Of a stretch of 52,371 nt of DNA, positions 1 through 52,371 are shown piece by piece. The notes under the pieces are model-generated. The model was not told the DNA's origin. It searched no databases and worked only from the letters and a program-made list of their open reading frames with translations. The position numbers were made by a program, and so were the translations under genes. Source of the DNA: Candidatus Endomicrobium macrotermitis (GTDB taxonomy: Bacteria; Elusimicrobiota; Endomicrobiia; Endomicrobiales; Endomicrobiaceae); assembly GCA_031271405.1 (NCBI GenBank), contig JAISVT010000049.1, positions 1 to 52,371 of the forward strand, in the 5' to 3' direction. The first letter of the stretch is position 1. Each line of letters opens with the position of its first letter.

Positions 1-2
1 GT

Positions 3-1235
3 AAATTTACCGCTGATAAAAAACTTACTCTTACGTACAACGGCGCAATTGTAGGTCAGTTGGATATGGAATACCTGCACAGAACGGGTCTTCCGAAATC
101 GGCAAAGAAAGCGACGTATACTCCTGCAAAAGAAACGCTTCAAAAGCCGGTAAAACTTGACGGCGCAAAAATCAAAGACGCGCTGAAAAAAGTTTTGGCG
201 GATTTGTCGGTGTGCAGCCAGGAAAAAATTATAAGCCGCTACAAAAGCGATCTGCAGGGGCAGACGGTTGTTAAGCCGGTACAGGGCGCGGGCGGCGTTG
301 CTGACGCCGGCGTAATATGCCCGGATAAAGTGATTAAAGGCACAAAAAAGGGCATCGCTTTGTCTAACGGGCTTAACCACCATTACGGTAAGGTCAATAC
401 TTACAAAATGGCGGCTTCTGCCGTTGAGGAAGCTCTGAGAAACGCCGTTTCTGCAGGCGCAAATCCCGACAGGACAGCCGTGCTCGATAACTTTTGCTGG
501 GGAAACCCCAATAAGCCGGAAGTTTTGGGTTCTCTTGTCGCTTCGGCGCGCGCCTGTTATGATATGTCCAAAAAATTCGGCGTGCCGTTTATAAGCGGCA
601 AAGACAGTTTATACAACGAGTATGCCGTAGGCGGCAAGACTTTTGCAATACCTTCCGCTCTTTTGATTTCCGCGATGGGCGTTGTCGATAACGTAAAAAA
701 TACTATGACAATGAACTTTAAGCGCGCGGACAATATCGTAATGGTTTTGGGTATTACAAGAAACGAACTCGGCCAAAGCGCTTTTGCCAGAGCAAACAAT
801 GTTAAAGGCGGAGTCGTGCCTGAAGTTTATCCGGAAGAATCTTTAAAAATTATGCGCGGCATTTACAAAGCGGCAAACAAAGGCTTGATAAAAGCCTGCC
901 ATGACGTTTCCGCCGGCGGTATGGCCGCGGCAATAAGTCAAATGGCTTTTGCGGGGCAAAAAGGCGTGAAGATAAATATCGACGCCGTGCCCGTAATGAA
1001 GCCTTTAACTGCCGCTGAAATTTTGTTTTCCGAAAGCAACGGAAGGTTTATAGTCGAAGTAAGCCCCGAAAACGCAAAGAAATTCAAAGAAATTTTCAAA
1101 GGAATGAAAATTTCCGAAATAGGCGTTGTTACCGGCGATAACAATATAGAGTTTGAAAGCGTAAAAGATAAAACCGGATTTTCAGAAAAATCCGAAAACC
1201 TTTCAAAAATCTGGAAAAGTACGGTTAATTTGTAA
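3..1235 (+). CDS. purL: Phosphoribosylformylglycinamidine synthase, C-terminal part (5' truncated by window)
   Basis: The reading frame is open from base 3, so the true start lies upstream; 410 residues are visible. PurL makes FGAM from FGAR, ATP and glutamine in step 4 of purine synthesis. The visible part carries the second PurM/AIRS-like half: an EEALRNAVSAGA helix, the LDNFCWGNPNKPEV metal/phosphate segment, FISGKDSLYNEY, and the late CHDVSAGGMAAAI glycine-rich segment. The SGKDSLYNEY wording resembles long PurL proteins rather than the short Bacillus type, but the N-terminus is needed to say so. It is followed by a strong terminator, so it is probably the last gene of its transcript. purD and purE lie just downstream. 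Confidence 0.93.
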   Translation, partial: KFTADKKLTLTYNGAIVGQLDMEYLHRTGLPKSAKKATYTPAKETLQKPVKLDGAKIKDALKKVLADLSVCSQEKIISRYKSDLQGQTVVKPVQGAGGVADAGVICPDKVIKGTKKGIALSNGLNHHYGKVNTYKMAASAVEEALRNAVSAGANPDRTAVLDNFCWGNPNKPEVLGSLVASARACYDMSKKFGVPFISGKDSLYNEYAVGGKTFAIPSALLISAMGVVDNVKNTMTMNFKRADNIVMVLGITRNELGQSAFARANNVKGGVVPEVYPEESLKIMRGIYKAANKGLIKACHDVSAGGMAAAISQMAFAGQKGVKINIDAVPVMKPLTAAEILFSESNGRFIVEVSPENAKKFKEIFKGMKISEIGVVTGDNNIEFESVKDKTGFSEKSENLSKIWKSTVNL

Positions 1236-1300
1236 TCATAACTATCGGGGTTATGCCGCCTTGTCAGGCGCCGCATAACCGTTACGATACGGGTTTCTGA

Positions 1301-1342
1301 AAAACAGCCTGCCGCGGTTTGGTCTTGCGGCAGGCTGTTTTT
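1301..1342 (+). terminator. Rho-independent terminator after purL
   Basis: A 15-bp stem (aaaacagcctgccgc, 1301-1315, with gcggcaggctgtttt from 1327) closes an 11-nt loop and ends in a T run. It lies 66 bp after the purL stop and should end the purL transcript. Confidence 0.9.
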
Positions 1343-1353
1343 ACTGGTTATTA

Positions 1354-1383
1354 TTGTAAAAAATGCGCAATATTTTGTAAAAT
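1354..1383 (+). promoter_or_regulatory. Putative promoter for the 104-aa gene
   Basis: TTGTAA (1354-1359), an 18-bp spacer and TAAAAT (1378-1383) lie just after the purL terminator. The transcript would have a leader of about 37 nt containing the AAGGCGG ribosome-binding site of the gene at 1427. Confidence 0.5.
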
Positions 1384-1426
1384 TATACGAGTTAAATTTT
1401 AATACTTCTAAAAGGCGGATAAGATT

Positions 1427-1741
1427 ATGGGGCAATGCGTTAATTGTTTCTTTCAGGGAGACAACAGTATTGACGGCAGGGGCAAGGGTATAATTTTTTG
1501 TATGGTTAAAAGAAAATGGCTGGCTGAAAACGATACTTGTCCCGATTTTACGGATTACGCGGAGTTAAGCAAAGAAATACGCAGCCAGTACGCTTTTGAA
1601 TTGCGCAAAAATAAAGAAAGCGGTTCAAATAAAACCGGAGACATAATCAAGCAGAGCTGGAAAGCGATGATCATTACTCTGATACTGTCTTTCATTATGT
1701 TTATACTGGCGGTTAAGATTTTTGATAAGTACATTTTTTAG
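1427..1741 (+). CDS. Small Cys-motif protein with C-terminal membrane segment, unknown function
   Basis: 104 residues; I do not recognise a named family. The N-terminus has four cysteines (C4, C7, C25, C38) in a CxxC-x17-C-x12-C pattern that could bind a metal ion. A charged linker follows (about 45-78), then one hydrophobic segment (about 81-97) near the C-terminus, so the soluble part is probably cytoplasmic and tail-anchored. The ATG at 1427 has an AAGGCGG ribosome-binding site 9 nt upstream. It stands alone between the purL terminator and purD. Metal binding is inferred from spacing only. Confidence 0.7.
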   Translation: MGQCVNCFFQGDNSIDGRGKGIIFCMVKRKWLAENDTCPDFTDYAELSKEIRSQYAFELRKNKESGSNKTGDIIKQSWKAMIITLILSFIMFILAVKIFDKYIF

Positions 1742-1821
1742 AACGGCGATGTGCGGAAGTTTAGATACATTGATGCATAGTTAAAGACAATTGAGCTGTA
1801 TTCAATAATCCGGAGTTATTA

Positions 1822-3117
1822 ATGAAAGTTTTAGTTATCGGAAGCGGAGGCAGAGAACACGCCATATGTTGGAAATTTTCTCAAAATCCTGCAATAGAAC
1901 ATATTTATTGCGCTCCCGGAAACGGCGGGACAAAATTATCGTTTGCCAATACCGCAAATGTGGAAATCGGAGTGAGCGAGTTTGAAAAACTTGCAGCTTT
2001 TGCCGATGAGAATGAGATAGATTTTACTTTTGTCGGACCCGAAGTCCCTTTGGCTGAAGGTATTGTAGATTTTTTTGAAGGGAAAGGTCTTAAAATAGTC
2101 GGGCCTTCAAAAGAAGCGGCAAAACTTGAATCAAGCAAAATATACTCCAAAGAATTTATGAAAAAATACGGAGTACCAACTGCCGAATTTCATAAATTTT
2201 ACGATATAGATTCCGCTTTAAACTTCTTAAATACATGGGAAGAAAATAAAAAAGCAGTCGTTAAGGCCGACGGGCTTGCCGCTGGTAAAGGCGTTTATAT
2301 GTGCGACGGCAGAGCCGACGCAGTAAAAGCGGTTAGAGAAATGATGGCAAACAACGCCATGGGCAAAGCCGGATCAAGCATTGTCATAGAAGAATTTATT
2401 GACGGCCAGGAACTTTCATATCTCATTTTTACCGACGGCGAATCATATTCAATGATGCCTGCCGCTCAAGACCATAAACGGGCAAACGACAACGACGAAG
2501 GCTTAAATACCGGCGGAATGGGCGCGTATGCTCCCGCTCCTTTGGCAACGGCAGAACTTACGAAAAAAGTCGAAGATACAATAGTTAAAAAGACGATTGA
2601 AGGAATAAAATCCGAAAGGCTGAATTATAAGGGCGTATTGTACGTCGGAGTAATTATGAACGGCGATACGCCGTATGTTTTGGAGTATAACTGCCGTTTC
2701 GGAGATCCTGAAACCCAGGCCGTTTTGCCTTTGCTTGATACCGACTTGACCGATATAAGCCTTGCTCTCATAGATAAAAAACTTTCAGGCATTGAAATCA
2801 AATGGAAAAACGGGGCTGCCGTTTGCGTGGTTTTGGCTTCGGGCGGATATCCCGGGAAATTCGATTCTGGGTTTGAAATACGGGGGCTGGAAAACGTTGA
2901 AGATAAAAATACGATAATTTTTCATGCCGGGACAAAAAATGAAAACGGAAAAATCCTTACCGCGGGCGGAAGGGTCTTGGGAATTACGTCTGTTGCCGGA
3001 GATATAAAAACGGCTATAGACGAAGTATATTCGCAGGTTAAACTCATATCTTTTAAAAATATGCATTACAGAAAAGATATAGCGCAAAAAGCGCTTCAGA
3101 ATCAAAAGCAGGTTTGA
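1822..3117 (+). CDS. purD: Phosphoribosylamine-glycine ligase (GARS)
   Basis: 431 residues, the normal family length. It joins glycine to phosphoribosylamine using ATP (step 2 of purine synthesis). The N-terminal domain starts MKVLVIGSGGREHAI; FVGPEVPLAEGIVD follows near residue 70. The ATP-grasp domain shows KADGLAAGKGVY (about 148-160), the GGMGAYAPAP loop and the metal-binding CRFGDPETQ (about 290). The ATG at 1822 follows a GGAG ribosome-binding site. purE begins 10 nt after its stop, so the two are co-transcribed. The upstream gap (1742-1821) holds a repeat-like segment but no clear promoter. Confidence 0.97.
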   Translation: MKVLVIGSGGREHAICWKFSQNPAIEHIYCAPGNGGTKLSFANTANVEIGVSEFEKLAAFADENEIDFTFVGPEVPLAEGIVDFFEGKGLKIVGPSKEAAKLESSKIYSKEFMKKYGVPTAEFHKFYDIDSALNFLNTWEENKKAVVKADGLAAGKGVYMCDGRADAVKAVREMMANNAMGKAGSSIVIEEFIDGQELSYLIFTDGESYSMMPAAQDHKRANDNDEGLNTGGMGAYAPAPLATAELTKKVEDTIVKKTIEGIKSERLNYKGVLYVGVIMNGDTPYVLEYNCRFGDPETQAVLPLLDTDLTDISLALIDKKLSGIEIKWKNGAAVCVVLASGGYPGKFDSGFEIRGLENVEDKNTIIFHAGTKNENGKILTAGGRVLGITSVAGDIKTAIDEVYSQVKLISFKNMHYRKDIAQKALQNQKQV

Positions 3118-3126
3118 GGGGAAAAT

Positions 3127-3651
3127 ATGGACAATAAAACTGACGTTGCGATAATAGTAGGTTCGGGTTCGGATTTGGCGGTTATGAATGAAACCGTTAA
3201 GGCTTTAAAAGAATTCGGTTTGTCGTATAGCCTCAATATAGCTTCGGCTCACAGAACTACCGGGCATTTAAAGCAATGCATAGCCGGCGCGCATTCGTCA
3301 GGCGTAAAAGTTTTTATAGCCGGAGCGGGAATGGCCGCCGCTTTGCCGGGCGTTATAGCCGCGGAAACGGTTTTGCCGGTGATAGGCGTTCCTATGGAAG
3401 GGAAAAATCTTTCGAGTATGGACTCTCTTTTTGCCATAGTGCAGATGCCTAAAGGCGTTCCCGTTGCGACGGTTGCAGTCGGAAAAGCGGGTGCAATAAA
3501 CGCGGCCGTACTTGCCGCCCAAATAATAGCCGTGAGCGACAATTCGTTGAAAGAAAAGCTCATACAGTATAAAAACAAGCAGGCGGAAGCGGTCATAAAA
3601 GAAGATTTAAAACTTCAAAAGGACGGGATTGATAAATATTTGCAGCAATAA
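3127..3651 (+). CDS. purE: PurE-type N5-CAIR mutase / AIR carboxylase
   Basis: 174 residues, full length. It carries out the carboxylation step leading to CAIR. Visible motifs: GSGSDLAVM at the N-terminus, SAHRTT with the catalytic-type His at 42, the LPVIGVPMEGKNLSSMDSL strand and the VQMPKGVPVATVAVGKAGA segment. An oddity: the GAGGAAHLPG motif of typical class I enzymes reads GAGMAAALPG, so the second His is Ala at 72. No purK is visible here, so whether the substrate is N5-CAIR (class I) or AIR plus CO2 (class II) is open. It is 10 nt downstream of purD. Confidence 0.93.
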   Translation: MDNKTDVAIIVGSGSDLAVMNETVKALKEFGLSYSLNIASAHRTTGHLKQCIAGAHSSGVKVFIAGAGMAAALPGVIAAETVLPVIGVPMEGKNLSSMDSLFAIVQMPKGVPVATVAVGKAGAINAAVLAAQIIAVSDNSLKEKLIQYKNKQAEAVIKEDLKLQKDGIDKYLQQ

Positions 3652-3654
3652 AGC

Positions 3655-3717
3655 TGTCATCCCGACGGAAGCCGGTATCTGTGTTTTAAAATGGATGCCG
3701 TTTTTCAACGGTATGAC
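3655..3717 (+). repeat. Intergenic palindromic repeat, GTCAT...ATGAC family, copy 1
   Basis: It begins TGTCATCCCG and ends CGGTATGAC, with ATGGATGCCG inside; the ends are inverted. It fills most of the purE-pyrR gap. Related units are at 7154-7235, 17239-17272 and 30411-30494. Confidence 0.7.
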
Positions 3718-3755
3718 GCAAAAATAGGAATTATAGAAATACTATAAGGAAAATA

Positions 3756-4286
3756 ATGGAAGAAATAATACTTGATTCTCAATCGTTTAAAAAAGCCATA
3801 GAGAAAGTTTCAAAAGAGATTTTTGAAAAAAATAAAAATCTTTCGGGGTTTGCCGTTGTGGGCATCCATAACAAGGGCGTTTATATAGCAAAAAGAATTT
3901 TATCCGAAATCGCGGCGCTTGCAAAGATTCAGGAATCGCAGATCCCTTTCGGTACGCTTGATATCACCCTTTACAGGGACGACCTGGATGAATTCGGCTC
4001 GGATATGCCGGTTATAAAAGATACGGTCATACCTTTTGACATAAGCCAGAAAAACATAATTTTGGTCGACGACGTTTTATATACCGGAAGAACAGTCAGG
4101 GCTGCTTTGGACGTGCTTATGGATTTCGGAAGGCCTAAGTCCATACAGCTTGCGGTTTTGGTCGACAGAGGATACAGAGAGCTTCCGATAGAAGCCGATT
4201 ATGTCGGAATTAAGCATGTTACCAAAGGAAAAGTAAAGGTTCAGTGCAAAGAAACGGAAGGCGAGGACAAAGTTTTTATTTTATAA
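3756..4286 (+). CDS. pyrR: PyrR: pyrimidine regulator / uracil phosphoribosyltransferase
   Basis: 176 residues, full length. PyrR proteins bind pyr mRNA leaders in response to UMP and also make UMP from uracil and PRPP. The PRPP-binding signature is clear ([19 protein letters not shown], about residues 105-124), as is the family's [13 protein letters not shown] segment and the C-terminal [10 protein letters not shown]. It heads pyrR-pyrB-pyrC, the classic arrangement for autogenous control. I looked for a PyrR-binding attenuator upstream and between the genes and found no convincing one, so its target here is unclear. Confidence 0.95.
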
Positions 4287-4299
4287 TAAAGAGGGGAAT

Positions 4300-5247
4300 A
4301 TGTCTCTTAACCGCAAAGATTTGCTTGGTTTAGAACATCTGGACAAAAAAGATTTGCAGTTAGTTTTGGATTCGGTAAAACCTTTCAAAGATCTTTTCAC
4401 AAGATCCGTCAAAAAAGCCCCTACATTGATAGGAAAAACGGTAGTAACTCTTTTTTACGAACCTTCTACAAGAACAAGAACTTCTTTTGAAATCGCCGCA
4501 AAACGCCTTTCCGCGGACGTCGTAAATATCGCCGTAAGCGCTTCAAGCGTAGTCAAAGGCGAAAGCCTTATAGATACGGGCAAAACCCTTGAAGCGATGA
4601 AAGCGGACTACATTATCATCAGGCATTCGCTTGCCGGAGCGCCTGATATTCTTGCAAGAAATTTAAACGCTTCCATAATAAACGCCGGCGACGGCTTCCA
4701 CGAACACCCTACCCAGGGGCTTCTTGACCTTTATACGATGTATGAAAAAAAGAAAAAGATAGAGGGCTTGAAAGTTCTCCTTGTCGGCGACATACTTCAT
4801 TCCAGAGTCGCAAAATCCAATATATGGGCGCTGACTAAAATGGGCGCGGAAGTCGCGGTCGCAGGGCCGCCGACTTTGATCCCTTCGAATATTGCAAGCC
4901 TCGGCGTAAAAGTTTTTTACGATTTGGACGAAGCCATAAAAGCGGCAGACGTCGTAAATATTTTAAGAATACAGCTCGAACGCCAGCAGGAAAATTTGTT
5001 CCCGTCGGTTCACGAGTATGTAGAGCTTTATCAGGTCACAAAAGAAAGGCTTGCAAAAGCCAAGCCGGGCGTGATAATTATGCATCCCGGGCCTATGAAC
5101 AGGGGGATAGAAATATCTTCCGAAGTTGCCGACAGCGCGAACGCCGTTATAAACGAGCAGGTCACAAACGGGATCGCCGTCAGAATGGCGGTATTGTATC
5201 TTTTAAAACCAAACAACAAGGTGAAAAAAAATGCGGCTTCAAATTAA
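4300..5247 (+). CDS. pyrB: Aspartate carbamoyltransferase catalytic subunit
   Basis: 315 residues. It condenses carbamoyl phosphate with aspartate, the committed step of pyrimidine synthesis. The carbamoyl-phosphate loop [12 protein letters not shown] is at 52-63, [12 protein letters not shown] at 134-145 and HPGPMNRG at 262-269. No regulatory chain (PyrI) gene is nearby, so it is probably an unregulated trimer. It starts 13 nt after pyrR behind a GAGGGG ribosome-binding site and overlaps pyrC by 17 nt, which suggests translational coupling. Confidence 0.97.
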
Positions 5248-6508
5248 AAACGTAAGAATTGTCGACCCTTCGCAAAATAAAGATAAAACCGGAGACATAT
5301 TCGTTGAAAACGGAATGATAGTCTCTAACCTTTCTGGAGCTGCCGACGAGATTTACGACGGCTCGGGCAAAATAGCCGTTCCGGGGCTTATTGACGTTCA
5401 TTCTCATTTAAGGGAACCCGGGCAGGAAGGCAAAGAGACGATTAAAACCGGCACGCAGGCGGCGGCTAAAGGCGGCATAACTACCGTTTTTTGTATGCCC
5501 AATACTAAGCCTGTCATAGATAATGCGCCTACCGTGGAATTTATACTTTTGAAAGCCCAAAAAGAAGGCATTGTAAACGTTTTTCCCGTAGGGTGCGCCA
5601 CAAAAGGCTCTCAAGGCGAAGAGCTTTCGGAAATCGGCGTTCTTAAAAAAGCCGGTATTGCGGCGATAAGCGACGACGGTTTGCCTGTTTCAAACTCGCA
5701 GATAATGCGCCGTACTTTGGAATATACGAAAATGTTTAAACTTCCGGTGATTTCCCACTGCGAGGATAAAGAACTCAGCAAAAGCGGCGTTATGAACGAA
5801 GGCAAAAAGTCGATGGTTTTGGGTTTAAGAGGCATACCCAGACAAGCCGAAGAAGTTATGGTCGCAAGAGACATTATGCTTGCAGAACTTACCGGCGGAT
5901 ATTTGCATATAGCCCACGTTTCGACCGCGGGTTCCGTTTATTTAATCGGACAGGCTAAAAAGAAAGGCATAAAAATTACGGCTGAAACCTGCCCGCATTA
6001 TTTTACGCTTACCGACGATGTGGTAAAAGTTTACGATGCGAATACGAAAATGAATCCTCCTTTAAGGGAACAAAGAGACGTGGACGCAATAAAACAAGGC
6101 CTTGCGGACGGAACCATAGACTGCATAGCCACAGACCATGCTCCGCATACGGCCGAAGAAAAAAATAAAGAGTTCGATTTGGCTCCTTTCGGCATAATAG
6201 GTTTTGAAACCATATTAAGCCTTGTGTTGAACGAACTTGTTGATAAAAAAGTTTTATCTTTAAGCGAAGCAATAGCCAAAATGACATTAAACCCCGCAAA
6301 AATTTTTAATCTTGAAGGAAGGGGAAGCCTCAAAGAAGGCAGCATAGCCGATATTACGGTAATCGATCCGAAATATTCTTATGAATTTACAAAAGAAAGC
6401 ATAGTTTCAAAAAGCAAAAATTCGCCTTTTATAGGAAGAAAATTCCAGGGCGGAGCAGTCCTGACCGTAGTCGGCGGGAAAATAGTATACCGTAAAGACA
6501 ATCAATAA
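5231..6508 (+). CDS. pyrC: Dihydroorotase (type I)
   Basis: 425 residues. It closes carbamoyl-aspartate to dihydroorotate. The amidohydrolase metal ligands are all visible: HxH at H57/H59 in [11 protein letters not shown]176 in ISHCED, H229 in HIAHVS and D302 in ATDHAPH. Length and motifs are those of the active type I class, not the inactive pseudo-DHOases that accompany some PyrB proteins. The ATG lies inside the end of pyrB with AAGGTG just upstream. It is the last gene of the pyr operon. Confidence 0.96.
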
Positions 6509-6532
6509 ACATATAAATAAGTATTATTTTTA

Positions 6533-6538
6533 TATAAT
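6533..6538 (+). promoter_or_regulatory. -10 box placed for a leaderless start at 6545
   Basis: TATAAT ends 6 nt before the ATG at 6545, so transcription would start at or next to the start codon. No Shine-Dalgarno sequence and no good -35 box are present. The same -10/ATG spacing occurs at 7528-7540, 21061-21073 and 29034-29046. Confidence 0.55.
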
Positions 6539-6544
6539 TACAGC

Positions 6545-6757
6545 ATGAGAAACCGGAATACAAATACGTTAAAACTTAAGAAAAATCCATCCGCTTATGC
6601 TGTTTGGCGTTTAGAACAGCAGTTGAATTACGGTTTGTCCGAAAATGAAAAAATAAACAGGGTAGAGTTGAAAAAATACTTGCCTGTTTTGAATATCGAT
6701 GCCGATACAAGAAAACTTTGCGAGTATCTTTTATATGGCAAAAAGCCTTCTTACTAA
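6545..6757 (+). CDS. Small partner gene of a broken AbiEii-type toxin (possible antitoxin)
   Basis: 70 residues, charged and probably helical, with no membrane segment. No function can be named from the protein itself. It overlaps by 23 nt the start of the decayed AbiEii-like nucleotidyltransferase at 6735. Small proteins with a late KINRVELKKYLPVLNID-like stretch commonly precede such toxin genes, so an antitoxin or partner role is inferred from position. The ATG lies 6 nt after a TATAAT box with no ribosome-binding site, suggesting a leaderless mRNA. This locus is more AT-rich than its neighbours, which fits acquisition. Confidence 0.6.
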   Translation: MRNRNTNTLKLKKNPSAYAVWRLEQQLNYGLSENEKINRVELKKYLPVLNIDADTRKLCEYLLYGKKPSY

Positions 6758-7126
6758 ACAACAAAAACAATTTCTTGATTAAACTCCTCAACTGTATGGT
6801 AGTTTTTATTTTTCAGGCGGTACGGCTTTGTCTGAATATTATTTGCGGCACAGGTACTCGGAAGATTTAGATTTTTTTCGGAAAATGAAATAAATTCTTC
6901 GGATTTAAATTTGTTTTTAGTTATAAATAAAAGCAAGTTTGGCGCTAAAAATATTCAATTTTCACAGTCCTTTAACAGAAACTTATTTTTTCTTTCTTTT
7001 GACGGCTTAGAGAGAGAATTAAAATTAGAATTTACGTTTTATCCGTTTGAAAGAATAGATTTAAAAAAGAAATACGGCAACTTTTTTGGGTTTGGCAAAG
7101 AAATTGGGATTACTGGATTAAAATAA
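6735..7126 (+). pseudogene. Decayed AbiEii-family nucleotidyltransferase toxin
   Basis: Conceptual translation starts MAKSLLTKQQKQFLD and then meets a TAA at 6780. It resumes in frame with the family signature FYFSGGTALSEYYLRHRYSED LDFF, split here for length. A T is missing from the run at 6872-6878, shifting the frame; the next frame continues SENEINSSDLNLFL and runs to a stop at 7126. The product would also be short, ending just after the region where the family continues with its IDSLxDIAVNK-like core. So there are at least three lesions: a stop codon, a -1 frameshift and a lost C-terminal half. AbiEii proteins are the toxin half of type IV abortive-infection pairs. Confidence 0.8.
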
Positions 7127-7153
7127 ATCTGAATTATGCCCTGACAGGCAGTT

Positions 7154-7235
7154 GTCACCCTGCGGAGACGAAGTCTCTCGCAGGGTCTATAGAAAAGCCG
7201 TTATTTATAGATCCTGCGGCTACGCGCAGGATGAC
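7154..7235 (+). repeat. Intergenic palindromic repeat, GTCAT...ATGAC family, copy 2 (complete)
   Basis: Starts GTCACCCTGCG and ends GCAGGATGAC. It contains two strong hairpins: CCCTGCG...CGCAGGG with an inner GAGAC/GTCTC stem, and ATCCTGCG...CGCAGGAT, joined by a TCTATAG/TTATAGATC-type linker. It looks like a REP/BIME-like or MITE-like unit. Confidence 0.75.
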
Positions 7236-7298
7236 GGACTTTACCAGTGTGCATAATGGGATAATTCCGAAATAAATAACAATAAATGACAAATAGTT

Positions 7299-7332
7299 AA
7301 AAACTGCTATGCAAAAACACAGCAGTTTTTTG
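7299..7332 (+). terminator. Hairpin terminator
   Basis: AAAAACTGCT pairs with AGCAGTTTTT (right arm 7321-7330) around a 12-nt loop and runs into TTTTTTG. The A- and T-rich arms make it potentially bidirectional. It separates the toxin remnant from the zapB-like operon. Confidence 0.7.
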
Positions 7333-7504
7333 TTTTGTATGGAAAACAACCGGCAGCGGCGGCGGCAGCAAAAAACTTTATCTGTGAGAGAGAAGTAAAT
7401 CCGATCGAAGCGAGGGGTTTTAGCCGTTTAATATTATTTTTTGCAAAAATGAATGCCGGCTTTCGCCGACAAAACAAAGGATTTTAAAACCTGCTTTTGT
7501 CACT

Positions 7505-7533
7505 TTGACAATTATATCCGCAAATTATAGAAT
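7505..7533 (+). promoter_or_regulatory. Strong promoter for the zapB-like gene (leaderless start)
   Basis: TTGACA (7505-7510), a 17-bp spacer and TAGAAT (7528-7533) form a near-consensus sigma-70 promoter. The ATG at 7540 lies 6 nt after the -10 box, so the predicted transcription start coincides with the start codon. There is no ribosome-binding site. Confidence 0.75.
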
Positions 7534-7539
7534 ATTGCC

Positions 7540-7791
7540 ATGGGAAATTTGGAAATTTTGTCCGTAAAAGTGAAAAAAGCGGCCGAGCGAATAAAAAAAC
7601 TGAATTACGAGAATATGAAACTCAAAGCCGAGATAGAATCTCTGAACAAAACCCTCGGTTTTTATGAGCAGGAACGCAAGAAATACTCGCAAAAAATGAA
7701 CGAATTTGCTCAAATTGAAAAAAACGCCGAACATGCCATATTGAAAATTGAAAGAATTTTAAAGAAAATCGATACGGCAAAGGCGTCTTAA
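7540..7791 (+). CDS. ZapB-like coiled-coil protein
   Basis: 83 residues, almost entirely heptad-rich helix (LSVKVKKAAERIKKLNYENMKLKAEIE and onward), with no membrane segment. Short coiled coils of this kind next to zapA are usually the ZapB-like/DUF904 cell-division factors that link the Z-ring layer. Here it lies 3 nt before zapA, which supports that role, but coiled-coil similarity alone is weak. The ATG sits at the predicted transcription start of the promoter at 7505-7533, with no ribosome-binding site; no better in-frame start is available. Confidence 0.65.
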   Translation: MGNLEILSVKVKKAAERIKKLNYENMKLKAEIESLNKTLGFYEQERKKYSQKMNEFAQIEKNAEHAILKIERILKKIDTAKAS

Positions 7792-7794
7792 TAT

Positions 7795-8088
7795 ATGGAT
7801 AACAAACTTAACACGAGAATTATGGGAATCCCCATATCTCTTAATCTTGAAGAGATGGACGATTTAAGTTTCAGCGTTTTGGAACGCCGTATAAACGACA
7901 CATGGCAGAAAGTAAAAGAAGCCAATCCCGAAGTTGTAGATACCTGGAAAATAGCGGCTTCTACGGTTGTTGAAATCACCAAAGAATTGATCAGATTAGA
8001 AAATTTACAGGAAAATATTTCAGATAATTATGAGAGAAAGATTAAAGAGCTCATTAAACAACTGGATGAAACAGACTATTCAGGCTGA
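7795..8088 (+). CDS. zapA: Cell division protein ZapA-like
   Basis: 97 residues. ZapA binds and cross-links FtsZ filaments. The N-terminal part (NTRIMGIPISLNLEEMDDLSF) fits the ZapA beta region, and residues about 40-95 form the long helix that makes the tetramer's coiled coil. It lies 3 nt after the ZapB-like gene and is followed by a 6S RNA and, past rarA, by fau. The zapA-6S-fau order is well known in Proteobacteria and supports the call. Sequence similarity alone is moderate. Confidence 0.72.
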   Translation: MDNKLNTRIMGIPISLNLEEMDDLSFSVLERRINDTWQKVKEANPEVVDTWKIAASTVVEITKELIRLENLQENISDNYERKIKELIKQLDETDYSG

Positions 8089-8102
8089 AATATTCGTATA
8101 TT

Positions 8103-8262
8103 TTCCCTGCAGCGTTGGTGATTTGTTTTAAGCGTGTTTATTCCTACAAGTCTATTCAGGAGAACAGCAGTCGAGCGTATGCTCGCGGGCACATGCCACT
8201 GTATCTCACTTAAAAAAATGGGCTTTAAACCGTTTAAGACGCACGGCGCTGCGGGGTTTTTC
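8103..8262 (+). ncRNA. ssrS: 6S RNA (regulator of sigma-70 RNA polymerase)
   Basis: The gap between zapA and rarA folds like a 6S RNA. A closing stem pairs CCCTGCAGCG (8105-8114) with CGCTGCGGGG (8247-8256), fully paired counting one U-G. Two long, weakly paired strands form the central bubble, and a terminal hairpin CGAGC-GTAT-GCTCG lies at 8172-8185. A T run follows at 8257-8261. The location between zapA and fau (rarA intervening) matches the known 6S neighbourhood. 6S mimics an open promoter and sequesters the housekeeping polymerase in slow growth. The exact ends are approximate. Confidence 0.75.
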
Positions 8263-8282
8263 TTTAACTTTACGGTGTCAAT

Positions 8283-9602
8283 ATGTCCCAAACGGATTTT
8301 TTAACAAACGCGGCGGCAGGTAAGAACAAGCCTTTGGCCGCAAGAATGGCTCCTAAAAGTTTTGAAGATTTTATGGGTCAGGACAATATTGTCGGCGACG
8401 GAAAGCTTTTGCGCCGTTCCATAGAAGCCGACAATTTGGGTTCCGTAATATTTTTCGGGCCTCCGGGCACCGGAAAAAGCGCTTTGGCAAGAATTATCGC
8501 ATCTAAAACGAAATCTTATTTCGAAGAAGCCAATGCCGTAACGATAGGCATCGCCGATATAAGAAAAATTATCGATCAGGCTAAAGCGCGGCTTGAAATG
8601 TCGGGCAAGAAGACGATTCTTATGCTCGACGAAATACACCATTTCAACCGTTCGCAGCAGGACGCACTGCTTCCGGACGTTGAAAGGGGAACGATAACGC
8701 TGATAGGAATTACGACTGAAAACCCGTTTTTTTATATCAATGCGGCGATAATTTCAAGAAGCATAGTTTTTGAGTTTCAGCTTTTGTCAAAAGACGCTCT
8801 TTTAAAAATTCTCGAATCCGCTTTGGCTGACGGCGAAAACGGTCTCGGGAAATTTAAAGTGGAAATGTCGGATCAGGCTAAAGAGCATTTGATTTTAAAC
8901 GCCGGAGGCGACGCCAGAAAACTTCTTAACGCCCTTGAAATAGGCGTTCTTTCCACCAAAATGAACGGGGAAGGAATAAGAGTTTTCGACATTGCCGTGG
9001 CGCAGGAATCCATGCAGAAAAGGGCGGTTTTATACGACCGCTCCGGAGACGCGCATTACGACCATATTTCCGCGTTCATTAAATCGATGAGGGGTACAGA
9101 TCCCGACGCCGCGGTTTACTGGATGGCGAAAATGCTTGCGGCGGGCGAAGATCCGCGTTTTATCGCAAGGAGAATAATCATCTGCGCGTCCGAAGACGTG
9201 GGCATGGCCGATCCCCGCGCTTTGATGCTTGCGGTTTCGGCTTTAAACGCCGTTGAATTTGTGGGAATGCCTGAAGCGAGGATTATTTTGGCGCAGGCTG
9301 CGGTTTATGTGGCTACGGCTCCGAAGTCAAACGCTTCTTATCTGGCCGTGGAAAAGGCTTTGTCCGAAGTTAAAAACGGCAAAGCAAGAAACGTACCCAA
9401 CCATTTGAAAGATGCAAATCTTGACGGAGAAGAATTGGGTCACGGGCAGGGGTACAAATACCCGCACGATTATGAAGGGCATTACGTAGAGCAGGATTAC
9501 TGGACCGATCCCGTCGAGTTTTATAAACCGTCCGGGGAAGGTTACGAGGGGAAAATCCGTGAAAGACTCTTTGGAATCAGAAAAAAGAAAAGTAAGATAT
9601 GA
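8283..9602 (+). CDS. rarA: Replication-associated AAA+ ATPase RarA (MgsA)
   Basis: 439 residues, the family length. RarA acts at stalled replication forks with SSB and RecA. Walker A is GPPGTGKS at 59-66 and Walker B is LMLDEIHHFN near 114-123; TTENPFF carries the sensor-1 region. The C-terminal part has the tetramerisation/clamp-loader-like signature (RSGDAHYDHISAFIKSMRG, YWMAKMLAAGEDPRFIARR). The last 44 nt overlap fau. The start is the ATG at 8283, directly behind the 6S RNA gene. Confidence 0.94.
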   Translation: MSQTDFLTNAAAGKNKPLAARMAPKSFEDFMGQDNIVGDGKLLRRSIEADNLGSVIFFGPPGTGKSALARIIASKTKSYFEEANAVTIGIADIRKIIDQAKARLEMSGKKTILMLDEIHHFNRSQQDALLPDVERGTITLIGITTENPFFYINAAIISRSIVFEFQLLSKDALLKILESALADGENGLGKFKVEMSDQAKEHLILNAGGDARKLLNALEIGVLSTKMNGEGIRVFDIAVAQESMQKRAVLYDRSGDAHYDHISAFIKSMRGTDPDAAVYWMAKMLAAGEDPRFIARRIIICASEDVGMADPRALMLAVSALNAVEFVGMPEARIILAQAAVYVATAPKSNASYLAVEKALSEVKNGKARNVPNHLKDANLDGEELGHGQGYKYPHDYEGHYVEQDYWTDPVEFYKPSGEGYEGKIRERLFGIRKKKSKI

Positions 9603-10152
9603 GTTTTTGAATTTGAGAAACAGAATAGACCCTATTCTGGCGTCTGCTTACAGCAGCGTGATTTTTTCAAAAATAATAAAACTTCCCGTTTACGAGAAAG
9701 CGGAAACGGTTATGTTTTATCTGTCTTACGGTTCGGAAGTCGCGACAGACGCTATGATAACGTCGGCGATTGAAGAAGGAAAGACCGTTGCCGTTCCGAC
9801 AATAGAAAATCCGGGCGACGGAAAAATGGAAGCGGTAAAAATAGCGAGAATAGAAGACGCCTACCAGTCCGTGTACGGAATAAGGCAGCCCGAGATAAAC
9901 CGCGAAGATTTGATCGATAAAAGCAATATCGATTTGGTTTTTGTGCCGGGAATCGCTTTTGACAACAACGGGTTCAGAACGGGTTACGGAAAGGGTTATT
10001 TTGACAGATGGCTTCAGAACGTTCCGCCTGAAAAAACGATAGGTCTTGCTTACGATTTTCAGATTACTGACAAACTGCCCGCGGGAAAATACGATTTGCC
10101 CGTAGGCATGATCGTGACGGAAAAAAGAATAATAGAGACAATCAAGAATTAA
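9559..10152 (+). CDS. fau: 5-formyltetrahydrofolate cyclo-ligase
   Basis: 197 residues. It converts 5-formyl-THF to 5,10-methenyl-THF with ATP, returning the storage folate to one-carbon metabolism. The signature VPGIAFDNNGFRTGYGKGYFDR (split across about 133-153) and the early RYEFLNLRNRI helix are present. The start is GTG at 9559, inside rarA, with a GAGGGG ribosome-binding site 7 nt upstream; the nearby ATG at 9600 is out of frame. Linkage of fau with 6S RNA and zapA is a known arrangement. Confidence 0.92.
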   Translation: MKDSLESEKRKVRYEFLNLRNRIDPILASAYSSVIFSKIIKLPVYEKAETVMFYLSYGSEVATDAMITSAIEEGKTVAVPTIENPGDGKMEAVKIARIEDAYQSVYGIRQPEINREDLIDKSNIDLVFVPGIAFDNNGFRTGYGKGYFDRWLQNVPPEKTIGLAYDFQITDKLPAGKYDLPVGMIVTEKRIIETIKN

Positions 10153-10187
10153 CGAAGTACAAAGAACAAACAATTAACAATTGCGGT

Positions 10188-10236
10188 GTTTCGGCAGAGC
10201 CGAAACCGAATTAATGAGTTTTCGCTTTACGAAAAC
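10188..10236 (+). repeat. Pair of perfect hairpins between fau and rny
   Basis: GTTTCGGC-AGA-GCCGAAAC (10188-10206) and GTTTTCG-ctta-CGAAAAC (10218-10236) stand side by side in the 146-bp gap. Neither has a T run, so they are not clear terminators. The flanks hold AACAATTAACAATTGCGG-type sequence that also recurs near 28211-28243. Confidence 0.55.
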
Positions 10237-10298
10237 CCCAAAAATGAACTTTGTTATTTGAAAATTGTAATTTGCAGTTAAAAAATGGGAGCGGGGAA

Positions 10299-11855
10299 AT
10301 GGAAAACATTATTGTGATAGCTATAGCCGCCGCTGTTGCCTTTGTAGCAGGATTTGTTTTGCGTCTCGTATATGCGAAAATAAATGCGAAGTCAACAGAG
10401 CAGGTTTCAGAAAGGATTATCAAAGAAGCGAAATTGATGGCCGAAACAAAATCGAAGGAAGCGATGCTCGACGCAAAGCTGATAGTCGATAAAGAAAGAA
10501 AAGAGTTTGAGCAGGAAATAAGGGAAAAAAAGCAGAACGCGCAAAATACGGAAAACAGGCTTAACCAGCGCGAAGAAAATTTGGAGCGCAAACTTGACTC
10601 CTTGGAACAGAAAGAAAAAGCTCTTGCCGGCAAAGAGAAAGCCGTAGCCGATAAAGAATTAAGCCTTAAAGTTAAATTTGACGAGGCTGAAAAGATTAAA
10701 GAAGAGCAGAAAAAAGTTTTAGAGAGAATTTCGGGCATGACGCGCGAAGAGGCAAAAAAAGAGCTCGTAAGCGCTATGGAAGAAGAAGCCAAACAGGATG
10801 CTGCGGTTTTGGCGCAGAGAATAGAGCAGGAAGCGCGCGATAACGCGGACAGAAAATCCAAAGAAATTATTTCCGTCGCCATACAGCGTATCGCGGCCGA
10901 CCATACCGCGGATATTACGACTTCAACCGTGCAGATTCCGAACGACGAGATAAAAGGCAGGGTCATAGGCAGGGAAGGCAGAAACATAAGAGCTTTCGAA
11001 CAGGCTACCGGCGTAGATCTGATAGTCGACGACACGCCCGAAGCCATAACCGTTTCCGCTTTTGACGGCGTAAGAAGGCAGATCGCGAAAATAGCTCTCG
11101 AAAGGCTTATAGCCGACGGCAGAATACATCCGGCAAGAATCGAAGAAGTGGTTGAAAAAGTAAAAAAAGAAATGGATATTCACATAAAAGAAGTCGGCGA
11201 ACAGGCCGCCATAGACGCCGGCGTTCCGGGGCTTAATTCCGAAATTATAAAACTTCTCGGAAAACTTAAATACAGGACTTCGTACGGACAAAACCAGCTT
11301 CAGCATACTTTGGAAGTGACCTGGCTTGCCGGCGCCATAGCCGGAGAGCTCGGGCTTGACGTCATGTTCTGCAAAAAAGCCGCCTTGCTTCACGATGTGG
11401 GAAAAGCCGTCGATCACGAAGTAGAGGGCACGCATCACCAGATTTCGGCCGATATTGCCAAAAAGTACGGCGAATCGCCTAAAATGATAAACGCGATTCT
11501 TTCTCACCACGAGGGTTTTGAAACTCCCAACAGCGCTGAAGCTTTCGTAATAGCCGCGGCAGACGCGATTTCGGCGGCAAGGCCCGGCGCAAGAAGAGAA
11601 TCCGTGGAGCATTATCTCAAAAGGCTTGAAAAACTTGAAAAAGTCGCGAAAGAATTCAAAGGCGTTTCTATGGCGTATGCCATACAGGCCGGCAGGGAAG
11701 TGCGCATTCTTGTCGAACCCGAAGACGTTGACGATAAGCAGGCGCAGGTTTTAGCGCATGATATAGCCAAGAAAGTAGAGCAGGAACTCGAATATCCCGG
11801 ACAGATAAAAATAACCGTGATAAGGGAAACGAGAGCGCAGGACATCGCGAAGTAA
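10299..11855 (+). CDS. rny: Ribonuclease Y
   Basis: 518 residues. RNase Y is the membrane-bound endonuclease that starts mRNA decay in many bacteria. It has an N-terminal transmembrane helix (about 3-23), a long coiled coil (about 30-190), a KH RNA-binding domain with GREG near 222-225, and an HD domain with [12 protein letters not shown] (H365, D366). The start at the ATG 10299 follows a GGAGCGGGG ribosome-binding site; an upstream TTG would add residues before the membrane anchor and is unlikely. It sits alone between hairpin-rich gaps. Confidence 0.96.
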
Positions 11856-11909
11856 GACAGAGTGAAGATTGAAGAGCGAAAAGTTAAGATTTTGTTTTGA
11901 GTGAGGAGT

Positions 11910-11982
11910 TAACGGCAAAAATGGTTCCCTCGCCCCTTGCGGGAGAGGGAGGGACAAAGCCCCGGGTTAGGAGTTGCCGTTA
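11910..11982 (+). repeat. TAACGGCAA...TTGCCGTTA bounded repeat, copy 1
   Basis: Perfect 9-bp inverted ends (11910-11918 and 11974-11982) enclose a GC-rich core. Its last 50 bp (11931-11980) match 16406-16455 at 45 of 50 positions. It ends just before the xseA ribosome-binding site. Confidence 0.75.
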
Positions 11983-11994
11983 TTGCGAGGCAAA

Positions 11995-13236
11995 ATGTCA
12001 AAAGAACTTGAGTTTGATTTCAACGGCGAAAAGTATAGCGTCAGGCTTATCTACACCGTTTCGCAGATAAGCAATGAAATAAAACACGTTTTGGAAGGTT
12101 CTTATCCCGAAATTTGGCTTCGCGGCGAAATTTCAAATTATAAGCTCTACGGTTCGGGGCATGCGTATTTCAGTCTGAAAGACGAAAACTCGCAGATAAA
12201 AGCCGTAATATTCGATGCGCAGGAAATTTTAACTTTTAAACCGCATGACGGAATGGAAGTGTTAGTACGCGGGCGGATAAGCTCTTATCCAAAACGCGGC
12301 GAGTACCAGATTATAGTCGAGTCGGTTGAAAATTTCGGTATAGGCGGTTTGGCCGCCGAGTTTGAAAAACTTAAAAAGAAACTTGAAGCGGAAGGATATT
12401 TCGACGAATCGGTTAAAATCGAGATACCCAAACTTGTGAACAAAATAGGCGTAGTCACTTCGCGGGACGGAGCGGCTCTGCACGATATTTTGAAAGTTTT
12501 GGACAATTTAAACGCAAACGTTGAAGTCCTTATTTATCCCGTGAGAGTTCAGGGAAAGGAAGCGGAAAAAGAAATTCCCGCAGCCTTAAGATATTTGAAT
12601 GAAAATCATAAAGAATTGGACGTTTTGCTTGTCGGGCGCGGAGGCGGTTCCATAGAAGATTTATGGGCGTTTAATACCGAGCCCGTGGCAAGAGCCGTGT
12701 TTGATTCCAAGATTCCGGTTATCTCCTGCGTGGGACACGAAACGGATTTTACCATAGCGGATTTTGCCGCGGATATGCGCGCGCCTACTCCTTCGGCGGC
12801 AGCCGAGATGGCCGTAAGAGGCAAAACGGAACTTAAAAACAAACTCGGCAATATGAGCCGCGCATTGTTTGACGGCATAAATTTTATTTATGAAGACAAT
12901 ACTGAAAAACTTGAAATCCTTTCGTCGTCAAGGGCTTTTGTGAAGCCGTATCTCATATATGAGGACAAAATAAAATATGTCGGCGAACTCGGAGAGAGGC
13001 TTCGCCTGCTGGTTAAAAATATTTTTGCTTTAAAAAAATCCGCGGCGGCCAATCTTTCTCATAAGCTGTATTTGGTTTCGCCGCTTTCCGTGTTAAAAAG
13101 AGGTTTCGCGGTAGTTAAAGACGAAAGCGGAAATATAGTAAAAAAAACCAAAGCGCTGAGCGCCGGAGATAATGTCAGCGTAATGCTTTCCGCAGGAAAT
13201 TTTAAAGCACGCGTAGAGGAAATAAAAAATGGCTAA
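11995..13236 (+). CDS. xseA: Exodeoxyribonuclease VII large subunit
   Basis: 413 residues. With XseB it degrades single-stranded DNA in repair. It has an N-terminal OB fold (about 15-110, with WLRGEISNYKLYGSGHAYFSLKD), then the catalytic domain with VTSRDGAALHDI and the conserved GRGGGSIEDLWAFN, VISCVGHETDFTIADFAADMRAPTPSAAAE region. The ATG at 11995 has GCGAGG upstream; a TTG at 11974 lies in the repeat and is rejected. It overlaps xseB by 8 nt, giving coupled translation of the two subunits. Confidence 0.96.
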   Translation: MSKELEFDFNGEKYSVRLIYTVSQISNEIKHVLEGSYPEIWLRGEISNYKLYGSGHAYFSLKDENSQIKAVIFDAQEILTFKPHDGMEVLVRGRISSYPKRGEYQIIVESVENFGIGGLAAEFEKLKKKLEAEGYFDESVKIEIPKLVNKIGVVTSRDGAALHDILKVLDNLNANVEVLIYPVRVQGKEAEKEIPAALRYLNENHKELDVLLVGRGGGSIEDLWAFNTEPVARAVFDSKIPVISCVGHETDFTIADFAADMRAPTPSAAAEMAVRGKTELKNKLGNMSRALFDGINFIYEDNTEKLEILSSSRAFVKPYLIYEDKIKYVGELGERLRLLVKNIFALKKSAAANLSHKLYLVSPLSVLKRGFAVVKDESGNIVKKTKALSAGDNVSVMLSAGNFKARVEEIKNG

Positions 13237-13447
13237 AAAACAACAGTCTTTTGAAGCTGCTATCAAACGCCTTGAGGAAATAGTCTCGAAAATGGAAAAC
13301 GCGGATCCGGATTTGGACAATGCACTCGCTTTGTTTTCCGAAGGCGCGGAACTTGTAAAATTTTGTTCGGCAAAACTTAACGAAACCAAAAAGAAAATCG
13401 AAATACTGCTTGACGGAAATAAAGAACAATTTACCGGCAGAAATTGA
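13229..13447 (+). CDS. xseB: Exodeoxyribonuclease VII small subunit
   Basis: 72 residues, the usual XseB size. The typical pattern is present: SFEAAIKRLEEIVSKMENADPDLDNALALFSEGAELVKFC, a helical hairpin that binds XseA. The start overlaps the end of xseA by 8 nt. The next gene, a prenyl synthase, follows at once; xseB-ispA-dxs is a common order. Confidence 0.95.
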   Translation: MAKKQQSFEAAIKRLEEIVSKMENADPDLDNALALFSEGAELVKFCSAKLNETKKKIEILLDGNKEQFTGRN

Positions 13448-13494
13448 TACCGTCCTTGATAGGGCGGATGTTTAGAAAATCAACGGAGTTAACC

Positions 13495-14379
13495 TTGAAT
13501 CTAAAATCATATCTTTTAAAACAGAATAAGCTTGTAGATAGCGCTTTGAAGAAATTTTTGCCTAAAGGCAATGCCATAATGCCGCAGGGAATGCGCTACA
13601 GCATGCTTGCCGGCGGAAAAAGGATTCGTCCTGTTTTTGTCCTTTTAGCCGCGGAATTGTTCGGCGTAAAACCCGAAAAAGTTATGCCCGCTGCCTGCGC
13701 TATGGAATATATCCACACGTATTCTTTGGTTCACGACGATTTGCCGTCTATGGATAACGACGATTTAAGAAGGGGAAAGCCGACAAATCATAAAAAGTTC
13801 GGGGAGCCCGCTGCCATTTTGTGCGGGGACGCTTTGCTTACCGAAGCGTTTGACCTTATAACAAAATCATCCGCGGAAAATAAAAACATAATCAAAGCGG
13901 TTTCCATTCTGTCCGTATATTCGGGATATAAAGGGATGATAGGCGGGCAGGCTGAAGATACTATTTTTGCCGGAAAATGGGGCGGAAAGAATAAATCTTT
14001 TCTTTCGAAAAAATTGAAATATATACAAATGACAAAAACCTCGGCTTTGCTTATCGCAAGTTTAAAAATCGGCGCCGTTTTGGCTGGAGCCGACGATAAA
14101 AGCCTTAAAGCGCTTGAAACTTACGGCATCAACGCGGGAATAGCTTTTCAGATAGCGGACGACCTTCTGGACGTTTACGCGGATAAGAAACTTCTCGGAA
14201 AAAAAGGAAGCGACAGGGACAACGATAAACTGACCGAACTTTCGCTTTTCGGCAAAGAACAGGCCGAGAAAAACGCCGCGTTACACGTTAAGAAAGCCAA
14301 AAACGCTTTGAAGATTTTCGGAAAGAAAGCCGAAAAGCTGGCCGCTTTGGCAGATTATATGACGGAAAGAAAATACTGA
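13495..14379 (+). CDS. ispA: Farnesyl/geranylgeranyl diphosphate synthase
   Basis: 294 residues from the chosen start. It condenses IPP with allylic diphosphates to give C15 (or longer) prenyl diphosphates for undecaprenyl and quinone synthesis. The first Asp-rich motif is in SLVHDDLPSMDNDD and the second in FQIADDLLDVYAD; GGKRIRP binds IPP. The start chosen is TTG at 13495, with CGGAG 8 nt upstream, giving normal length. An ATG at 13468 or TTG at 13444 are possible alternatives. It lies between xseB and dxs, linking precursor supply and chain elongation. Confidence 0.9.
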   Translation: MNLKSYLLKQNKLVDSALKKFLPKGNAIMPQGMRYSMLAGGKRIRPVFVLLAAELFGVKPEKVMPAACAMEYIHTYSLVHDDLPSMDNDDLRRGKPTNHKKFGEPAAILCGDALLTEAFDLITKSSAENKNIIKAVSILSVYSGYKGMIGGQAEDTIFAGKWGGKNKSFLSKKLKYIQMTKTSALLIASLKIGAVLAGADDKSLKALETYGINAGIAFQIADDLLDVYADKKLLGKKGSDRDNDKLTELSLFGKEQAEKNAALHVKKAKNALKIFGKKAEKLAALADYMTERKY

Positions 14380-14411
14380 AACGGCAATCACGAAAAATTC
14401 GGAGACATAAG

Positions 14412-16256
14412 TTGAATATTTTAGACAAAATAAACGGCCCGGACGATTTAAAGAAAATCAAAAAAGAACTCTTGCCTGAAGTCGCTTCGGAAATCAGAAA
14501 AAAAATAGTGGAGACCGTGTCAAAAAACGGCGGGCATCTTGCCTCAAGCCTGGGAGCCGTAGATTTGACAATTGCTCTTCACTCCGTTTACGATTCCCCC
14601 AAGGATAAAATAATTTGGGACGTCGGTCATCAGGCATACGCGCATAAAATTTTAACCGGACGCAGAGAGAAATTTGAAACTTTGAGGACCCACAACGGCG
14701 TTAGCGGATTTCCGAAACGTTCGGAATCCGAGCATGATTCTTTCGGCGTAGGGCATTCGTCAACATCGATTTCGGCCGCTTTGGGTTTTGCCGCCGCAAG
14801 AGATTTGAAAAAAGAAGATTATAAAGTCGTAGCCGTGATAGGCGACGGTTCTATGACCGGCGGCCTTGCTTTCGAAGGCCTTCAAAACGCGGGGCATCTG
14901 AAAAAAGATATGCTTGTTATTTTAAACGATAACGAGATGTTTATATCGCAGAAGGTCGGCGCGATCGCAGGTTATTTTGCAAAACTTTTGACCATAGGTA
15001 TGGTTAAAAAAGCCGAACAGAAAATTATGAAGACCATAAGCCGTTTTCATTCTTTCGGTTCGCCTTTCGGGAAATTTATAAAAAGAGCGAAAGTGATGCT
15101 TTTTCCCGGCATGCTTTTTGAGGAAATGGGTTTTACTTATATAGGTCCCGTGCAGGGGCATGATATATCGAATCTCACCGCGATACTTACGAATATTAAA
15201 GATATGCAGGGGCCTGTTCTGCTTCACGTTATAACCAAAAAAGGAAAAGGCTACGAGCCCGCGGAAGAAGATCCTACAAAATTTCACGGCGTCGGAAAGT
15301 TTGACGTAAATACCGGAAAAACCGCGAAAAACGATAAAGTTACTTATACGCAGGTTTTTTCCGATACTCTCGTAAAACTTGCAAACGCTAACGATAAAAT
15401 TGTCGCGATAACCGCGGCTATGCCCGAGGGAACGGGACTCGATAAGTTTGCAAAACATTTTCCGGAAAGATATTTTGACGTAGGCATTGCCGAAGGACAT
15501 GCCGTTACTTTCGCGGCCGGCATGGCCGCCGACGGAATGCAGCCGGTTTGCGCGGTATATTCGACTTTTATGCAAAGAGCTTTGGACAATATAATCCACG
15601 ACGTGGCTTTGCAAAATCTTCCGGTGGTTTTTGCTTTGGACAGAGCCGGGCTTGTCGGAGAAGACGGCGGAACGCATCACGGATCTTTTGATTTTTCGTA
15701 TTTGAATTTTATCCCGAATTTGATAATTATGGCTCCGGCGGACGAAAATGAACTTCAGCATATGCTTAAAACCGCTTTTAATTCAAACAAACCGTGCGCT
15801 TTGAGATACCCGAGAGGAGCCGGAAGCGGAGCTGCCTTGGATATGGCGCCTTCGGTTTTGCAGATAGGAAAAGCTAAAGTAGTTTCGGAAGGCAAAGACA
15901 TATGCCTGCTTGCCATAGGCAATCATGTGGAGACATGCGTTAAAGCCGCCGAAACGCTTGCCGAAAAAAATATTAAAGCGTCTGTCGTAAATATGAGATT
16001 TTTAAAGCCTTTCGACGAAGAAATAATAAAAGAAATGTTTTCAAAGACAAAAAAATTCATCACAGTCGAAGAAAACGCCCTGATAGGCGGTTTCGGCGAA
16101 AGCGTTAAAAATTTGCTGTTCGGCACAGGCGCAAGCGTAGAGTGCATAGGGCTTCCCGATAAGTTTATAGAACACGGAAGTTTGAAAGTTTTAAGAAAAA
16201 AATACGGTCTTACCGCAGAAAATATAGCCGCAACGGCATTGAAGATGCTGCAATAA
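14412..16256 (+). CDS. dxs: 1-deoxy-D-xylulose-5-phosphate synthase
   Basis: 614 residues. It makes DXP from pyruvate and glyceraldehyde 3-phosphate with thiamine diphosphate, the first step of the MEP isoprenoid pathway. Visible: IIWDVGHQAYAHKILTGR, the ThDP/Mg motif GDGSMTGGLAFEGLQNAG from 144, and DRAGLVGEDGGTHHGSFD near 410. The start is TTG at 14412 with GGAG upstream; no ATG fits the conserved N-terminus. It is 32 nt downstream of ispA in the same operon. Confidence 0.97.
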   Translation: MNILDKINGPDDLKKIKKELLPEVASEIRKKIVETVSKNGGHLASSLGAVDLTIALHSVYDSPKDKIIWDVGHQAYAHKILTGRREKFETLRTHNGVSGFPKRSESEHDSFGVGHSSTSISAALGFAAARDLKKEDYKVVAVIGDGSMTGGLAFEGLQNAGHLKKDMLVILNDNEMFISQKVGAIAGYFAKLLTIGMVKKAEQKIMKTISRFHSFGSPFGKFIKRAKVMLFPGMLFEEMGFTYIGPVQGHDISNLTAILTNIKDMQGPVLLHVITKKGKGYEPAEEDPTKFHGVGKFDVNTGKTAKNDKVTYTQVFSDTLVKLANANDKIVAITAAMPEGTGLDKFAKHFPERYFDVGIAEGHAVTFAAGMAADGMQPVCAVYSTFMQRALDNIIHDVALQNLPVVFALDRAGLVGEDGGTHHGSFDFSYLNFIPNLIIMAPADENELQHMLKTAFNSNKPCALRYPRGAGSGAALDMAPSVLQIGKAKVVSEGKDICLLAIGNHVETCVKAAETLAEKNIKASVVNMRFLKPFDEEIIKEMFSKTKKFITVEENALIGGFGESVKNLLFGTGASVECIGLPDKFIEHGSLKVLRKKYGLTAENIAATALKMLQ

Positions 16257-16336
16257 CGGCAGGGACGCTTTGCGGCGAAGTTTAGAGGTGGATGCACGGC
16301 AGCCAAACTTCGAAGCTGTGCAGCACGGCAGTTCAA

Positions 16337-16455
16337 TAACGGCGAAGATTGATGTTTTGATTTACACCGTATGAAGCTTCAGGGTGACAAAAAGAGTTTT
16401 TCCTTCGCCCCTTGCGGGAGAGGGCGGGGCAAAGTCCCGGGTGAGGGGTTGCCGT
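16337..16455 (+). repeat. TAACGGC...TTGCCGT bounded repeat, copy 2
   Basis: It starts TAACGGC (16337) and ends TTGCCGT (16455), 5 nt before the tlyA start codon. Bases 16406-16455 match copy 1 at 45 of 50 positions. It contains a piece resembling the end of the GTCAT family (CAGGGTGAC, 16380-16388). The preceding 16257-16336 contains further ACGGCAG-type fragments. Confidence 0.7.
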
Positions 16456-16460
16456 AAAAA

Positions 16461-17216
16461 ATGGAAAAGAAGAAAGGTAAAAAACGTTTGGATGTCTTCC
16501 TTTTTGAAAACGGTTCAGCCGAAACCCGCACGAAAGCGCAGGCTTTTATTATAGGCGGCAGCGTTTTGGTTAACGGGCAGGCCGAGTATAAACCGAGCGC
16601 GCTTATCGGCGAAGAAGATGCCGTAGAACTTAAGAATGTAAACCCTTACGTTTCGCGCGGCGGGCTGAAATTAGAGTCGGCGTTAAATGCTTTAAATATA
16701 GACGTTTCCGGTTTTATATGTATCGATATAGGCGCTTCGACAGGCGGTTTTACGGACTGCATGCTTCAAAAAGGCGCCGTTAAAGTTTACGCGGTAGACG
16801 TCGGCACAGGCCAGCTTCATTATAAGCTGCGGCAAGACCCCAGAGTAATAAACATAGAAAACGTAAATTTCAGATATTTTGACAACTCCCTGATAAAAGA
16901 GCCGATGGATTTTGCAGCAATAGACGTTTCTTTTATCTCTTTGGACAAAATACTTGCTTCGGCGTATAAAGCCGTCAAAGACGGCGGTTTTGTTCTGGCG
17001 ATGATCAAGCCTCAGTTCGAACTTGAGCCGTCCGAAATAAAAAAAGGCGTTGTAAGAGACGAAAATCTCAGGCAAAAGGCCATAAATAAAATTAAAAATT
17101 TTGCGTCGGGCCTGGGTTTTAAAATAATTTCCGAAGCCGATTCGGGACTCAAAGGCCCTAAAGGAAATTTGGAACATTTTGTATTGTTGAAGAAGCAGAC
17201 GAATCAGATCCGGTAG
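16461..17216 (+). CDS. tlyA: TlyA family rRNA methyltransferase (S4 + FtsJ-like)
   Basis: 251 residues. TlyA proteins 2'-O-methylate cytidines in 16S/23S rRNA. It has an S4 RNA-binding domain at about 6-65 (RLDVFLFENGSAETRTKAQAFI), the linker VSRGGLKLESAL, and an FtsJ-like SAM site DIGASTGGFTDCML from 89. The conserved VDVGTGQL and DVSFISL segments follow. Its ATG lies only 5 nt after an intergenic repeat and lacks a clear ribosome-binding site, so the repeat probably shaped its translation start. Confidence 0.93.
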   Translation: MEKKKGKKRLDVFLFENGSAETRTKAQAFIIGGSVLVNGQAEYKPSALIGEEDAVELKNVNPYVSRGGLKLESALNALNIDVSGFICIDIGASTGGFTDCMLQKGAVKVYAVDVGTGQLHYKLRQDPRVINIENVNFRYFDNSLIKEPMDFAAIDVSFISLDKILASAYKAVKDGGFVLAMIKPQFELEPSEIKKGVVRDENLRQKAINKIKNFASGLGFKIISEADSGLKGPKGNLEHFVLLKKQTNQIR

Positions 17217-17238
17217 CCGCTGTGTGCTGAAATCTGTA

Positions 17239-17272
17239 ATTTATAGACCATGCGGCCTTGCGCAGGGTGACG
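17239..17272 (+). repeat. Half unit of the GTCAT...ATGAC repeat, copy 3
   Basis: TTTATAGACCATGCGGCC...GCGCAGGGTGAC matches the right half of the units at 7154-7235 and 30411-30494. It lies between tlyA and leuS. Confidence 0.6.
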
Positions 17273-17309
17273 GCCGAAGAGGTTCTTTAAAAATATACCA
17301 GAGGTTGAA

Positions 17310-19790
17310 ATGTCAGATTATAATCATTCGGAAGTTGAAAAAAAGTGGCAGAAAAGATGGGCGGACGATAAAATTTTTAAAGCCGTCAGGCAGGACGGAA
17401 AAGAAAAATATTATTGTCTTGTCATGCTTCCTTATCCGTCGGGAAACCTTCATATGGGGCATGTCAGAAACTATAGCATAGGCGACGTTTTTGCGCGTTT
17501 TCATAAGATGAACGGTAAAAACGTTATTCATCCTATGGGCTGGGACGCTTTCGGTTTGCCGGCTGAAAATGCCGCAATAAAAAATAAAATTCATCCCGCA
17601 AAATGGACAAAGCAGAATATTGCCCGTATGAGAGAACAGCTTAAAACTTTGGGCATATCTTACGACTGGGACAGGGAAATAGCGACCTGCGACGCCGAAT
17701 ATTACAAATGGAATCAGTGGTTTTTTATAAAAATGTGGGAAAAAGGGCTTGTTTTCAGGAAAAAAGCGACCGTTAACTGGTGCAATTCCTGTAATACGGT
17801 TTTGGCAAACGAACAGGTTTCGGAAGGCGTTTGCTGGAGATGTAAAAATCCTACGGAACACAGGGAACTTGAGCAGTGGTTTATAAAAATTACCGATTAT
17901 GCCGACGAGCTTCTTGAAGGGCACAAAGAGCTCGGCGGATGGCCGGAACAGGTTTTGTCTATGCAGAGAAACTGGATAGGAAAATCTTTCGGCGCGGAAG
18001 TTGATTTTGACCTGGCGGCCGGCGACAATAAAAACGGTAAAAAATTAAAGATATTTACAACGCGTCCCGACACTCTTTTCGGCGCTACTTTTATGGTCGT
18101 AGCTCCGGAACACGAAATTATAAGCGAACTTAAGCCCCGAATAACAAATTACGCTGAAGTTGAAAGATATGTAGCCGCGGCCGCGTCTAAATCCAATATC
18201 GAACGTTCGCAATGCAAAGATAAAACCGGCGTTTGCCTTGAAGGGATAAAAGCGGTAAATCCGGTCAACGGAAATTTGATTCCCGTTTTTACGGCGGATT
18301 ATGTTTTAACGGGTTACGGCACGGGCGCGATAATGGCCGTGCCTGCCCACGACCAGCGCGACCACGATTTCGCAAAAAAGCACAATGCGCCTATTATCGA
18401 AGTTATTAAAGGCGGTGGCGATACGCCCTTTGACGTTCAGGAAAAAGCCTACGAGGACGAAGGCATTCTTGTAAATTCAGGCCGATTCAACGGGATAAAA
18501 TCTACGGAAGCGTTTAAAGTTGTTTCGGAATGGGTTGAAAAACAGGGATTCGGCAAAAAAACGATAAACTTTAAATTGAAAGACTGGCTTATTTCACGCC
18601 AGAGATATTGGGGAACTCCGATACCTTTTATACATTGCCCGGTATGCGGAACCGTACCCGTGCCTGAAAAAGATTTGCCGGTATCTTTGCCGGAAGACAT
18701 TGAATTCACGGGAGAGGGCGAATCTCCGTTAAAAACGAGCGCGGATTTTCTAAACGTAAAATGCCCCAAATGCGGCGCAAACGCAAAAAGAGAAACGGAT
18801 ACCATGGACACTTTCGTTGATTCTTCCTGGTATTATGCCAGATACTGCGACGCGCATAATGACGGCGCGCCTTTTGACGGCGAAGAATTAAATTACTGGA
18901 TGCCCGTAAACCGGTATGTCGGCGGGATAGAGCATGCCTGTATGCATCTGATATATTCCAGGTTTTGGTACAAAGTTATGAGGGATTTGGGTTTTGCAAG
19001 AGATAATGAGCCTTTTACGAATCTTTTAACCCAGGGGATGGTAACGCTCGGCGGAAGCGCGATGTCCAAATCAAAAGGAAATACTGTTAGCCCCGATGAG
19101 ATAGTCGAAGAGTACGGAGCCGACACGGCAAGGCTTTTTATTTTGTTTGCCGCTCCGCCCCAGAAACAGCTTGACTGGTCAACCGAAGGCGTTGAGGGCT
19201 GCTGGAGATTTATCAACAGGATATGGAGACTTTACGATATCGTTTGCCATTGCGGGGAAGCGCAAAGCGCTGACGCGGCAATTCAGGCGTCAGAAAAAGA
19301 TAAAGAAGAACTTTTAAGAATAACTCATCAGTCCATAAAAAAAGTTACTGGCGACATAGAGAAAGAATTTCAGTTCAACACTGCGATATCTTCCGTTATG
19401 GAGCTTGTAAACGCTTTGTATTCATATAAATTCCACGGCAATGACGGGGGAGTTTCCAAAGAAGCGTATAGAGCGGTTATTCTGCTTATGGCGCCGTTTA
19501 CGCCTCATTTAAGCGAAGAAATTTGGGAAAAGCTCGGAAACAGTTCATGCATTTCGTCTTCAGGATGGCCTGCTTACGATGATAAATTTATAAACCGGAG
19601 CGAAATTGAAATTCCGGTTCAGATAAACGGTAAATTGAAAGGAAGAATAACAGTTTCGGCCGACAGCGGCGAAGAGCAGGTAAGAAAACAAGCCGAAAAC
19701 GATGAAAAGATTTCGCAGCATCTTAACGGCAGGCAGATAGTAAAGTTTATATACGTCAAAAACAAAATTATTACGATAGTGGTGAAATGA
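17310..19790 (+). CDS. leuS: Leucyl-tRNA synthetase
   Basis: 826 residues, normal for bacterial LeuRS. It charges tRNA-Leu. The class I HIGH motif is HMGH at 48-51 (PYPSGNLHMGHVRNY). A zinc-type CNSC...CWRC segment follows near 155-175, then the CP1 editing domain with TTRPDTLFGATF and GTGAIMAVPAHDQRD. A second cysteine cluster (CPVCG, CPKCG) and the MSKSK motif at 585-589 complete the catalytic core. The ATG at 17310 follows an AGAGGTTG ribosome-binding site. I saw no T-box leader. Confidence 0.97.
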   Translation: MSDYNHSEVEKKWQKRWADDKIFKAVRQDGKEKYYCLVMLPYPSGNLHMGHVRNYSIGDVFARFHKMNGKNVIHPMGWDAFGLPAENAAIKNKIHPAKWTKQNIARMREQLKTLGISYDWDREIATCDAEYYKWNQWFFIKMWEKGLVFRKKATVNWCNSCNTVLANEQVSEGVCWRCKNPTEHRELEQWFIKITDYADELLEGHKELGGWPEQVLSMQRNWIGKSFGAEVDFDLAAGDNKNGKKLKIFTTRPDTLFGATFMVVAPEHEIISELKPRITNYAEVERYVAAAASKSNIERSQCKDKTGVCLEGIKAVNPVNGNLIPVFTADYVLTGYGTGAIMAVPAHDQRDHDFAKKHNAPIIEVIKGGGDTPFDVQEKAYEDEGILVNSGRFNGIKSTEAFKVVSEWVEKQGFGKKTINFKLKDWLISRQRYWGTPIPFIHCPVCGTVPVPEKDLPVSLPEDIEFTGEGESPLKTSADFLNVKCPKCGANAKRETDTMDTFVDSSWYYARYCDAHNDGAPFDGEELNYWMPVNRYVGGIEHACMHLIYSRFWYKVMRDLGFARDNEPFTNLLTQGMVTLGGSAMSKSKGNTVSPDEIVEEYGADTARLFILFAAPPQKQLDWSTEGVEGCWRFINRIWRLYDIVCHCGEAQSADAAIQASEKDKEELLRITHQSIKKVTGDIEKEFQFNTAISSVMELVNALYSYKFHGNDGGVSKEAYRAVILLMAPFTPHLSEEIWEKLGNSSCISSSGWPAYDDKFINRSEIEIPVQINGKLKGRITVSADSGEEQVRKQAENDEKISQHLNGRQIVKFIYVKNKIITIVVK

Positions 19791-19950
19791 CAAGAGCCCA
19801 ATTCCCGATAACGGATTTCGGGACGTCAACAGCAGTCAAAATGGACACCGGCTTTAATTAAAAAATAGGGTTTATTCTTTATATCCTTAACATCGTATGG
19901 CAAACTTGGATTCCCGGCCAAAACACCCGGAAATTACGGCGGTCGTTAAA

Positions 19951-20571
19951 ATGGATTTATTTTCATTCGATAAAAACTACTGCGATAAAGGCTTTAAACT
20001 TCTGGCAGGTATTGACGAAGCGGGACGCGGCCCTTTGGCGGGGCCTGTCACTGCTGCGGCCGTGATACTTCCTCAAGATATAAACATTCCTTATTTAAAC
20101 GATTCCAAACAGCTTACTGAAAAAAAAAGAGAAATCCTTTTTGACATAATAAAAGAAAAGGCTTTGGCTTACGCCGTTTCGTCTGCCGATAATGCCGTAA
20201 TCGATGAAATTAATATTTTACAGGCTACTTTTACCGCTATGAGAAATTCCGTATCGGGTTTAAACGTAAAGCCGGAATTATGTCTGGTTGACGGAAACCA
20301 TAAAATACCGGATTTGCCTTTTGAACAGGAAGCCGTTATAGACGGCGACGCGAAAAGCGCAGCAATAGCAGCGGCTTCTATACTTGCAAAAGTCACGAGA
20401 GACAGAATGATGCTCGAATATTCAAAACAATATCCTTTATATAAATTTGAAAAGCACAAAGGATACGGAACAAAAGTCCATATTGAGGCTTTAAAAGTGT
20501 ACGGAGCATGCCCGATACACCGTAAAACCTTTGCTCCGGTAAAACTTTATTCGGGAAATTCTAATGGCTGA
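19951..20571 (+). CDS. rnhB: Ribonuclease HII
   Basis: 206 residues from the chosen start. It removes ribonucleotides from RNA-DNA hybrids. The catalytic DE pair is D22/E23 in GIDEAGRGPLAGP; NDSKQLTEKKRE, LVDGN and the late KHKGYGTKVH follow. I chose ATG 19951 (GGCGG upstream) because the ATG at 19897 has no ribosome-binding site and its extra 18 residues fall in hairpin-rich, repeat-like sequence (CCCGG...CCGGA). It overlaps yraN by 8 nt. Confidence 0.92.
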   Translation: MDLFSFDKNYCDKGFKLLAGIDEAGRGPLAGPVTAAAVILPQDINIPYLNDSKQLTEKKREILFDIIKEKALAYAVSSADNAVIDEINILQATFTAMRNSVSGLNVKPELCLVDGNHKIPDLPFEQEAVIDGDAKSAAIAAASILAKVTRDRMMLEYSKQYPLYKFEKHKGYGTKVHIEALKVYGACPIHRKTFAPVKLYSGNSNG

Positions 20572-20932
20572 CGCCAGAAAAACGGGCTTTGATAAAGAAA
20601 AAGAGGCCGCTAAGTTTTTAACAAAAAACGGCTATAAAATAATCGAAACCAATTTTAATACGAAGTACGGCGAAATAGACATAATCGCGAAGCATAAAAA
20701 ATGTTTGGTTTTTGTAGAAGTAAAATACAGGAAATCTTCGGATATGGGCGCCCCGCAGGAAGCCGTAACGTTTCAAAAACAGCAAAAAATAATCAAATCC
20801 GCAATTGTGTACCTGAAGCAAAATCATATAAGAAGCGATATAAGATTTGATGTCGCCGCGATAACCGGCGGAGAAATAACCGTCATCGAGTCCGCTTTCG
20901 GACTGCCTGAAAATAAATACTATGGCATTTAA
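20564..20932 (+). CDS. yraN: YraN/UPF0102 family nuclease-fold protein
   Basis: 122 residues, normal length. The PD-(D/E)XK-like core is visible: NFNTKYGEIDIIAKHKKCLVFVEVKYRKS, with the E-x-D and E-x-K residues in place. The biochemical role of the family is not settled; the fold suggests DNA processing, and it resembles Holliday-junction-type endonucleases. It overlaps rnhB by 8 nt, the usual neighbour in many genomes. The gap after it (20933-21037) holds a TGCATC/GATGCA-rich repeat-like segment. Confidence 0.92.
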   Translation: MADARKTGFDKEKEAAKFLTKNGYKIIETNFNTKYGEIDIIAKHKKCLVFVEVKYRKSSDMGAPQEAVTFQKQQKIIKSAIVYLKQNHIRSDIRFDVAAITGGEITVIESAFGLPENKYYGI

Positions 20933-21037
20933 AAATGCCCGGTAATTAGATGCATTGAGGCATCGGCGCATAGCAAAGACAAACGCCGCTACCATGCAGC
21001 CGTGCATCTATTCCTTTATGCATCTGCCGTTTTCCAA

Positions 21038-21066
21038 TTGTCTTTAATCCTCGTTTTTGGTAAAAT
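21038..21066 (+). promoter_or_regulatory. Promoter of the response regulator block (leaderless start)
   Basis: TTGTCT (21038-21043), a 17-bp spacer and TAAAAT (21061-21066). The ATG at 21073 lies 6 nt after the -10 box, so the mRNA should begin at or within a base of the start codon. No ribosome-binding site is present. Confidence 0.7.
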
Positions 21067-21072
21067 TTCACT

Positions 21073-21444
21073 ATGATTAAAATAATGCTTGTCGATGATG
21101 AAGTTTACGCCAGAGACAATATGGCGCGTATTATACAAAGGAAAGGGTTTTTCGTTTGCTGCGCCGGCGATGCCGACGAAGCTCTTGAGGTTTTTAAAAA
21201 AGAAAATCCGGATATTATCTTTTTGGATCTTATGCTGCCGGATTTGGACGGCGACCATCTGTTTCCGTATTTTAAAGAAATTAACCCTTCGGTCAGCATT
21301 TATTTTATAACCGGTTCGGGGATAGTTTTTACCGAAGAAAAGGCAAAAGAACTCGGCGCTGCCGGATATATGCAAAAACCCGTTTATCCGGAAGATTTGT
21401 TTAAACTTCTGGAAGAAATAAAATCTGCGAATGAGGCGAAATGA
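21073..21444 (+). CDS. Stand-alone response regulator receiver protein
   Basis: 123 residues, a single CheY-like receiver with no output domain. The acidic pocket is D8/D9, the phosphoacceptor D52 (IIFLDLMLPDLDG), with the switch Thr at T80 and Lys at K102 (QKP). No histidine kinase is in the window. It shares a 4-nt ATGA overlap with the next gene, an exported protein of unknown function. It appears to head a block ending in a beta-1,3-glucanase, so it may signal by protein contact rather than DNA binding. Its ATG appears leaderless. Confidence 0.92.
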   Translation: MIKIMLVDDEVYARDNMARIIQRKGFFVCCAGDADEALEVFKKENPDIIFLDLMLPDLDGDHLFPYFKEINPSVSIYFITGSGIVFTEEKAKELGAAGYMQKPVYPEDLFKLLEEIKSANEAK

Positions 21445-22229
21445 GAAAATTTATAGTTTTGGTTTTATCGATATGCGTTTTCGCCAATGCCGCTTTTGCT
21501 TACGGCGGAAGAAATTATGAAGAATTCAACGAATATAGGTCTAAATACAGAATACTGTACGGCCTTTTGCTTGTAGTCGGCGGCGGATTTTTGGCTTATG
21601 ACGGTTTCAGAACGGTAAAAATCGATATTTCTAAGCCTGCGGTAAGCTTTACCGCTAGCGGTATGTGGAATTATACTCCATTTGGTGGGGTAGAGCGAGT
21701 ATTAAATGCAAAAGGTACTATTACAAACACAGGGAATGTGACTTTGAAGCAGCTTACATTTGAAGTCAGATATAGAAGTACTGGATATCAGTCGGGTTTT
21801 TATTATCCGGCCCCCGATTATAGAGGAAATCCTACAGGATTTCCTGTCGATTTTACAGGTATAGGGAGTATCCTTTACACATCAGAAGTTGGACAGATCA
21901 ATAATTGGGAAAATCACAGCTTTTATTCTCGTATGGATGCGAATGGCAATGATCCTTTCGGTAGCCCTGATCCTTATTGGTCTGACGATGGGAGTCTTGT
22001 TGAAATTGTAAACGTCAACTATACCTGGGACAAAAAATATAAAGAAGAAATGAATAACGTATATGAAGGCCTTGCCGGAGTCGTTCTTTTCGGCGCAGGG
22101 GTGTATGTTTTGGTCGATTATATTGTGAGCTTGAACCGCTTCAATTATTATATGAAAAAACACGGAATGGACATATACGTTGAAAACAATTACGACGAAT
22201 TCCAATTGAAAATGAGCAAGAGGATATAG
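21441..22229 (+). CDS. Exported/membrane protein of unknown function
   Basis: 262 residues. It has a signal peptide (cleavage likely after FAF... AFA, residue 20), a hydrophobic stretch at about 38-54, an extracytoplasmic domain (about 60-205) with a possible beta-rich fold (KGTITNTGNVTLKQLTFEVRY resembles an extracellular 'FxxE' additive domain), and a second hydrophobic helix at about 209-230. I do not recognise a family. Its start overlaps the response regulator stop. The middle of the gene is more AT-rich and uses different codons than the flanking core genes. Confidence 0.75.
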   Translation: MRKFIVLVLSICVFANAAFAYGGRNYEEFNEYRSKYRILYGLLLVVGGGFLAYDGFRTVKIDISKPAVSFTASGMWNYTPFGGVERVLNAKGTITNTGNVTLKQLTFEVRYRSTGYQSGFYYPAPDYRGNPTGFPVDFTGIGSILYTSEVGQINNWENHSFYSRMDANGNDPFGSPDPYWSDDGSLVEIVNVNYTWDKKYKEEMNNVYEGLAGVVLFGAGVYVLVDYIVSLNRFNYYMKKHGMDIYVENNYDEFQLKMSKRI

Positions 22230-22267
22230 TTTTTATATAACCATTGATCACCCGAGAAAAACAATAA

Positions 22268-24844
22268 ATGAATCTTATAAAAACTATTATTATAATTTTT
22301 ATTCTTTCAATCGTTTTTTCTATTCCTGTATTTGCAAAAGAAATAAAAAAAGACACGGATTTTTTCAAAAGCAGAACGATCAGTGAAGCACAAAACTTTG
22401 GTGTGAGAGGAGCGATAAGAATAAACCGGTTTGATGGCGTTAATGAATTTTTTGTTAAAGACACTGGGCTTTTATACACAGTAAATTATGATAGTTATAC
22501 CGTAACCACTACTCCTTTCAGCATTCCTACGACTATTTATTCGACAAATAGCTATTACGGGACGCAGGATCATAGAAATCTCAAAATCTCAAGAGATATT
22601 AATAATGACGTTTATGTTGCCGGCAATGTTTCCCCGGAAGCTAGGCTGAGTTACAATGAAGGTTATGATTCGATAAAAAAATATACAGGCAATATTGAGC
22701 AATGGAGCATTACTCCCAGAACTACACTTAAGTCGTGCATAGAGCCTGAAGGGCTTATTCTTTCAAAAAACAATGATTTTTTATATGCCGTTTATAATAA
22801 CAATGGTGTTCCCGGCGGACAAAGAGAGATATATAAAATTAATAAACAAACGGGAGCCTATTCTGTTATATACAGCGCTCCTATGCCAACTACTTCGGAA
22901 AGAACTCTTTTGCTTAGGGCAATAACCGATGAAGATGACAATATTTATCTTTTATCTGTAAAAGACGGGACAAAACTCGTTTTACAAAAAATAGATTCTT
23001 CGGGAACACAGATCTTTGTTAAGGAGTTTTCCGGTAAAAGCGGGCTGCTTGTCAGTCCTATAGATATTCAGTTTTTGAATAACGGGTCAGTCTTTATTGT
23101 AGCAGAAGAAGGGTGGGAGCCTATCGGAGTCAGAAATTATTTACATAATATTGTTGCTTTGCTTGATAAACAGGGAAATATAATTTCAAATATTATTATT
23201 GATAGGGTTCTTGATATGAGTCTTGGGAATGATGTCTATATGATGGGTTTTGTTGGAGCGGATGAAAGCGGGATTTATTATCTGTTTGCTTATAGTAATG
23301 CTCTATATATGGGCAGCACAAGGGCAGGGGTTTCAAGGTTAATCAAGTATAATTACCAAAATCAGGTGGTTCAAACTTTATATTTGCCCGGGAGATACAG
23401 CGCAGATTCGGGTATGATTTCTGCGTATGGTTGGCTTGACAGCATTCAGATATCTAAGCAGAATCCATGGAGAGAACCGTTTGTAAAAAACAAAGTCCTA
23501 TATGTGCCTTACATAGATAACTATAATGAAGCAGACCGTGAAAATACTTTTAGGGCGTTATCATATAATGTTGACATCAATAATGCTCTTACCTCATTAA
23601 AATATAGTGATAATGCAAACTTTGTAAATAAAGTGTCCAGTCCGGCTTATATAACCAAACCCGATCATGATATGACGTTTAGGGTGAAGTATAAAAATTT
23701 CAGTGAAAAAGCTCCAATATCCGGTTTCCCCAGAGTCCATATTTACGCTGACGGAGTTCCTGTAGCAGACAGTCCTTTTCCAATGTCTGCCGTTGATCCT
23801 GTTGATATTGACTATGCCAAAGGGGTTGATTATTCTGTTTCAGTCAAGATGATTTGCACAGCTCAAACGGAATATTCTTATGAAGTTGAGTTGACGGACG
23901 GAATAGAAACATTTAACAGCGATAAGTATATCCTGCCAAATTATATTCCTTCAAAACCTATAGCAATAAGCCCGAATGCTGTAGGTGAAAAAGTCAGTAA
24001 TATGAATGTTGATTTAGAGTGGCTTTGCGGTACTTCGAGCGTAACTTATACTTTACAAATGGCCGGTCCTTACGATAATCTTACAAGTACTTATTCATGG
24101 GTAACAAAATATTCAGGCAGCGGTACAAAACATACCTCTGCGCAGCTTGAACTTGATAAATATTATTATTGGAAAGTCGCTGCGGCAAATTCTGCAGGCA
24201 TTACCGAAGAGAGCGAAGTTTTCTTTTTTAGGGCATTTGATATACCGCTTCCTCCGGTAAAAGTAAGCCCTGACAAAGATGTAGTTGATATAATCGGAGC
24301 GGCAAATGTTCTAATCGAATGGTTTTGTCCGACTCCAAACGTAACGTATTCGCTGAAAATAGCAGGGCCTTATGACAATGCCGTAAGCAGTTATACGTGG
24401 ACGGAAATATATAACGGTACGGGTAGATATCGTACCGTTCCGGCGGAATACGGCAAACACTATTACTGGAAAGTCTTGGCCTCGAATTATGAGGGCGATA
24501 GTGCGGAAAGCGATATATTTCATTTTAGTACTGCAAATATAGGGAAAAAAGCTTTCAATGCTCCAAATCCTTTTAATCCGGCGAGAGGGCAGCAGACGAG
24601 ATTTGTTTTTGAGATGCCCGAATCCGGAACGGCGCAGATATCGCTCTATTCGGAATACGGCGATAAAGTATGGGAATCCGAAACGTTTTATAAACCGTCA
24701 GGTCAAGGTTTTTCTGAAATCATATATGACGGTAAAGACAATTCGGGAAAAGCATTGTATAACGGAACATATCTTGCGGTTATAACAAAAAAATACAACG
24801 GAAAGACAAGTGTGGAAAAATGCAGAATCTTGGTGATAAAATGA
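22268..24844 (+). CDS. Large exported protein: propeller-like region, tandem FN3-like repeats, FlgD-type tail
   Basis: 858 residues. Signal peptide with likely cleavage after VFA (residue 24). Residues about 60-450 carry repeated strand-rich segments typical of a beta-propeller (for example DEDDNIYLLSVKDG). A beta domain covers about 462-558. Two homologous FN3-like modules follow at about 560-655 and 658-752; both contain YDN...Y/SYxW and KxYYWKVxAxN. The C-terminus (759-858) begins APNPFNPARGQ and has the FlgD Ig-like/sorting-type layout. The function is not known; a surface or secreted binding protein is inferred. It overlaps the glucanase gene by 4 nt. Confidence 0.82.
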   Translation: MNLIKTIIIIFILSIVFSIPVFAKEIKKDTDFFKSRTISEAQNFGVRGAIRINRFDGVNEFFVKDTGLLYTVNYDSYTVTTTPFSIPTTIYSTNSYYGTQDHRNLKISRDINNDVYVAGNVSPEARLSYNEGYDSIKKYTGNIEQWSITPRTTLKSCIEPEGLILSKNNDFLYAVYNNNGVPGGQREIYKINKQTGAYSVIYSAPMPTTSERTLLLRAITDEDDNIYLLSVKDGTKLVLQKIDSSGTQIFVKEFSGKSGLLVSPIDIQFLNNGSVFIVAEEGWEPIGVRNYLHNIVALLDKQGNIISNIIIDRVLDMSLGNDVYMMGFVGADESGIYYLFAYSNALYMGSTRAGVSRLIKYNYQNQVVQTLYLPGRYSADSGMISAYGWLDSIQISKQNPWREPFVKNKVLYVPYIDNYNEADRENTFRALSYNVDINNALTSLKYSDNANFVNKVSSPAYITKPDHDMTFRVKYKNFSEKAPISGFPRVHIYADGVPVADSPFPMSAVDPVDIDYAKGVDYSVSVKMICTAQTEYSYEVELTDGIETFNSDKYILPNYIPSKPIAISPNAVGEKVSNMNVDLEWLCGTSSVTYTLQMAGPYDNLTSTYSWVTKYSGSGTKHTSAQLELDKYYYWKVAAANSAGITEESEVFFFRAFDIPLPPVKVSPDKDVVDIIGAANVLIEWFCPTPNVTYSLKIAGPYDNAVSSYTWTEIYNGTGRYRTVPAEYGKHYYWKVLASNYEGDSAESDIFHFSTANIGKKAFNAPNPFNPARGQQTRFVFEMPESGTAQISLYSEYGDKVWESETFYKPSGQGFSEIIYDGKDNSGKALYNGTYLAVITKKYNGKTSVEKCRILVIK

Positions 24845-27800
24845 ACAATATTATGAAAAAAACAGGAATATGTTTTGCCGTTATTATGTTAACAGCGTCT
24901 TTAGGAGCTGTTGTTTTTGCCGCTCCGCAAAATCCTGACTCTTCTCTTCTTCGCAATGTCCCTTCCGCAATGCCTAGCCCTACGGCAAGGATGTCTGTCC
25001 AGCCCTATGCGTATCCTACAAACAGGTGGTGGGGCGCTTCGTATATTGATAATATGCATAGCGGGTCTGCACAACAAGCAACTCATTCTACAATGATGTC
25101 ACTGGGTACGGCTAACATAAAATTTATAAAAGATATATATAATACGGATAAGGTTGGCGTAGGCTATCAGCTCATAGCCTCAAGCGCCGGTGTAAGGTCA
25201 GGCGGAAATGATTTTGGTCAGGCTCCTACGGGTATGTTACAGTTATGTATTAGTTCTGCCCCGAATATGAAAGCATATATTCAAAATCCGGCACCGCTAA
25301 AAGTAACGTCATTCTCCGATTGGTCTGTAACCGCGGAAATAAGCGATACCGTAAATGCTAATGTAAAAATGACTACGACTTTTGTAAAAGGCGGAATTTT
25401 CACATATAGCGTTTTTTCCGATAGGACATATCCGTATTTAGCGTTGTGGCCTGCATCTCCTACGATAATATCTATGACGGACGGAATAATTATATCACAA
25501 GGCGTCCCGGGGCAGGAGCAGTGGTATGCCGTATACGCTCCTTCCGGGACAACTTTTTCGACGCTTGACGGCGGATGGACGCAGGGAATAAATTTGCCGG
25601 CAGGAGAGAGGTATCTTGTAACTGCCTATCTCGGCACCAGGTCGGAACTCTCGGATACCGATGCAAGAAATTTATTTAATGCGTATCGCCCGTACGCGTA
25701 CAATTTTATAACAGACACGAAAGCTACTTGGACAAAAAACAGCGATTTGTCAATTACTACGACATTTGAATATAAAACGGAACCAAAACGGACAGATATT
25801 GACTATCAGAACGGAAATACCCTGTTTGCTTTGTATCCGCATCAATGGAGAAATAATACTCTGCTGTCTGCAAAGCTTAAGGAATATACAACTCTTCGCG
25901 GAAAAATGCAGGTTTACAGCGGAAAGTCTTTTCAGACAAAACATAATTTTTACGGCGTACTGCCGCATTTGACTTATGAAGTTCCGGCGTCAAGCCGTTC
26001 TGTGTTCGACACATACATTAATAACGAAAAGTCTTTTAATGTAGCAGGCGGTTTTAATAACACATACCGCAGGGGCAAAACAATTGCGAATGCGGCAAAT
26101 CTTATTACCGTTTTTCATCAGGCGGGTAAAATTACCGAACGCAACGACATGATAGCTAAGTTAAAAACCGAGCTTACTTCGTGGTATAACGGTTCAGGCC
26201 ATTTCTTTCAGTATGACGGCACATGGGGCGGAATAATTCCTAATCCTACCAGTAAGGACAGCGGAGACGGAGGCAAATTCGGGTTCGGCGAGGAGATGTA
26301 CAACGACCATCATTTTCATTACGGATATTTCATCTATGCTTCGGCGATACTTGCAATGTATGACCAAGAGTTTGCCTCAAGCGATAAGTATAAAAAAATA
26401 ACTAATTTGCTTGTAAGAGATTTTGCAAGCCCCGACAGGCCCGGTGAAAACGGCAATAACAGTTTCCCGTTTTTAAGAAATTTTGACGTTTATGAGGGGC
26501 ACAGCTGGGCAAACGGAAAAGGCGCCAGCGATAACGGAGATGACGGAAGCGATCAGGAATCGATATCTGAAGCAATGAATGCATGGGCGGCAATTTATCT
26601 TTGGGGCGTTGTGACAAACAATGATGAATGGATAAAGCTCGGTATGTACGGATATGCTACCGAAAGCAGAGCTTCGGATGAATATTATTTCGATATATAT
26701 GATGAAACTTACCCGGCTGCTTATACGCACCGCGGAGGCATTTTATTCGACAGCGCTTTAAAATACATAACTCATTGGAACTCTACGGCTCCGCAGGAAA
26801 AATACGGGATATGGGTACTTCCGCTTACTCCGTCTATGTTGTATATGGGTTATGATACGGCGGCGGCAAATAAGTTTTATACGAAAATGAGCGAAGAGAC
26901 AGTAAGTCAGAGTACTTCTACCTGGAGGGACATTCTGTTAAGGTATAAAGCTCTGTACGATGTTGATGGAGCTTTGTCCGATTGGGGTAATATGCCGGCA
27001 GCAACCGAAGGCAGCAGCCTGTCTTTTTCATACAATTTTATTCATTTTTTCAGAGAATACGGGCAAGTCAGCACGGATTATATTTCAAACAGCCCGTTTT
27101 TTACGGCGATGAAAAAGGGCAGCCAAAATACTTTTTTTGCTTTTAATAACACTTCCGGTTATAAAACTTTTGACGTCTATAATGCGGGCGGAATTTCATC
27201 TGTAGGCAAAATGGAAGTCCCGCCGATGACCACTTTTGTCGCGGTTTCAACAAACATTGCCGGCGGTAACTTTATTCCTCTAAAATACGATTCTTTAGGC
27301 GCGATGTATTATGACAAAAACGCGGGCTGGTATGCTTTGGGCTTGCCGAAATATACCGATAAAGTCGCAATATCTTCATTTGCCGCTCCCGCGACAAATC
27401 CGGATTGTATTTATTTCCCTGCGGCTTTTGAAGTAAAGGCCGCCGCAAATAATATAAGCGAAACTGCCGTTTATATTGACGCCGCGGATCTCCATTTTTC
27501 AAGCGGGACTGCCGATAAAATAAGGCTTGCCTATTATCATGCGCCCGAATCGTTCGATTATCCGCAGCAGGAAACGATAATCAAATCTTCCGGCACCGAT
27601 ACCGCAAGTTTAAGAATAAAAGCAAATATAAACGCCGCGGGAAAGTATGTTTTAGTGATGCCTTTTTTCAGCGATATTTACAATCTCGGCGGACAGATAA
27701 CAGTTAAAGGGAGCCCTGCCGGGAATATCGAAGTTCACATTTACGATACTGTTCAAAATACTACTTCTACGGCAGTCACTGCTATTGACGGTAAGTACAG

Positions 27801-28206
27801 CATAGCAAATGCAAAACATTTAAGAGCTTATATTATTACGCCGGTAAGCCGTATTTACGAATTTGAACCTAAAAATTTCAGCTATACCGTGGAAGCGGCT
27901 TCAAAAAGCGATATTAATTTTGAGGCAACTCCTTTAAATAAAAGCATTTACGCTTACCCCAACCCCTATAAACCGTCCAGGCACGGCAATTCCGGGATCA
28001 GGTTTGCCAATCTTAAAGCCGGCGCGCAGATAAAGATTTTCAATATCGCGGGGGAAATGGTTTTTGACGCTAAAGCCGATGCCGACGGCGACTATATGTG
28101 GGACGTTCAAAACAAGTCGGGCTACAAAATTGCTTCCGGAGTGTATATATACCACATAGATTCAGACGGTAAAGTAACAAAAGGCAAAATCGCGATAGAA
28201 AGATAG
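24841..28206 (+). CDS. Secreted GH81 endo-beta-1,3-glucanase with FlgD-type tail
   Basis: 1121 residues. GH81 enzymes cleave beta-1,3-glucans such as laminarin, callose and fungal wall glucan. Signal peptide at 1-27. The N-terminal beta domain has NRWWGAS. The catalytic part has YNDHHFHYGYF from 487 (D489), FDVYEGHSWANG from about 548, and DGSDQESISEAMNAWAA with E573 and E577, the two Glu spaced by four as in known GH81 active sites. A carboxypeptidase-regulatory-like domain starts about 950, and a tail with YPNPYKPS (1039 on) resembles the tail of the upstream protein. The ATG overlaps the upstream stop (ATGA). The upstream in-frame ATG-like start at 24820 is rejected. Confidence 0.93.
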   Translation: MNNIMKKTGICFAVIMLTASLGAVVFAAPQNPDSSLLRNVPSAMPSPTARMSVQPYAYPTNRWWGASYIDNMHSGSAQQATHSTMMSLGTANIKFIKDIYNTDKVGVGYQLIASSAGVRSGGNDFGQAPTGMLQLCISSAPNMKAYIQNPAPLKVTSFSDWSVTAEISDTVNANVKMTTTFVKGGIFTYSVFSDRTYPYLALWPASPTIISMTDGIIISQGVPGQEQWYAVYAPSGTTFSTLDGGWTQGINLPAGERYLVTAYLGTRSELSDTDARNLFNAYRPYAYNFITDTKATWTKNSDLSITTTFEYKTEPKRTDIDYQNGNTLFALYPHQWRNNTLLSAKLKEYTTLRGKMQVYSGKSFQTKHNFYGVLPHLTYEVPASSRSVFDTYINNEKSFNVAGGFNNTYRRGKTIANAANLITVFHQAGKITERNDMIAKLKTELTSWYNGSGHFFQYDGTWGGIIPNPTSKDSGDGGKFGFGEEMYNDHHFHYGYFIYASAILAMYDQEFASSDKYKKITNLLVRDFASPDRPGENGNNSFPFLRNFDVYEGHSWANGKGASDNGDDGSDQESISEAMNAWAAIYLWGVVTNNDEWIKLGMYGYATESRASDEYYFDIYDETYPAAYTHRGGILFDSALKYITHWNSTAPQEKYGIWVLPLTPSMLYMGYDTAAANKFYTKMSEETVSQSTSTWRDILLRYKALYDVDGALSDWGNMPAATEGSSLSFSYNFIHFFREYGQVSTDYISNSPFFTAMKKGSQNTFFAFNNTSGYKTFDVYNAGGISSVGKMEVPPMTTFVAVSTNIAGGNFIPLKYDSLGAMYYDKNAGWYALGLPKYTDKVAISSFAAPATNPDCIYFPAAFEVKAAANNISETAVYIDAADLHFSSGTADKIRLAYYHAPESFDYPQQETIIKSSGTDTASLRIKANINAAGKYVLVMPFFSDIYNLGGQITVKGSPAGNIEVHIYDTVQNTTSTAVTAIDGKYSIANAKHLRAYIITPVSRIYEFEPKNFSYTVEAASKSDINFEATPLNKSIYAYPNPYKPSRHGNSGIRFANLKAGAQIKIFNIAGEMVFDAKADADGDYMWDVQNKSGYKIASGVYIYHIDSDGKVTKGKIAIER

Positions 28207-28267
28207 TTTAACGGCAATTACAAATTACGAATGACGAATTGCGAATCAACTGCAAAAATTGTTTTTT

Positions 28268-28966
28268 ATGAATGAAACAAATATAACATTTCTAACAAGC
28301 TTTTTTGCCGGAATCGCCACTTTCATAAGCCCATGCATACTTCCTATAATACCCGCTTTTATTTCTTTTATCGCGGGAGACTCCGCAAAATCTTTAAAAA
28401 AAACGTTTTTTAAAACCCTTATGTTTACTTTGGGTTTCAGTACGGTTTTTGTCATTTTGGGAATGTCTTCGGGATGGCTCGGCGGTTTGTTAGGCGCAAA
28501 TAAAAACGTTTTAAGATATATAGGCGGAATTATCGTAATTGTTTTCGGTTTGCATATAGCGGGTTTTATAAAGATAAACTTTCTCTACAGGCAGTTTTCG
28601 GCATTTGACAAAATATCTTCCGCGGCGGGAATGACGGGAATGTTTTTGGTAGGCGCGGCTTTTTCTTTGGGATGGACGCCGTGCATAGGTCCTGTTTTGG
28701 CGGCCGTTTTAATAGCAGCTTCGGTTCAGGGGAGCGCCGCATCCGGATTTTGGCTGCTGTCGGCTTATTCTTTAGGCCTTGCCGTTCCTTTTCTTCTGAC
28801 CTCTCTTTTTATAAATAAATTTTTAAAACTTTTTGCCGCCGTAAAAAAACATTACCGCATTATAGAAATCATTTCCGGCAGCATCCTTATAGCCGCCGGA
28901 ATCCTTATAGTTTTTAACGGTTTTTCAGCGATAACTTCATTCATGCTCGGCATGGCAGCCGCATAG
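28268..28966 (+). CDS. ccdA: CcdA/DsbD-type thiol-electron carrier membrane protein
   Basis: 232 residues with about six transmembrane helices. CcdA-type proteins carry electrons from cytoplasmic thioredoxin to periplasmic thiols, for cytochrome c maturation or other redox repair. The two redox cysteines are C23 in FISPCILPIIP and C139 in GWTPCIGPV. The ATG at 28268 is preferred over the TTG at 28259. No cytochrome c genes are in view. The upstream gap contains an AATTACGAATGACGAATTGCG-like repeat; mreC lies 79 bp downstream with its own -10 box. Confidence 0.92.
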   Translation: MNETNITFLTSFFAGIATFISPCILPIIPAFISFIAGDSAKSLKKTFFKTLMFTLGFSTVFVILGMSSGWLGGLLGANKNVLRYIGGIIVIVFGLHIAGFIKINFLYRQFSAFDKISSAAGMTGMFLVGAAFSLGWTPCIGPVLAAVLIAASVQGSAASGFWLLSAYSLGLAVPFLLTSLFINKFLKLFAAVKKHYRIIEIISGSILIAAGILIVFNGFSAITSFMLGMAAA

Positions 28967-29033
28967 TTTTGTTTTTGCTAAGCCTCTGCGCATCCATGCA
29001 TCTGTTCTTCTTTATTTTATTCGTATATTAATG

Positions 29034-29039
29034 TAAAAT
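29034..29039 (+). promoter_or_regulatory. -10 box placed for a leaderless start of mreC
   Basis: TAAAAT ends 6 nt before the mreC ATG (29046); no Shine-Dalgarno sequence lies between. The -35 region is weak (TTTATT at 29011-29016). Confidence 0.5.
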
Positions 29040-29045
29040 ACGAAA

Positions 29046-29885
29046 ATGGTTAACAGCAACAGAAAAAATAAATATGCCGACATAATTTTTATAATTTTGG
29101 TCGCGGCCGGATTTGCGCTTATAATAGCCAGATCTACGCCGTTTGTCGGGCTCATAAAAAACTTCGTTTATTACGTTTCTTATCCCAACGTCAACGCGGC
29201 AAACAAAATATTCCAATATGCAGGCTCGTTTGCGGAAAATATAAAGTCCGTCGTATATATCCGCCAGGAAAATCTTTTATACAGACAAAAAAACCAAGAA
29301 CTTACAGATAAGCTGAGAAATTACGATATCGTTATGGAGCAGTACGGCAGCCTTGTCAAACTTTTGGACGTTCCGAAAATGAAAGACACGCAGTCCGTGT
29401 TTGCCAGAATTACCGTAAGAGAGCCGAACGACTGGTTTCAATGGCTTATCATAGACAAAGGCTCCGAAAAAGGCCTGTATCAGGAACTTCCGGTTGTTAT
29501 GCTGAGAGACAACGGGCAGTTGTGCGCCGTAGGGAGAATAACGGAAGCGCGCGGCGGGTCGTCTAAAGTAGGGCTTATAACAAATTCTTTGTCCGCTATT
29601 CCCGTTGAAATCAAAGATAAAAAAATCAGCTGTCTTGCCGAAGGAATGGGTTCCGGCATGCTTAAAATAACCTACATACCTTTAAACGCAAACGTTGAAC
29701 CCGGCGACGAAATTATAGCAAGCCGGTACAGTTCCGTATTTAGCGCGGGTATGCCCGTAGGCGTTATCAAAAGCGTTTCAAAAGAAAATTCTTTGGATTT
29801 TAAAACGGCTTTGGCCGAAGTTTATTTCGAGTCGGATATTTTATACGAGGCCGTTATTTTGGTCCCGAAAGGCGATGTCAAATGA
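29046..29885 (+). CDS. mreC: Rod shape-determining protein MreC
   Basis: 279 residues. MreC is the periplasmic scaffold of the elongasome that activates PBP2/RodA. It has an N-terminal transmembrane anchor (about 12-33), a coiled coil (about 60-100) and the beta-barrel domain with VREPNDWFQWLIIDKGSEKGL and the conserved VGRITEARGGSSKVGLITN-type region. It overlaps mreD by 4 nt, and mrdA and rodA follow. mreB itself is not in the window. The ATG appears to sit at the transcription start. Confidence 0.93.
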   Translation: MVNSNRKNKYADIIFIILVAAGFALIIARSTPFVGLIKNFVYYVSYPNVNAANKIFQYAGSFAENIKSVVYIRQENLLYRQKNQELTDKLRNYDIVMEQYGSLVKLLDVPKMKDTQSVFARITVREPNDWFQWLIIDKGSEKGLYQELPVVMLRDNGQLCAVGRITEARGGSSKVGLITNSLSAIPVEIKDKKISCLAEGMGSGMLKITYIPLNANVEPGDEIIASRYSSVFSAGMPVGVIKSVSKENSLDFKTALAEVYFESDILYEAVILVPKGDVK

Positions 29886-30382
29886 GAAAAGCGATATCCT
29901 ACATTTGTTTTTACGCTTTTTTCTGCCTGCTTCAGTTTTTTTTCGGGAAATATCTTTCCGTAAACGGCATATTTCCCAATTTTATTTTGATAGCCGTCAT
30001 ATATTTGGGTTTTACGCGCGGCAGGATGGGAGCGCAAACCGCAGGGTTTGCTTTCGGGCTTACGTGGGATGCGTTTTCAACGGACGTATTCGGGGCTAGA
30101 ACCTTGATGCTTACCGTTATAGGATATTTTGCCGGTATGTTTAACAGGCAGTTCGATAAAGATCAAATTGCCGCACAGGTCGCGGCTATTTTTTTTGCAA
30201 ACATAATTTATTGGGCGGGATTCAGCGCGATTTATTTTATTTTGCCCGAAGGAAGCGGAAATTACGAGCCGTTTGCCGTTACTCTTACCGGGACGCTTAA
30301 AATAGCGGTTACCGTCATAATAACGCCGCTTGTATTTTGGGTTTTGAATTTCGCTTCGGCATTTTCAAAAAGGTATTTGTAA
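29882..30382 (+). CDS. mreD: Rod shape-determining protein MreD
   Basis: 166 residues, mostly transmembrane helices (five or so), the usual MreD form. It helps MreC and PBP2 assemble in the inner membrane. The GFTRGRMGAQTAGFAFGLTWDAFS loop is typical. Its start overlaps the mreC stop (ATGA). A palindromic repeat separates it from mrdA. Confidence 0.9.
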   Translation: MRKAISYICFYAFFCLLQFFFGKYLSVNGIFPNFILIAVIYLGFTRGRMGAQTAGFAFGLTWDAFSTDVFGARTLMLTVIGYFAGMFNRQFDKDQIAAQVAAIFFANIIYWAGFSAIYFILPEGSGNYEPFAVTLTGTLKIAVTVIITPLVFWVLNFASAFSKRYL

Positions 30383-30410
30383 GCAGGTTTATATCGCTTT
30401 GTTGTTCGTT

Positions 30411-30494
30411 GTCATTCTGCACGGAGCTGCAGAATCAATTTATAGACACTGCGGCGGAGTTTACGCTGCGCGCAGCTGCGGTGCGCAGGGTGAC
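30411..30494 (+). repeat. Intergenic palindromic repeat, GTCAT...GTGAC family, copy 4
   Basis: Begins GTCATTCTGCACGGAGCTGCAGAAT, a hairpin, then TTTATAGAC, and ends GTGCGCAGGGTGAC after a CTGCGCGCAGCTGCGGTGCGCAG hairpin region. It has the same two-arm plan as 7154-7235 and sits inside the mre-mrd operon. Confidence 0.7.
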
Positions 30495-30557
30495 AGGCGG
30501 CGGTAAAGCGGGATTCCGGAACTTGCCGGGAATTGTAACGGCTCAAAGGTATCTTAA

Positions 30558-32351
30558 ATGGTTTGGCAGAGAGAAGATAAATTCGCTTATGAGATGTTTA
30601 CCGAAAAACACAAGATGATACTTGTGTTTTTTGCGTTATTGTTTATTTTAATATCCTCAAGGATTTTTTACCTTCAAATCGTAAAAGGGAATCATTACAA
30701 AAGAATTTCCGAACAGCAGAGGATGTACAACACGCACGAACGCGCGCCGAGGGGAATTATATATTCGGACAACGGCTCGACAATGGTCGGCAACGATTTT
30801 TCTTACGTCGCTTTGTTTTACCCTTTCGAACAGCAGGAAACGCCTTCGGACGAAACCATAGAGCAGCTTAGCGCGATTTTAAAAAGAGACATAAAACCCA
30901 ACATAGACAGAAGCTGGCGTTACGGAAGAGTCGTAAAACTTGCCGAGAACCTGACAATGGAAGAAATGTTTAAAATCCAGGAGAAAAAACTTGTTTTAAG
31001 CGGCATATCCGTGGTCAAAGAGCCTAAAAGAGTTTACCCTTTTGCCGAACCGAACAGCCATGTTACGGGATATACCGGAGAAATAAGGGCGGACGAAATA
31101 GAGAGGTTGTCCGAAAAAGGCTATAAGATGGGCGATTATATAGGCAGAGGCGGCGTTGAACAGCAGTACGACGAATACCTTCAGGGAGTTGACGGAGGCT
31201 GGCAGCTTGAAGTCAACGCCAAAGGACATCAGACAAAAGCGTTCAAATACGTTCCTCCGGAAATCGGAGGCAGCATACAATTGACGATAAGCCAAAATCT
31301 CCAAAACGCCGCTTATGACGCTTTGAAAAACAGCGCGACCGGCAGGGGCGCGGCAGTGGTTTTAGATACGAAAACCGGAGCCGTAAAAGCGCTGGTTTCT
31401 TCGCCCGGGTTTGACGCGAACAAAGCCGGAACCAGAGACTTCTTGAAATACCTTAAAGATAAAAAACTTCCGCTTTTTAACAGGGCTCTTCAGGCATTAT
31501 ATCCGCCCGGCTCCGTTTTTAAGATAATAACTTTTGTCGCCGGTTTGGAAGTTTTAAATATAGATCCGAAGGCAGCGTATTACTGCACCGGAAGTTTCGA
31601 ACTCGGAGACAGGTGGTACACCTGCTGGCTTAAAACCGGACACGGAAACGTAAATTTGATTTCGGCGCTTGCGCAGTCGTGCAATACTTATTTTTACGAA
31701 CTCGGACTGAAACTCGGCGTAAGAAATATAGGAAAATATGCCGCGGATTTTCATATCGGCGAAAAAACGGACATAGATTTTCCCAATGAAAAAAAAGGTT
31801 TTATCCCTACCCCCGAATGGAAAAAATCTCGTACCAAAATGTCGTGGCTTCAGGGAGATACCGTGATATTTTCAATAGGGCAGGGGGCGCTTGACGTTAC
31901 TCCTTTGCAAATGGCGGCTATGATAAGCGCCGTGGCTAACAGGGGCGTTTATTACAGGCCTTACATAGTGGATAATATCGTAAACATAAAAGGCGAAAAG
32001 ATGTACGGGCATACGGTAGAAACGAAAAGCGCGGTAGAACTGTCCGACAAAACGTGGAGCCTGCTGCATAAATCTTTGATAGAAACCGTGGAAAACGGAA
32101 CCGGAAGAAGAAGCAAGCTGCCCGGAATAAAAGTAGCCGGCAAAACCGGCACCGCGGAAAACCCGCAAAAAGTCGACCACGCGTGGTTTGTGACTTATGC
32201 TCCCGCGGATAATCCTGAAATTGCCATTGCGGTCATAGTAGAACACGGCGGCGGCGGCGGCCTTAACGCCGTGCCAGTAGCCAGAAAAATATACGAGGCT
32301 TATTTCGGACTTGAACCGCAGGAAGAGCCGGACGCACAGGCAAAAAGGTAA
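30558..32351 (+). CDS. mrdA: Penicillin-binding protein 2 (elongation transpeptidase)
   Basis: 597 residues. PBP2 cross-links lateral-wall peptidoglycan with RodA. It has one N-terminal transmembrane helix (about 20-40), the dimerisation/pedestal domain (RAPRGIIYSDNG, then HVTGYTGEI) and the transpeptidase domain with SVFK at 319-322, SCN at 374-376 and KTG at 529-531. The ATG at 30558 follows AAAGGT. rodA begins 4 nt after its stop. Confidence 0.95.
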   Translation: MVWQREDKFAYEMFTEKHKMILVFFALLFILISSRIFYLQIVKGNHYKRISEQQRMYNTHERAPRGIIYSDNGSTMVGNDFSYVALFYPFEQQETPSDETIEQLSAILKRDIKPNIDRSWRYGRVVKLAENLTMEEMFKIQEKKLVLSGISVVKEPKRVYPFAEPNSHVTGYTGEIRADEIERLSEKGYKMGDYIGRGGVEQQYDEYLQGVDGGWQLEVNAKGHQTKAFKYVPPEIGGSIQLTISQNLQNAAYDALKNSATGRGAAVVLDTKTGAVKALVSSPGFDANKAGTRDFLKYLKDKKLPLFNRALQALYPPGSVFKIITFVAGLEVLNIDPKAAYYCTGSFELGDRWYTCWLKTGHGNVNLISALAQSCNTYFYELGLKLGVRNIGKYAADFHIGEKTDIDFPNEKKGFIPTPEWKKSRTKMSWLQGDTVIFSIGQGALDVTPLQMAAMISAVANRGVYYRPYIVDNIVNIKGEKMYGHTVETKSAVELSDKTWSLLHKSLIETVENGTGRRSKLPGIKVAGKTGTAENPQKVDHAWFVTYAPADNPEIAIAVIVEHGGGGGLNAVPVARKIYEAYFGLEPQEEPDAQAKR

Positions 32352-32355
32352 AAAG

Positions 32356-33705
32356 ATGATTCATGAAAAAAGTTTTTTCCATCGTTTTATAACCGGAGTT
32401 GACATATGGCTTTTTGCCGCTCTCGCGGCGCTTGTATCGATCGGCGTGTTTGCGGTCTATTCCGCAAGTTTTAATTACGGCGTTTCTTCCAAATACATAA
32501 CCGTTCAGACGGCGGCTTTTTTGCTCGGGCTTGTATGTATGCTTGCAACCGCAAGTTTCAATTACCAGTATTACAAGCAGTTCGATAAGGTTATTTACGC
32601 GCTGTCTTTGATTCTTCTGGTATCCGTGCTTATTTTCGGCGTAAAAGTGAACGGTGCCAAACGCTGGATCGATTTAGGTCCTTTGTCTTTTCAGCCCGTT
32701 GAAATAACGAAACTCGTTTACATTCTTGTAATTGCATCGTTTTTGGACAAAAACTGGAGAAACATAGGAAAACCGTCTGCGCTGGCATATACTTTCGCCA
32801 TACTTATGGGGCATTTTTGCCTTATTATGATGCAGCCGGCGTTTTCGTCAACGCTTGCGTATTTTTTGGTAACGCTTGTCCTTTTGTACGCGTCGGGAGC
32901 GGAACCGTTTTATCTTTTGTGCATATCCCTGTTTTGCGGTTTGACCGTCGGAATACCTTTGTTTATAGAGTTCTTAAAACTTCAGGAATTCGTAATGAAT
33001 CCCGTTTCATTGGCCGGGCATTTTGTAAATTTCGTCCAGGGCAATGTCATCGGTATTTTTTACGCGGCGGTCGCCGTGGTAGTTCTGTTGTTTGCCGTAT
33101 GGTGGTTTTTGTGGAAGTTGAAAACTAAAATTTCGATAATATATCCCGTTTTGCTCGGGTTTGCGGTTATGTTCGGCTGCGTGGCTTCCATATCCGTGGA
33201 AAAAACGCTTAAAGATTACCAGAGAAAAAGAATGGTTGTGTTTTTATATCCCGAAACCGATTCGCGCGGCGCGGGGTATAACGTCATACAGTCTAAAATC
33301 GCCATCGGTTCCGGCAAAGTTTTCGGCAAAGGATTTTTAAAAGGCACGCAGACGCAGCTCGGGTTTCTTCCCGAACAGCATACGGACTTCATTTTTTCCG
33401 TCATAGGCGAAGAAGGCGGCTGGGTTTTTTCCCAGGCCGTTATAGTGTTGTATTTTATTTTCATATGGCGCGCTTTGGTAATATCCAGAGAAGCGCGCGA
33501 CAGGTACGGCTCTCTGGTCGCGATAGGGATAGCCGCTATGTTTGCCTTTTACGCGCTTATAAACATAAGTATGGTCGCGGGGCTTATGCCCGTGGCGGGC
33601 GTTCCTCTCTTATTCCTTTCGTACGGCGGTTCCTCAATGGTCTCATCGATGATTGCCGCGGGAATCCTGTTTTCGATACATATGAGAAGATACACTTACT
33701 ACTGA
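32356..33705 (+). CDS. rodA: RodA, SEDS peptidoglycan glycosyltransferase
   Basis: 449 residues. RodA polymerises lipid II during elongation, paired with PBP2. The family core is present: VNGAKRWIDLGPLSFQPVEITKL, QPAFSSTL, DYQRKRMVVFLYPETDSRGAGY from about 286, QSKIAIGSG and LPEQHTDFIFSVIGEEGG. It is longer than E. coli RodA because of roughly 60-70 extra residues (about 205-275), including a further hydrophobic helix (GIFYAAVAVVVLLFAVWWFL). The ATG at 32356 follows AAAAAGG; the upstream frame extension is rejected. Confidence 0.94.
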   Translation: MIHEKSFFHRFITGVDIWLFAALAALVSIGVFAVYSASFNYGVSSKYITVQTAAFLLGLVCMLATASFNYQYYKQFDKVIYALSLILLVSVLIFGVKVNGAKRWIDLGPLSFQPVEITKLVYILVIASFLDKNWRNIGKPSALAYTFAILMGHFCLIMMQPAFSSTLAYFLVTLVLLYASGAEPFYLLCISLFCGLTVGIPLFIEFLKLQEFVMNPVSLAGHFVNFVQGNVIGIFYAAVAVVVLLFAVWWFLWKLKTKISIIYPVLLGFAVMFGCVASISVEKTLKDYQRKRMVVFLYPETDSRGAGYNVIQSKIAIGSGKVFGKGFLKGTQTQLGFLPEQHTDFIFSVIGEEGGWVFSQAVIVLYFIFIWRALVISREARDRYGSLVAIGIAAMFAFYALINISMVAGLMPVAGVPLLFLSYGGSSMVSSMIAAGILFSIHMRRYTYY

Positions 33706-33718
33706 AGACCGGAAGCCC

Positions 33719-33778
33719 GGAAGTTCGGCAGACGCTTTTTCTTTTACCGGGCTGCCGAACTTCCAAACTTCATTTTTT
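33719..33778 (+). terminator. Terminator after rodA
   Basis: A perfect 13-bp stem, GGAAGTTCGGCAG (33719-33731) with CTGCCGAACTTCC (33752-33764), is followed by CATTTTTTAT. The arm wording (GGAAGCCCGGAAG) recurs in the secA-lnt gap and in the 65-bp tandem repeat at 44578, so it may be repeat-derived. Confidence 0.8.
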
Positions 33779-33783
33779 ATTTA

Positions 33784-33789
33784 TATAAT
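33784..33789 (+). promoter_or_regulatory. Putative -10 box for secA
   Basis: TATAAT lies 40 nt before the secA ATG, just after the rodA terminator; no good -35 box is visible. A second AT-rich candidate (TATATT, 33802-33807) lies closer. secA has a normal leader with a strong AAGGGG ribosome-binding site. Confidence 0.45.
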
Positions 33790-33828
33790 TAAACGATTTT
33801 ATATATTTATATCATCAAGGGGAAAGAA

Positions 33829-36453
33829 ATGTTAAAGAAACTTTTAGGGGCGATTTTCGGGTCGCAGAACGAGAGAGACATCAAAGCGATAATGCCGATA
33901 GTGCAAAAAGTCAACGCGCTGGAGCCTTCGATACAAAAACTTTCGGACGAAGAGCTGAAAGCGAAAACCGCCGAATTTCGCGGAAGGCTTGAAAAAGGCG
34001 AAACTCTCGACGATATTTTGCCGGAAGCTTTTGCCTGCGTAAGGGAAGCGTCCGTAAGAACCATAGGATTAAGGCATTTTGACGTCCAGATAATAGGCGG
34101 ATATATTTTACATAAAGGCAAAATTGCCGAAATGCGCACCGGAGAAGGAAAAACTTTGGTCGCCACGCTTTCGTCGTATCTGAACGCCCTGCCCGCAAAA
34201 GGCGTACATATCGTCACCGTCAACGATTATCTTGCCAAAAGAGACAAAGAGTGGATGGGAAGCATTCATGAAAAACTCGGGCTTACGGTCGGAAACGTCT
34301 CCCACGACAACAGCAACGAAGAGAGGCGCGCGGCTTACAACTGCGACATAACTTACGTAACGAACAACGAACTCGGTTTCGACTATTTAAGGGACAATAT
34401 GGTCATTGCGAAAGAAGACAGAGTTCTGCGCCCTTTAAATTACGCGGTAATAGACGAAGTCGATTCGATTTTGATAGACGAAGCCAGAACCCCGTTGATT
34501 ATTTCCGGAGCCGGCGAGCAGTCGACGGAAAAATATTATATTTCCGACAGAATCGTCCCTATGCTCAAGGGCAGAAAAATAACCGAAAACGAAGAAATAA
34601 AAGCAAAATACGAAGGTGTGGATCTGTCCAAAGGGTTCGATTATCTTGTGGACGAAAAAAACCATTCCGTAGTTTTGACCGAACAGGGCGTCCAGAAAGC
34701 GGAGAGGATTTTGGGCGTGAAAAATATCTATGACGATTTGCAGTCGGAATGGGTGCATCACATAACGCAGGCGGTAAGGGCTCACAATCTTTACCAGCGC
34801 GACGTCGAATACGTGGTAAAAGACGGCGAAGTGATTATTGTCGACGAATTTACCGGAAGGCTTATGCCGGGCAGAAGGTGGTCGGACGGCCTTCATCAGG
34901 CGGTTGAGGCAAAAGAAAATTTGAAAATCGCGGATGAGAACCAGACGCTTGCCACGATAACTTTCCAGAATTTTTTCAGAATGTACAAAAAAATCGCGGG
35001 TATGACCGGCACCGCTTCTACGGAATCCGCGGAATTTTGGGAAATATACAAGCTGGGGGTCGTTGAGGTCCCTACAAACAATCCCATGGTAAGAAAAGAT
35101 TTCCCCGACGTTATTTACAGAACGGAAAGGGAAAAAGACAATGCCATAGTTAACGAAGTGGAAGAGGCGTGGAGAAAAGGCCAGCCGGTTCTTGTCGGCA
35201 CAAGATCCATAGAAAAATCGGAAAGGCTTTCGGCAATGCTCAGAAAAAAGGGCATTCCGCATCAGGTTTTGAACGCCAAATACCACGAACTTGAAGCGCA
35301 GATCATCGCTAACGCGGGCGCGAAAAGCGCCGTGACTATCGCAACGAATATGGCGGGAAGAGGAACGGACATCGTTTTGGGCGCGGGAGACGCCGTGCAA
35401 AACGAAGAAGTCAAATCTTTCGGCGGGCTTCACATTATAGGGACAGAAAGGCACGAATCGCGCAGAATAGACAATCAGCTCAGAGGACGTTCGGGCAGGC
35501 AGGGCGACCCGGGTTCTTCGAGATTTTTCCTTTCTACCGAAGACGAGCTTATGCGGCTTTTCGGTTCGGACAGAATAGGCGTTTTTATGCAGAGGCTCGG
35601 CCTTAAAGAGGGAGAAGACATACAGCATCCTTTGATATCGAAAGCCGTTGAGGGCGCCCAAAGAAAAGTCGAAGGGCAGAATTTCGACATAAGAAAGCAG
35701 CTTATAGATTTCGATAACGTGATGAACAAGCAGAGAGAAGCGGTTTACAGGCTGAGAAACGAGATCCTTGAAGGCGAAGACATAACCGAAACGGTCAAAG
35801 ATATGATAAGGGAATCGGCCGAAGAAAAAGTGCAGCTTTGGGCGACCGCGAAATATCCCGAAGAGTGGGACTGGACAAGCATAGAAACGTGGATTTTGAG
35901 GACTTTCGGCATAAAGTACGAGGTGGATAAGGACGCGATAACTTATGTGACGCAAGAGGCGCTTTCTGAAGATTTAAATTCTAAAATCATCGAAGCTTAT
36001 GAAAAAAGAAAAGAACAGCTGACTCCGGCATTGCTGTCGCACATACAGAGAATGGTTTTGCTGCAGATGATAGATTCGTCGTGGAAAGACCATTTGTACG
36101 AACTCGACCAGTTAAGGCGCGGGATAGGTTTCAGGGCTTACGCCCAGAAAGATCCTAAGATCGAGTATCAGAAAGAATCGTTTTCTTTATTCGAATCGAT
36201 GATGAAAAGAATAAGGGAAAGCACGGTAGAATATATCTTTAAAGTTCAGGTTGACGTAAGACCGCAGGGAATGATGAAACCTCCGCAGGACGTGACGCAG
36301 TATAAAGGCGGCGATTCGAAAATAAATCCCGAATTGAAAAATCCGGAAACCGGCAGTCAGCGGGTCAAGCCTAAAGATTTAAACAAAATAGGCAGAAACG
36401 ATCCCTGTCCTTGCGGCAGCGGAAAAAAATATAAAAAATGCTGCGGGAAATAA
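33829..36453 (+). CDS. secA: Preprotein translocase ATPase SecA
   Basis: 874 residues. SecA drives secretory proteins through SecYEG with ATP. Walker A is GEGKT at 105-109 ([13 protein letters not shown]), Walker B DEVD at 209-212, then [16 protein letters not shown] and [15 protein letters not shown]. The C-terminus carries the SecB/ribosome-binding zinc motif [13 protein letters not shown]. The ATG follows AAGGGG. It is flanked by hairpin-rich gaps, so it is probably transcribed on its own. Confidence 0.98.
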
Positions 36454-36461
36454 CGGCAGAT

Positions 36462-36530
36462 GCGGAAGCCCGGCGGCCCGGCAACGGCGTTTTTCGGACG
36501 TTACCGAGCTGCCGGGCTTTCGGACTTCCG
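36462..36530 (+). repeat. Nested hairpin repeat between secA and lnt
   Basis: CGGAAG (36462) pairs with CTTCCG (36525-36530), and inside it GCCCGGCA (36476-36483) pairs with TGCCGGGC (36510-36517). The gap opens with TAACGGCAG right at the secA stop. It may act as a terminator, but the T run is poor (GTCTTTG). Confidence 0.65.
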
Positions 36531-36559
36531 TTCCGTCTTTGTTGTTAATTGGCTTGATT

Positions 36560-38059
36560 ATGTTTTCAAACAAAATATATAAAAATATTCTTCTCTGTAT
36601 TTTAGCGGGTTTATCGGCGGCGGCGGCGTTCCCGAAAATAAACCTGTTTTTTTTGGCGTGGATCGCGCTTGTCCCTTTATTTTTCGTGTTATCGCGTTCA
36701 AACGCAAAACAATTGTTTTTTTACGCGTTTTTGTCGGGCTTTGTTTTTAACGCGGCAGGTCTTTACTGGCTTATTCCCATGCTTCATTTTAATACGGGCT
36801 CGTATATTCAGGCTTTTGCGGCTTCGGGCATGCTGTGGGCTTATCTGGCCTTGTATTGGGGGATTTGGGGCTGGTTTTTCGGAATCGCCAAAAAATATAT
36901 TTCGTCTTTATGGCTTCTTGCCCTTTTTGCATCCGCCGTATGGGTCATTTTGGAATATGCCAGAACTTACATTTTAACCGGTTTTCCGTGGATGCTTGCC
37001 GGATATTCTCAGTACCGTTTTACCGAGATAATACAAATCGCGGAATTTACCGGAGTTTACGGCGTGTCCTTTGCGCTGGTTTTTTGCAATGCGCTTTTTT
37101 ATTTTTGGATGACCGGCAAAAGAGGCAGCAAATACTTATACGCGGCCGTATCGCTTATACTTGTTCTTTCGGTTTTCGGGGCTTTCAGGCTCGATAAATT
37201 CAAATTCTACGGAGACGGCGGATTCAGCGCGGCCATAGTCCAGCCGAATATAGACCAGTACAAGAAATGGGATAAAAATTATAAAGACGAAATACTCTAT
37301 ACGCTTGAATATTACGGCGATAAAATTTCCGACGGCGTGACCGATTTGACCGTCTGGCCCGAGGCCGCCGTTCCGGGTTTTCTGCCGGACGACTCCGAAT
37401 CGCTTTTGTCGGCTGAAAAGATTTCAAAAACGTCAGGCGGGTTAAACCTTATAGGGGCGCCTTATAAAGACGCGAAGACCGGAAAACATTATAACGCGGT
37501 TTTCGGGTTTACCGGCGGAAAATACAAATCCGTTCATAAAAAAAATCACCTTGTGCCTTTCGGCGAGTACGTGCCTTTCAGGAAACTGCTCGGCAAATTT
37601 TTCAAAGCTTTAAACGATATGGGGAATTTTGAAAAAGGTTCGGATAAGACCGTTTTTAATTACGGCAAAGTATTTGCCGGCGTTACGGTATGTTCCGAAA
37701 ATTTCTTTCCGCAAATATCAAGGGAACTCTGCCGCAGCGGAGCGAAAGTGCTGACAAACCATACCAATGACGCGTGGTTTTTCGATACGGCGGCTCCTTA
37801 CCAGCATTTTATGATGAACGTTTTCAGGGCGGTCGAAAACCGCAAATACGTTTTGGTGTCGGCAAATTCAGGAGTGTCCGGCGTCGTGGAAGCGTCCGGC
37901 AGAATAATCTCTTCAACTCCGGCGTCATCGGAAGCTCTCATAATAAGCGAGTTTTTTCAAAACGATTTTAAGACGCTCTATACGTCTTACGGCGATATTT
38001 TTATAAAACTGTGCGTCTGGATTTTGATATTTTTGTTTGCGGCGATATTGATTTTGTAA
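36560..38059 (+). CDS. lnt: Apolipoprotein N-acyltransferase
   Basis: 499 residues. Lnt adds the third acyl chain to lipoproteins in the inner membrane, so the cell very probably makes outer-membrane lipoproteins. About six N-terminal transmembrane helices precede a nitrilase-fold domain (from about 220). The catalytic triad is E268 (TVWPEAAVPG), K328 (KNHLVPFGEYVPF) and C378 (TVCSEN). The ATG at 36560 is preferred to an upstream TTG at 36539. A last C-terminal helix anchors it. Confidence 0.95.
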   Translation: MFSNKIYKNILLCILAGLSAAAAFPKINLFFLAWIALVPLFFVLSRSNAKQLFFYAFLSGFVFNAAGLYWLIPMLHFNTGSYIQAFAASGMLWAYLALYWGIWGWFFGIAKKYISSLWLLALFASAVWVILEYARTYILTGFPWMLAGYSQYRFTEIIQIAEFTGVYGVSFALVFCNALFYFWMTGKRGSKYLYAAVSLILVLSVFGAFRLDKFKFYGDGGFSAAIVQPNIDQYKKWDKNYKDEILYTLEYYGDKISDGVTDLTVWPEAAVPGFLPDDSESLLSAEKISKTSGGLNLIGAPYKDAKTGKHYNAVFGFTGGKYKSVHKKNHLVPFGEYVPFRKLLGKFFKALNDMGNFEKGSDKTVFNYGKVFAGVTVCSENFFPQISRELCRSGAKVLTNHTNDAWFFDTAAPYQHFMMNVFRAVENRKYVLVSANSGVSGVVEASGRIISSTPASSEALIISEFFQNDFKTLYTSYGDIFIKLCVWILIFLFAAILIL

Positions 38060-38126
38060 TACCGTACGCCTCTCCATGTCCCGAAGACGGGAGGGAGGAT
38101 GGCGTAAAAAACAGGGAGAATTAACT

Positions 38127-39216
38127 ATGCTGGAAAACCAAAAGGAAAGAATAAACGAATTAAGGAGGTCTCTTTGATGTCGATTCTAAAATGAACCGGA
38201 TCAAAGAGCTTGAAACGGAAATTTCAAACCCGGATTTCTGGAATGACCAAAACAAAGCGAAAAAAGTCATGTCGGAACTCGACAATTTAAAAAATCTCTG
38301 CGGCATTTGGAACGACATGAATATGCGCGTAAAAGATTTAAACGATTTAAAAGAACTTGCCGAAGCCGAAAACGACGAAATTATTTTAAAAGACATCGAA
38401 GAAGGAAGCAAAAAACTCGAAAAAGATTTGTCTTCTTTCGAAACGAAAACAAAACTCGGCGGAGAGCACGATAAAAATAACGCCATTATGTCCATTCACG
38501 CGGGCGCCGGCGGCACGGAATCGTGCGATTGGGCGCAAATGCTTGTGAGAATGTACTCCAGATGGGCGGAAGACAAGGGTTTCGACACGGAAGTAGTGGA
38601 TATTTTGGACGGCGACGAAGCCGGGATAAAAAGTATCACCATGATAATCAAAGGCGAGTTTGCTTACGGCTTATTGCAGTCGGAAATAGGCGTTCACAGG
38701 CTTGTCAGGATTTCGCCTTTTGACGCGAACAAAAGAAGGCATACGTCTTTTTCTTCCGTTGACGTAATACCGGAAGTCGAAGACAATATAGATATTACGG
38801 TCGAAGACAAAGACATAAGAATAGATACCTATAGGGCATCCGGCGCCGGCGGCCAGCATATAAATAAAACCGATTCCGCGGTAAGAATTACTCATTTGGC
38901 TACGGGAATAATAGTGCAGTCCCAAAACGACCGTTCGCAGATAAAAAACAGGGCTACCGCGATGAAGCTGCTGAAAGCCAAACTTTACGAACTTGAACGC
39001 GAAAAACAAAGGGTGTCTTATGAGAAGCACTACAGCGAAAAAGGCGCCATAGAATGGGGAAGCCAGATACGCTCGTACGTGTTTATGCCTTACCAGCTTG
39101 TAAAAGACAACCGCACCGATTACGAAACGTCGCAGGTAGCGGCTGTAATGGACGGCGGAATAGACGGTTTTATAGGCGCATATCTGTCCTGGAAACTCGG
39201 CAATAAAAAGAAATAG
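38127..39216 (+). CDS. prfB: Peptide chain release factor 2, expressed by programmed +1 frameshift
   Basis: The ATG at 38127 opens a 16-codon frame (MLENQKERINELRRSL) that stops at TGA 38175-38177. Skipping the T at 38175 puts the ribosome in the main frame (DVDSKMNRIKELE...) to 39216, for 362 residues. RF2 reads UGA and UAA; its own in-frame UGA makes synthesis self-limiting. The SPF tripeptide (SPFDANKRRHTSF) identifies RF2 over RF1, and GGQ is in GAGGQHINKTDSAVRITHL. A gene caller would otherwise start it at 38191 and lose 21 residues. Confidence 0.96.
38163..38177 (+). promoter_or_regulatory. prfB +1 frameshift signal
   Basis: AGGAGGT (Shine-Dalgarno-like, 38163-38169), then CT, then CTT TGA (38172-38177). 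This is the classic layout: an internal Shine-Dalgarno sequence just upstream of a slippery CUU before UGA. Confidence 0.93.
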
Positions 39217-39240
39217 TTTAAGCGGTAAGAGTTTTTGCCG

Positions 39241-39340
39241 TTGCCGTGCCGCCCTTAACGCGAGTGCGTTCTGCGGCAGTTTTTTTGCATACTTTTTGAA
39301 CGTCTGCAAAAAGTATGGTTGGGCCGGGGGCGCAGCGCTC
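39241..39340 (+). repeat. TTGCCGTGCCGCC...CGCAGCGCT repeat, copy 1
   Basis: Starts TTGCCGTGCCGCCCTTAACG and ends with CGCAGCGCT at 39331-39339. It contains a perfect hairpin, CATACTTTTTG (39288-39298) with CAAAAAGTATG (39307-39317). A second copy is at 47944-48031. It lies between prfB and the rpmE promoter. Confidence 0.75.
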
Positions 39341-39361
39341 ACCAAAGCGCTTCCGGAAAAT

Positions 39362-39390
39362 TTGACAAAAGCATCAGATTATTGCATAAT
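39362..39390 (+). promoter_or_regulatory. rpmE promoter
   Basis: TTGACA (39362-39367), 17-bp spacer, CATAAT (39385-39390). A short leader with AAAGGAG leads to the rpmE ATG at 39426. Confidence 0.8.
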
Positions 39391-39425
39391 TAGTATCAAT
39401 TTTTGATAAAAGGAGACGTTTAGAA

Positions 39426-39764
39426 ATGAAAGAAGCAATACATCCGAAATATGAAGACTGCACGGTATCGTGCGCTTGCGGCTATACTTTTAAAACTCGT
39501 TCTACAAAGCCTGCCATTAAACTTGAAATATGCTCCAATTGCCATCCGTTTTTTACCGGCAAACAGAAGCTTATAGACACGGCCGGAAGAGTAGAGAAGT
39601 TCCAGAAGCGTTTTGCGAAAACCGAAGGCAAAACCGTAGTGAGAAAGAAAGCCGAAAAGAAAGTTCCGTCGCCGAGAAAAACTTCGGGGAAAATTCTTAC
39701 CACCTCGCCTAAAAAGGCAAAAACCGCGGTAAAGAAAGACAAAGAAACAAAAGAAAAGAAATAG
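39426..39764 (+). CDS. rpmE: Ribosomal protein bL31 (zinc-binding) with long basic tail
   Basis: 112 residues. The first ~70 are a canonical zinc-type bL31, with C16 and C18 (VSCACG) and C36 and C39 ([15 protein letters not shown]). The remaining ~40 residues are a Lys/Arg/Ser/Thr-rich, low-complexity tail ([16 protein letters not shown], then [15 protein letters not shown]). A tail of this size is not part of the E. coli protein, which has 70 residues. It has its own promoter and terminator, so it is a single-gene transcript. Confidence 0.95.
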
Positions 39765-39779
39765 CTTAACATAAAAATC

Positions 39780-39822
39780 ATATGACAGGGGCGCTTGGAA
39801 AAGGCCTCTGTCATATTTTTTT
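39780..39822 (+). terminator. Rho-independent terminator after rpmE
   Basis: ATATGACAGGGGC pairs with GCCTCTGTCATAT (one G-U) around an 11-nt loop, followed by a run of seven T. Confidence 0.9.
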
Positions 39823-39859
39823 GCGCGCGCAGCGGTAAATAGTTTTTAAAGGTAAACAT

Positions 39860-40927
39860 ATGTTTTTGGAAAAACTGAAATCTCTAAACGAACAATTCAA
39901 AGAAATCGAAAAGAAACTCGGCGATCCGTCCGTTGTCGCTAATCAGGACGAATACCGCGAACTTACGAAACAGCATTCTTATTTTCTGCCTCTTTCCGAA
40001 AAATACGCGGAGTATTCGAAACTTTTGTCGGACATACAAGGCGCGGAAGAACTGAAGAAATCTGACGACGCCGAAATAAGAGAAATGGCTTCGGCGGAAT
40101 ATGAAGAATTGGCGAAGCAAAAAGAGAAGGCGGAATCCGAAATAAAAGTTTTGCTTATACCGCCCGATCCGGACGAAGATAAAAATATCATAGTCGAAAT
40201 CCGCGCGGGCACCGGCGGGGAAGAAGCCGCGCTGTTTGTCGGCGATTTGTTCAGGATGTACACAAGATTTGCCGAAAGAAACGGCTGGAAATACGAAGTT
40301 ATGGACTCAAACCCTACGGGTCTCGGCGGCTATAAAGAAGTCATTTTTGAAGTTTCGGGCGGAAGGGTCTGGCGTTATTTCAAATTCGAACGCGGAGCGC
40401 ACAGGGTACAGCGCGTTCCGGAAACCGAAGCGTCGGGAAGAGTACATACTTCGGCCGTAACCGTTGCCGTTCTTCCCGAAGCCGAAGAAGTTGACGTTGA
40501 AATTAAAATGGACGAACTCCGCATAGATACCTACAGGGCTTCCGGAGCCGGCGGCCAGCATGTAAATAAAACGGACTCCGCAATAAGGATCACGCATCTT
40601 CCGACCGGGCTGGTGGTAGCTTGTCAGGACGAGCGCAGCCAGATAAAAAACAGGGCAAAGGCGTTTAAGGTGCTAAGGGCTAAACTTTACGAACAGAAAG
40701 TTTTGGAACATGACAAAAAACTTGCCGGCGAAAGAAAGCAGCAGGTAGGCACCGGAGACAGATCGGAAAAAATAAGAACTTACAATTTTCCGCAAAACAG
40801 GATAACCGATCACAGAATAGGCTACAGCGTTTACAATATAAACGAAGTTATGGCCGGAGATTTGTCCGAACTTGTCAATAAACTTATCGAATCCGACACG
40901 GAAGCAAAACTCAAAAATGAAAATTGA
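39860..40927 (+). CDS. prfA: Peptide chain release factor 1
   Basis: 355 residues. RF1 reads UAA and UAG. GGQ lies in [22 protein letters not shown], and [15 protein letters not shown] contains the PxT-type stop-recognition segment of RF1. The ATG at 39860 follows AAAGGT. It overlaps prmC by 11 nt, which pairs the release factor with the enzyme that methylates its GGQ glutamine. Confidence 0.97.
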
Positions 40928-41777
40928 TAATAAGCCGTCCCGCCAACAGCCAAATGACGTTTATTCGGCGTTAAAAAACGCCGAACATATATTGACGGGG
41001 TGCGGATTGCGCGACGCCAAATCTTCAGCCGAAATACTTTTAAGTTTTATTTTGAATACGAGCCGCTCAAAACTTTTTCTGATAAGAACCCGCGAACTTT
41101 CCGAAAACGAAACCGCCGTTTTTGACGATTATATTTTAAGGCGTTCCAAGAGAGAACCCGTAGAGTACATAACGGGTTTTTGCGGTTTTATGGGGTATGA
41201 ATTTTACGTAAACGAAAACGTTTTGATTCCGCGCCCCGAAACCGAACTTTTGACCGAAGAAGTTTTAAAAGAAGTAAAACCGGGCGTTTTGGATTTATGC
41301 ACGGGTTCGGGCTGCATAGCCGTAAGCCTTGCCAAATCGGGTTTGTTTAAAAAAATAACCGCGTCGGATATAAGCGAAAAAGCTTTGGAAACGGCCGTCA
41401 AAAACGCCGGCTTAAACGGCGTACAAAGCGTAGAGTTCGTAAAAAGCGACGTTTTTGAAAATCTCATGGATATGAAATTTGATATAATCGTTTCAAATCC
41501 TCCTTACGTTTCGCAGGAAGAATACGAGCGGCTCGAGCCGGAGCTCGGTTTTGAGCCTAAAATCGCGCTTACAGCGCCGGATGACGGTTTGTTTTTTTAT
41601 AAAAAAATCGCGAAGCAGTCGGGAGATTATTTGAATGAGGGCGGAATGATTTTTCTTGAGCTGAACGCGAATAAGTCCGGCGAAATAAAGAAAATATTTC
41701 AGGACGCGGGATTTAAACATATAAAAATAATAAACGATTATGCCGGTCTGCCCAGAATTTTGAAAGCCGGAATTTAA
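40917..41777 (+). CDS. prmC: Release factor glutamine N5-methyltransferase
   Basis: 286 residues. PrmC methylates the GGQ glutamine of RF1 and RF2. The N-terminal helical substrate-binding domain precedes the SAM domain ([15 protein letters not shown] near 128-142) and the NPPY catalytic tetrapeptide at 194-197. The start is taken as ATG 40917, inside prfA; an ATG-initiated frame 45 nt further upstream exists but would overlap prfA more. Translational coupling to prfA is likely since the ribosome-binding site is weak. Confidence 0.94.
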
Positions 41778-41786
41778 GGAAATTCA

Positions 41787-43040
41787 ATGGATAAAATAAT
41801 TATTAACGGCGGGAAAAAACTTAAAGGCGAAGTAAAAATATCGGGTTCTAAAAATTCGGCTTTGCCGATATTATTCGCGTCCCTTTTGACCGACGAGCCG
41901 GTTACCGTTGCCAACGTGCCGTCTCTTGCCGATACAGATACGACGGTATCTTTTTTGAATTTTATAGGCAAAAAAAGCGTTAAAAAGGGGAGCACGTTCA
42001 AGGCTTCGGCGTCGGGGAAGTACAAACATATAGCGCCTTATGATTTGGTCAGAAAAATGCGCGCGAGCGTTTTGATAATGGGTCCTCTTTTGGCAAGAAT
42101 GAATAAAGTGGACGTTTCGCTGCCCGGCGGCTGCGCGATAGGCGCAAGACCGATAGATATTCATCTTAAAGCGTTTGAAAAACTCGGCGTTAAAATAGAA
42201 GTCGAGGGCGGGTACGTAAAAGCTTCGGCTAAAAACGGCCTGCGCGGAGCGGATATAAAGTTCAGGTTTCCGAGCGTCGGCGCGACCGAGAACTTAATGC
42301 TTGCCGCGGTCCTGGCAAAAGGGACGACAAGAATAATAAACGCGGCCGGAGAACCCGAAATAGAAGATTTGGCTGACGTTTTAAATAAAATGGGCGCGAA
42401 TGTTTCGGGCGCGGGTACAAAAACAATAACAATAGAAGGCGCCGGCAAACTTCACGGGTGCAGGCACAGAGTCATTCCGGACAGGATAGAAGCGGCAACT
42501 TATTTGATCGCCGCGGCTATTACAAAAGGCGAAATACTTCTGAAAGACGTAAATCCGGCGCATCTTAAATCCGTCATACACAAACTTGAAAAAGCAGGGC
42601 TTTTTATAAAACAGACGGAAAACACCATTTACGCCAAGTGGGTAAAAGATTTAAAACCGCATGACGTAAGCACGGAAGTTTACCCGGGTTTTCCCACGGA
42701 CGTTCAGGCGCAGTGGATGGCTTTGATGTGTCTTTTAAAAGGGAGATCGTGCGTAAAAGAGAACGTTTTTGAAAACAGATTTTTGCATGTCGCGGAACTT
42801 CAGCGGTTCGGAGCGGATTTAACGGTTGACGGCAAAATGGTAGATATAAACGGAGTGGAAAAACTTTCGGGAGCGCCTGTAATGGTTTCCGATTTAAGAG
42901 CGGGCGCAGCCCTTGTTTTGGCCGGCCTTGCCGCGCAAGGACAGACAAGCGTTTCGAGAATTTACCATCTTGACAGGGGATACGAACATCTCGAAAGAAA
43001 GCTAAAAAAACTCGGCGCGGACATAAAAAGAGTAGGATAG
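41787..43040 (+). CDS. murA: UDP-N-acetylglucosamine 1-carboxyvinyltransferase
   Basis: 417 residues. MurA commits UDP-GlcNAc to peptidoglycan by adding enolpyruvate from PEP. K22 and N23 (SGSKNSALPI) and the catalytic Cys at 116 (LPGGCAIGARPID) are in place, so it should be sensitive to fosfomycin-type inhibition. It starts 9 nt after prmC with AAGGAA upstream. The gap that follows contains a degenerate AAAATGGATCCCGG repeat piece before the tRNA promoter. Confidence 0.97.
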   Translation: MDKIIINGGKKLKGEVKISGSKNSALPILFASLLTDEPVTVANVPSLADTDTTVSFLNFIGKKSVKKGSTFKASASGKYKHIAPYDLVRKMRASVLIMGPLLARMNKVDVSLPGGCAIGARPIDIHLKAFEKLGVKIEVEGGYVKASAKNGLRGADIKFRFPSVGATENLMLAAVLAKGTTRIINAAGEPEIEDLADVLNKMGANVSGAGTKTITIEGAGKLHGCRHRVIPDRIEAATYLIAAAITKGEILLKDVNPAHLKSVIHKLEKAGLFIKQTENTIYAKWVKDLKPHDVSTEVYPGFPTDVQAQWMALMCLLKGRSCVKENVFENRFLHVAELQRFGADLTVDGKMVDINGVEKLSGAPVMVSDLRAGAALVLAGLAAQGQTSVSRIYHLDRGYEHLERKLKKLGADIKRVG

Positions 43041-43188
43041 GCGGGTTGACTGCCGTACCTTGCCGGCTGTTGACAGACATAAGGAATAACATTATTATTT
43101 TCGGCAAAAATGGATCCCGGATAAAAACACTCGGGAAATGCGGAAGACAGGGCCGGTTTAGCCTTTTCCGTTCCGCTCCCCTGAAAAT

Positions 43189-43217
43189 TTGACTTAAAAA
43201 GCATTTTTAAGTATAAT
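43189..43217 (+). promoter_or_regulatory. Promoter of tRNA-Ile(CAU)
   Basis: TTGACT (43189-43194), 17-bp spacer, TATAAT (43212-43217): a near-perfect sigma-70 promoter, 17 nt before the tRNA. Confidence 0.88.
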
Positions 43218-43234
43218 TTGCAAACGTTTTTCAC

Positions 43235-43308
43235 GGGCCTGTAGCTCAGTTGGTTAGAGCACTCGACTCATAATCGAATGGTCGTAGGTTCAAGTCCTAC
43301 CAGGCCCA
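43235..43308 (+). tRNA. tRNA-Ile (CAU anticodon, lysidine type); tRNA-Met less likely
   Basis: 74 nt, cloverleaf intact: acceptor GGGCCTG/CAGGCCC, D arm GCTC/GAGC, anticodon loop CTCATAA, T arm GTAGG/CCTAC, discriminator A. CAU reads AUG (Met) unless C34 is lysidine. Pairs C4-G69 and C5-G68 and the CGACTCATAATCG anticodon arm match the minor isoleucine tRNA that TilS modifies, not E. coli elongator Met. The top pair of the anticodon stem is a C-A mismatch. No CCA is encoded. Confidence 0.85.
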
Positions 43309-43330
43309 ATTAATAAAAAATATAAATAAC

Positions 43331-43355
43331 TCTTGAGAAATCAAGGGTTTTTTTT
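43331..43355 (+). terminator. Terminator between the two tRNAs
   Basis: CTCTTGA-gaaa-TCAAGGG (7 bp with one U-G) followed by eight T. Confidence 0.75.
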
Positions 43356-43370
43356 ATTGCCGCTATATGC

Positions 43371-43376
43371 TATAAT
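43371..43376 (+). promoter_or_regulatory. -10 box of tRNA-Val
   Basis: TATAAT 14 nt before the tRNA. The -35 position is only a T run (43348-43355). Confidence 0.55.
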
Positions 43377-43390
43377 TTTGAACCGATTAC

Positions 43391-43462
43391 GGGTATGTAG
43401 CTCAGCGGAAGAGCACTCGCCTCACACGCGAGCGGCCACAGGTTCGAACCCTGTCATACCCA
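43391..43462 (+). tRNA. tRNA-Val (CAC)
   Basis: 72 nt: acceptor GGGTATG/CATACCC, D arm GCTC/GAGC, anticodon stem CTCGC/GCGAG with loop CTCACAC (anticodon CAC, reads GUG), T arm ACAGG/CCTGT, discriminator A. CCA is not encoded. Confidence 0.93.
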
Positions 43463-43511
43463 TTTTTACAAAAAATAAATTTAGACTGATATTCGTCTTA
43501 ATGGGGAGTAA

Positions 43512-44222
43512 ATGGAAAATTTAAAACAGGATTTGGAACTGTTGTACAATCTTCAGGAATACGATATTAAAATTGCGGCTTTAAGAAATCATATTGCCGG
43601 CGTTCCCGGCATTATAGCGGCCAGGCAAAAAGAAATTGAAGACAGAAAAGCCGATACTGAAGCGAAAAAGAAAAACTTTGTGGATTTAAGTTCTTTAAAG
43701 AAGGAAAAAGAAGCCGTTCTTGATGCAAAAGAAAAAGCCGTCGCCAAGAATTCCGCCGAACTAAACAGCATAAAATCGAACGACGTATATAAAGCCATGC
43801 TTCTGGAAATCGAAAAGGCGAAAGCGGATAAAAGCGCCGTTGAAGATGAAATTCTGGAGCTTATGGTAAAAATGGACGCCGAAGCTCCGGTTGTAAAAAA
43901 TGCCGAAAACGAGCTGAGGGAATTCGAGCAGAAAATGAAATCCGAAATAAGCGAGATCGAAAATTCCGCGAAAAAAGACGAAGAATCGATAGCGGATATC
44001 GAAAAAAAAAGAGAAGAATATAAACATAAAGTCAATCAAAAGATTTTAGACCAGTATGAAAGAATCCGCGAAGGCAGAGACGGTCAGGGCATAGTCCTTA
44101 TAGACGGGGAAAGCTGTGGCGGGTGCGGAATGGTTTTAAGGCCTCAGCTTATAAATCAGGCTCAAAAATGCCACGATTTGGTATTTTGCGACAATTGCTC
44201 GAGAATACTTTTAAAAAAATAA
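43512..44222 (+). CDS. Coiled-coil protein with C4 zinc ribbon (DUF164/zf-RING_7 family)
   Basis: 236 residues. Residues about 5-195 are a long antiparallel coiled coil, with the QEYDIKIAALRNHIAGVP start typical of this family. The C-terminal zinc ribbon has C202/C205 (ESCGGCGMVLRPQ) and C226/C229 (VFCDNCSRIL). The exact role is unsettled; members are thought to bind nucleic acid and some interact with flagellar or translation components. The ATG follows GGGGAG. It is followed 16 nt later by RNase P RNA, a common neighbour. Confidence 0.88.
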   Translation: MENLKQDLELLYNLQEYDIKIAALRNHIAGVPGIIAARQKEIEDRKADTEAKKKNFVDLSSLKKEKEAVLDAKEKAVAKNSAELNSIKSNDVYKAMLLEIEKAKADKSAVEDEILELMVKMDAEAPVVKNAENELREFEQKMKSEISEIENSAKKDEESIADIEKKREEYKHKVNQKILDQYERIREGRDGQGIVLIDGESCGGCGMVLRPQLINQAQKCHDLVFCDNCSRILLKK

Positions 44223-44238
44223 TAATTAACTGTTGTTA

Positions 44239-44578
44239 AGCGGGCGGATTGCAATCGCTTTGCTATATGTGTTTGCAAAGAGGAAAGTCCGAACTTTACC
44301 GGCGTTCGAAACTTTGTTTCGGCGCCGAAAACGGTAGCAGGCAATTCCTGCGGCTCGTAAGAGTAAAGGTGCGAACAGAGACGCTTTTGCCGGAAACGGC
44401 AGGAGTATCCCCGCAAGGGGATAAGTTTTTGCGGCAACGCAAAAAGTGAAACGGCTAAATCCTTACCGGAAAGCAAGGCCGAAGTATGGCCGCTTGACCG
44501 TTAAAAGCGATTTTAACGGCAGAGAAATGATTGCGCTTCGGGAAACCGGAGACAGAATTCGGTGTATGATCCGCCCTT
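44239..44578 (+). ncRNA. rnpB: RNase P RNA (bacterial type A)
   Basis: About 340 nt. The 5' GGGCGGAT (about 44242) pairs with 3' ATCCGCCC (44569-44576), closing P1. Conserved blocks are intact: GAGGAAAGTCCG (44280-44291), ACAGAGAC, AGTGAAACGGCTAAAT, and ACAGAATTCGGTGTATGA (44552-44569). One hairpin, CCGTTAAAA-gcga-TTTTAACGG, is a perfect 9-bp stem. It processes tRNA 5' ends, including the two tRNAs just upstream. A weak TTGCTC/AATAAT promoter lies in the preceding gene's end. Confidence 0.96.
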
Positions 44579-44707
44579 TAACGGCAGAAGATTAGAGAGC
44601 TTGGAAGCCTGGAAGTTTAACGCAAGGCTTCTAAACCTCCGATTAACGGCAGAAGATTAGAGAGCTCGGAAGCCTGGAAGTTTAGCGCAAGGCTTCTAAA
44701 CCTCCAA
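44578..44707 (+). repeat. 65-bp tandem repeat, two copies
   Basis: Copy 1 is 44578-44642 and copy 2 is 44643-44707; they differ at 3 of 65 positions. Each starts TTAACGGCAGAAGATTAGAG, carries GAAGCCTGGAAGTTTA...GGCTTCTAAACC (an imperfect inverted repeat) and is followed by a run of ACTTCTAA. The array begins at the end of rnpB and leads up to the transporter start. Confidence 0.9.
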
Positions 44708-44726
44708 ACTTCTAAACTTCTAAATT

Positions 44727-45080
44727 ATGGATATTTTAACTTGTCTGGGTATCGGCTTGGCCGGCGGGATTTTAAGCGGGCTTATGGGCGTAGGGGGAGG
44801 GATTGTTTTAATCCCTCTTATGGTTATTTTTCTCAAAATGACGCAGCATCAGGCACAGGGCGCTTCTCTTGCCATAATAATGCTGAGCTTCGTTTCAATG
44901 ATCGTCTATTACAAAAAGGGTTACGTTAATCCGGGTATAGCCGCCTTGATAGGAGTCGGTTTTATAGCAGGCGGGTTGATCGGGGCTTATTTTGCCACTT
45001 CGCTGCCGGAACACGTCCTGAAAAAATGCTTTGCCGTTCTTCTTTTTGTAGCCGCTTTTAAAATGATGTTTATCAAATAG
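44727..45080 (+). CDS. Half-size TauE/SafE (TSUP) membrane transporter
   Basis: 117 residues, about half the usual ~250. It has four transmembrane helices and one TSUP signature (GILSGLMGVGGGIVLIPLMV; QAQGASLAI). Full TSUP proteins have two inverted halves, so this should work as a dimer; half-size members are known. TSUP carriers export or import sulfite, sulfonates or organic acids; the substrate here cannot be told. It starts right after the 65-bp repeats and ends 12 nt before rsmH. It lacks a clear ribosome-binding site. Confidence 0.88.
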   Translation: MDILTCLGIGLAGGILSGLMGVGGGIVLIPLMVIFLKMTQHQAQGASLAIIMLSFVSMIVYYKKGYVNPGIAALIGVGFIAGGLIGAYFATSLPEHVLKKCFAVLLFVAAFKMMFIK

Positions 45081-45092
45081 GCGCGTGCGCAA

Positions 45093-45968
45093 ATGTACCA
45101 TATCTCTGTTATGCCTTCGGAATCGTCTCAATATCTTGTCAATAATCCGCGCGGAACGTACGTCGATTGCACGTTTGGCGGCGGAGGCCACACTTCTTAT
45201 CTGCTTGAAAAACATAAGGATATCAAAATCGTCGCGTTTGACTGGGACGGAGACGCTTTTGAGCAGTTTAAGGAAAAAGAAAAATCTTTTTCCGGCAGGG
45301 CGGTTTTCATAAGGGACAATTTTAAAAACATTAAGGCCGCTTTGGCGGAAAGAGCGATAGGCAAAGTCGACGGCATTTTGGCGGACGTCGGAGTTTCGTC
45401 TAAACAGTTTGACGACGCGGAAAGAGGATTTTCTTTCAATTCAAAAGTTTTGGATATGAGAATGGATTCGAGAAATCCGCTTACCGCCAAAGAAATAGTC
45501 AACAAATACGGCGAAGAAGAGATGGCGGACATTTTCTATAAATACGGGGAAGAGCGTTTTTCCAGGCAGATATCCGAAGCGATAATCTTGCGCAGGAAAA
45601 AAGGGATAATAAATACGGCCTTGGAGCTTCAGGACATAATACGCTCCGTAAAGCGCCCGGAGGGGAAAATCAATCCGGCCACCAAAGTTTTTCAGGCTTT
45701 GAGGATTTTTGTAAACGGCGAGATAGATAATCTGGAAACTCTGCTCGGCGACGCGCCTGAACTTTTAAATCCCGGGGGAAGGATAGCCGTAATAAGTTTC
45801 CATTCGCTGGAAGACAGGCTTGTAAAGCAAAATTTCAGAAAGAACGCTTCGGATAATCTGTACAAAATACTTACAAAAAAAGTCGTTACGGCTTCCGAAG
45901 ACGAAATAAGGCAAAATCCGCGCGCGCGGAGCGCAAAGATAAGGGCGGCGGAGAGAACCGATGTATAA
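45093..45968 (+). CDS. rsmH: 16S rRNA (cytosine(1402)-N4)-methyltransferase
   Basis: 291 residues. RsmH methylates C1402 in the decoding centre. The SAM-binding DCTFGGGGHTSYLL is at 27-40, followed by DWDGDAF, LADVGVSSKQFDD and RMDSRNPLTAKEIV. The late KVFQALRIFVNGEIDNLE and ISFHSLEDRLVKQNF are diagnostic. It heads the division and wall cluster; mraZ, which often precedes it, is absent. It overlaps ftsL by 8 nt. Confidence 0.96.
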   Translation: MYHISVMPSESSQYLVNNPRGTYVDCTFGGGGHTSYLLEKHKDIKIVAFDWDGDAFEQFKEKEKSFSGRAVFIRDNFKNIKAALAERAIGKVDGILADVGVSSKQFDDAERGFSFNSKVLDMRMDSRNPLTAKEIVNKYGEEEMADIFYKYGEERFSRQISEAIILRRKKGIINTALELQDIIRSVKRPEGKINPATKVFQALRIFVNGEIDNLETLLGDAPELLNPGGRIAVISFHSLEDRLVKQNFRKNASDNLYKILTKKVVTASEDEIRQNPRARSAKIRAAERTDV

Positions 45969-46212
45969 ACCTCTATTGTTTTTGATACTGGCGGCTTTAG
46001 GCGTTTTCGTTTACATATGGGAACAGACCGCCGCGGTGCGGCTCGAATATAAAGTGAACTCCCTGCACTCGCAGTACGATATGATCAACGCCGAAAACGA
46101 TTCTTTGAAGTTCAGGATAAATTCCATTTTGGCGCTTGAAAAAATGGACAGGATAGCGAAGGAAAAAAATTTATTCAAGCCGGATGAAAAATCCGTAGTC
46201 TATATCGAATAA
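45961..46212 (+). CDS. ftsL: Cell division protein FtsL-like
   Basis: 83 residues: an N-terminal transmembrane helix (about 3-20) followed by a periplasmic coiled coil (about 24-70), the FtsL layout. It links FtsB/FtsI in the divisome. Sequence is poorly conserved in this family, so the call rests on size, topology and position between rsmH and ftsI. It overlaps rsmH by 8 nt and ends 5 nt before ftsI. Confidence 0.85.
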   Translation: MYKPLLFLILAALGVFVYIWEQTAAVRLEYKVNSLHSQYDMINAENDSLKFRINSILALEKMDRIAKEKNLFKPDEKSVVYIE

Positions 46213-46217
46213 ATAAA

Positions 46218-47927
46218 ATGTTAAACAGAAAAAACGAACGGATTAACAGGGTATCTATCATAGCCGCCGTTACACTTCTCGGTTTTTTTGCCGTGTTTTT
46301 CAAACTTGCCTTCATACAAATAATAAAATATTCCGAAATAAACGAATCCGTGGAAAAAATGATAAGAAGGGAAAATATAGAAATCCCGAAAAGGGGAGAT
46401 ATAATCGATTCCAACGGAAGGATACTGGCTACCAGCGTAATGAAATATTCTTTGTACATAGACCCGCGCGAAATAAAAAATTTCGACAGGGTAAAAAGCG
46501 GGCTGGCGCGTTACGGAATAGAGATAAAGCAAAAGAACCTGAAAGAATTCGGCGATACGGCGTACGTTCCTTTGGCGTACAATCTCGATTACGAAACGGT
46601 AAAAGAAATAAAGGATGAGAAAATAGACAGGGGAATAGCTTTCGAGAGCAAATACGTAAGGCAGTATCCGGAAGGAAGGATGCTGTCGCATATCCTGGGA
46701 ATCGTGGGCAAAGACGGAAACGGCTTGTCCGGAATAGAAAAAATATGCAATTCTTACCTTTACGGCGAACCCGTAGTGACAAAATACAATAAATACGGAA
46801 GAAGAATGATAAGCGACAATCCCGTCGATAAAACAAAAATCAGGGGGCGCGGGATAGAACTCACCATAGACAAAAAAATCCAGTTTATAGCGGAACAGGA
46901 ACTCGAAAAGGCGTTCGTCAGCAATAAAGCCAAACGGGCTTTCTGCATAGTCCAAAGGCCGTCGAGCGGCGAGATACTCGCGATGGTTTCATTTCCGGAT
47001 TTCGATACTTCCGGAAAGATAAAAGACGCCGAAGTTTTGAAAAATCTGGCGATATCTTACAACCACGAACCGGGTTCCACTTTCAAAATAGTCGCGACTG
47101 CGGCGGCTTTGGAAGAAAATAAGATGACTCTGTCCGAAAAGTTTTTTCTTGAAAACGGCAGGTATAAAATAGGCGCGCATACGGTAAGAGACGATCACAA
47201 AATAAAGGGGTACGCTTCGATTTACGAAATTATGGCTCAGTCGTCAAACATAGGAATGATCAAAATAGCGCAAAAACTCGGAAAACCTCTCTTTTACGAT
47301 TACATAAGAAAGTTCGGGTTTTCGTCTTTGACCGGAATAGATTTAAACGGAGAGGAAAAAGGCATTCTTGAGCACGAAAAAAAATGGAACGCTTTATCGC
47401 TGCCGACAATTTCTTTCGGGCAGGGAATAGCGGTTACCGGAATACAGACCGTAAACGCGTTTTCCGCTGCGGTAAACGGCGGAGTGCTTCTGAAACCGAT
47501 AATAATCAAGAATATCGAAGGCGCGGATGCCGAAAATTCCGATTTCGGAGCCAAAGAAATAAGGCGGGTGATTTCCGAAGAAACTTCCGCGGAAATGAGA
47601 AAAATTTTGAAAAACAGCGTTGACAGCGGAACCGGAAAGTCCGCCAAAATAAACGGATATTCCGTCGGCGGCAAAACCGGAACGGCGCAAAAAATAGACG
47701 AAACCAAAAAGTATTCGAAAAAATATTACATAACGTCGTTCTGCGGTTTTTTTCCGGTTTCAAAGCCGGAAATCGTAATTCTTGTCGTGATTGACGAACC
47801 CGCCAAAGGCGATTATTACGCGTCTTCGGTGGCGGCGCCGGTATTCGCGAGGATCGCAGAAAGGATCGCGGAATATCTCAATATTCCCAAAGATGACGTT
47901 AAAAAACAGGCGGGAGTCAGGAATTAG
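46218..47927 (+). CDS. ftsI: Division-specific penicillin-binding protein (FtsI/PBP3)
   Basis: 569 residues. It cross-links septal peptidoglycan. One N-terminal transmembrane helix (about 13-34), pedestal motif RGDIIDSNGRILATS, then the transpeptidase with STFK at 287-290, SSN at 342-344 and KTG at 486-488. The position after ftsL and before murE is standard. Its stop is followed by a 120-bp repeat-bearing gap, unusual inside this cluster. Confidence 0.96.
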   Translation: MLNRKNERINRVSIIAAVTLLGFFAVFFKLAFIQIIKYSEINESVEKMIRRENIEIPKRGDIIDSNGRILATSVMKYSLYIDPREIKNFDRVKSGLARYGIEIKQKNLKEFGDTAYVPLAYNLDYETVKEIKDEKIDRGIAFESKYVRQYPEGRMLSHILGIVGKDGNGLSGIEKICNSYLYGEPVVTKYNKYGRRMISDNPVDKTKIRGRGIELTIDKKIQFIAEQELEKAFVSNKAKRAFCIVQRPSSGEILAMVSFPDFDTSGKIKDAEVLKNLAISYNHEPGSTFKIVATAAALEENKMTLSEKFFLENGRYKIGAHTVRDDHKIKGYASIYEIMAQSSNIGMIKIAQKLGKPLFYDYIRKFGFSSLTGIDLNGEEKGILEHEKKWNALSLPTISFGQGIAVTGIQTVNAFSAAVNGGVLLKPIIIKNIEGADAENSDFGAKEIRRVISEETSAEMRKILKNSVDSGTGKSAKINGYSVGGKTGTAQKIDETKKYSKKYYITSFCGFFPVSKPEIVILVVIDEPAKGDYYASSVAAPVFARIAERIAEYLNIPKDDVKKQAGVRN

Positions 47928-47943
47928 GAGCGGGGAGTTGTCT

Positions 47944-48031
47944 TTGCCGTGCCGCCGTTAATGCGAACGGGTTATTTGCTTACTTTTTTGCCCGTGAAAA
48001 AGTAAGGCTGAGGCCGGGATGCGCAGCGCTC
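47944..48031 (+). repeat. TTGCCGTGCCGCC...CGCAGCGCT repeat, copy 2
   Basis: Starts TTGCCGTGCCGCCGTTAATG and ends CGCAGCGCT at 48022-48030, like 39241-39340. It contains CTTACTTTTT (47979-47988) paired with AAAAAGTAAG (47997-48006). It splits ftsI from murE. Confidence 0.75.
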
Positions 48032-48047
48032 CCAAAAAGGATAAATA

Positions 48048-49574
48048 ATGAAACTTAAAGATATTTTGCCGGTGGAAAAAGAGGCTGTTTACGGAAACGA
48101 CGAAATCGAAATTTCCGGGATTTCTTACGATTCCAGAAAAACCGTCAAGGGAGATTTGTTTTTTGCCCTTCCGGGGCATATGACTGACGGAAAAAAGTAT
48201 ATAATGGACGCTCTGGCAAAAGGCGCGGCTGCCGTCGTTTCCGATTCTTACGATGAAAACGTTCCCGCGGCGCAGATAATAACGGGAGATATTTTTCATT
48301 ATATGTCTTTATTTTCGGCGAAATTCTACGGTTATCCGGACAGGGAAATGAAAATAGCCGGAATCACAGGAACAAACGGGAAAACCACTGTAACGTATAT
48401 GCTCGAAGGCATATTGAAAAGCGTGAACAAACCGTGCGGAGTAATAGGCACGGTAAATTACAGATACGCCGGAAAAGTTTTCGGAGCGGATAACACTACG
48501 CCGCAGTCTGCGGATTTGTACAGAATGATGAGGGAAATGTCGGATTCCGGCGTCAGGCATCTTGCAATGGAGGTCTCATCGCATTCCCTGAGCCTGGGCA
48601 GGGTTTACGGGATAGATTTTGACGTGGCGGCTTTCACGAACCTTACAAGAGACCATTTGGATTTTCATAAGGATTTTGAAAGCTATTTTGAAGCCAAGTC
48701 AATGCTGTTTAAAGGCCTGGGAAAAGGGACGAAAAGAACCGAAAAGTATGCTATAATTAACGCTGATGATTTGTACGGGATAAAGCTGTCGGAATCCGGT
48801 ATCGGCGCCGAAATAAAACTTTACTCCGCAGAAAATAAAGAAGCGGATTTTAAAGCGGAAAACGTTTCGGTTGAAAGTTCCGGCACAAGTTTTAATGCCG
48901 TATATGAAAATCAGAAAGAAAAAGTAAGCATAAAACACATAGGCCTTCATAACGTTTATAACGCTTTGGCGGCTTTAGGCTGTGCGGTAAGCCTGGGTGT
49001 AAGTTTTGAAGATGCCGTCAAAGGGTTAAACGGTTCGCCGCAGGCTCCCGGCAGGCTTGAAAGGATCGGTGGCGGCGGATCGGATTTTGAAACGGTTGTA
49101 GACTACGCTCATACCGACGACGCTTTAAAAAACGTTCTTTCGGCTTTAAAAAATCTTAAACATAACAGGCTTATAACCGTTTTCGGATGCGGCGGCGACA
49201 GAGACCGCACGAAAAGGCCTTTGATGGGCAAAACAGCCGTTGAAATGAGCGATTTTGTTTTTATAACTTCCGATAATCCGCGCACGGAAGACCCGAAACG
49301 GATAATTTTGGATATAGAAGTCGGCGTTCAAAGAACGGGAAAGAAAAATTATAAAGTAGCCGAAGACCGCGAAACCGCGATAAAAGAGGCGGTAACGATG
49401 GCTTCTAAAGGCGATATTCTTTTGATCGCCGGAAAAGGTCATGAAACATACCAGATTATAGGAACGGAAAAACTGCATTTCAGCGATATTGAGGTTGCCG
49501 GGAAATATATTCTTTTGAAAGAAAAACAAAAAAACGATTCCCGCCGTATAGGGCAAAAGGAGTTTGAGTTCTGA
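48048..49574 (+). CDS. murE: UDP-MurNAc-tripeptide synthetase MurE (meso-DAP type)
   Basis: 508 residues. MurE adds the third amino acid to UDP-MurNAc-L-Ala-D-Glu. The P-loop is GITGTNGKTT (105-114). The DNPR motif at 409-412 (SDNPRTEDP) is the signature of meso-diaminopimelate enzymes rather than lysine ones, so the wall is probably DAP type. The ATG has AAAAAGGA upstream. It ends in a one-base overlap with murF. Confidence 0.97.
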   Translation: MKLKDILPVEKEAVYGNDEIEISGISYDSRKTVKGDLFFALPGHMTDGKKYIMDALAKGAAAVVSDSYDENVPAAQIITGDIFHYMSLFSAKFYGYPDREMKIAGITGTNGKTTVTYMLEGILKSVNKPCGVIGTVNYRYAGKVFGADNTTPQSADLYRMMREMSDSGVRHLAMEVSSHSLSLGRVYGIDFDVAAFTNLTRDHLDFHKDFESYFEAKSMLFKGLGKGTKRTEKYAIINADDLYGIKLSESGIGAEIKLYSAENKEADFKAENVSVESSGTSFNAVYENQKEKVSIKHIGLHNVYNALAALGCAVSLGVSFEDAVKGLNGSPQAPGRLERIGGGGSDFETVVDYAHTDDALKNVLSALKNLKHNRLITVFGCGGDRDRTKRPLMGKTAVEMSDFVFITSDNPRTEDPKRIILDIEVGVQRTGKKNYKVAEDRETAIKEAVTMASKGDILLIAGKGHETYQIIGTEKLHFSDIEVAGKYILLKEKQKNDSRRIGQKEFEF

Positions 49575-50974
49575 TGGAAACGATTTACTTGAAAGACCTG
49601 ATTAGACTTGTGAAAGGCAAATTCCTTATAGGCGATCCAAATCTGCGCGTAAACAGCATATCGACGGATTCCAGAACCGTAAAAAAGGGGGAAGTATTTT
49701 TTGCCATCAAAGGCAAAAATTACGACGGTCATGATTATATAAAAGAAGCCATAGAGCGCGGAGCGGGCGCTGTGGTTTATTCGCGGGAAAACGTGGATTT
49801 CGCAAAGCCTTTTCCGCATTTTTCTTCAATAATAAAAGTCGAAGACACTCTTTTGGCTCTCGGCGAATTGGCAAAATCGTACAGGGCTATGTTTAAAAAT
49901 TTAAAAGTCGTCGGCATTACCGGTTCAAACGGGAAAACCACTACCAAAGAAATGCTTTTTTCCATTTTAAACACAAAAAATAAAACCGTGGCCAACGAGG
50001 GGAATTTCAACAACAGGATAGGGCTCCCTCTTTCGATGCTGGAAATCGGAGCCGATACGAAATACGGCGTTTTTGAAATGGGGACTTCGGTGTACGGAGA
50101 AATAAAAATATTATCGGAAATATTGAACCCCGACGTAGGCATAATAACGAACATAGGGTTTTCGCATCTTGAAACTTTCGGTTCTCCGCAGGGCGTTTTC
50201 AGGGAAAAACGCGATTTGCTGGAAAAAATTCCGGACGACGGTTTCATCGTTTTAAACAACGACGACGAAATATTGAAGAAAGTTCCTCATAATTCTTACA
50301 ATAAAGTCATTACTTTCGCTCTTTACGGCGGAGCTGACGTTTACGCCAATAACGTGATTCTTTGGTCCGACAAGCAGAGGTTTACCCTTCACTACGGTTC
50401 GTCTTCAACCGAAGTAGTAATGTCGGTAAAAGGGAAATTCAACATATTAAACGCGCTTGCGGCAGCCGCGGCGGCTTTCGGCCTCGGATATGACATAGAA
50501 GACGTGAAAAAAGGCATAGAATCTTTTGTTTCTCCGGCTATGAGAATGGAGACTTTTACGGCGCATTCCGGAGTAACCCTGGTAAACGACGCGTACAACG
50601 CAAACCCTTCGTCCGTAAGGGAAGCGGTGCGCGGGGTATGCGAAGCGTACATAGACAGCGAAATAAACCTTGTTTTGGGAGATATGCTTGAACTCGGGGC
50701 AAATGCCGACGACTATCATTTTGAGCTCGGCGATTTTATAAATTCGCAGAATGTAAAATCCGTATATCTTATAGGCGATTTGACGGCTTATACCAAGGAA
50801 GCGCTGAACAGAGGAAATGTTTATCATTTTAAAGCCATGGATACGCTGCTTAAACATCTGGAAGAGGCTGCGGTAAACCCGAAATCCGTATTTTTATTCA
50901 AAGCGTCCCGCGGAATGAACCTTGACGAAGTCTGCAGGCAATATTTCAAAATATTGGACGAAAGGAAAAGATAG
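49574..50974 (+). CDS. murF: UDP-MurNAc-tripeptide D-Ala-D-Ala ligase
   Basis: 466 residues. MurF adds D-Ala-D-Ala to complete the pentapeptide. The P-loop is GITGSNGKTTT (114-124); NEGNFNNRIGLPLSML and NDAYNANPSSVREA are the family's other marks. Its ATG shares one base with the murE stop, and its own stop shares one base with the mraY start, so murE-murF-mraY are tightly coupled. Confidence 0.97.
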   Translation: METIYLKDLIRLVKGKFLIGDPNLRVNSISTDSRTVKKGEVFFAIKGKNYDGHDYIKEAIERGAGAVVYSRENVDFAKPFPHFSSIIKVEDTLLALGELAKSYRAMFKNLKVVGITGSNGKTTTKEMLFSILNTKNKTVANEGNFNNRIGLPLSMLEIGADTKYGVFEMGTSVYGEIKILSEILNPDVGIITNIGFSHLETFGSPQGVFREKRDLLEKIPDDGFIVLNNDDEILKKVPHNSYNKVITFALYGGADVYANNVILWSDKQRFTLHYGSSSTEVVMSVKGKFNILNALAAAAAAFGLGYDIEDVKKGIESFVSPAMRMETFTAHSGVTLVNDAYNANPSSVREAVRGVCEAYIDSEINLVLGDMLELGANADDYHFELGDFINSQNVKSVYLIGDLTAYTKEALNRGNVYHFKAMDTLLKHLEEAAVNPKSVFLFKASRGMNLDEVCRQYFKILDERKR

Positions 50975-52059
50975 TGCTATATCATCTGCTTTATCCGCTC
51001 AGCGGAATTTTTTCGCCTTTTAACGTTTTTCAATATATAACTTTCCGGGCGGGCGGAGCCGTGCTTACAAGCCTGCTGATATGTTTCTTGTTCGGGCCTC
51101 CGATAATAAGAAAACTGAAAGAGCTTAAAGTCGGCCAGACCGTAAGAACCGACGGGCCTTCGACGCATCACTGTAAAAACGGCACTCCGACAATGGGCGG
51201 CTTAATCATAATATTGTCGATAGTCGTTTCGTGCCTGCTTTGGGCCAGGTTTGACAACAGGTTCATAATATGGTTTTTGTGCGGCGTTTTATGGTTCGGC
51301 TTTTTGGGCTTTTTGGACGATTATTTAAAACTTACCAAAAAGAACAGCAAAGGTCTTTCGGCCGTAGGAAAATTGTTCGGGCAGACTATTTTTGCCGCTT
51401 CGCTTGCCGCGTATTTGAGCGTTTTTCCGTCAAACCCCGAGTTTGCCACTCTTGTGGATATTCCGTATTTAAAAGACTTCTTCGTCAATCTGTCGTTTTT
51501 TTACATAGTGTTTGTCATAGTAGTGATCGTAGGAAGTTCGAACGCCGTCAATTTGACGGACGGGCTGGACGGGCTGGCGATAGGAAATATAGCCGTTGCG
51601 GCGTTTACTCTGGCTTTGTTCGCTTATTTTGCCGGGCATTTCCAGATAGCGAATTATTTGAAAATCATTCCCGTTCAGGGCGCCGGAGAAATAACGGTTT
51701 TTCTGTTTGCGGTATTGGGCGCCGGACTCGGGTTTTTATGGTATAACGCGCATCCCGCGGAAGTTTTTATGGGCGATACCGGCAGCTTGTCTTTAGGAAG
51801 CATTTTGGGAATGACCGCGGTTTTTATAAAGCAGGAACTGATACTTGTTATTTTGGGCGGAGTTTTTGTAGCCGAGGCGATGTCGGTTTTGATGCAGGTT
51901 TTTTACTATAAAAGAACCAAGAAAAGAATATTCAAAATGGCCCCTCTGCACCATCACTACGAGATGCTCGGCATTTCCGAAACCAAAGTTACCATAAGAT
52001 TTTGGATTGTCGGCATAATCCTTGCGATACTTTCTTTTACGTCCCTAAAGTTGAGGTAG
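50974..52059 (+). CDS. mraY: Phospho-MurNAc-pentapeptide transferase
   Basis: 361 residues, about ten transmembrane helices. MraY makes lipid I on undecaprenyl phosphate. Conserved: GTPTMGG near 70, the DD pair at 115/116 (LDDYLKLTKKN), NLTDGLDGLAIG, the FMGDTGSLSLG segment and the C-terminal PLHHHYE. The start is GTG at 50974, overlapping the murF stop by one base. murD follows after 67 bp that include a short GGATGAC repeat end. Confidence 0.97.
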   Translation: MLYHLLYPLSGIFSPFNVFQYITFRAGGAVLTSLLICFLFGPPIIRKLKELKVGQTVRTDGPSTHHCKNGTPTMGGLIIILSIVVSCLLWARFDNRFIIWFLCGVLWFGFLGFLDDYLKLTKKNSKGLSAVGKLFGQTIFAASLAAYLSVFPSNPEFATLVDIPYLKDFFVNLSFFYIVFVIVVIVGSSNAVNLTDGLDGLAIGNIAVAAFTLALFAYFAGHFQIANYLKIIPVQGAGEITVFLFAVLGAGLGFLWYNAHPAEVFMGDTGSLSLGSILGMTAVFIKQELILVILGGVFVAEAMSVLMQVFYYKRTKKRIFKMAPLHHHYEMLGISETKVTIRFWIVGIILAILSFTSLKLR

Positions 52060-52126
52060 TACGGCTTTTCAGGATGACAAAAAAGGGGATCGCCGTCTCA
52101 AGCATTAGTCATTAAGGGAAAAATCA

Positions 52127-52371
52127 ATGTCAAAAAAAATAGGCGTTTTGGGACTCGGAAAGAGCGGCGTGGCCGCGGCGAATCTCGCAGTCAAACTCGG
52201 TTACGATGTTTTTGCAAGCGATATCGGTAAAAAAAAAGAAGTGCCGGGGCTGAATAAAAAGGTAAAAACGGAATTCGGCGGGCATTCCGGCGAAATTTTA
52301 AATTCGGATATAATAATCAAAAGCCCGGGCATCCCTTCCGGCGTTCCGCTTTTGAAAGAAGCGGAAAAAAG
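52127..52371 (+). CDS. murD: UDP-MurNAc-L-alanine:D-glutamate ligase, N-terminal part (3' truncated by window)
   Basis: 81 codons are visible before the window ends. The protein starts MSKKIGVLGLGKSGVAAANL, the Rossmann-like UDP-binding start of MurD, and continues with DIIIKSPGIP, a known family segment. The ATG follows AAGGGAAAAA. It comes after mraY as in the usual dcw order; ftsW and murG would be expected next. Confidence 0.92.
   Translation, partial: MSKKIGVLGLGKSGVAAANLAVKLGYDVFASDIGKKKEVPGLNKKVKTEFGGHSGEILNSDIIIKSPGIPSGVPLLKEAEK

Follow-up and report, generated by a model that had tools for sequence, protein, structure and literature searches.

A conserved receiver, membrane protein and GH81 gene cassette in Endomicrobiaceae and its possible role in producing a surface beta-1,3-glucanase

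A stand-alone CheY-like receiver (REC), an exported membrane protein whose family has not been described (B) and a predicted GH81 beta-1,3-glucanase are encoded by a real, co-inherited gene unit in the Endomicrobiaceae. We describe it from a window of 52,371 nucleotides (the whole stretch of DNA analyzed), whose contig belongs to genome G000 (1.89 Mb, 64 contigs) of an Endomicrobium (Endomicrobiaceae, Elusimicrobiota). The interpretation toward which we lean, if only by a little, is that this translation-coupled REC-B-GH81 cassette, joined in some Endomicrobium by the gene for an accessory protein (C), yields a surface beta-1,3-glucanase controlled by a dedicated phospho-receiver. We favor it as the best explanation because the trio recurs in 14 genomes amid reshuffled neighbors, its members co-occur, the GH81 module has probably been exchanged within it, T9SS-like genes are present, and a receiver-linked export system provides a precedent (PMC10951265).

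Table 1. Features of the cassette region, with positions in the window
Feature	Position	Strand	Remarks
Promoter-like site TTGTCT-17-TAAAAT, extended -10	21038-21066	+	immediately 5' of REC
REC, stand-alone CheY-like receiver	21073-21444	+	Pfam Response_reg; D8/D9/D52/T80/K102 invariant
B, exported membrane protein, undescribed family	21441-22229	+	signal peptide, helix, Ig-like domain, TM helix, conserved basic tail
C, exported beta-rich protein, Ig/FN3-like repeats	22268-24844	+	tail related to T9SS/FlgD_ig tails; accessory
GH81, predicted endo-beta-1,3-glucanase, C-terminal T9SS type A sorting domain	24841-28206	+	alternative start 24820

The placement of the four genes given by a sequence-only reading of this DNA was confirmed from the ORF coordinates: REC and B overlap by 4 nt (ATGA), 38 nt separate B from C, and C overlaps the GH81 gene by another 4 nt (ATGA) if the latter begins at 24841 rather than at the other possible ATG. 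That reading had also drawn on the shared direction of the genes, which is true but carries little weight alone, since the + strand holds all the main genes in the window; we therefore rejected common strand as evidence for a unit. Its single strong promoter was overstated, as the TG-extended site directly before REC is a 9/12 match and promoter-type matches in the region show a modest excess over shuffles (34 vs 24.3, sd 4.4). The site is nevertheless credible because G002 and G003, the nearest cassette-bearing relatives, keep it with identical spacing to the ATG. The REC ATG falls at about the expected RNA start, and a transcript from this site may be leaderless; REC paralogues in G000 and G002 have a similarly leaderless upstream layout. 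Elsewhere in the window, a 6S RNA match (8101-8261) scores barely above its gathering score (47.2 vs 46.4 bits).

As had been proposed, a lone receiver heads the block. REC is 123 aa long, Response_reg (E 7.8e-24) is its sole family over cut-off, and the five residues given in Table 1 are invariant among the 17 sequences aligned, making up a full phosphorylation site. The cassette holds no kinase gene, and a sensor kinase encoded elsewhere would phosphorylate REC. Because it has no output domain, we infer that REC acts by binding a protein. One alternative is that REC regulates transcription of the unit through such a partner, with B doing no more than anchoring or chaperoning the enzyme; the conserved promoter directly before REC means that the operon could be autoregulated, but a profile scan found no DNA-binding domain in REC and the cassette holds no conserved DNA-binding partner, and we consider this quite improbable.

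REC has relatives outside the cassette. In G000, a close paralogue is oriented divergently from an aldehyde dehydrogenase gene, after which comes a 7TM-GAF histidine kinase (C24, L141, 14318-14695 and 14933-18588), and the same arrangement is found in G002 (C3, L142, 7697-8074 and 8309-12133). This kinase is a possible candidate for the REC subfamily, and nothing links it to the cassette REC. Another paralogue on the same G000 contig (L141, 5424-14140) is divergent to a 2759-aa protein with no Pfam match over cut-off.

The description of B as an unknown exported membrane protein also stood: it has a signal peptide and a TM helix, no curated Pfam or NCBIfam family scored over cut-off, and a PDB sequence search gave no match. 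Among the 60 relatives searched, B is found in Endomicrobiaceae only, in genomes named Endomicrobium, Endomicrobia, Proruminimicrobium and Ruminimicrobiellum from termite guts, rumen and other sources. In its structure model (mean pLDDT 79), two helices flank an Ig-like domain; the signal peptide precedes the first helix, and a C-terminal hairpin follows the second. A fold search returned common Ig-like matches only (best Foldseek E 5e-3), and the VIA Z of 7.7 may reflect merely a common arrangement. Of the two helices, the second is more strongly hydrophobic, and every member examined has a basic stretch behind it (net +2 to +7). The Ig domain, which contains few cysteines, is acidic. The positive-inside rule places the basic tail in the cytoplasm; B would accordingly span the membrane by one clear TM helix and hold its Ig domain in the periplasm.

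Genes for B also occur apart from the trio. One adjoins thrS directly after lptC-lptA-lptB-like genes in G005 (L109, 4368-5186), and copies in G027 adjoin thrS (L111, 7512-9300). We rejected B as a regular lptB-thrS neighbor, as this setting was seen in G005 only among the lptB loci examined.

The neighborhood is conserved in relatives. Complete, ordered and on one strand, REC-B-GH81 is present in 14 genomes including that of the window (G000, G002, G003, G004, G006, G009, G012, G013, G015, G017, G019, G023, G026, G031), usually with 4-nt overlaps at the junctions. A contig gap splits the cassette of G021, where the end of B lies just before GH81, and in G030 REC-B sits at a contig end, the contig stopping after B. 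The earlier suggestion of one unit therefore holds for a linked unit that is conserved across relatives and includes a predicted exported beta-1,3-glucanase, but not for C, which is limited to G000, G003 and G032 and was rejected as a core member. The beta-1,3-glucan sensing that had been attributed to the unit was not supported.

Other genomes depart from this order. In G027, where two B copies lie at other sites, REC is directly 5' of GH81; G011 lacks REC and has the order B-GH81-GH81; a schlafen-like gene separates REC and B in G032; G005 has B alone, with no REC or GH81; and several reduced, probably endosymbiotic genomes have no cassette. G001, assembled as one contig of 1,588,979 bases, carries three GH81 genes but lacks both REC and B. 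A GH81 gene can therefore exist without REC and B, whose part would be that of a regulator or helper.

Co-occurrence was scored in the 28 Endomicrobiaceae genomes searched with all three queries, with a threshold of >190 bits for the REC subfamily. This subfamily is present in 15 of the 28, every one of which also carries B and GH81, while among the 13 genomes without it B is found in 2 and GH81 in 3, one of these being G022, whose contig starts inside the GH81 gene. Fisher tests on the 28 genomes, with kinship not corrected, gave p values of 3.6e-6 for REC/B, 2.2e-5 for REC/GH81 and 7.2e-5 for B/GH81.

Such patterns could in principle arise passively and without any functional connection among the genes, if close spacing and a shared promoter preserved an inherited order or if the block spread as a single piece. 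In the termite clade the cassette often follows rnhB-yraN and precedes ccdA, and a yraN/ccdA site common to several members fits passive linkage, as does the G001 GH81 gene that adjoins yraN with neither REC nor B beside it. The upstream neighbor differs, however, in nearly every genome of the rumen/bioreactor clade, where there are at least six different contexts: an RNA methyltransferase (G009), a DegT aminotransferase (G013), a divergent M24 peptidase (G012), argininosuccinate synthase (argG; G026), a divergent Na/H exchanger (G031) and a divergent dnaE (G006). The presence patterns of REC, B and GH81 are also nested, and the GH81 module was probably exchanged while REC-B and the tail stayed (see below), all of which leaves passive linkage very improbable in our view. 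Rumen/bioreactor loci that could be read further have a gene of ~312 aa after GH81, and the one scanned (G009) encodes an M23 peptidase with LysM domains.

A different possibility is that REC-B regulates the envelope or the T9SS at large and acts on many cargoes, GH81 being merely an adjoining cargo gene. REC may be older than the cassette, as other families of the order have related lone receivers close to rnhB and comM (G038, G040); B stands alone between lptB and thrS in G005; and G000 encodes several other T9SS-like tails together with PorV-family proteins. Against this, the trio stays together, with GH81 directly after B, in a clade whose neighborhood is reshuffled, and the REC subfamily was found without GH81 in 0 of the 28 family genomes searched. 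We regard a general regulator as rather unlikely.

The proposed assignment of the enzyme to GH81 was borne out. The protein matches PF17652 with an E of 1.2e-57 (196 bits vs the curated cut-off of 25.6), and its motifs NDHHFHYG (D496) and DQESISEA (E580, E584), numbered from the alternative start at 24820, align with PDB 6fop and BH0236 (e.g. 5t4a). We take these three to be the catalytic residues of GH81, and the window protein, which keeps them, is accordingly predicted to be a beta-1,3-glucanase. The two large proteins had been said to carry similar FlgD-type tails; the tails are indeed related (26% identity, single-comparison E 7e-8), but a T9SS type A sorting domain (TIGR04183, 31 bits vs cut-off 23) is the better description of the GH81 tail, and the C tail matches FlgD_ig/CHU_C weakly, below cut-off. 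The structure model of C has a mean pLDDT of 59, and its FN3/Ig-type matches are a rough guide. A search of the accessible literature for GH81 in Endomicrobia found no paper, and the Endomicrobia genome paper contains no glucan, glycoside or secretion terms.

Related tails and enzymes are found elsewhere in these genomes. Many relatives encode a ~400-aa protein whose tail is ~50-60% identical to that of C (L071, L072, L074, L077, L080, L087 and similar loci); with C as query, no separate copy was found in G000 or G003, both of which have C. The cassette GH81 of G026 has no recognizable T9SS tail, and neither do the ~1300-aa GH81 genes without REC or B beside them in G000 (C63, L143, 5983-9942) and, as relatives of it, in G015, G017 and G027.

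Phylogenies suggest that the catalytic module has a history of its own. In the REC+B tree, G000, G002 and G003 form a clade with support of 100/99, a grouping that is rejected when the catalytic domains of GH81 at these loci are tested (p-AU 4e-8). This p value is somewhat flattering, as the tested clade was chosen after the catalytic tree had been seen, but the likelihood gap of 231 is large. The catalytic tree instead places G003 with G004 and G017, and G000 and G002 with the non-cassette GH81 of G027 and G001. Over the last 100 residues of GH81, which take in the sorting domain, the three genomes share 67-73% identity, and the tail tree, which is short with long rows, does not reject their clade (p 0.63). 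Because the catalytic tree conflicts with REC+B and the tails do not, we conclude that the catalytic module was probably replaced within a REC-B-tail chassis that itself stayed stable. The catalytic pattern could also stem from differential loss of tandem GH81 copies, which exist in G001 and G011, but it would hardly explain the tail common to G000, G002 and G003.

Several sequence matches point to a T9SS-like system in Elusimicrobiota. G000 encodes three PorV-family proteins over cut-off, several further T9SS-like tails and a 1781-aa SprA-like protein (C16, L167, 4465-9810) that matches over three stretches with an E of 1.4e-39 and 135 bits, under the cut-off of 200; SprA-like matches were obtained in 35 of the 46 genomes searched. 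A PDB sequence search with this protein returned nothing meaningful, and searches for the GldL and GldM motor and the PorU sortase (peptidase C25) gave no match, in control genomes as well. The accessible portions of the literature on T9SS and Elusimicrobia describe no T9SS for the phylum. Autotransporter beta-domain proteins, some with Chlam_PMP repeats, lie near GH81 or SprA-like loci (L099, 10690-14500; L146, 4561-5730; L168, 1503-4844).

Taken as a working scheme, phosphorylated REC would bind a partner, most likely the conserved basic cytoplasmic tail of B, whose periplasmic Ig domain would then affect release, folding or export of GH81. The enzyme would leave via a T9SS-like pathway and be held at the surface, where it could cut the beta-1,3-glucan that gut contents hold as fungal walls or plant callose. 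A narrower version, in which the lone receiver binds the new-family protein B and thereby gates export of a single T9SS cargo, as a dedicated phospho-switch for one enzyme, strikes us as unlikely. That GH81 travels with REC and B does suggest a dedicated switch for making or displaying a surface enzyme, and the cassette hints at glucan degradation by gut Endomicrobia that are not endosymbionts. REC, B and GH81 offer a testable partner set for how bacteria couple signaling to surface enzymes, and B represents an undescribed conserved membrane protein family.

In Bacteroidota, polysaccharide utilization loci with hybrid two-component regulators encode a glycan-active surface enzyme together with a signaling protein. 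The cassette is alike in both respects, but it has no SusC/SusD pair, hybrid kinase or DNA-binding output, and we rejected a SusC/SusD-type locus on finding neither protein among the cassette genes and neighbors scanned. With the GH81 endo-beta-1,3-glucanases of PDB 6fop and BH0236 (5t4a), the window enzyme has its catalytic domain and residues in common, and it differs in its own T9SS-type tail, extra C-terminal domains and REC-B cassette. The closest parallel to REC is the PorX/PorY system of the Bacteroidota T9SS, in which a phosphorylated receiver binds the membrane component GldL/PorL (PMC10951265, PMC5005315); in both cases a CheY-like receiver is associated with enzymes that carry C-terminal sorting domains and are exported to the surface. 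PorX also contains an alkaline-phosphatase-like (PglZ) output domain, and it is not known to be tied to any single cargo gene. REC, consisting of the receiver only, was rejected as PorX: it stands alone without PglZ, lies in the operon of its cargo and adjoins a different membrane protein, B.
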